33,181 nt of DNA from Planctomycetota bacterium (GTDB taxonomy: Bacteria; Planctomycetota; Phycisphaerae; Phycisphaerales; SM1A02): positions 1 to 33,181 of the forward strand of contig JADFKZ010000011.1 in the NCBI GenBank assembly GCA_022564665.1, written 5' to 3'. The translations under genes were made by a program, and so were the position numbers. Each line of letters begins with the position of its first letter. Within the stretch, counting starts at the first letter, position 1. Positions 1 to 33,181 of this stretch are shown here, piece by piece. The notes beneath the pieces were generated by a model that saw only the letters and a list, made by a program, of their open reading frames with translations, was not told where the DNA came from and ran no database searches.

Positions 1-426
1 GCCGTCGATGGGCGGGCGTGGGGATGGCAGCTGGGGCTCAACCTCGAAGTGCCCATTGGCAACGAGGCGGCCGAGGCGCGTGTGCACCGGGCGATCCTCA
101 CGCGGCTCCAGCGTCTGGCGACACGGACCTCCCGCGAGCAGTCCGTCAAGCAGGAGGTGCTTGACGCCCTGGACAACCTCCACGCGACGTGGCGGCGGAT
201 CCTTGCCTCTGATGTGACCGTGGGGCTGGAGGCGCAGAACTACCAGGCTGAGCAGGGCCAATACCAGCTGGGCCTCCGCAACTCAACCGAGGTTCTGTTT
301 GCGGAGGAGCGGCTCGCTGATGCGAACGTCGCCTCCATCAACGCCGTTCTCGACTACCAGATCGCCAGGATCGACCTGGCGTTCGCCACGGGGATGCTGC
401 TGGGGGCGTCGCGGATCACGTGGTGA
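1..426 (+). CDS. TolC-family outer membrane efflux protein, C-terminal part
   Basis: The reading frame is open from the first base, so only the last 141 residues are present. The segment has the pattern of an outer-membrane efflux protein (OEP/TolC family): a QLGLNLEVPIGN stretch, like the strand-to-helix transition of these proteins, followed by a long charged helix with regularly spaced Ala, Leu and Gln, then YQLGLRNSTEVLFAEERL, the usual second-helix motif. TolC proteins form the outer-membrane channel of type I secretion and efflux systems. It sits near an HlyD adaptor and two ABC exporters (1881-8302), so it could be their outer-membrane partner, although it is on the opposite strand and separated by a sigma-factor gene. 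The family call is firm; the partnership is inference. Confidence 0.8.
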   Translation, partial: AVDGRAWGWQLGLNLEVPIGNEAAEARVHRAILTRLQRLATRTSREQSVKQEVLDALDNLHATWRRILASDVTVGLEAQNYQAEQGQYQLGLRNSTEVLFAEERLADANVASINAVLDYQIARIDLAFATGMLLGASRITW

Positions 427-457
427 AGGCTGATTGTCTCTTGAATCCTGCTCTTTA

Positions 458-484
458 CTCCGCGGCCCTCCGCGGTGAATCTTC
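458..484. repeat. CCGCGG-type dispersed spacer repeat, copy 1
   Basis: Two CTCCGCGG-like units side by side followed by TGAATCTTC. Near-copies lie at 1840-1866 (23 of 27 bases identical) and 20097-20120 (23 of 24 identical). The two CCGCGG blocks (460-465 and 470-475) can pair into a 6-bp hairpin with a 4-base loop between the convergent TolC and sigma-factor genes, so it might also act as a weak transcription stop, but no T-run follows. Confidence 0.6.
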
Positions 485-503
485 GCCTTCATCGACAGCC
501 GGC

Positions 504-1088
504 CTATGTGCTTTTGGTTTCGCTTGGCTCTGCGAGCGCGACGGCCAGCCATCGTCGAGCGAACGTCCAGTCCTTGACCACCGTCTTGCGGGAGACTCCC
601 AGGACGCGGGCAACCTCGTCATGCGACAGACCGGCAAAGAAGCGGAGCTCAACGATTCGACTCGCCCGTTCGTTGATCTTCGCCAGCGTGTTCAGTGCTT
701 CGTCCACCTCGCGGATATCGATCTCCCTGGGGCCGGATCGGACAACCAGCTCCAGGGATACCCGCGCATGCCCGAAGCCCCGTTTCAGCGCTCGCCGCTG
801 GCGGGCGTGATCGATGAGTATCTTCCGCATGGCGCCGGCAGCGACAGCCAGGAAATGCTCCTTGCTGTTGAAGGACCCCGGCGGCTGGCCCGCGAGCCGC
901 AGGTAGGCTTCGTTGACCAGGACCGCCGGCTCCAGCAGGTAGTCCACCGCCTCCCGCTTGAGATAGCTCGCCGCCAGCGCCCGCAGATGGTTGTAGACCA
1001 GCGGCATCAGCGCATCGGCCGATGCGGTGGCGCCGAGGTCGCCTGGTATTGCTGCCCCGCTCGGAGGCGTTTCTGGACTCCGCCCCAT
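504..1088 (-). CDS. ECF-type RNA polymerase sigma factor
   Basis: A 194-residue extracytoplasmic-function sigma factor of the small kind amplified in planctomycetes (TIGR02999-like). Region 2 begins at DALMPLVYNHLRALAASYL and continues through LVNEAYLRL and AMRKILIDHARQRRA. Region 4 is at the C-terminus, RIVELRFFAGLSHDEVARVLGVS, with a helix-turn-helix that reads the -35 box. The frame stays open upstream to 1376, but the ATG at 1088 gives the family's usual length and the upstream residues are low-complexity, so I prefer it; no clear ribosome site is visible. No anti-sigma factor gene is adjacent. It lies between the TolC gene and the repeat-protein gene, so it could regulate the export locus, but nothing in the sequence proves this. 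Confidence 0.85.
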   Translation of the reverse strand: MGRSPETPPSGAAIPGDLGATASADALMPLVYNHLRALAASYLKREAVDYLLEPAVLVNEAYLRLAGQPPGSFNSKEHFLAVAAGAMRKILIDHARQRRALKRGFGHARVSLELVVRSGPREIDIREVDEALNTLAKINERASRIVELRFFAGLSHDEVARVLGVSRKTVVKDWTFARRWLAVALAEPSETKST

Positions 1089-1263
1089 TGGTGCTTCGCC
1101 GCTTGGTGGGGTCGCAATCTCGGCTGAGCCCGCCCCACAAGGCCCACGCCAGGATACACCATCGGAGCCGTTGGGCAAAGCCCTGCGCTGGTGTGGCAAG
1201 GGACCCCGGCGGTTCCACCCGCCGCCTCCGGTGCGTGAAATAGTCGGATTTTGAAGCGGTTTT

Positions 1264-1292
1264 TTGGTGGCGCCGCGGTCGCGGTTTACGCT
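1264..1292 (+). promoter_or_regulatory. possible promoter of the repeat-protein gene
   Basis: TTGGTG (1264-1269), a 17-base spacer and TACGCT (1287-1292). The match is moderate (3 of 6 and 4 of 6 to the sigma-70 consensus). The -10 fits the TAnnCT form seen at several other candidate promoters in this window. Initiation near 1299 would leave an untranslated leader of about 80 bases containing the 1331-1342 palindrome. Confidence 0.3.
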
Positions 1293-1330
1293 ACTCCTGT
1301 CAGTGGGAGGCTGACGTGTGGTCGGGTCCC

Positions 1331-1342
1331 TTGGTCGACCAA
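1331..1342. promoter_or_regulatory. 12-base palindrome, possible operator
   Basis: TTGGTCGACCAA is a perfect palindrome 36 bases before the ATG of the repeat-protein gene. Position and symmetry are those of a site for a dimeric repressor, but no cognate regulator is identified and the function is inference. Confidence 0.3.
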
Positions 1343-1378
1343 ATCGCAATTGGCAAACGCAATACATGGAGAACAATA

Positions 1379-1672
1379 ATGCCGGAAAAGGACAAGCAAG
1401 AGCAGCCTGACTTCAAGACCGTCGCGGGTGGAACCGGGGACGGCCCCGAGGTTGAGACGGAGCGTCCGGGTAAGTCGAAGCCGGTTGTCGGCTTGACCGC
1501 GGCCGGTACGGGTGACGGACCCGAGTTGGAGACGGAGCGTCCGGGTCGGACGAAGCCGCATCTGGACGTCGGTCTGGTCGCCGGCGGTGCTGCGGATGAC
1601 AGCTCCAGCGTGGAGACGAACCGGCCGAAGATCAAGATCAGGGTCGACGATCCTGACCTGGGAGCAAAATAG
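1379..1672 (+). CDS. small triple-repeat protein, candidate exported peptide precursor
   Basis: A 97-residue acidic, soluble protein with no Cys, no membrane segment and no Sec signal. The ATG at 1379 follows GGAG (1368-1371) with a 7-base spacer, a good ribosome site. After a charged 14-residue start come three repeats: VAGG at 15-18 with ETERPG at 26-31; TAAG at 40-43 with ETERPG at 51-56; VAGG at 67-70 with ETNRPK at 79-84. Repeats one and two share TGDGPE(V/L)ETERPG and near-identical DNA, suggesting recent duplication. C39 peptidases cut after GG or GA, and a C39-peptidase exporter is encoded 3 kb away. The protein may therefore be a precursor with an 18-residue leader and repeated cores. 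I recognise no named family; the precursor role is inference. It could also be an unrelated repeat protein. Confidence 0.7.
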   Translation: MPEKDKQEQPDFKTVAGGTGDGPEVETERPGKSKPVVGLTAAGTGDGPELETERPGRTKPHLDVGLVAGGAADDSSSVETNRPKIKIRVDDPDLGAK

Positions 1673-1712
1673 GGGATAGATGGGCTCGGATATCTTGGCT
1701 ACCCAACACAAG

Positions 1713-1737
1713 GGGCTCCCCACAAGGGAGCCCTTTT
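1713..1737 (+). terminator. Rho-independent terminator after the repeat-protein gene
   Basis: GGGCTCCC (1713-1720), a 5-base loop, GGGAGCCC (1726-1733) and TTTT (1734-1737). The stem is a perfect 8 bp, 40 bases after the stop codon. It lies between convergent genes; the other side has only a partial T-rich flank, so it may also help stop the minus-strand export operon. Confidence 0.85.
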
Positions 1738-1762
1738 CGCCAAAGCAGGCCCTGTCATTGCG

Positions 1763-1824
1763 GGCTATCGGCTATCGGCAAGAAAAACCGCGACCGACTC
1801 TTATATGGCTGACAGCTGACAGCC
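1763..1824. repeat. heptamer spacer repeats (GGCTATC and AGCTGAC units)
   Basis: Two GGCTATC units plus GGC (1763-1779), then after 27 bases GGCTGAC-AGCTGAC-AGCC (1807-1824). Both blocks have a 7-base period and can partly pair with each other. The first block, with the AAGAAAA that follows it, recurs in opposite orientation at 28961-28980. This is non-coding spacer between convergent genes. Confidence 0.6.
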
Positions 1825-1839
1825 TCTTTCTCGGCAGCC

Positions 1840-1866
1840 CTCCGCGCTCCTGGGCGGTGAATCTTC
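1840..1866. repeat. CCGCGG-type dispersed spacer repeat, copy 2
   Basis: The most divergent copy of the element at 458-484: the second unit has GG for CC, but the terminal GCGGTGAATCTTC is unchanged. It directly follows a heptamer block and precedes the end of the minus-strand ABC gene. Confidence 0.5.
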
Positions 1867-1880
1867 TTCTTCCGGGTTTC

Positions 1881-4793
1881 TTACGCGATCTGTCGTTTGA
1901 CAAGCTCGCGGAACACCCCCGGCGTGTCGACCAGCTCCTCGTAGGAGCCTCGCTGGACAACCCGTCCCTTGTCGAGCACGAAGATCCTCTCGGCGTTGAT
2001 GATCGTGCTGAGCCGATGGGCGATGACCACCCTGGTCGCCCGAAGCCGATCAAGGCTCTCTGTGACGATTGCCTGTGTGGGGTTGTCCAGGGCGCTGGTG
2101 GCCTCATCGAAAAAGACGAGGCGTGGCTTGGTCACCAGCGCACGAGCGATCATGAGCCGCTGGCGTTGGCCTCCCGACAGCGTGGACGCGCCCTCAGTGA
2201 TAATCGTGTGCATCCCCATGGGCATCTGCTCGATGTCCTTGGCGAGGCCGGCGAGCTTCGCCGCGTCCCACGCATCGGCCAGAGTGAGGTCGACGGCGGA
2301 GCCGACGATGTTCGTGAAGATATCGCCCGGGAGAAGGTCACCGTTTTGAAGGACGACACCGAGTTGACGACGCAGCTTCCTTGGATCGAGCCCGGAGACA
2401 TCGAAGCCGTCGTAGGCGATCGTCCCCGACTCCGGCTGCTCGAACGCCAGCAGGAGACGTAGGAGCGTGGACTTGCCGCTGCCGGAGGGTCCGACCAGGG
2501 CAACGAACTCTCCTGGTTGGGCGTCGAAGTTGACGTTTGACAGGATGAGCGGGCCATCCGGCTCGTATCGGAAGGTGAGGTTGGAGATCTCGATCCGCCC
2601 CCGCAAGGTGCCCGGATCGGCCTTCCCGGACTCCACTTCGGGCGTGGCGGCCAGTATCGGCTTGAGCCTGGTGTAGAGCGGCACAACGCTCAACATGTTC
2701 ACCGCCGTCGACCCCAGCTGCATCACCCCGGTCAGGAGCATCGTGAAGGCGGCGACGAAGGCGAGGAAGCTGCCCGTCGACAGCTCCGTTGGGCCGTCAC
2801 GGGTGACGAGGAGAAAAATGATCATGGAGGTCAGGGCGGGGAATGACGCGAGGAAGACGGTGAGGTAGTTGGAGATGATTCTCGCCGCGACGTCGAGCCG
2901 CTTCTGATGCGCGAAACGGGCCGCCCACTGGGCAAAGGCCCGATCCTCGGCGGCCGCGACGCGAAGCTTGGCGATCCCGTTGATGAACTGGAGCAGCATG
3001 CCCGTCATCTTGCCATACTCCTCCTCAATCTCTCGCTCGTAGCGAAGCTGGAGGAGCCCGCTGCCGACGATTGCCACCAGCGCGATAAGAACCAGGCCCA
3101 AGGCAGCCAGAGCGATGGGTGGGCTGTAGTAGAAGAGCAGTGCGACGGCAAAGAGCGAGAAGATACTTGAGACGATGGTGGTGATCGCCGACGTCGACAC
3201 CTCGCTCATGATGGTGTCGATGCCCATGGCCCGCGTCCCCAGATCGCCGGCGGTATACCTGGCAAAGAACTTGGTGGGCAGGTTGATGACCCGCTCCCAC
3301 ACGGCCGCCTGCAGGCTGTCCCCGGCGCGGTGCTTTAGTCGGATCAGCGCGATGTTGCGGGTGACCTGCGTCGCGCCGATAGACAGGGCGACCACGATGA
3401 GCACGAGAACGATCTGGGAAAGCTGGGAGTGTTGCACGCCGGGGATAACAACGTTGAAAATGTGCCCGATGGCGAGGGGAGTGACCAGCGCCAGCAGCCC
3501 TCCGAGGGCGCCGATCATGGCCACCATCCGCAGGTCAGGACCGATGTTGCGCGCGGCGAAACGGATCAGGTCGAGGCCCGTCAGCGGCCGGTCGGGCAGG
3601 CAGCGGTAGAAGGCGAACGCCGAGGGATCGAGCCGGCGCGCAACAGCGGCGGTGACCGGCTCCACCGTGCCCTCGGTGACGTCGTGGAGCTTATAGGATG
3701 TCGCTGAGGCCGGAAGAAGGGCCAGGGGCGTGTCGCCGCCGGCCAGGAAGCCCAGCAGCGGGCCACCATCCCGGCGGTACCAGTTGTCGCGCAGCTGAAC
3801 GCGGCGAAGTGCGAACCTGGATGCTTGAGCAATTTCCTCCAGCGGATTCTCCTGGACGCCACCGCGTCTGGCCCTTCCCGGCTCCCTGATCTGGATTCCC
3901 TGTTGGTCACCGACGAGTCGGCAGGCGGCCAACAAGGCGGTCTCGCTGGGGGCGCCCGCTTGGGCCTGACGCCTCCGGGTGAGGACCGACTCGAGATCGG
4001 TGAAGGCGGTCTTCAGCGTGGAGCGGTCGGCTTCGGACTTGGCCTTCAGGCGGCGGCGGGTCATCTCCTGGTTGCGCTGGCGTTGGAGGTCGATCGCCGC
4101 CTCGACCGTGTCATGGAACGCCTCGAGCCCGCGCCAGTAGGCTCCGTCGAGCGTGATTTCGTCTGACCGCTCCGACCTGAGGGTGCACGCGGTCTCGGCC
4201 GTGAGCCAGGCGTCCTTGCCCAGCGGGAAGAGGATGTCACCCTTGATCGTGCCGGGTCCGTCTTGGCTCAGAAAACAGGCCTGCCCCTGAAGAGGCCGCA
4301 GCCAGAGCACGTTCGACTGTGGCTGGGCGCTTTGGCCGGCCTGGAGCAGGCACTCAGACCCGGCGCGAAGGTTCTGCGTCCCGGTTGGAGCGAAGTCGCT
4401 TGCGCACAGTGCGCACACCGCGGCGACCCAACGGTCAACGGCGCCGGCGATGTGTGGGCCGACGGCGGGATCCTCGGCGGCCCTGGCGAGCCGGGCAGCG
4501 GTCAGCCGCGACAGCTGTGCCTCAGCGGATCCGTAGCCCATGATGAGCACGTTGCGCCCCTCGGGATGGGCATGAAAGCCAAAGAGCAGTTGTCCCGACC
4601 TGATCTGCAGCAGGTGCGTCCGCTGGAGGTCGGTGGACCCGTCCTGGCGGGTGATGGTCAAGGCCACGATGTCGATATGCCCCCTGGTGACGAGCCAGAC
4701 CGCCCCCGGGTCCACCAGCGGCAGCGGCGCGTTGCCGCCGGCCGGTGTCGCCGATCCATGCAGGGCAAAGAGCTCGGTGATGACGTCGGTCAT
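1881..4793 (-). CDS. NHLM-type peptide export ABC transporter (permease/ATPase, no peptidase)
   Basis: A 970-residue fusion matching the second ABC subunit of NHLP/NHLM bacteriocin exporters (TIGR03797-like). The first ~400 residues are a soluble region whose role I cannot name. Membrane helices occupy roughly 418-690. The C-terminal ATPase has Walker A GPSGSGKS at 768-775, signature LSGGQ near 97 residues further on, Walker B LVFFDEATSALD and the IAHRLSTI H-loop. It lacks a C39 peptidase, so cleavage would be done by the neighbouring transporter (4814-7012), with which it may form a heterodimer. It is third in an operon, starting 20 bp after that gene's stop. The ATG at 4793 has only a distant AGGA, so translation may depend on coupling. 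Confidence 0.88.
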   Translation of the reverse strand: MTDVITELFALHGSATPAGGNAPLPLVDPGAVWLVTRGHIDIVALTITRQDGSTDLQRTHLLQIRSGQLLFGFHAHPEGRNVLIMGYGSAEAQLSRLTAARLARAAEDPAVGPHIAGAVDRWVAAVCALCASDFAPTGTQNLRAGSECLLQAGQSAQPQSNVLWLRPLQGQACFLSQDGPGTIKGDILFPLGKDAWLTAETACTLRSERSDEITLDGAYWRGLEAFHDTVEAAIDLQRQRNQEMTRRRLKAKSEADRSTLKTAFTDLESVLTRRRQAQAGAPSETALLAACRLVGDQQGIQIREPGRARRGGVQENPLEEIAQASRFALRRVQLRDNWYRRDGGPLLGFLAGGDTPLALLPASATSYKLHDVTEGTVEPVTAAVARRLDPSAFAFYRCLPDRPLTGLDLIRFAARNIGPDLRMVAMIGALGGLLALVTPLAIGHIFNVVIPGVQHSQLSQIVLVLIVVALSIGATQVTRNIALIRLKHRAGDSLQAAVWERVINLPTKFFARYTAGDLGTRAMGIDTIMSEVSTSAITTIVSSIFSLFAVALLFYYSPPIALAALGLVLIALVAIVGSGLLQLRYEREIEEEYGKMTGMLLQFINGIAKLRVAAAEDRAFAQWAARFAHQKRLDVAARIISNYLTVFLASFPALTSMIIFLLVTRDGPTELSTGSFLAFVAAFTMLLTGVMQLGSTAVNMLSVVPLYTRLKPILAATPEVESGKADPGTLRGRIEISNLTFRYEPDGPLILSNVNFDAQPGEFVALVGPSGSGKSTLLRLLLAFEQPESGTIAYDGFDVSGLDPRKLRRQLGVVLQNGDLLPGDIFTNIVGSAVDLTLADAWDAAKLAGLAKDIEQMPMGMHTIITEGASTLSGGQRQRLMIARALVTKPRLVFFDEATSALDNPTQAIVTESLDRLRATRVVIAHRLSTIINAERIFVLDKGRVVQRGSYEELVDTPGVFRELVKRQIA

Positions 4794-4813
4794 GGTGACG
4801 TTGGGCTTCGGTC

Positions 4814-7012
4814 CTACTCGGTGGTGATCAGCCGGGCATAGAGCCCGTCGGCCTTGATGAGATCCTCGTGAACGCCGCGCTGAGTCACCTTGCCCCGATC
4901 GAGCACGATGATCTCATTGCAGTCGCGAATCGTGCTGAGCCTGTGAGCGACAATCACACAGGTGCATCCCCGCCGCCTGATGTTGTCGTCGACGATCTTC
5001 TCCGTGGCCGCATCCAGCGCACTGGTGGCCTCGTCCATGACGAGCACCGTCGGATCGATCGCCAGGGCGCGGGCGATCTCGAGCCTCTGCCGCTGTCCCC
5101 CGCTGAAATTCCGCGCCCCTTCATCCACGCTGCTGGCATACGCGCCGCGACGGGAGGAGATGTCGTCGTGGATGTGGGCGTCCTTGGCGGCCCGCTGGAT
5201 CGCCTCGTCGGGCAGCGTCGAGTCCCAGAGGGCGAGGTTCTCACGGATCGTTCCCTCGAAGAAGAAGATCTCCTGGTCCACGAGGGCGAAGGAGTTCGCC
5301 AGCAAGCCTCGCGGGTGGGTCTCGCGAGTCTTGCCATCGAAGAGCACCTCGCCTGTCCAGGGGCGGTACAACCCGCTGATCAGCTTGGCCAACGTGGACT
5401 TGCCGCTGCCGGAAGGACCGACCAGGGCGACCCGGTCGCCGGGGGCGAGCTTCAGGCTGAAGTCCTTCAGCAGCGGCTCGTCAAGGCGGCTGTAACCGAA
5501 GGTGACGTTGCGCAGCTCGAGGAACCCGCTCAGCCGGCGTTGCGGAGCGGCGGTCCGCTCAAACCGCTCCTCGGCCAGGATGGGATCGATCTGGTAGTTG
5601 AGGACGTCATCCAGACGCTTCATGTCGCCGGCCAGCTTCTGGACCACCGCGCCGAGGCGGACGAGGTCCTGGATCGGGCGTGAGAAGCTGATGAGCAGCG
5701 ACTGGATCGCCACGAGCATGCCGATGGTGAGCGCGCCATCCATGACCCTGAATCCCCCCACGCCCAGCACGATGGCGGTGGAGAGGAGCGAGAGGGTGAA
5801 GGGAACCGTGTTGACGAACGCGGTCGACACCGCCAGCCGCTGCGCCGCCGCGCTGGACTTGGCCTGGTATCCCGACCAGCGCGCGAAGAAATCGGACTCG
5901 CGAGCCGCTGCCTTGATCGACTCAATGCACTGCACGCCCCCCATCGCGGTGGCCATCAGCTTGCCCGAGTCCTGCAGCATCCGCTGGCTCTCGTCAACCC
6001 GCTTTCGGGCGATGAGCTTCAGCACCAGGAGGTTGACGAGCGAGATCGAGACGCCGATGAGCGTCAGGACCACGTCGTAGCGGAGCATGAGCATCGCGTA
6101 GAAGAAGGCGGTGATGAGCCCGAGCACGCTCGTGGCCAGGTCTCCGGTGAGGACGCTTGCCACCCGCTCGTTCCCGGAGATCCGGTTGGTGATATCACCG
6201 GCGTGCCGCTGCCCGAAGAACTCCATGGGCAGCCGCAGCACGTGCCGGAGAAAACGGCCCGTCGTCGTGATGGCGAGCTTCGTCGACGATCGCATGAGAT
6301 AGTGCTGCTGCAGCGCCGTCAGCACCGCCCGTAGCGCGGCGGCAATGCCGAGACCCAGCACCAGCGGGCCCAGCCACTTCGTCGAGCCGCCAATGAGGAT
6401 CTCGTCGACGAAGATCTTGGAGAAGGTCGGAATCGCCAGCCCGGGAATCACGAGACCCAGCCCGGCCAGCACACAGAACGAAACCGCCATTCGAATGCCG
6501 CGCAGCCGCCCGGCCAGGGCCCTGATCATGCTCGGTCTGCGGCCGCCGCGCTGGAACTCCTTGAGCGGCTCGAAGGTCAATACGATTCCCGACATGCCCC
6601 GGTCGAACTCCTCGTCGGAAACGGTCTTGCGGCCGAACGCGGGATCGTTGAGATAGGCGCGGCGGCGGCGGAAACCCTCCAACACGACGAAATGGTTGAA
6701 GTTCCAGAAGAGGATGCATGGCAGCCGGATCTCGGCGAGCTCGTGGATCTCCATCTTGAAGGCTTCGGCCTTCATCTCATACCGCTCGGCGGCGGCAAGC
6801 ATGTTGGCGGCCTTGCTCCCGTCGCGCGAGACGCCGCAGTCCACCCGCAGCTTCTCCAGCGGAACCCATCGGCCGTAGTGGGCAAGGATGATGCCGAGGG
6901 CGGCGGCGCCGCACTCCGCCGCTTCCATCTGCAGGAGCGTCGGCGTGCAGACCGGCCGTCTCCTGGGAAGCGTGGGTCGCTCGTGTGCCTTAACTTGGGT
7001 CATCTCCTGCAA
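4814..7012 (-). CDS. NHLM-type peptidase-containing ABC transporter (C39 peptidase/permease/ATPase)
   Basis: A 732-residue exporter that removes leader peptides after a double-glycine-type site and moves the product across the inner membrane (TIGR03796-like). The N-terminal C39 peptidase has all catalytic residues: Cys34 in MEAAECGAAALG, His107 in NFNHFVVLEGF and Asp123 in LNDPAFG. Membrane helices follow from about 170 to 460. The ATPase has Walker A GPSGSGKS at 532-539, FSGGQ at 636-640, Walker B VLVMDEATSALD and VAHRLSTI. Start: TTG at 7012 or ATG at 7003. The AGGAG abuts the ATG with no spacer, which favours the TTG or an unusual site, so numbering may shift by three. It lies between the HlyD gene (18 bp upstream) and the partner ABC gene (20 bp downstream). 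Confidence 0.93.
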   Translation of the reverse strand: MQEMTQVKAHERPTLPRRRPVCTPTLLQMEAAECGAAALGIILAHYGRWVPLEKLRVDCGVSRDGSKAANMLAAAERYEMKAEAFKMEIHELAEIRLPCILFWNFNHFVVLEGFRRRRAYLNDPAFGRKTVSDEEFDRGMSGIVLTFEPLKEFQRGGRRPSMIRALAGRLRGIRMAVSFCVLAGLGLVIPGLAIPTFSKIFVDEILIGGSTKWLGPLVLGLGIAAALRAVLTALQQHYLMRSSTKLAITTTGRFLRHVLRLPMEFFGQRHAGDITNRISGNERVASVLTGDLATSVLGLITAFFYAMLMLRYDVVLTLIGVSISLVNLLVLKLIARKRVDESQRMLQDSGKLMATAMGGVQCIESIKAAARESDFFARWSGYQAKSSAAAQRLAVSTAFVNTVPFTLSLLSTAIVLGVGGFRVMDGALTIGMLVAIQSLLISFSRPIQDLVRLGAVVQKLAGDMKRLDDVLNYQIDPILAEERFERTAAPQRRLSGFLELRNVTFGYSRLDEPLLKDFSLKLAPGDRVALVGPSGSGKSTLAKLISGLYRPWTGEVLFDGKTRETHPRGLLANSFALVDQEIFFFEGTIRENLALWDSTLPDEAIQRAAKDAHIHDDISSRRGAYASSVDEGARNFSGGQRQRLEIARALAIDPTVLVMDEATSALDAATEKIVDDNIRRRGCTCVIVAHRLSTIRDCNEIIVLDRGKVTQRGVHEDLIKADGLYARLITTE

Positions 7013-7030
7013 GCCCCCCCCGGGGACGGA

Positions 7031-8302
7031 TCAGTCGCCACCGAGCTTCTTCCTGGCCATCGGAATGACCAGTTCAATTGGACGGTGCGTATCGACGGTC
7101 ACCGAACCCTTGCACATCGTCCCCGCTGAGATCTTTTGCGGCGGGCCCGACACGGTGCTCCACTGGTATCCGCTGAACGTCGACTCATCGGGGTTCAGCG
7201 ACACGCGCAGCTCCAGGAGCACGCCTATCTCGCGTGTGAAATTCTCCACCAGGTCACTGTCATTGAGAAGCACCAGCATCGCCTGCTTGCTCGTAGGCTT
7301 GCTGTCGACGAAGGAGACCGTCCCCACCATCGATCCGTGCTCCTCCCTCTTGACGGTGGCGGGAGAGATGTGGACCACATCTCCCAACGCAACCCGCCCG
7401 CCGGTCGCGGCCGATACGTACAGGATGGCCTGGAGCCTCTCGGAGGCCGACGCCTCGGGCTGAATGACCAGGATCTCTTCACCAACGCTTACCGTGGTCT
7501 GGACCGCGGCCCGCACCTCGACCACCGTCCCTGCGAAGTGGCACCGTACCTTCGACTCGCGCTCGAGGCGGCGCTGGAGCATCGAGACCTTGCCGGCCAG
7601 CTCATCGAGCATGAGCTTCCGCTCCATCCGCCGCCGCTCGCGCTGAAAGCTCGCCTCTCTGTTCTTGGCAGCCAACTGCTTGATCTGGAGACGCGCTTGC
7701 CTTTCTTGGAGCTTGGTGTCCTCGAGGTCCTCGACCACCTTGTGCAGGTCAAACGGGGTCATCACGCCCTGGTCAACGAGACGGTCGATGATCACCCGCC
7801 GCTCGTTCAGACGGTCGACGCGTTCCTGGGCAAACTCGGCTGTCTGCTCAAGCCGCTGTTTTTCCGTTTCGGCAAGGTTCTTCTGGACTTCCTCCTCGCG
7901 ACGATCGAGCTCCAGGAGCAGCTCGTGCTGGGCCTGCAGCTCTTTGAGGTGCGAGTCCGTCTCGGCCAGTTCGTCCTCGAGGCCGCGCTGGTCGATCGTG
8001 GCGACGATTTGACCTGTGGCGATGTGGTCGCCCACCGACGGAAGAATCTCGGTGAGCCTGCCATTGCCGGGGGACACGACCACCATCAGGCCGCCGCCGG
8101 CCACGATGATCCCCTCGCCCTCTACCGTGCTGGGCACGCGGGCGAGAATCGACCAGGCAATGATCGCCGCCAGCAACGCCCAGATCGCGATCAGCGAGAT
8201 CCAGCCCCTGGGGCTCATCACCTGGAGCAATTGATCCAGCTGTTCGGGCGAGGACAGCCGCTCCAGCGCCGACTCGCGGAACAATCGCTTGGAAACGGAC
8301 AT
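7031..8302 (-). CDS. HlyD-family secretion adaptor of the NHLM export system
   Basis: A 423-residue membrane-fusion protein (TIGR03794-like) linking inner-membrane ABC exporters to an outer-membrane channel. It has a short cytoplasmic N-terminus, one membrane helix at about 34-54, a first lipoyl-like half (around GDHIATGQIVATID), a long coiled coil rich in Glu, Gln and Arg (about 110-250), a second lipoyl half (CHFAGTVVEVRAAVQTTVSVGEEI) and a C-terminal beta-barrel region. The ATG at 8302 is preceded by AGGAG with 9 bases spacing, a strong site. It is the first gene of the hlyD - peptidase ABC - ABC operon; order and lengths match known NHLM secretion loci. Confidence 0.9.
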   Translation of the reverse strand: MSVSKRLFRESALERLSSPEQLDQLLQVMSPRGWISLIAIWALLAAIIAWSILARVPSTVEGEGIIVAGGGLMVVVSPGNGRLTEILPSVGDHIATGQIVATIDQRGLEDELAETDSHLKELQAQHELLLELDRREEEVQKNLAETEKQRLEQTAEFAQERVDRLNERRVIIDRLVDQGVMTPFDLHKVVEDLEDTKLQERQARLQIKQLAAKNREASFQRERRRMERKLMLDELAGKVSMLQRRLERESKVRCHFAGTVVEVRAAVQTTVSVGEEILVIQPEASASERLQAILYVSAATGGRVALGDVVHISPATVKREEHGSMVGTVSFVDSKPTSKQAMLVLLNDSDLVENFTREIGVLLELRVSLNPDESTFSGYQWSTVSGPPQKISAGTMCKGSVTVDTHRPIELVIPMARKKLGGD

Positions 8303-8329
8303 CTCGCTGCACTCCTGCCCCCGACAGCC

Positions 8330-8359
8330 AGACTATCGAGGTCAGGGGCGCGAAATCAA
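8330..8359 (-). promoter_or_regulatory. possible promoter of the export operon
   Basis: On the minus strand, TTGATT (8359-8354), an 18-base spacer and TAGTCT (8335-8330), just ahead of the hlyD ribosome site. The match is moderate and no mapping data exist. Confidence 0.3.
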
Positions 8360-8400
8360 CCTCTAAGACCCAAGACCAAGGCCGTCGCCGTGAGGGTCGC

Positions 8401-8612
8401 TAGGCTTTGTCTGACAACCCAGCCGTCGGCCCCAGACCGAGCGAGGCGGTGGCTGGCAATGAGGGAAAAGCAGGCGATGCCCAGTTCGCTGGGGCCTTCG
8501 GCCCCAAGGGGCATCGTCGATGCAGCCCCCCGTCGCCCGGAGGGCGACAACAGCGAGCGCCAGCGGACGCCGCAGCCGGTCGACGCCAGGCGGGGTTGTC
8601 AGACAGAGCCTA
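8401..8612. mobile_element. 212-bp MITE-like element with 20-bp terminal inverted repeats
   Basis: TAGGCTTTGTCTGACAACCC (8401-8420) and GGGTTGTCAGACAGAGCCTA (8593-8612) are inverted copies with one mismatch. The interior has no convincing gene but carries strong hairpins: GGGGCC-TTC-GGCCCC (8491-8505), flanked by CGATGCCC/GGGGCATCG arms, and GTCGCCC-GGA-GGGCGAC (8532-8548). This is the layout of a non-autonomous transposable element; the terminal TA pairs would fit a TA-targeting transposase, which is inference. It fills most of the 328-bp gap between the export operon and trpA and ends 18 bp before the trpA ATG. Confidence 0.55.
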
Positions 8613-8630
8613 CACTCTGCTTGCTGGCTG

Positions 8631-9446
8631 ATGGCGTGCCGGATCGACGACATCTTCGACCGTCTCCGTCGCTGCGGTCGCACGACGCTGATCCCCTTCG
8701 TCACCGCCGGGTACCCGTCGCTGGATGACACCACGAGGGTTCTCCGGGCCCTGGAGGAGGTCGGGGTCGACATCGTCGAGCTGGGTTTTCCCTTCTCCGA
8801 CCCCATCGCCGACGGGCCGGTCATCGCCGCCTCCATGCACCAGGCCCTGAAGAGGGGGGTGACTCCCCCAGCGATCTTCGAGTTGGTCAACGGGCTGCGA
8901 TCCCAGACCGGACTCGGCATCGTGGCGATGGTGAGCCATTCGGTTGTCCGGCGGATGGGCACGCCGGCCTTTATGGCGGAAGCGTCCGGGGCGGGTTTTG
9001 ACGGCATCATTATTCCTGATCTGGATTTGGAGGGGGCCGTTGAGGAGTCACTGGGCGACCTCGCCGCAGCCGGCGGGATGAGCTGGAGCCTGCTGATCGC
9101 CCCAACCACCAGCCCCGAGCGTCTTGGGCGTCTCGTGGGGCTCAGCCGGGGGTTTGTGTACCTCCTGGCCCGCTGTGGGATCACCGGCGAGCGGGCGCAA
9201 GCTCCTGCCGTGGACAGGCGTGTAGACGCCGTCCGCCGCCACACCGATCTGCCGGTCGCGGTCGGGTTCGGTATCTCGCGGCCGGAGCACGTGGCCGCTG
9301 TGACCCGCACCGCCGATGCCGCGGTGGTCGGCTCTGCCCTCGTCCGCACCATGGGGGAGGGTGCCGATCCTGCCCAAGCGGCTGTGGAACTGATTCGGAC
9401 GCTCTCCGTCGGGTTGGCCGTAAGGAACGTTTCCCCGCGTGGCTGA
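8631..9446 (+). CDS. trpA: tryptophan synthase alpha chain
   Basis: A 271-residue TIM-barrel enzyme (family about 268) that splits indole-3-glycerol phosphate into indole and glyceraldehyde 3-phosphate and passes indole to TrpB. Visible motifs: IPFVTAGYPS (21-30), VELGFPFSDPIADGP with catalytic Glu50 and Asp61, DGIIIPDLDLE, LLARCGITGER (phosphate/loop 6 region) and VAVGFGISRPEHV. The frame is open upstream, but the family begins at the ATG at 8631; no Shine-Dalgarno is seen. No trpB or other trp gene is adjacent, and the 212-bp inverted-repeat element ends 18 bp before the start, so this copy stands apart from a trp operon. Confidence 0.93.
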   Translation: MACRIDDIFDRLRRCGRTTLIPFVTAGYPSLDDTTRVLRALEEVGVDIVELGFPFSDPIADGPVIAASMHQALKRGVTPPAIFELVNGLRSQTGLGIVAMVSHSVVRRMGTPAFMAEASGAGFDGIIIPDLDLEGAVEESLGDLAAAGGMSWSLLIAPTTSPERLGRLVGLSRGFVYLLARCGITGERAQAPAVDRRVDAVRRHTDLPVAVGFGISRPEHVAAVTRTADAAVVGSALVRTMGEGADPAQAAVELIRTLSVGLAVRNVSPRG

Positions 9447-9606
9447 CAATCGTCAGGATACCCACAGAACCTGGCGGTCCATCAGCCTTCACATACAATA
9501 TATTGGGCGCCGGAGCACGCGATCGCTGGATCGGTGGCGTCGTGCTGTGTGACCTCTTCAGCGCTCCCGATTTGGCTTGCTGTTACGGCAGAACCAAGGA
9601 GAACCG

Positions 9607-11781
<2,175 letters not shown>

Positions 11782-11782
11782 C

Positions 11783-11811
11783 TTGGTCTGCAGGAGCGCT
11801 TCTGCTATTTT
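11783..11811 (+). promoter_or_regulatory. possible tig promoter
   Basis: TTGGTC (11783-11788), exactly 17 bases, then TATTTT (11806-11811), located in the 71-bp gap between glnN and tig and placing initiation about 35 bases before the tig ATG. The match is moderate. Confidence 0.35.
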
Positions 11812-11852
11812 GGTGACACCCCGGGGCCGCCGGAGGCTCCTTCAACGCACCC

Positions 11853-13346
11853 ATGGCAGACCCCCCCCCCACCAAATTCGTTGAGGACAATGAGCCGGAG
11901 GTGGCGATCGAGGACGTCGGCCCGGCCGCAAAGCGACTCACGATCACCATCTCCAGCGAGGTCATCGGCCGAAAGCTGACCGAGTCGCTCGGGGCGCTGG
12001 CCAACGAGGCGACGCTGCCCGGGTTCCGCCGGGGCAAGATCCCGCGACGGCTTCTGGAGAAGCGATTCGGATCCGCCGTCCGCAGCGAGGCCAAAGACCA
12101 GCTCATCGCCGACGCCTATGCCAAGGCGATCGAAGCCAACGCCATCAAGCCGATTGGCGAGCCGGAGCCCTCGGAGGCGACTCGGGCGCTGAAAATCGAG
12201 GAGGGCGAGCCCTTGACCTTCAGCCTCGAAGTTGAGGTCGTCCCCGAGTTCGAGCTGCCGGCGCTCGACGCCATCGAGATCAAGAAGCCGCTTCTTGAGA
12301 TCACCCAAGAGCACATCGAGGCCCATCTCAACCGGCAACAGCACCGGCTTGGCACCGCGACGCGGATTGAAGGCGGGTTTCAGGCGGGCGACCGGGTCAG
12401 CGCGCACGTGACCGTCACGGCAGAAGGCCAGGACAAGCCGCTGATCGAGGACGACGATGCCCTCATCATCTGCCCTGGCGCCGAGGAGGGCGGCCGGGGA
12501 CCCGTTGTCGGCCTCATGATCGATGACCTTGCCCGGCGGCTGTCAGGCTGTCGTGTCGGGCAGCTCCTCACCATCGACGCCACGGGCCCGGACGCCCACG
12601 AGCTGGAGGCTCTTCGCGGCAAGAAGCTCGTGCTGTCGGTTCGGATCACCTCCGCCCAGCGCATCGAGCCGGCGACTGTCGCGGAGTTGGTCGAGAAGTT
12701 CAGCCTTGGCACTCAAGAAAACCTCCGCGAGCAGATCAAGCTCGTCCTCCAGCATCAGCGCGACCATGAGCAGGCGGCGGCCATGCGGCAGCAGATCAGC
12801 GAGCACCTGCTGGCCAACGTCGACTTCGAGCTGCCGCGGAAGCTCTCGGCGGTGCAGGTCGCACGCAACTTGGAGGGGCGCCGCTTGGAGCTTCTGTATC
12901 AGGGATTGGCCCCCGAGGAGGTCGAGACCCGCCTTGCCGAGACCCGTGCGGAGGCCGAGACCCAGGCCCGCAACCGGCTAAAGCTTTTTTTTCTGCTGCA
13001 GAAGCTTGCCGAGCACTTCAAGGTCGAGGTTTCGGAGCAGGAGGTCAACGGCCGCCTTGCCGAAATGGCGGCCCAGCACGGTCAGCGGCCGGAGCAGCTG
13101 CGGACGGAGCTTGCCCGCACGGGGCGGCTGCCTGAATTGGCGCGGATGGTCATGGAGCACAAGGCCACGGACCGGGTGATCGCCAACGCTACGATCACAG
13201 AGGTCTCCGCCGAGGAATGGAATGTGATGATCCGTACCAAGGACTCGGCCGGCCGGCCGGACGCCGCGCCCAAGAGCCCCGGAGCCAAGACCACTGCCAA
13301 GACCAAGAAGAAGGCGTCGGCGTCGAAGGAGAAGAAAAGGAGCTAG
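11853..13346 (+). CDS. tig: trigger factor (ribosome-associated chaperone/prolyl isomerase)
   Basis: A 497-residue protein that binds the ribosome exit tunnel and shields nascent chains. The N-terminal ribosome-binding domain has the signature LPGFRRGKIPRRLLEKRFG. A degenerate FKBP-like domain follows (GDRVSAHVTVTAEGQ...), then the helical C-terminal chaperone domain to about residue 450. It is longer than the usual 430-450 because of a Lys/Ala/Ser-rich tail (KTKKKASASKEKKRS), unusual but plausible as an RNA-contacting extension. No close ribosome site is seen; a GGAGG lies about 17 bases upstream. It is followed after 7 bases by a small membrane-protein gene whose start is joined to the tig stop by a hairpin. 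Confidence 0.95.
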   Translation: MADPPPTKFVEDNEPEVAIEDVGPAAKRLTITISSEVIGRKLTESLGALANEATLPGFRRGKIPRRLLEKRFGSAVRSEAKDQLIADAYAKAIEANAIKPIGEPEPSEATRALKIEEGEPLTFSLEVEVVPEFELPALDAIEIKKPLLEITQEHIEAHLNRQQHRLGTATRIEGGFQAGDRVSAHVTVTAEGQDKPLIEDDDALIICPGAEEGGRGPVVGLMIDDLARRLSGCRVGQLLTIDATGPDAHELEALRGKKLVLSVRITSAQRIEPATVAELVEKFSLGTQENLREQIKLVLQHQRDHEQAAAMRQQISEHLLANVDFELPRKLSAVQVARNLEGRRLELLYQGLAPEEVETRLAETRAEAETQARNRLKLFFLLQKLAEHFKVEVSEQEVNGRLAEMAAQHGQRPEQLRTELARTGRLPELARMVMEHKATDRVIANATITEVSAEEWNVMIRTKDSAGRPDAAPKSPGAKTTAKTKKKASASKEKKRS

Positions 13347-13353
13347 GCTCCTT
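13337..13353 (+). promoter_or_regulatory. stop-codon hairpin over the ribosome site (translational coupling)
   Basis: AAGGAGC (13337-13343) and GCTCCTT (13347-13353) form a perfect 7-bp stem whose 3-base loop is the tig stop codon TAG (13344-13346). The 5' arm contains the Shine-Dalgarno AAGGAG, and the next ATG begins at 13354, immediately after the stem. Ribosomes finishing tig would melt the stem and expose the site. Confidence 0.6.
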
Positions 13354-13659
13354 ATGACGATCGCGACATCGATGGGGGGCGGCAACCTCCTTGTGGATGT
13401 GCTTCCCTGGCTGGCGCTCCTGGCGGGGTCGGTTCTCGTGGGAGCGGGGGCACTCTACTTGCTGAAACGAGCCTTCAGCCGGCCCGAGACCCCGCCGGAG
13501 GGCTTCTCGCTCCAAGAGCTACGCGATCTGCGGACCGCCGGTGCGCTGAGCGAAGAGGAGTTCGAGCGGGCCAAGGCCTCCCTGATCGAACGCGTCGCTG
13601 CCAACCAATCATCGAGCAAGCGGGACCACCCGCCCTCACACGATGGCGACAGCCGATAA
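13354..13659 (+). CDS. small membrane protein with SHOCT-like C-terminal segment
   Basis: A 101-residue protein with one hydrophobic helix (about 15-37, rich in Leu, Val, Ala and Gly) and a short soluble part. Residues 50-80 (FSLQELRDLRTAGALSEEEF...) resemble a SHOCT-type segment, a short amphipathic pair often found at the ends of small membrane-anchored proteins. The tail is polar. The Shine-Dalgarno lies inside the hairpin that spans the tig stop, so expression is probably coupled to tig. It occupies the place between tig and clpX where clpP is found in many bacteria, but it has no protease features. Function unknown. Confidence 0.8.
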   Translation: MTIATSMGGGNLLVDVLPWLALLAGSVLVGAGALYLLKRAFSRPETPPEGFSLQELRDLRTAGALSEEEFERAKASLIERVAANQSSSKRDHPPSHDGDSR

Positions 13660-13819
13660 TCGCAATGCTGTTCCAGCGAGGATCGACCGGAGTCGGCAAT
13701 CACCGTCCAGTGGGCACAATCTTTAGACGCTGGGGACGAAGCCCGATAGACTAGCACGGGGACAGTGAACGCCCCACTGGGCGCGGTGGACCATTCGGCC
13801 CCCGCAACGCGAGCGAGAC

Positions 13820-15235
13820 ATGAGCGCGGGGAAACACTTCGACCCGGCCAAGCTGCCGACGCCGATCAACGCAGCTGCGTCCGGCGGCTCCCGGCGTGGC
13901 TCGAACAAAGGCGGTGGCTCCGCAGGAGGGTCCGCGGGCGGGGGTGGGCCGTTCGGTTCCGGCGGAGACGGCGGGTTCCGAGGGCGCAAGGTCACCACCT
14001 GCTCCTTCTGCTCCAAGACCTCCCGCGAGGTCGGGCCCATGGTCGAGGGACCCCACGACATCTACATCTGCTCCAACTGCACCGATCTTTGCCAGAACAT
14101 CTTCCGGCAGGAGCGGCGGCGCGTCTCCAGCGCCCGGCCGCTCTTCTCGGAGATCCCGGCTCCGCGGCAGATCAAGGAATTTCTGGATCAGTATGTCATC
14201 GGCCAGGATCAGGCCAAGAAGTCCCTCTCGGTGGCGGTTCACAACCACTACAAGCGGCTGACGCAGATCGAGAACGAGGAGGCCCCGGTCGAGCTCGACA
14301 AGTCCAACGTCCTGCTGATCGGACCGACCGGGACAGGCAAGACGCTGCTGGCAAAGACGCTGGCCCGGGTGCTCAACGTTCCCTTTGCGATCGGGGACGC
14401 CACGACCCTCACCGAAGCCGGGTACGTCGGGGAGGACGTTGAGAACCTGCTGTTGAAGCTTCTCCAGGCTGCGGACTATGACCGCGAGGCCGCGCAGCGC
14501 GGAATCATTTACATCGACGAGATCGACAAGATAGGCAAGACCTCATACAACGTCTCGATCACGCGGGACGTCTCCGGCGAAGGCGTTCAGCAATCGCTTC
14601 TCAAGATGCTGGAGGGCACCCTTGCCAACGTTCCGCCCCAGGGTGGTCGCAAGCATCCAGAGCAGCAATACATTCAGATGGACACCACCCATATCCTGTT
14701 CATCTGCGGGGGCACCTTCGTCGGTATCACCGACATCATTCGCAAGCGGATCGGTCGGCGACGGATCGGCTTTAGCGCCGAGATTCCCGACGGGGAGAAC
14801 AAGCAGCGACAGGACGGCGAGATCCTGTCCCAGATCACTCCTGAGGATATATTGGAGTTTGGCCTGATTCCAGAGCTCGTGGGTCGGCTGCCGATCATCA
14901 GCCCGCTGCTGCCGCTTGATCGCGAGGCCCTGGTGCAGATTCTGACCGAGCCGAAGAACGCGGTGATCAAGCAGTACCAGCACCTCTTCAGCCTCGAGGG
15001 GGCCAAGCTTCATTTCACCGACGATGCGCTGGCGCTGCTGGCGGACCGGGCCATGCTCCGCGACACCGGGGCCAGAGCCCTGCGGGCGGTGATCGATGAG
15101 TACATGCTCGAGAGCATGTACCAGCTCCCCGACGTGCAGTCCTCCGGTGTCACCTACATCGTCGATGCCCAGGCGCTCGAGAACAACCTCTCCCTGGACG
15201 ACCTGCCCCAACGAAAGGCCAAGGAGTCGGCATAG
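13820..15235 (+). CDS. clpX: ATP-dependent Clp protease ATP-binding subunit ClpX
   Basis: A 471-residue AAA+ unfoldase that feeds substrates to ClpP. The N-terminal zinc-binding domain has Cys61, Cys64, Cys84 and Cys87. The AAA+ core has Walker A GPTGTGKT, pore loop [11 protein letters not shown], Walker [11 protein letters not shown], the IGF loop for ClpP docking ([10 protein letters not shown]), [12 protein letters not shown] and the sensor-2 segment [12 protein letters not shown]. It is longer than the usual ~420 because a Gly/Ser-rich stretch (about 20-55) precedes the zinc domain. The ATG at 13820 has only a weak GAG upstream. No clpP gene is adjacent. A TAGACT (13747-13752) upstream could be a -10 box. 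The 3' end is followed directly by 8-base tandem repeats. Confidence 0.96.
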
Positions 15236-15258
15236 AAGAAGCGAAGATGCGAAGAAGC
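15235..15258. repeat. 8-base tandem repeat after clpX
   Basis: GAAGAAGC-GAAGATGC-GAAGAAGC, starting at the last base of the clpX stop codon; a fourth unit, GACGGGGC, is degenerate. Non-coding. Further on, two GGTTCAG units (15321-15334) and a heptamer block (15397-15424) show that this 206-bp spacer is largely short-period repeats. Confidence 0.55.
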
Positions 15259-15396
15259 GACGGGGCGGGCGGCGCGCCGTGTCAGCTTAATGACCGCGCG
15301 CGCGACATCAGCGGGCGAGGGGTTCAGGGTTCAGGAATGGGGACTCGCCGCCTTCCCGAGCCCCAATCCCAATGGTGGCGCCTGCCGTTGGTCTTT

Positions 15397-15424
15397 GGCC
15401 GACAGCTGAAAGTTGACTGCTGAC
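15397..15424. repeat. four degenerate heptamers before rpmB
   Basis: GGCCGAC-AGCTGAA-AGTTGAC-TGCTGAC, four units of 7 bases, related to the units at 1807-1824. The block overlaps the proposed -35 box of rpmB. Confidence 0.55.
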
Positions 15425-15434
15425 CCCCTATACT
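15406..15434 (+). promoter_or_regulatory. probable rpmB promoter giving a leaderless or near-leaderless mRNA
   Basis: CTGAAA (15406-15411, 4 of 6), a 17-base spacer and TATACT (15429-15434, 5 of 6). Transcription should start about 7 bases after the -10, at or next to the ATG at 15442, leaving no room for a ribosome site; none is seen. Confidence 0.5.
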
Positions 15435-15441
15435 CCCGCCC

Positions 15442-15777
15442 ATGCCCCGCGTCTGCCATTTCACCGGCGCCCGCACCAGGCGAGGCAACAGGGTCCGTCA
15501 CCGCGGTCGCCCCAAGTATCTCGGTGGGATAGGCACCAAGATCACGTCTATCACACGCCGGACGATCAAGCCGAATCTCCAGAAGATCACCGCCCTTGTC
15601 GAAGGCCGCCCGATGCGGGTCAAGGCCTCGGCGCGGGCGATCCGGCAGGGGCTGGTCGTAAAGCCGCTCAAGCGCAAATACGCCTACGCGCGCGTGCTCG
15701 AACGGGAGGCAGGATCGGCGGGCCCTGCGGCGGGCGATGGACAGGAGCGCCCTGAAGGACAGGCTCTCCAAGGGTGA
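15442..15777 (+). CDS. rpmB: 50S ribosomal protein L28
   Basis: A 111-residue basic protein of the large ribosomal subunit. The start MPRVCHFTGARTRRGNRV matches the L28 opening (VCxxTG), and the core TRRTIKPNLQKITALVEGRPMRVKASARAI is typical through residue ~75. Beyond that, an Ala/Gly/Glu-rich tail of about 25 residues exceeds the usual 60-80 length and looks unstructured. No L33 gene follows. The start codon lies 7 bases after a TATACT -10 box, implying a leaderless message. Confidence 0.92.
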   Translation: MPRVCHFTGARTRRGNRVRHRGRPKYLGGIGTKITSITRRTIKPNLQKITALVEGRPMRVKASARAIRQGLVVKPLKRKYAYARVLEREAGSAGPAAGDGQERPEGQALQG

Positions 15778-16248
15778 GGGTGGCCGGGGACGCGGGCCAA
15801 GCCCGCTCGCTTCAGACACCGAATCGTCCTGGGCAACTGCCGGACTTCTGGTTGTCCTCGCTACGACGTTCATGAATAATCACCGGTCAGGGGTTCAAAA
15901 TCCGGCGATTTATTTGACCCTCGTCGGTTTCGGCGTACCGTTTCGCATTAGATCCGATCGCACGTTGCATCCAGGGGAAAGATTTTCGGTTGGGACCACG
16001 CACGTCGGGGTCCCGTGACCCGGAAATACCCAAGAACCGAAAGCCGTGCGACCCGATCCCAGCCCTGCCGACCGGCAAGCAATGAGCAGGTGTGCGCCGT
16101 TGTGCCCTGACTCGCGGCTGTCGCGAGGCGGAGAAGTCTGTGCCGGCGATCGCGTCGGACGAATCGCGTCGGTTTGCAGGGTGCGGTGGTGCCGGAGTTC
16201 GCAGAGCACCGCTGGGCGTCGGTTCCTGGAACAGGGGATGCATGGGTC
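15778..16248. other. 471-bp spacer between rpmB and dnaG
   Basis: No gene can be supported here. It holds a GC-rich hairpin GCGGGC-CAA-GCCCGC (15792-15806) 14 bases after the rpmB stop but without a T-run, a second small stem GGGTC/GACCC (16008-16021), and an isolated TTGACC (15914-15919) whose -10 partner is weak. The dnaG promoter is presumably in this stretch, but I cannot place it. Confidence 0.5.
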
Positions 16249-18198
16249 GTGTCGGGATCGGTCGGGAACGCTGACATTGAAGTCGTCCGCCAGAGCATCG
16301 ATCTGGTCGCCTTGGTTGCCGAGCAGGTTCAGCTGAGCCCCAAAGGTCGCGAGCATGTCGGCCTCTGTCCCTTTCACGACGACCACACACCGTCGTTCGC
16401 CGTTGTGACCCACAAGGGAAACGCGTTTTACAAGTGTCACGCCTGCGGCGCCGCCGGTGACGTGTTCAGGTTCGTCATGGACTTTCACGGGATGACTTTC
16501 CCCGACGCTCTGCGGCATCTGGCTGATCGGGCGGGCGTGACGCTGTCGCCGCGCCGCCCGAAGGTGGGAACCGATCGTGACCTCGACGTCGTTGAGATCA
16601 GGCGGGCGAATGCCGTCGCTGGCTCCTTCTTTCGGCAGACGCTCAAGCATTCCGCAGACGGTGCGGCGGCGCGGGCGATGATTCGAGACCGCCGGATCAG
16701 CGATCAGATGGTCGAAGCATGGGCGTTGGGAGCCGCGCCGGCGGGCTGGGACAACCTGCTCAAGTTCGCCCAGAGCAAGGGGCTCTCGACCCGGGCGCTT
16801 GTCGCGGCAGGCCTCGTGAAGCCGCGTGCAGAGGGAGAGGGACATTACGACACGTTTCGCAATCGGTTGATCTTTCCGATTTCCGATGACCTGGGCCGCC
16901 CCATTGCTTTTGGCGGTCGGCGGCTCGAGCCCCAAAGCCAGCCCACGACCCACCAAGAGCCCAAATACCTCAATAGCTCCGACAGCATCATCTTTCGCAA
17001 AGGGCGGACGCTCTACGGGCTGCATCTGGCCAGGCGAGCGATCATCGACGCCAACCAGGTGATCGTGACCGAGGGTTACACCGACGCCGTGGCCTGTCAC
17101 CAGGCAGGGTTGCGGCATGTCGTCGCGACACTCGGCACCGCGCTGACACGGGATCACGTTCGGATCCTCAAGCGGCTCTGCGAAGTGGTTGTGCTCGTCT
17201 TCGACGGCGACGAAGCGGGCCTGCGGGCGGCGGATCGGGCCGTCGCGATCTTTTTCGCCGAGCCGGTTGACGTCAAAATCTGCGTGCTGGGCGGGTCGCT
17301 TGATCCGGCGGCCGTGCTGGCCGAAGCAGGGGGGCGGGAGCGGATGGACGCTGCCCTGGCTGACGCCCAGGAAGCCCTGGCGTACAAGGTGAGTCGTTTT
17401 CGCGATCGGCTGGCGACCGCCTCGGGCCTCTCCGGGCGGCAGCGGTCTCTGGAGGACCTGCTGGCCGATCTGGCCGCGCTGGGCTTTGACGCCATGCCCG
17501 GGGTTCGAAAGCGACCCGTCATGACGCAGTTGGCCGACCTGCTGGGGCTGCGGATTGAAGATATAGACCAAGCGATGAGGCGGCTGAGGCGACCCGCGGC
17601 GGGCCCCGCCGGTGAGCGGTTCGCGGCTGCGGGTCAGCCGATTTCCCAGGTTCCGCCGGAAACGGAGCCGGCCGATGAACGCCAAGAGGCGGCGTGCACG
17701 CCCGCCCGGCGCCGCGCTGAGCAGGAGCTTCTGGGGGTGCTGATCTACCAGCCTTCGCTTCGGACGCAGCCGGTCGCGGGTCCGGACGGGCGCGCCCTTC
17801 CCGTCACCCGGCTCATTCGCCCCGAAGAGTTCCGCGACCCCGCCGCCGGCGCGATCGCCGAGATCGTGTTTGGGTGGCTGGACGACGAGGTGGACTTCTC
17901 CATGGGGCAGCTGATGGGACGGCTTGAGAGTCCGGGGCTTCGGAGCCTTGCCGCCGAGCTTTACGACGAGGCCCGGCGCCGCTGCGGCGGCGAACGCCCA
18001 GCCGCGGATGTCCTCTGCGACGCGGGCTCGGCTTTGGCGAAACTTTTGGGCCGCGAGCAATTCAAGCAGGACCTTGACGCCTATCGTGAGAGCACGCCCC
18101 AGCGAGGTCGCCGCGCAAGCGCCCTCCACGACATACTCGAGAAACGGCGAAAGCAGGGGTACATCCCCGAGGCGATGCCCTCGCGGTTGCGAACCTAG
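16249..18198 (+). CDS. dnaG: DNA primase
   Basis: A 649-residue enzyme that synthesises RNA primers at the replication fork. The zinc-binding domain has Cys40, His43, Cys63 and Cys66 (CPFH ... CHACG). The catalytic TOPRIM core shows [16 protein letters not shown] and [17 protein letters not shown] with the acidic metal ligands. The helicase-interaction C-terminal third is divergent. Start: no ATG is available. GTG at 16249 puts the zinc Cys at residue 40, as in known primases; the frame also has a TTG at 16174. It lies 53 bp upstream of rpoD, the classical macromolecular-synthesis pairing, without rpsU. Confidence 0.95.
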
Positions 18199-18251
18199 AT
18201 GTGTACTCGAACCGGGATCATTGCGGTACTGAAGATGATGGAGCAGAAACA

Positions 18252-20117
18252 GTGAGCGCAATCCTTTCCGACGTGCATCCGACACTCCGGGAGCTGATCG
18301 AGCTCAGCAAGAAGCGCAAGTGGATAAGCTACGACGAGCTCAACACCGCGCTGCCGGACGAGATGGTCGATCCCGAGAAGCTCGATGAGTTGCTCAGCTC
18401 GATCGAGGATCTCGGTGTTGAGTTCATCAACGAGGAGATCGTCCGCCGGCACGACTATCAGACGTTTCAGGCGCCGCTCCAGACCAACCTCAAGTTCAAG
18501 CGGGATGATCCGAGCAAGGGGGTGTCGATCCCCAAGGTCCGGATTGAGCAGGAGGAAGCCGCCGGCGAATATCCCATCGCGAGCGAGATGGCCCACCCCC
18601 AGCGGCGGCGCGACTCGGAAAGCCTCGGCGAGGCGGAGGCCCGCGGTGTCATCGAGGACGCGGTCGACGAGAATGAATCCAAGAGGATTGATGATCCGAT
18701 TCGAATGTACCTCACGCAGATGGGGACGATTCCTCTGCTGACCCGGGAGCAGGAGATCCGGCTGGCGAAAAAGATCGAGAGCACGCGGATGATCTTCCGG
18801 CGCCGCGTGCTTGAGTCGAACTACGCCTCGGCACAGGCCGTGGCCACGCTGCAGCAGGTTCACAAGGGGAGCCTGCCTTTTGACAGAACCATGCGTATCT
18901 CCACGGCGGAGGAGAACGCCAAGGCCAAGATCGCGGCACGTATCCCGGTGAATCTCGCGACGGTCCGCCGCCTGCTGGAGCTGAACAACCGCGCGTGGCA
19001 GGAGCTCCAGGAGGGTCGTACGTCGCCCGCTCAGCGGGAAGCGACCAAACGCGAGATGGCCTCCCGCCGCCGCAAGGGTGCGACGCTGCTGGAAGAGTGC
19101 TGTCTTCGGACTGCCAAGATTCAGCCGCTGTTCCGCAAGCTGCAGGCGATCAACAAGAAGCTCAAGGAGCTTCAGCGCGAGCTCGAGCGGGCCCGAAAGT
19201 CGCCGGAGAAGTATGACCCGGAGGACCTCTGTGTGGTGAAGGAGGAGTTGGACGGCCTGCGCGGCCTGGTTCTCGACGAGCCTGATGAGATTGATCGGCG
19301 GGTCGGCCAGATCAAACGGGTCTTCGATGAGTATGAGCAGGCCAAGCGCGATCTTTCCGCCGGCAACCTCCGTCTGGTCGTTTCCATCGCCAAGAAGTAT
19401 CGCAACCGCGGCCTGCCGTTCCTGGACATCATTCAGGAGGGCAACACCGGGCTGATGCGGGCCGTGGACAAGTACGAGTACAAGCGCGGGTACAAGTTCT
19501 CCACCTACGCCACCTGGTGGATCCGCCAGGCCATCACCAGGGCCATCGCCGATCATGCCCGGACCATCCGCGTTCCGGTGCACATGATTGAGACGATGTC
19601 CAAGCTTCGCACCATTCAGAAACAGCTCGTGCAGGAGATCGGTCGCGAGCCGACCATGATCGAGATCGCCGAACGCGCCCAGATGTCGGTTGACGAGACC
19701 CGGCGGGTCATGAAGATTTCCCGCCATCCCGTCAGTCTGGACCGGCCGGTCGGTGAGTCGGAGGATTCCCATTTCGGTGACTTCATCGAGGACGAGCGTC
19801 AAGAGGCGCCCTCGGAGTCCGCAACAAGCGACATGCTTCGGGCACGGATCAACGACATCCTCAAGACGCTGACCTACCGCGAGCGCGAGATCCTCAAGCT
19901 TCGCTACGGCATCGGTGACGGCTACACCTACACGCTGGAAGAGGTGGGCCGGATCTTCAAGGTCACGCGGGAACGGGTGAGGCAGGTGGAGTCCAAGGCC
20001 ATCCGCAAGCTCCAGCACCCCGTCCGCAAGACCCGCTTGGAGAGCTTTCTCGCCGGGTATTCCGACGAGCATGCGGGCAGGGCAGCGCCGGAGACCCTCC
20101 GCGGCCCCCCGCGGTGA
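18252..20117 (+). CDS. rpoD: primary RNA polymerase sigma factor (sigma-70/RpoD)
   Basis: A 621-residue housekeeping sigma factor. Region 1.1 is at the start ([20 protein letters not shown]), region 1.2 is [22 protein letters not shown], then a non-conserved charged insert. Region 2 is [20 protein letters not shown] through [17 protein letters not shown], region 3 is [14 protein letters not shown], and region 4 is [14 protein letters not shown] with the [22 protein letters not shown]. The GTG at 18252 is preferred over the GTG at 18201 because GGAG (18240-18243) lies 8 bases before it and region 1.1 begins there. The last codons and stop lie within a dispersed spacer repeat (20097-20120), so the terminal residues RGPPR are repeat-encoded. 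Confidence 0.97.
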
Positions 20118-20120
20118 ATC
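20097..20120. repeat. CCGCGG-type dispersed spacer repeat, copy 3, within the rpoD end
   Basis: Same element as 458-484 (23 of 24 bases identical), here covering the last six codons of rpoD plus its TGA stop (20115-20117). Confidence 0.6.
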
Positions 20121-20154
20121 GTTGAAGACGCTTTTTTCTTGCGGGAGACAAGCC

Positions 20155-20589
20155 ATGGCCCAAGAGCGCTCCACGGCGACCGCCAAGGCGCTGGGCGATG
20201 TCGAAGGACACGACGGCATCTCCGTCATTCCAAAGCACGGCAACTGCCGGGATTGGAACGGCATCCAGTACCGCGCTGGTCTCGGGGCACGAAACGTCGG
20301 CTCCAAACACCTGTCCATGAACGTCGCGACGATTCCGCCGGGAGGAGTCGCCTACGCCCACATCCATGTCGGCTTCGAGGTGATGCTCTACATCATGGCG
20401 GGCCGTGTCCGGCACGCCTATGGCCCCGGGCTCGCGCACTCGGTTGAGAACGCCGCCGGCGACTTCATCTTCATCGAGCCCGGCGTGCCGCATGAGGTTT
20501 ACAACCTCTCCCAGACTGAGCCGGTCGTTGCGGTCGTGGCACGATCCGCCGCCGATGAGTGGGAGCGGATCGCCCCGTACAAGAAATAG
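20155..20589 (+). CDS. cupin-domain protein
   Basis: A 144-residue single-domain cupin. The first cupin motif is at 62-82 (PPGGVAYAHIHVGFE) with metal ligands His69, His71 and Glu75; the second contributes His113 in PGVPHEVYN. Such proteins bind a metal and act as small isomerases, dioxygenases or sugar/ligand sensors; the substrate cannot be read from sequence. The ATG at 20155 follows GGGAG with about 7 bases spacing. It lies 37 bp after rpoD with no visible terminator, so it may be co-transcribed, but no functional link is known. Confidence 0.85.
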   Translation: MAQERSTATAKALGDVEGHDGISVIPKHGNCRDWNGIQYRAGLGARNVGSKHLSMNVATIPPGGVAYAHIHVGFEVMLYIMAGRVRHAYGPGLAHSVENAAGDFIFIEPGVPHEVYNLSQTEPVVAVVARSAADEWERIAPYKK

Positions 20590-20656
20590 CGGTCTGCGGC
20601 CGCACACTCGCTCGGTGAGACGCTCGGCTGTACCAGCGCCAATTGCAAAGGAATGT

Positions 20657-20662
20657 TTGACA
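20657..20662 (+). promoter_or_regulatory. perfect -35 box ahead of the multicopper oxidase
   Basis: TTGACA matches the sigma-70 -35 consensus exactly, about 105 bases before the ATG. No good -10 lies at 16-18 bases (GACTGT at 17). Either the promoter depends on an activator, or this is chance. Confidence 0.25.
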
Positions 20663-20766
20663 TTGCCGGCGGGATGTGGGACTGTCTGGGTTGGCGCCGC
20701 ATCCGTCGTTGGTGCCTCTTGGGGTAGGTGACGGGAGGCCTGTTCGGCGGCACCAAGGAGGTGGCG

Positions 20767-22428
20767 ATGGGAATGCGTAGACGGCGTAGGTGCGCCCGGT
20801 TGCGGCGGCTTTCCAGACGCGAGCTTGTCAAGATGGGGCTGCTGGCGAGCGGGGCGGCGATGTGGCCGCTTCGAGGGCTGCAGGCGGCGGTGGGAGATGA
20901 CGACGACAGCGACGACGATAGTGTCGACGACGATGACTTCGGTGGCGGCCCCGACGTCATTCCGTTTGAGCGGGATCTGCCGCTGCCGGAAGTCCTGGAG
21001 CCGGTGACGGAGTTCTCCGATCAGAACTTCCCCGATCCGACCTGTCCCCTTGATGTGCCGGGCTTTGGCGGCCTTCCGTCCCCGGTCCTCTACGAGGTCA
21101 GGATGCAGGCGGGGGAACAGGAGATTATCCCCGGCTTCATGACCGAGTTCTGGGGCTACACCGGCAACTCGGGTTTCCCCCTCTATCCAGGCCCCACCAT
21201 CAAGGTCGAGCGAAACAAGCCGATCGTGGTCCGGTTCATAAACGAGCTGCCGGTGGAGACCTCAATCCACAATCACGGTGGGCACACCGGGGCTCACTCA
21301 GACGGGTTCCCCAACGACTTCATCTTTCCCGGCCAGTTCAAGGACTACTGCTATCCCAACATCGCCCCCGACGACGACGACTCGGAGTTCGCCACGTTCC
21401 AGTGGTACCACGACCACGCAATGGACATCACAGGGGAAAACGTCTACATGGGGCTGGCCGCCTTTTGCCTGCTTACCGACCACGTCGAGCAGAACCTGAT
21501 CGACATGGGAAAGCTCCCGGGGCTGGACTTCGACATCCCGATGGTCTTTCAGGACCGGCTCTTCGACAGCCAGGCGCAGCTCATCTACGACCCGATGGAT
21601 CACGACGGAGTGATCGGCAACCGGTTCCTGGCCAACGGGGCCGTCCAGCCCCGATTCCACGTCAAGAGATGCAAGTATCGCTTCCGCATCCTCAACGGCT
21701 CAAACGCCCGAATCTACGCCCTGAAGCTTTCCACGGGCCAGAAGTTCCTCCAGATCGGTAACGACAGCTGGATGCTGCCACAGGCGGTCGAGCGCGCCCA
21801 CCTTCTGCTCGGTGCTGCGGAGCGGGCGGATGTCATCATCGACTTCACCGACGCTCCCGACGAGGTCTTTCTCACCAACCACCTGACACACGACCTCGAC
21901 GACGGTCGGGGACCCCAAGAGGACATCGACCGGCCAAGGAAATGGCAAAGGAATGGTACGCCGCTCGTCAAGTTCATCGTCGAGGGGACGCCTGAGAACA
22001 ACGCCACGATCGGGACCGGCGATCTTTTGCGCGTCCACACGCCGATCGACCCGGGCGAGATCGTCCGGACCAGGCGGTTTGAGTTCGATCGGAGCCACGG
22101 TGCCTGGGTCATCAACGACCGGTTCTTTGATCCCGATCGCGATGACGCCACTCCAAAGATCGGCACGGCGGAACGGTGGATTCTCGAGAACGACTCCGGC
22201 GTCTGGGTGCACCCGATTCATCTTCACCTGGAGGCCCACCAGATCCAGCGGATCAATGGCAAGGCCCCGCCGCCGCACATGGCGGCAAAGAAGGACACAG
22301 TGCTGCTGGGTGACTTTAGCGCAGAGATGTTCATGAAGTTCAGGACATTCCCGGGCCGTTTCGCCTTTCACTGCCACAACCTCGAGCACGAGGACATGTG
22401 CATGATGGGGGTGTTCAATGTGCAGTAG
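20767..22428 (+). CDS. Tat-exported multicopper oxidase (CotA/bilirubin-oxidase-like)
   Basis: A 553-residue three-cupredoxin oxidase coupling substrate oxidation to reduction of O2 to water. A twin-arginine signal (SRRELVKMGLLASGAA, Arg17-Arg18) directs folded export. An Asp-rich tract follows (residues ~44-57). Four copper-binding blocks are intact: HNHGGHTGAHSDG, FQWYHDHAMD, HPIHLHLEAHQ and HCHNLEHEDMCMMG, the last with the type 1 Cys, His and a likely axial Met. The ATG at 20767 follows AAGGAGG (20755-20761) with 5 bases spacing. The substrate (phenols, bilirubin-like pigments, Cu or Mn) cannot be decided. A broken SCO1-type copper chaperone gene follows. Confidence 0.92.
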   Translation: MGMRRRRRCARLRRLSRRELVKMGLLASGAAMWPLRGLQAAVGDDDDSDDDSVDDDDFGGGPDVIPFERDLPLPEVLEPVTEFSDQNFPDPTCPLDVPGFGGLPSPVLYEVRMQAGEQEIIPGFMTEFWGYTGNSGFPLYPGPTIKVERNKPIVVRFINELPVETSIHNHGGHTGAHSDGFPNDFIFPGQFKDYCYPNIAPDDDDSEFATFQWYHDHAMDITGENVYMGLAAFCLLTDHVEQNLIDMGKLPGLDFDIPMVFQDRLFDSQAQLIYDPMDHDGVIGNRFLANGAVQPRFHVKRCKYRFRILNGSNARIYALKLSTGQKFLQIGNDSWMLPQAVERAHLLLGAAERADVIIDFTDAPDEVFLTNHLTHDLDDGRGPQEDIDRPRKWQRNGTPLVKFIVEGTPENNATIGTGDLLRVHTPIDPGEIVRTRRFEFDRSHGAWVINDRFFDPDRDDATPKIGTAERWILENDSGVWVHPIHLHLEAHQIQRINGKAPPPHMAAKKDTVLLGDFSAEMFMKFRTFPGRFAFHCHNLEHEDMCMMGVFNVQ

Positions 22429-22452
22429 CGGGGCGACCGCGTAAGGCGTTCC

Positions 22453-22954
22453 GTGTGCGCTTGTGTGGCGGCCGCGGTGGGAACGGCGTTTTGCGGGTGC
22501 GCGGGACCGACGGAGTCGGGCGGGCTCCGCACGGACGACCTGCCAGGGCATCTGCCCCGCCACGACCGCCAACGTCGTCAGGATGCAAGATCTCCTCGGT
22601 GATCGTTTCGGCCGGGACATCTTCTTTATCGCCGTCACCCTCACCCCCGACATTGACACACCCGATGTGCTCAAGGAGTACGCCGAGCAGTATGGAGCGA
22701 AGCCGGGATGGAGCTTCGTGACCGGCGACAAGGACGAGATCGAGATGCTGCGGAGGAAGCTGGGTGTTTACGACCCCGACCCGGTGATCGACGCCGACCT
22801 GTATTCTCATGCCGGTCTGCTGACGTTCGGTAACGAGCGGATGGGTCGGTGGGCGGCGTTGCCGAGTCTCATGCCGCCAAAGCAGATCGTCGATACCATG
22901 CTTCGGATCACGCGAGAATGGCCCGAGCGCGGGCGGGGCGTTCAGACGCGGTAG
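22453..22954 (+). pseudogene. SCO1/SenC-family copper chaperone, internally deleted and frameshifted
   Basis: Two frames together resemble an SCO1 lipoprotein. From 22453, frame 1 encodes a hydrophobic signal ending in a lipobox-like TAFCGC, then TESGGLRTDD. In frame 2 the SCO1 fold appears abruptly at TCQGICPATTANVV (CxxxC) and continues normally: DIFFIAVTLTPDIDTPDVL, GWSFVTGD, a conserved His in LYSHAGLL and a normal end at 22954. The roughly 50-80 residues expected between them are absent and the frames do not match, so an out-of-frame deletion is likely. A GTG at 22463 could still start the C-terminal part alone. It follows the multicopper oxidase by 24 bp; a sequencing error cannot be excluded. 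Confidence 0.65.
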
Positions 22955-23016
22955 CGCCATCGCTGATCACTTCCCCCACCCCACCGCAACCCCCACGCTC
23001 GCCGCCACCCCCCCAC

Positions 23017-23394
23017 TCACTGCGGTCCGATGATCGTGCTCTTGCCGCGCTCGCCCTTTTTCCGGTAGTGCTTGAAGGCGGTCTCGTCGTCGGCGAAGTC
23101 CAGCTCCGAAAACATGAGCTCGGTGCGGCCGATCGCGAGGATGTCGCCGTCGGCCAGACGGGTGTCTGCGGTGATCCTCCGGTCGTTGTGCAGCGTTCCG
23201 TTTGCGCTTTTTTCGTCGACGGCGTGATAGCTCCGGTCGCGATCGTCAAACCGGATCCGCAGGTGACGGCGCGAGACGCGGTCGTCGGCGATCTGGATGG
23301 TACAGCCCTCGTCGCGACCCACCTCGATTGTGGACCCGCGCAGTGGGTGGTACTCGCCCTCGTTGGGACCCGACACGATCAGGATCGATGCCAC
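23017..23394 (-). CDS. FHA-domain protein
   Basis: A 125-residue forkhead-associated domain, a reader of phosphothreonine peptides. Motifs: EVGRDEGCTIQIADDRVSRRH (Gly-Arg, Ser-Arg-Arg-His) and EKSANGTLHNDRRI, with GD.L.IG near residue 90; the tail KHYRKKGERGKST is basic and polar. GTG at 23394 is chosen because AAGGAGG lies 6 bases before it; the in-frame ATG at 23415 sits upstream of that site. No kinase gene is adjacent. It is convergent with the SCO1 remnant. Confidence 0.9.
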   Translation of the reverse strand: MASILIVSGPNEGEYHPLRGSTIEVGRDEGCTIQIADDRVSRRHLRIRFDDRDRSYHAVDEKSANGTLHNDRRITADTRLADGDILAIGRTELMFSELDFADDETAFKHYRKKGERGKSTIIGPQ

Positions 23395-23750
23395 TGGCGG
23401 CCTCCTTATCAGCATTCAGGCAGAGGGCCTTCAATTGTTGGCTGCTCGACTCAATCCCGCCACCCCAAAGAGAGCCCCGAGGCGTCACCGGCAAGCCGGG
23501 CAGCAACTCCTACCCGAGGGCAGGGTGTTGGTGGATCCCGCACGCCCTCGGGTCGCGCGCCCCCGGCCAACTCTCAGCGGCACCCGTCGGGCCCCGATCG
23601 CCTCCGGCCGCCGACCTCGTTGGTGAACTGGGCCGGCTCCACCCTTTTTTCGCAGGTTGGATGAAGCCCGTCTGACTTTCGCCGGTAATTTGGTATGCTG
23701 CCCCGCCGCCCGGGGGCACACTCGCCACAACGTTTTGAGCGAATCGCGTC
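23395..23750. other. 356-bp spacer between FHA gene and ABC locus
   Basis: No gene supported. It holds a perfect 10-bp inverted repeat ACCCGAGGGC (23512-23521) / GCCCTCGGGT (23544-23553) with a 22-base loop, a T6 tract at 23645-23650 without a convincing stem, and the candidate promoter at 23672-23699. Confidence 0.5.
23672..23699 (+). promoter_or_regulatory. possible promoter of the ABC/GldG locus
   Basis: CTGACT (23672-23677), 16 bases, TATGCT (23694-23699). About 50 bases before the ATG of the ATPase gene. Moderate match. Confidence 0.35.
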
Positions 23751-24512
23751 ATGAGCAAGGGGTCGACTCCTAAGCAGACCCAGGACGCCACGGTCCCGAT
23801 GATCGAGGCAGTGGGCCTGACCAAGTACTACGGTCGCTTTGCTGCGCTGCGGGACGTCTCGTTCTCCATCCCCCGGGGCCAGGTGGCGGCCTTCCTGGGA
23901 CCCAACGGAGCCGGCAAGAGCACGACCATGAAGCTTCTGACGGGGTATCTGGCCCCGTCAACAGGCAGTGCACGGATCGCCGGACATAACATGGCCACCC
24001 ACCGGCAGGAAGGGGCCGCCCGGCTCGGCTATCTGCCCGAAGACGGTCCGCTCTATCACGACATGACGCCGAAGGGGCTCCTGGGTTTTTTCGCGGCAGC
24101 CCGGGGCCTGCGCGGCGGTGACGCCACCAGCCGCATCGAGGCCGTCATCCAGCAATGCGCCCTGGGGAGCGTTGCCGGCAAGGCGATCGGCAAGCTCTCA
24201 CGGGGCTACCGGCAGCGGGTGGGGATGGCTCAGGCGCTGCTCCACGAACCGGACGTCCTGATCCTGGACGAGCCGACCGCCGGGCTGGATCCCAACCAGA
24301 TCAGGGAGGTCCGCAACACCATCCGCCGCCTGGGCCGTCACAAGACGGTCCTGCTGTCGACCCATATCCTGCCGGAGGTTCAAGCCATGGCGGACCGCAT
24401 CCTGCTGATCAGCGAAGGACGCCTGGTATTCGACGGGAAGACGGCCGAGCTGACAGCCCAGGGCCGCTCGCTGGACGATTGCTTCAGGGAATTCACCACA
24501 GCCGCTGCCTGA
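23751..24512 (+). CDS. ABC-2 transporter ATP-binding protein (GldA-like)
   Basis: A 253-residue ATPase. Walker A FLGPNGAGKSTTMK, a Q-loop region YLPEDGPLYHDMT, signature KLSRGYRQRVGMAQ (LSRGYRQR in place of LSGGQ, as is common in the GldA/CcmA group), Walker B VLILDEPTAGLD and switch His STHILPE. It energises the permease encoded 49 bp downstream. A GldA name is by family resemblance; gliding is not implied, since such loci occur widely in non-gliding bacteria. Confidence 0.92.
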   Translation: MSKGSTPKQTQDATVPMIEAVGLTKYYGRFAALRDVSFSIPRGQVAAFLGPNGAGKSTTMKLLTGYLAPSTGSARIAGHNMATHRQEGAARLGYLPEDGPLYHDMTPKGLLGFFAAARGLRGGDATSRIEAVIQQCALGSVAGKAIGKLSRGYRQRVGMAQALLHEPDVLILDEPTAGLDPNQIREVRNTIRRLGRHKTVLLSTHILPEVQAMADRILLISEGRLVFDGKTAELTAQGRSLDDCFREFTTAAA

Positions 24513-24561
24513 GAGTGTCCCAACGCGGTCATCGAGAAACTCTGCAACTCGGCGTGGATCC

Positions 24562-27264
24562 ATGAACGTCAACATCGTCGGTGCCATTCTCAAGCGGAAC
24601 TTCGTGAGCTATTTCAGCAGCCCGATTGGCTACGTCTTCATCTGCGTGCTTGTGCTGCTCAGTGCGTTCGCAGCCTTCTGGCCCAACGAGTTCTTCAACT
24701 CAAACCTCGCAAACCTCGATCAACTCAACAGATACCTGCCGTGGATCATGCTGGTGTTTATCCCCGCCGTCACCATGAGCACATGGGCCCAGGAGCGGCA
24801 ACAGGGCACGGACGAGCTCCTGCTGACGCTGCCCACCCACGATCTGGATATCGTGATCGGCAAGTACCTGGCGGCACTGGCGATCTTCAGCCTCGCCCTG
24901 GTCTTTTCGCTCTCGAACATTGTCGTCCTCGTTGGTCTTGGCGAGCCCGATCTCGGGCTGCTGGCGGCGAATTATGTCGGCTACTGGTTCGTTGGCGCCG
25001 GAATGCTGTCGATCGGCATGGTGGCATCGTTTCTCACCGACAATCTGACGATCGGGTTCATCCTCGGGGCCGCCTTCAACGCCCCGCTGGCGTTTGCGGC
25101 CTCGGCCGACGCGATCATCCCGCAGGAGGCCGCCGCCCGATTCATCAGGAGCCTCTCGATTGCCGATCAGTTCCACGACTTCGGCCGGGGGCTGGTCAGC
25201 CTCTCGAGCGTTGCCTTCTTCTCTTCGATCGCGGTGGTGATGCTGTATCTGTCCATGGTCTTGATCGGCCGGCGTCACTGGGCCGGTCGTCGGGCATTGA
25301 TCCCGATGGCCGCCCATTACACCATCCGGGCGATGGCGCTTGCAGCCATCGCCGTCGGCGTCAACGTGGTGGCCAATCGCTACGATCTCCGCGCCGATCT
25401 CAGCAGCGCAAAGCTCAGCAGCCTCAGCCCGCAGACCCGTGAGCTCCTGCGGCTCGTTGATGCCGAGCGCCCGGTGTACATCGAGGCCTATGTCAGCCCC
25501 GAGGTGCCGCAGGAATATGTTCAGACGCGGCTGAACCTGCTGTCGATGCTTCGGGAGGCCGACTCGCTCGCCGGCGATCGCGTGATCGTGCGGGTCAACA
25601 AGACTGAACGCTACAGCAAGGAGGCAGCGGAGGCCGAGCAGCAATTCGGGATCACTGCCCGGCAGGTACCTGCGACGCGGGGCGGAAAGTTCACGGTGGA
25701 CCACATCTTCCTCGGTGTCGCGGTCATCTGCGGCCTCGATACCGTGATCGTTCCCTTCTTTGACCGCGGCTTGCCCGTGGAGTACGAGATCGTCCGTTCG
25801 ATTGCCACCGTCAGCCGGCAGCAACGAAAGAGAATAGGCGTGCTCACGACGGACGCCCGCCTCTACGGCGGCTTCGACATGCAGACGATGTCGACACGGC
25901 CCAACCAGCAGATCATCGAAGAACTGCTAAAGCAGTACGAGGTCAGCCAGGTCAACGCCAACGCCCCCATCACCGAGAAATACGATGTCCTTCTGGCCGT
26001 CCAGCCATCGTCACTTCCCCAGCCACAGCTGGACAATCTTCTCGCCGCCGTCCGGAGCGGCCAGCCGACGGCCATCTTCGAGGATCCGCTTCCCTATATA
26101 GACACCGGCGTGGCCGGCACCAGCGAGCCCCGGCGGCCGCCCGGCGGCAATAACCCCTTCATGCAGCAGCGGCAGTTTCCCGAGCCCAAGGGCGATATCG
26201 GTGCTCTGTGGTCGCTCTTGCAAGTGGATTTTCGCAATCGCGAGATCGTCTGGGACGCCTACAACCCCTATCCAAAGATCTCCCAGTTCCCGCCGGAATA
26301 CATCTTTGTAGGAGGCGGCTCCGGGGGCGAGGGGACCATCAACGCCGCCAGCTCCATCACCAACGGGTTGCAGCAGGTGATGTTTCTTTTCGCCGGGTCG
26401 ATTCGAAGTCGCCTCGGCTCGACGTTGACCTTCTCTCCCCTTCTCCGGGCGGGGTCTGTCACGGGCCGGGTAGCGTTCAACGAGATCTTTCAGCGAAGCT
26501 TCCTCGGGATCACGGGGCTGAATCCCAGCAGGCGGCATGAGCCCACTGGCGAGTCCTATGTTCTGGCAGCGCACATTCGCGGCCGGCTCTCCGCCGAGGA
26601 GGTAGCGGCGAGCACGCAGCCCGCGACCGGGTCGAAGGAGCCGGGCGAGATCAATGTCGTCCTGGTCTCCGATATCGATCTGCTGTACTCCGTCTTCTTC
26701 AGCCTCCGTGCACGGGGCACACAGCCCGATGGTCCCCAGATCATCCTCGATAACGTGCCCTTCGTGCTCAACATCCTTGACGAGCTGGCGGGAGACGACC
26801 GTTTCATGGCGATCCGCAAGCGGCGGCCCGCCCACCGCACGCTTACGGCAGTCGAGAAGATGACCGAGCGCTACCGGCAGGCTGCCGACGATTCCCGCGA
26901 GCAGTTCAACAGGCAGTTCGAGGCCAGTCGTGCCCAGGTCGAGGCACAGCTCCAGGAGAGGATCGATGAGTTGCAGAAACGCCAGGGCGTCGATCCCCAG
27001 CAGATGGTGCTGGAGATCGCGACCGCCCAGCAGGTGGGTCAGAAGCGGCTCGACGCGGCGGTCCAGAAGCAACAGCAGGAGCGCGACAGAGAGCTCGCCA
27101 GGATCGAGACCAACCTGGGCCTGGACATTCGGAGAGTGGAGAACACCTACAAGATGATGGCGGTCGCCCTGCCACCGATCCCGCCGCTGCTGTTAGCGTT
27201 GGTGGTCACCCTGCGGCGGCGAAGTCTCGAGAAGATCGGCGTCTCCGCCGTCCGAGTGCGATAG
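24562..27264 (+). CDS. ABC-2 permease fused to GldG-type auxiliary domain
   Basis: A 900-residue fusion. Residues 1-250 are a GldF-like ABC-2 permease with about six helices (FVSYFSSPIGYVFICVLVLLS, then FIPAVTMSTWAQERQQGTDELLLTLP, the family's marker). Residues ~255-760 are a GldG-type periplasmic domain (ABC_transp_aux): LSSLSPQTRELLR, IGVLTTDARLYGG, YDVLLAVQPSSLPQPQLDNLL. Residues ~780-865 form a charged coiled coil rich in Gln and Arg, and a final helix lies near 873-890. In many bacteria the two parts are separate genes, so the fusion fixes their ratio. It is followed by a DUF4340 gene. Confidence 0.88.
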   Translation: MNVNIVGAILKRNFVSYFSSPIGYVFICVLVLLSAFAAFWPNEFFNSNLANLDQLNRYLPWIMLVFIPAVTMSTWAQERQQGTDELLLTLPTHDLDIVIGKYLAALAIFSLALVFSLSNIVVLVGLGEPDLGLLAANYVGYWFVGAGMLSIGMVASFLTDNLTIGFILGAAFNAPLAFAASADAIIPQEAAARFIRSLSIADQFHDFGRGLVSLSSVAFFSSIAVVMLYLSMVLIGRRHWAGRRALIPMAAHYTIRAMALAAIAVGVNVVANRYDLRADLSSAKLSSLSPQTRELLRLVDAERPVYIEAYVSPEVPQEYVQTRLNLLSMLREADSLAGDRVIVRVNKTERYSKEAAEAEQQFGITARQVPATRGGKFTVDHIFLGVAVICGLDTVIVPFFDRGLPVEYEIVRSIATVSRQQRKRIGVLTTDARLYGGFDMQTMSTRPNQQIIEELLKQYEVSQVNANAPITEKYDVLLAVQPSSLPQPQLDNLLAAVRSGQPTAIFEDPLPYIDTGVAGTSEPRRPPGGNNPFMQQRQFPEPKGDIGALWSLLQVDFRNREIVWDAYNPYPKISQFPPEYIFVGGGSGGEGTINAASSITNGLQQVMFLFAGSIRSRLGSTLTFSPLLRAGSVTGRVAFNEIFQRSFLGITGLNPSRRHEPTGESYVLAAHIRGRLSAEEVAASTQPATGSKEPGEINVVLVSDIDLLYSVFFSLRARGTQPDGPQIILDNVPFVLNILDELAGDDRFMAIRKRRPAHRTLTAVEKMTERYRQAADDSREQFNRQFEASRAQVEAQLQERIDELQKRQGVDPQQMVLEIATAQQVGQKRLDAAVQKQQQERDRELARIETNLGLDIRRVENTYKMMAVALPPIPPLLLALVVTLRRRSLEKIGVSAVRVR

Positions 27265-27341
27265 GAGCGACCAAACCAATGTCGATGGCTAGCTTGGATT
27301 GCGTCAAAGCGTAGCCGCCAGAGCGAGGCAACGTCCGGTCA

Positions 27342-27367
27342 GCCGCCGCGAATGAATTCGCGGCGGC
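27342..27367. repeat. 26-bp near-perfect palindrome
   Basis: GCCGCCGCGAAT (27342-27353) and ATTCGCGGCGGC (27356-27367) are perfect 12-base inverted copies around GA. It lies in the 219-bp gap between the permease-fusion and DUF4340 genes. A second stem GGCCC-GCA-GGGCC follows closely. No T-run, so it may be an mRNA stability or processing structure rather than a terminator. Confidence 0.55.
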
Positions 27368-27457
27368 GTACGAAAGCGAGTGTCGGCCCGCAGGGCCGTA
27401 CGGAGCGATCAAGAAAGTCACCGCGAGGCCGCTGCGGAGCGCTCGAAACAGTTCTAG

Positions 27458-27485
27458 AGCCAATAGCCAACAGCCGAGAACCAAT
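27458..27485. repeat. four heptamers overlapping the DUF4340 start
   Basis: AGCCAAT-AGCCAAC-AGCCGAG-AACCAAT; the last unit supplies the first two bases of the ATG at 27484. The repeat lies where a ribosome site should be; only a weak GAG is present. Confidence 0.5.
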
Positions 27486-28926
27486 GCCTGAAACGACCAA
27501 AACCGCTCTCTTTATCCTTCTTGCCCTCCTCTTCCTGTTCATTGCCTGGACGGCCCGCCCCGCCGCGCGGGCGATCGGGAAGATCGACGACTCCGGGCAA
27601 CGGTTCTTTAAGGAGTTCGACCCACTGGAGGCGACGAGCCTCCAGATCATCGAGTTCGACGAGGACACGGGGACGCCCCTGGCATTCAAGGTGGCCCAGG
27701 TCAACGGTGTGTGGTCGATTCCATCGCACGAGAGCTACCCCGCCGATGCCCAGGACCAGCTTGCCAAGGCCGCCGCCGCCATCGTCGACCTGATCAAGGG
27801 ACCCAACGTCAGCGACCAGCCCGCGAGTCACGAGCTGTTCGGTGTCATCGATCCCCTAGACGCCGCCGCCGGGGCAACGGGAGTTGGCACCCAGGTCACG
27901 TTCACCAACCAATCGGACACGGTGCTCGCTCAAATCATCATCGGCAACCCGGTCAAGGACAAGCCCGATCTCAGGTATGTCAGAGAGCCGGGGCGGACGC
28001 GGGTCTACACGACGCAGGTCCGCACCGACAATCTCTCGACCAGATTCGAGGACTGGATCGAGCGGGACCTGCTCAAACTCGACCCGTCGAAGATCGTCGA
28101 GGTGATCATCAACGATTATTCGATTGACGAAGTCCGACAACGTCTGATTCAGGGGCAGGTGCTCACGCTGAGCTACAATGGCACCGAAAACCTGTGGGGG
28201 CTCGATGGTCTCGGCGCCGACGAGGAGCTGGTGACGGAGAAGCTCGACGATTTGAAGCGGGCTGTCGATGACCTGAAGATCATTGACGTGCACCGCAAGC
28301 CTGCGGGTCTCAGCGCTGAGCTGCAGGCCCAAGACCAGCTGGTGCTCGACCAGGAGGCGATGGCCTCACTTCAGGGTCGTGGCTTTTACGTCCACAACGC
28401 ACAGTTGATTTCCAACGAGGGAGAGACGCGAGTGGGCACCGAGGACGGTGTGCAGTACGTGCTGCGGTTCGGCGAGATCGCCCTCGGCCTGAGTCGCGTC
28501 GAAGATGAGACCGGGCAGGGCGCGGCATCCTCGGTGGGCGCCAACCGGTACCTTTTTATTACGGCCGAGCTCAATACCGACCTGATCCAGAAGCCCGAGC
28601 TTGCCCAACTCCCGGACATCCCGCTCGAGGAGTCCGACGACGGTGCCGACACCTCCGCCGACACCCAGCCCCAGACGCCGACCCTCGCCGATGCGATGGA
28701 AGATGCCCGTAAGAAGATCGAGGAGGACAACCAGCGCGCGCAGGAGGAATACGAGCGGAAGCTCGCCGGGGCGGGGGAGAAGGTCAAGCAGCTCAACAAG
28801 AGGTTTGCCGACTGGTACTACGTCATCTCCGACGACGTCTATCAGAAGATTCGTCTGCGCCGTGCGGTGGTCGTGAAGCAGAAAGAGCCGGAAGGCGAGT
28901 CGTCTACCGAGAGCGACGAGGGGTGA
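27484..28926 (+). CDS. DUF4340 domain protein of the ABC/GldG locus
   Basis: A 480-residue membrane-anchored protein. One N-terminal helix (about 7-25: TALFILLALLFLFIAWTA), then a large extracytoplasmic region with repeated beta-rich DUF4340 units (e.g. WSIPSHESYPADAQDQL, ELFGVIDPLDAA, LRYVREPGRTRVY, DWIERDLLKLDPSKI), and an acidic, coiled-coil-prone C-terminal part (about 400-470). DUF4340 genes commonly follow GldG-type ABC loci, supporting a role as an accessory subunit of this transporter; the substrate is unknown. An upstream in-frame ATG at 27352 is less likely because it would prefix the hydrophobic anchor with 44 low-complexity residues. Confidence 0.85.
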   Translation: MPETTKTALFILLALLFLFIAWTARPAARAIGKIDDSGQRFFKEFDPLEATSLQIIEFDEDTGTPLAFKVAQVNGVWSIPSHESYPADAQDQLAKAAAAIVDLIKGPNVSDQPASHELFGVIDPLDAAAGATGVGTQVTFTNQSDTVLAQIIIGNPVKDKPDLRYVREPGRTRVYTTQVRTDNLSTRFEDWIERDLLKLDPSKIVEVIINDYSIDEVRQRLIQGQVLTLSYNGTENLWGLDGLGADEELVTEKLDDLKRAVDDLKIIDVHRKPAGLSAELQAQDQLVLDQEAMASLQGRGFYVHNAQLISNEGETRVGTEDGVQYVLRFGEIALGLSRVEDETGQGAASSVGANRYLFITAELNTDLIQKPELAQLPDIPLEESDDGADTSADTQPQTPTLADAMEDARKKIEEDNQRAQEEYERKLAGAGEKVKQLNKRFADWYYVISDDVYQKIRLRRAVVVKQKEPEGESSTESDEG

Positions 28927-28932
28927 TAAGAA

Positions 28933-28991
28933 GCTGTCGGCCGGAGCGGAGATGGGCCCGTTTTCTTGCCGACAGCCGATGGCCGACAGCC
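28933..28991. repeat. inverted and tandem heptamer repeats between convergent genes
   Basis: GCTGTCGGCC (28933-28942) is the inverse of GGCCGACAGC (28981-28990), and tandem TGCCGAC-AGCCGAT-GGCCGAC-AGCC runs 28967-28991. The two can pair, and TTTT at 28961-28964 lies within the loop, so it may serve as a shared transcription end. Sequence shared with 1763-1787 in reverse orientation. Confidence 0.55.
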
Positions 28992-29071
28992 AGCCCAACG
29001 ATCAAACGCGACGGGTATCACCGTTTAGAAGCGGTTTCACAACCTTCTCCTGGCATTGGCCGACGGTTCGG

Positions 29072-30367
29072 TTATGAATCCACTTCTAACCATTTCCCCC
29101 CCACGCACACATCGGTAATCGCCTCCCGACCGCTGCCGAAGATGAAGGCATCCAGAAGCGTCTGCTCGGTAGCGCCAGCGAGGCTCTCAGCCTCAATGTC
29201 GACCACCACCAGGTCCGCGACGTGGCCGGGTTGAATCGCCCCGGCCCTCAGCCCCAGCGCGCGGGCCCCGTTGATTGTCGCCATTTCCCAAAGCTTGCCG
29301 GCGCAGCTGCCTCGGGTGTCCACGCACACGCCGCGACGCTGCCGCATCAGTCGCTGCGTGTACTCCAGCCATCGCATCTCCTCCGTGAAGCTGATGCGAG
29401 CGTTGGAGTCGGTGCCGAGACAGATTGTGCCGCCATTTTCGAGGATACCGCCGATGTCGGGGATTCCGTCACCGAGGTTTGCCTCGGTCAGCGGGCAGAT
29501 ACAGACGTTGGCGCCGGCGGCCAGGAAGGTCTCCATTTCCTCCTTCGCGGTGTGCGTGCAGTGAACGGCGGTGAAGCCGGCATCGAGACTCAGTTCCCCG
29601 CAAATGAGCGCCATGGGACGCTTGCCGTGTCGTGAGAGGCAGGCCTCGATCTCCCCGGGCTGCTCCTCCAGATGCATGTGAAAAATGAGGCCGCGACGGG
29701 TCGCCTCTTCGTGGAGGGCTTGAAGCTCCTTGATCGCGACGGCCCTGATTGAGTGAGCGGCAACTCCCAGGGACTGGATCGTGGGGTCGACGATCGATTT
29801 CAGATGCGCAAGCTGCTTCCAGTACTCATCAAGCGAGTCGCTGCCGAACTGCTTCTGGGGGCCTGACAGCGGCTGCCCCAGGCCGCCGGCTCGATACAGG
29901 ACGCTCAGCAGCACGATCCGGATGCCGCTGTCGGCGGCAGCGCGGAGGACGACCTCGTCGAGCGCGAAGCTCCGGCCTGAGTGGTCGTGGTGCAGGTAGT
30001 GAAATTCCCCCACCGTTGTGATGCCGGCTGAGAGCATCTCCCGGTACGCTCTCGCGGAGACGTCGTAGAGCGTCTGCTCGTCCATCCGTTCGACGAGGTC
30101 GTACATCTGCTCCCGCCATGTCCAGAACGAGCCTCCCCCCGCCCCGAACACCTCGCCGTGGCCCCGAAGAGCCCGCTGAAAGGCGTGGGAGTGGGCGTTG
30201 ATCATCCCAGGCAGCAACGCCCGGCCGGGCAGTTTGCGGGCCGCCGCATCCAGGTTGCCGCCGACGGCGACGATCCTCCCCTGCGGCTCGATGGCGATCT
30301 GCACGCCGCGCCGGAAGCCCTCCTCAGTCAGGGTCAGGTCGGGCTGGATGACTTGCGTGTTGTTCAC
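29072..30367 (-). CDS. amidohydrolase, formimidoylglutamate deiminase-like
   Basis: A 431-residue TIM-barrel amidohydrolase. Metal site: His59 and His61 in MINAHSHAFQRA, a later His in FHMHLEEQPGE, and Asp in LGTDSNARISFTEEMRWLEYTQRL. The stretches SFWTWREQMYDLVERM, GEFHYLHHDHSG and GVAAHSIRAV are characteristic of HutF, which converts N-formiminoglutamate to N-formylglutamate and ammonia in a histidine-degradation branch. No other hut gene is in the window, so the substrate is not certain; guanine-deaminase-like relatives exist. GTG at 30367 is chosen: it begins 7 bases after the stop of the ArgE-like gene, with AAGGAG just upstream. Confidence 0.82.
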   Translation of the reverse strand: MNNTQVIQPDLTLTEEGFRRGVQIAIEPQGRIVAVGGNLDAAARKLPGRALLPGMINAHSHAFQRALRGHGEVFGAGGGSFWTWREQMYDLVERMDEQTLYDVSARAYREMLSAGITTVGEFHYLHHDHSGRSFALDEVVLRAAADSGIRIVLLSVLYRAGGLGQPLSGPQKQFGSDSLDEYWKQLAHLKSIVDPTIQSLGVAAHSIRAVAIKELQALHEEATRRGLIFHMHLEEQPGEIEACLSRHGKRPMALICGELSLDAGFTAVHCTHTAKEEMETFLAAGANVCICPLTEANLGDGIPDIGGILENGGTICLGTDSNARISFTEEMRWLEYTQRLMRQRRGVCVDTRGSCAGKLWEMATINGARALGLRAGAIQPGHVADLVVVDIEAESLAGATEQTLLDAFIFGSGREAITDVCVGGKWLEVDS

Positions 30368-30374
30368 CGCTCCT

Positions 30375-31535
30375 TCAGTAACAGAACTGCTCCACCATAT
30401 GCTCGAGGACGGCGCGGGCGCGATTGAACTCGTCGATCGGCACGAACTCGTTGGGCTGGTGAGCGACCTGGATAGAGCCGGGTCCAAAGAGGACGCACTC
30501 AAAACCTAGGTTCTGCAGAACCCCCGCGTCGGAGGCAAACGAGACGCCGTAGCTTTGGGTCTGGTTGAGCCGTCGGCAGAGGGTGGTGTGGATCGGCGCT
30601 CGTTCATACAGGAGCAGCGGAGGGCTGTCGTTGATCACCTCGACCGTGATGTTGACGTGTGGATCGCTCTTGAACACGACGTCCTTGATCCACTCGATCA
30701 TGGCTTGGGAGTTCATGTCGGGAAGCAGCCGAAGGCCCAAATCGAACTCACACCGGTCGGGAATGACGTTGATCGCGGTGCCGCCGGTGATCCGCGCCAC
30801 GTTGATCACGGGGTAGGGAACCGTGGGAAAGAAGCGGCCGCTCTCGCACCGCTGTCGTTTCAGCGCGTCGGCAAGCCTCGAGACCGCCTGGATCACCCGC
30901 GCGGCCGTCTCGACGGCGTTGGAGCCCAGGTGCGGTGATCCGCTGTGTGCCGATTTCCCATGAACGGTCACCCGCATCGTGAGGTGACCTTTGTGCATCC
31001 TGACTGCTTGAAGCGATGTGGGCTCCCCAACAACGACGTTCGACGGCAGTGCTTGATCATCGGGCCAGGTCTCGGCAAATCGCTGAGCGCCCAGCGTCCC
31101 CAGTTCTTCGTCATAGGTAAACAGCAACACGAGTGGTCTCGCCAGACGATCGAGTTCTGCCGAGGCGAAGACGTTCATGGCAAGGGCCACCGACCCCTTC
31201 ATGTCGCAAGCACCGCGTGCAACATAGGTTCCGTTTGTCTCGGTGAGGCAAAAGGCATCGCTGTTCCATCCCTGCTCACCGGCTGGCACGACATCGAGGT
31301 GGCCGCACAGCACGAGGCCGCCGCGCTGAGATCGCTCGGCGTCCGTGGAATCGCCATGCCGCTGCCCCGCCGACACGATCACGTTCGCCTTGGTGCCGTC
31401 TGCGCTGGGGTTGCGGGCAATGGTGACCCCGGGACGCTCGAGATACTCGCAGATAAAGTCTGCGATCGGCAGATTGCTGTTGGTGCTGGTGGTGTCGAAG
31501 GCGACCAGCCGGCCGAGCAGTTGGCTGTCGGTCAT
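30375..31535 (-). CDS. M20-family deacylase, acetylornithine deacetylase-like
   Basis: A 386-residue zinc hydrolase matching ArgE in length. Metal/catalytic residues are intact: His79 in CGHLDVVPA, Asp111 in RGACDMKGS, Glu143-Glu144 in TYDEELGTLGA, Glu171 in VVGEPT, and His near 359 in GPGSIQVAHQPNE. ArgE removes acetyl from N-acetylornithine. No other arg gene is near; instead the next gene, 7 bp on, is HutF-like, so the natural substrate could be another N-acyl amino acid. The ATG at 31535 is chosen for family length and because the open frame upstream is not protein-like; no Shine-Dalgarno is visible. Confidence 0.85.
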   Translation of the reverse strand: MTDSQLLGRLVAFDTTSTNSNLPIADFICEYLERPGVTIARNPSADGTKANVIVSAGQRHGDSTDAERSQRGGLVLCGHLDVVPAGEQGWNSDAFCLTETNGTYVARGACDMKGSVALAMNVFASAELDRLARPLVLLFTYDEELGTLGAQRFAETWPDDQALPSNVVVGEPTSLQAVRMHKGHLTMRVTVHGKSAHSGSPHLGSNAVETAARVIQAVSRLADALKRQRCESGRFFPTVPYPVINVARITGGTAINVIPDRCEFDLGLRLLPDMNSQAMIEWIKDVVFKSDPHVNITVEVINDSPPLLLYERAPIHTTLCRRLNQTQSYGVSFASDAGVLQNLGFECVLFGPGSIQVAHQPNEFVPIDEFNRARAVLEHMVEQFCY

Positions 31536-31604
31536 ATTCAAGACGGCCAATCGTAACCGCAGCGATCTGAATGTGCGACACCGCCTCCAGTAGTGGCCGG
31601 GCAC

Positions 31605-31632
31605 TTGAACTGCCGGTGTAAGCGGGTAGCAT
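31605..31632 (+). promoter_or_regulatory. possible promoter of the small secreted ORF / S9 peptidase
   Basis: TTGAAC (31605-31610), 16 bases, TAGCAT (31627-31632). Initiation would fall next to the ATG at 31641, giving a very short leader. Moderate match. Confidence 0.3.
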
Positions 31633-31640
31633 CCACGCCC

Positions 31641-31835
31641 ATGTATAGTGGCCTTCTGCCTGTAGTTGCCGGCGTTCTTTTTCTCTGCTCGGCTGGGCCG
31701 GGGGTTGGCCGACCCCGCCCGATCGATGTCTTGGCCGATCTGGACGGCAGGTGGGTCGGCACGTTTGTGGGCTGCGATGGGCGGTCCCGCAAGCTGGGTG
31801 CGGACGACACCGGGCAAGCGAAGGGAAACGGATGA
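31641..31835 (+). CDS. small ORF with signal-like N-terminus, coupled to the S9 peptidase gene
   Basis: A 64-residue frame: a hydrophobic signal-like start (MYSGLLPVVAGVLFLCSAG), then VLADLDGRWVGTFVGCDG and a polar end. It belongs to no family I recognise. Its TGA (31833-31835) overlaps the ATG of the next gene (31832) in an ATGA arrangement, which argues that it is translated. The abrupt end after a domain-like start also allows a truncated remnant of a longer secreted protein. Confidence 0.4.
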   Translation: MYSGLLPVVAGVLFLCSAGPGVGRPRPIDVLADLDGRWVGTFVGCDGRSRKLGADDTGQAKGNG

Positions 31836-33181
31836 TGACCGCGGTGACAGCGTCCCGCAAGAGTGTTCGCAAATCGTCCGGCAGGCGGCGGATCACGCCC
31901 GAGGACCTGTTGCGGTTGCACTTCGTCTGTGACCCGCAAATTTCGCCCGATGGCGGCACGATTGTGTTTGTCAAGAAACACGTGGGAGACAAGAACGAGT
32001 ATGTGTCGAATCTGTGGCTGGTCGCCGCCTCAGGCGGCGAGCCGCGACAGTTCACAAGCAGCGGCAAGGACAGTGTCCCGCGCTGGTCGCCGGCGGGCGA
32101 TCGGATCGCCTTCGTCAGCGGGCGCCACAAGCCGAAGCCGCAGGTGTATACGATCAGCGCCGGTGGCGGTGAGGCCGTGGCCCTGACCGCGTTCCCGGAG
32201 GGGTGGATCGGATCGTTCAAGTGGTCGCCGGACGGCAAGCTCATTGCCGTCAGCTTCCGCGAGCAAGATCCCGAGTGGACCGATGAGGCGAAGAAGAAGA
32301 GGAAGGACGACGGCAGCAGTGACCCACCGCGCGTGCTCGATGACATCTGGTATCGCCTGGACGGCGACGGCTACTTCAATGCGCAGCGGTACCACCTATA
32401 CCTTGTCGATGTCGCTTCCGGCAATCATCGCAAGGTCTACACCAGGGACGCTCTGGGATTCTTCAGCTTCGATTTCTCGCCGGATTCAAAGCGGCTCGTG
32501 ATCGGCACGAACCGAGATCGCCGCGCCTTGATGAAGGACTGGAACGACGATCTATTGCTCTTGGAGGTTGGCACCGGCAAGCTCAAGGCGATCCCCAACC
32601 TGCCCCGGGGGCCGAAGGATTCCGTGTGCTTTTCCCCACGCGGCGATCTGGTCGCCTACGCCGGACGGGAGGGCGGCGACGACGTCTATGGCACTGAGAA
32701 CCTGGAACTGTGGGTGTGCGATCCGGTCAAGGGCAGGGCCCGGAGCCTGACCGGCGGTGGGGACTACTGCCTCCTGGCCATCGCCCTGAGCGATGTTGCC
32801 GACGTCGTTTTTGGCCCCACCTTTCGGTGGAGTCCCGATGGGGGACGACTCTACGTTCAGCTTGGCTGGCACGGCGAATCGCACATCGCCTCGATTGGTA
32901 CCGGAGGCGACAGGGTCACTTTTCTCACAAGCGGCCCGATCATGCTCCAGATGGGCAACCTTTCCACCGACGGCAAGCGGATGGCGCTTTTGACCTCCCA
33001 CACCGCGGCGCCGGACGAGGTCGCGGTCGGCGAGGTCGCGCCGAGGTCGATCGAGGTCCGCGTTCTTACGAGTTTCAACAAGCCGCTTCTGGGCGAGCGC
33101 GACGTGGCCAAAATCCAGTCGCACTGGGTGAAGGTCGCCGATGGCACCAGGGTCCAACTCTGGGTCATGAGGCCGCCGGCT
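31832..33181 (+). CDS. S9-family peptidase (acylaminoacyl-peptidase-like), N-terminal part
   Basis: Open for 450 codons to the window edge. The visible part is a beta-propeller of WD40/PD40-type blades: DPQISPDGGTIVFVKKHVG, VPRWSPAGDRIAFVSG, FKWSPDGKLIAVSF, FDFSPDSKRLVIGT, FRWSPDGGRLYVQL. This is followed by the linker to the hydrolase (IQSHWVKVADGTRVQLWVMRPPA). S9 enzymes cleave short peptides or remove blocked N-terminal residues; the catalytic Ser-Asp-His domain lies beyond the window. There is no signal peptide (basic start RKSVRKSSGRRR), so it is probably cytoplasmic. ATG at 31832, with AAGGGAAA upstream; a second ATG follows at once. Confidence 0.88.
   Translation, partial: MMTAVTASRKSVRKSSGRRRITPEDLLRLHFVCDPQISPDGGTIVFVKKHVGDKNEYVSNLWLVAASGGEPRQFTSSGKDSVPRWSPAGDRIAFVSGRHKPKPQVYTISAGGGEAVALTAFPEGWIGSFKWSPDGKLIAVSFREQDPEWTDEAKKKRKDDGSSDPPRVLDDIWYRLDGDGYFNAQRYHLYLVDVASGNHRKVYTRDALGFFSFDFSPDSKRLVIGTNRDRRALMKDWNDDLLLLEVGTGKLKAIPNLPRGPKDSVCFSPRGDLVAYAGREGGDDVYGTENLELWVCDPVKGRARSLTGGGDYCLLAIALSDVADVVFGPTFRWSPDGGRLYVQLGWHGESHIASIGTGGDRVTFLTSGPIMLQMGNLSTDGKRMALLTSHTAAPDEVAVGEVAPRSIEVRVLTSFNKPLLGERDVAKIQSHWVKVADGTRVQLWVMRPPA

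Follow-up and report, generated by a model that had tools for sequence, protein, structure and literature searches.

A short-leader repeat protein beside a planctomycete NHLM-type exporter is a candidate multi-core prepropeptide

Peptidase-containing ABC exporters are thought to remove one leader from one peptide. Class II microcins and bacteriocins carry a leader of 15-18 residues with an acidic residue at -8, a hydrophobic residue at -7, Val at -4 and a final GG; they have one core, usually larger or hydrophobic, and one cut. Multi-core precursors are known among the graspetides. The described substrates of NHLM/NHLP export systems have long nitrile-hydratase-like or Nif11 leaders, often with tailoring enzymes (PMC2887384). 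The C39 peptidase LahT, which belongs to a RiPP exporter and tolerates varied substrates, takes a single leader off each precursor; LahT150 requires Val, Leu or Ile at -4 and tolerates Thr, takes Leu but no charged residue at -7, prefers Leu at -12, is otherwise permissive, and accepts GG, GA and GS as cleavage sites (PMC6363468). In graspetides, cyanobactins and fungal Kex2-processed repeat proteins, several peptides come from one repeat protein through cuts by a separate protease (PMC7329392).

We analysed a stretch of 33,181 nucleotides (the window) from a 3.06-Mb draft genome. The window encodes, on the minus strand, a complete NHLM exporter: ABC2, a permease/ATPase without peptidase (1881-4793; TIGR03797, 912 bits, cut-off 709), ABC1 with an N-terminal C39 peptidase (4814-7012; TIGR03796, 1073 bits, cut-off 853) and a HlyD-type NHLM secretion protein (7031-8302; TIGR03794, 295 bits, cut-off 156). 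All three lie above the NCBIfam cut-offs, confirming the exporter type proposed in the initial annotation. The nearest solved structure to the C39 domain of ABC1 is LahT150 (PDB 6mpz), with 55% identity and the catalytic residues (Cys, His and Asp) aligned. Among named genomes, those closest by their exporter are Planctomycetota MAGs, one of them labelled Phycisphaeraceae, which suggests that the source genome belongs to Phycisphaerales.

Convergent with the ABC2-ABC1-HlyD operon and adjoining it is a plus-strand ORF of 97 aa (1379-1672; ATG at 1379, stop at 1670-1672), here called the precursor. A terminator-like hairpin with a 9-bp stem (1713-1733) lies between the two and is likely a terminator shared by them. 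On the other side of the precursor gene are an ECF sigma factor gene of uncertain start (504-1148, minus strand; PF07638 Sigma70_ECF, 145.6 bits) and the C-terminal part of a gene for a TolC-type outer-membrane efflux protein, cut by the contig end (1-426, plus strand; PF02321 OEP, 50 bits). Elsewhere in the window, the scanned genes have housekeeping or unrelated functions (TrpA, type III glutamine synthetase, trigger factor, ClpX, multicopper oxidase and others). The very long ORFs at 15910-20318 (minus strand) run antisense to likely coding genes; they have no Pfam match and are high-GC artefacts.

Codon use favours the reading frame of the precursor (log-odds +20.6 vs +7.5 or below in the other frames), and an RBS-like GGAG precedes the ATG. 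The protein consists of an 18-residue leader, MPEKDKQEQPDFKTVAGG (residues 1-18, 1379-1432), and three units. Unit 1, TGDGPEVETERPGKSKPVVGLTAAG, has 25 residues and ends in LTAAG (residues 19-43, 1433-1507); unit 2, TGDGPELETERPGRTKPHLDVGLVAGG, has 27 residues and ends in DVGLVAGG (residues 44-70, 1508-1588); and the C-terminal unit 3, AADDSSSVETNRPKIKIRVDDPDLGAK, also has 27 residues (residues 71-97, 1589-1669). The units contain ETERP, ETERP and ETNRP, respectively. The tandem repeats seen in the initial annotation are real, since units 1 and 2 also form a direct repeat at the DNA level (61 nt, 82% identity, 75-nt spacing); the lengths of 25 and 27 residues hold as well, and the second unit, given as 28, has 27. 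In the conserved TGDGPE block of the repeat four codons differ, all synonymously, as selection on the protein would predict; the protein sequence of the repeat thus seems to be kept. The precursor has no Cys, as had been remarked, and a net charge of -5.

The leader ends in DFKTVAGG (residues 11-18), with F at -7, V at -4 and GG at -2/-1. The first AGG therefore closes a canonical short double-glycine leader, as initially proposed, within the range of such leaders (about 15-25 aa, hydrophobic -7 and -4, GG/GA/GS at -2/-1); it matches the short leaders of relatives and the LahT150 rules for -4 and -7 (PMC6363468). The precursor (P0001) has no match to Pfam or NCBIfam, including the NHLP and Nif11 leader models TIGR03793 and TIGR03798 and curated class II models such as PF10439. 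The leader is short and microcin-like, of neither NHLP nor Nif11 type. The locus thus resembles described NHLM/NHLP systems in its exporter genes and adjoining GG-leader precursor, and differs from them in the 18-aa leader and the repeated cores and in that no tailoring enzyme was found. With the class II systems it shares the short leader and a C39 exporter with HlyD and TolC, but its exporter is of the two-ABC NHLM type.

We consider it very likely that the 97-aa protein is the substrate of the adjoining exporter. A search of 61 relatives gave no convincing homologue (the best match, 18 bits, contains stops), and the lack of a homologue by sequence outside the source genome would suit a chance neighbour whose AGG motif is accidental. 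Such a coincidence is highly improbable given the distribution of short-leader ORFs: across 61 loci, which include near relatives so that the counts are not of independent events, the 261 kb lying within 2.5 kb of NHLM-type exporters hold 26 such ORFs vs 2 in the other 368 kb, an 18-fold enrichment. Analogous precursors also hold a conserved position among the closest relatives of the exporter, as follows.

Relatives of the exporter, sought with TIGR03797 over the family, order, phylum and class, comprised five further close exporters (L055, L056, L185, L186 and L187), which form one clade with that of the window (support 100). L056 ends at a contig end, so the flank is readable in the window and the four other loci only. 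Repeated-motif precursors occur at the same place in all five readable loci, the window included (4/4 of the others), the clade being small (six loci) and the arrays partly found by eye. L186 and L187 have the gene order of the window, TolC(+), ECF(-), precursor(+), ABC2(-), ABC1(-), HlyD(-), their TolC genes matching the TolC-type gene of the window in place and strand; L055 and L185 show this order with small changes. The ECF sigma factor gene likewise keeps its place in L055 (matching PF07638) and, as judged by inspecting the sequences, in L185, L186 and L187.

The precursors themselves are diverse. In L055 (genome G019) the first has 118 aa, with MTDRKKPTDLTKVSGG and repeats carrying ATAAG, ATAGG or ATTGG; a precursor-like protein of 212 aa (10835-11473, minus strand) consists of about nine units, mostly ending in LGxTSGG (LGATSGG) or LGVRGG. 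The latter protein is strongly basic and is the largest array seen. L185 (genome G249) encodes a 168-aa precursor with the junctions ASGG, KTDAHSIVGG and KTDAQNIVGG (KTDAxxIVGG-SKNPAE repeats), and a second, single-core peptide with DLRSVSGG followed by 27 aa. Unit 3 of the window aligns locally to this 27-aa core with a score of 32, reached by 8 of 1000 shuffles; as the best of 30 comparisons, this nominal likeness is suggestive only. The L186 and L187 precursors (93 and 98 aa) have conserved blocks at three motif sites (SASGR, AATGS/N and SGA). Across the clade the cores are hydrophilic and almost without Cys, and cationic in most of the relatives. Searches of the clade genomes with P0002 and P0003 returned self-matches only, so what links the precursors is their design and position more than any sequence identity that can be detected. 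Of the motifs that the initial annotation expected to be conserved, those of GG type are kept in the relatives and ETERP is not. No NHLP- or Nif11-leader protein, and hence no rival substrate, was detected in the six clade genomes, a negative that is weak for TIGR03793 since this model was silent in all controls as well, leaving absence unproven.

The 32 GG sites pooled from nine precursors have a hydrophobic residue at -7 in 17 cases and at -4 in 15, over a background of 12.7%. Only these positions, two of the three recognised by LahT150, clearly exceed the hydrophobic background; -12 is hydrophobic in 5/32 and not enriched, so that the Leu preferred there by LahT is not kept. With first sites excluded, the remaining 24 internal sites, drawn from the clade arrays and one more distant locus, are hydrophobic at -7 in 11 cases and at -4 in 10, and 0 of 5000 permutations were as high. 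Internal GG sites thus resemble leader ends, some of those in L055 being without a hydrophobic -7. In the window, site 1 (F-7, V-4, GG) and site 3 (V-7, V-4, GG) fit the C39 pattern, and the degenerate site 2, VVGLTAAG (V-7, T-4, AG), is a poorer fit without Gly at -2; cuts are therefore expected after residues 18 and 70. Accordingly, of the AGG or AAG motifs said to open each repeat, the second is not a true double-glycine site, unlike the first and third. The idea of a multi-core precursor survives, backed by the analogous arrays in all readable sister loci and the C39 pattern at internal GG sites; cleavage at all three motifs and release of exactly three peptides lack such support.

The degenerate site 2 would also suit a single cut, in which only the 18-residue leader is removed, one 79-residue disordered repeat protein is secreted, for example as a surface or matrix component, and the internal GG motifs are relics of a duplicated leader-core junction. 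The repeats do look like tandem duplications, and repeats can arise by duplication and stay for other reasons; many relatives have one core only, and AlphaFold predicts no secondary structure for the precursor alone (single sequence, mean pLDDT 60.5). We nevertheless regard a single cut as unlikely, because the internal -7/-4 pattern is kept across divergent arrays and because the motif blocks of L186 and L187 are conserved while the stretches between them vary in sequence and length: the two precursors are identical at 27 of 30 positions in the 10 residues before each of the three motif sites, picked by eye, and at 33 of 68 elsewhere. Cutting at internal sites is likely, as we infer from these patterns.

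The initial annotation pointed to Thr and Glu side chains as candidates for modification, and the repeats do contain both. Given the precedent of multi-core graspetides, the precursor could belong to a graspetide-like RiPP whose Thr and Glu side chains are linked by an enzyme encoded elsewhere. Genes for ATP-grasp, LanM, cyclodehydratase or radical-SAM enzymes were absent from the scanned genes of the window and from the scanned neighbours in L055, L185, L186 and L187, and the Thr/Glu spacing is not kept in the relatives. A modified product is thus very improbable; with no enzyme found nearby, the modification idea lacks support, and the graspetide idea was dropped.

Beyond the clade, distant planctomycete NHLM-type loci encode tiny single-core precursors with a similar short leader, e.g. 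MTNSKKLTAADLAKVQGG, MAEAKKPKKLSADDMKKVAGG and KLSDADLEKASGG; their genes often converge on the 3' end of the exporter operon. L210 encodes two precursors with a second internal site (VDLGNVVGG; LQKIDGG), and a relative, L060, gives only a weak match to a curated class II model (18.3 bits against 27.1). The same scans showed no similar array at NHLM loci of other phyla (L077-L154). Other small ORFs were observed in passing. L068 (96-1075, plus strand) and L217 (14501-16860, minus strand) hold, adjoining an NHLM-type exporter, tandem families of small precursors that share a longer leader, MDVKVVENADxCVHIT...DLSDDELSNAAGG, and vary in their short cores. In L207 (1584-3224, minus strand), also next to an NHLM exporter, a 17-aa leader, MAESELSELELDLVAGG, precedes cores of 3-12 residues in several tiny ORFs, and some of these cores contain Cys. 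A GG-leader ORF in L204 (113-355, minus strand) has a core made of an Arg run followed by Asp/Gly-rich repeats, and one from Holophagales in L101 (15274-15495, minus strand) has a lanthipeptide-like core of repeated T-S/T-G-T-C.

What the computation shows is the exporter and the leader motif, the repeat within the precursor, the conservation of the neighbourhood and an internal recognition pattern that recurs in the exporter clade. On this basis we favour the reading that the 97-aa ORF probably encodes an exported multi-core prepropeptide, which the C39 peptidase would cut at the leader and probably also at sites further in. The precursor gene would form a transcription unit of its own that converges on the exporter operon. 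The N-terminal 18 residues of the protein would dock in the groove of the ABC1 C39 peptidase and be cut off after VAGG, with the remainder leaving through the complex of ABC1 and ABC2 together with HlyD and TolC. Since the recognition element, with hydrophobic residues at -7 and -4 and small ones where the cut falls, is repeated inside the protein, the peptidase could cut again and so release hydrophilic, unstructured peptides without modification, two or three in number and about 25-27 residues long; were site 2 to stay uncut, one product would be a 52-residue double unit. As to their role, which we infer from sequence and context, the peptides would most likely serve short-range competition or signalling, a signalling or matrix role being as likely as killing. 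Among the annotated neighbours of the precursor no candidate immunity gene was seen, a mild argument against a classical bacteriocin.

It is somewhat better than an even bet that Planctomycetota with Phycisphaerales-type genomes possess a class of GG-array prepropeptides, in which unmodified hydrophilic peptides stand head to tail with the C39 signal of the exporter as separator, and one transporter frees and exports the whole set. Known multi-core precursors rely on a separate protease, whereas in this array what is repeated is the signal for the peptidase of the exporter itself. Among the papers listed for combinations of NHLM, planctomycete and multi-core, no title or abstract describes such arrays. 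The GG-array signal is a simple motif for finding more precursors of this kind, and it suggests what many orphan NHLM exporters of planctomycetes are likely to carry, in a phylum with little-studied peptide secretion. If the array is cut, an exporter of this kind would be able to process polyproteins as it transports them, with a bearing on how such transporters handle their substrates.
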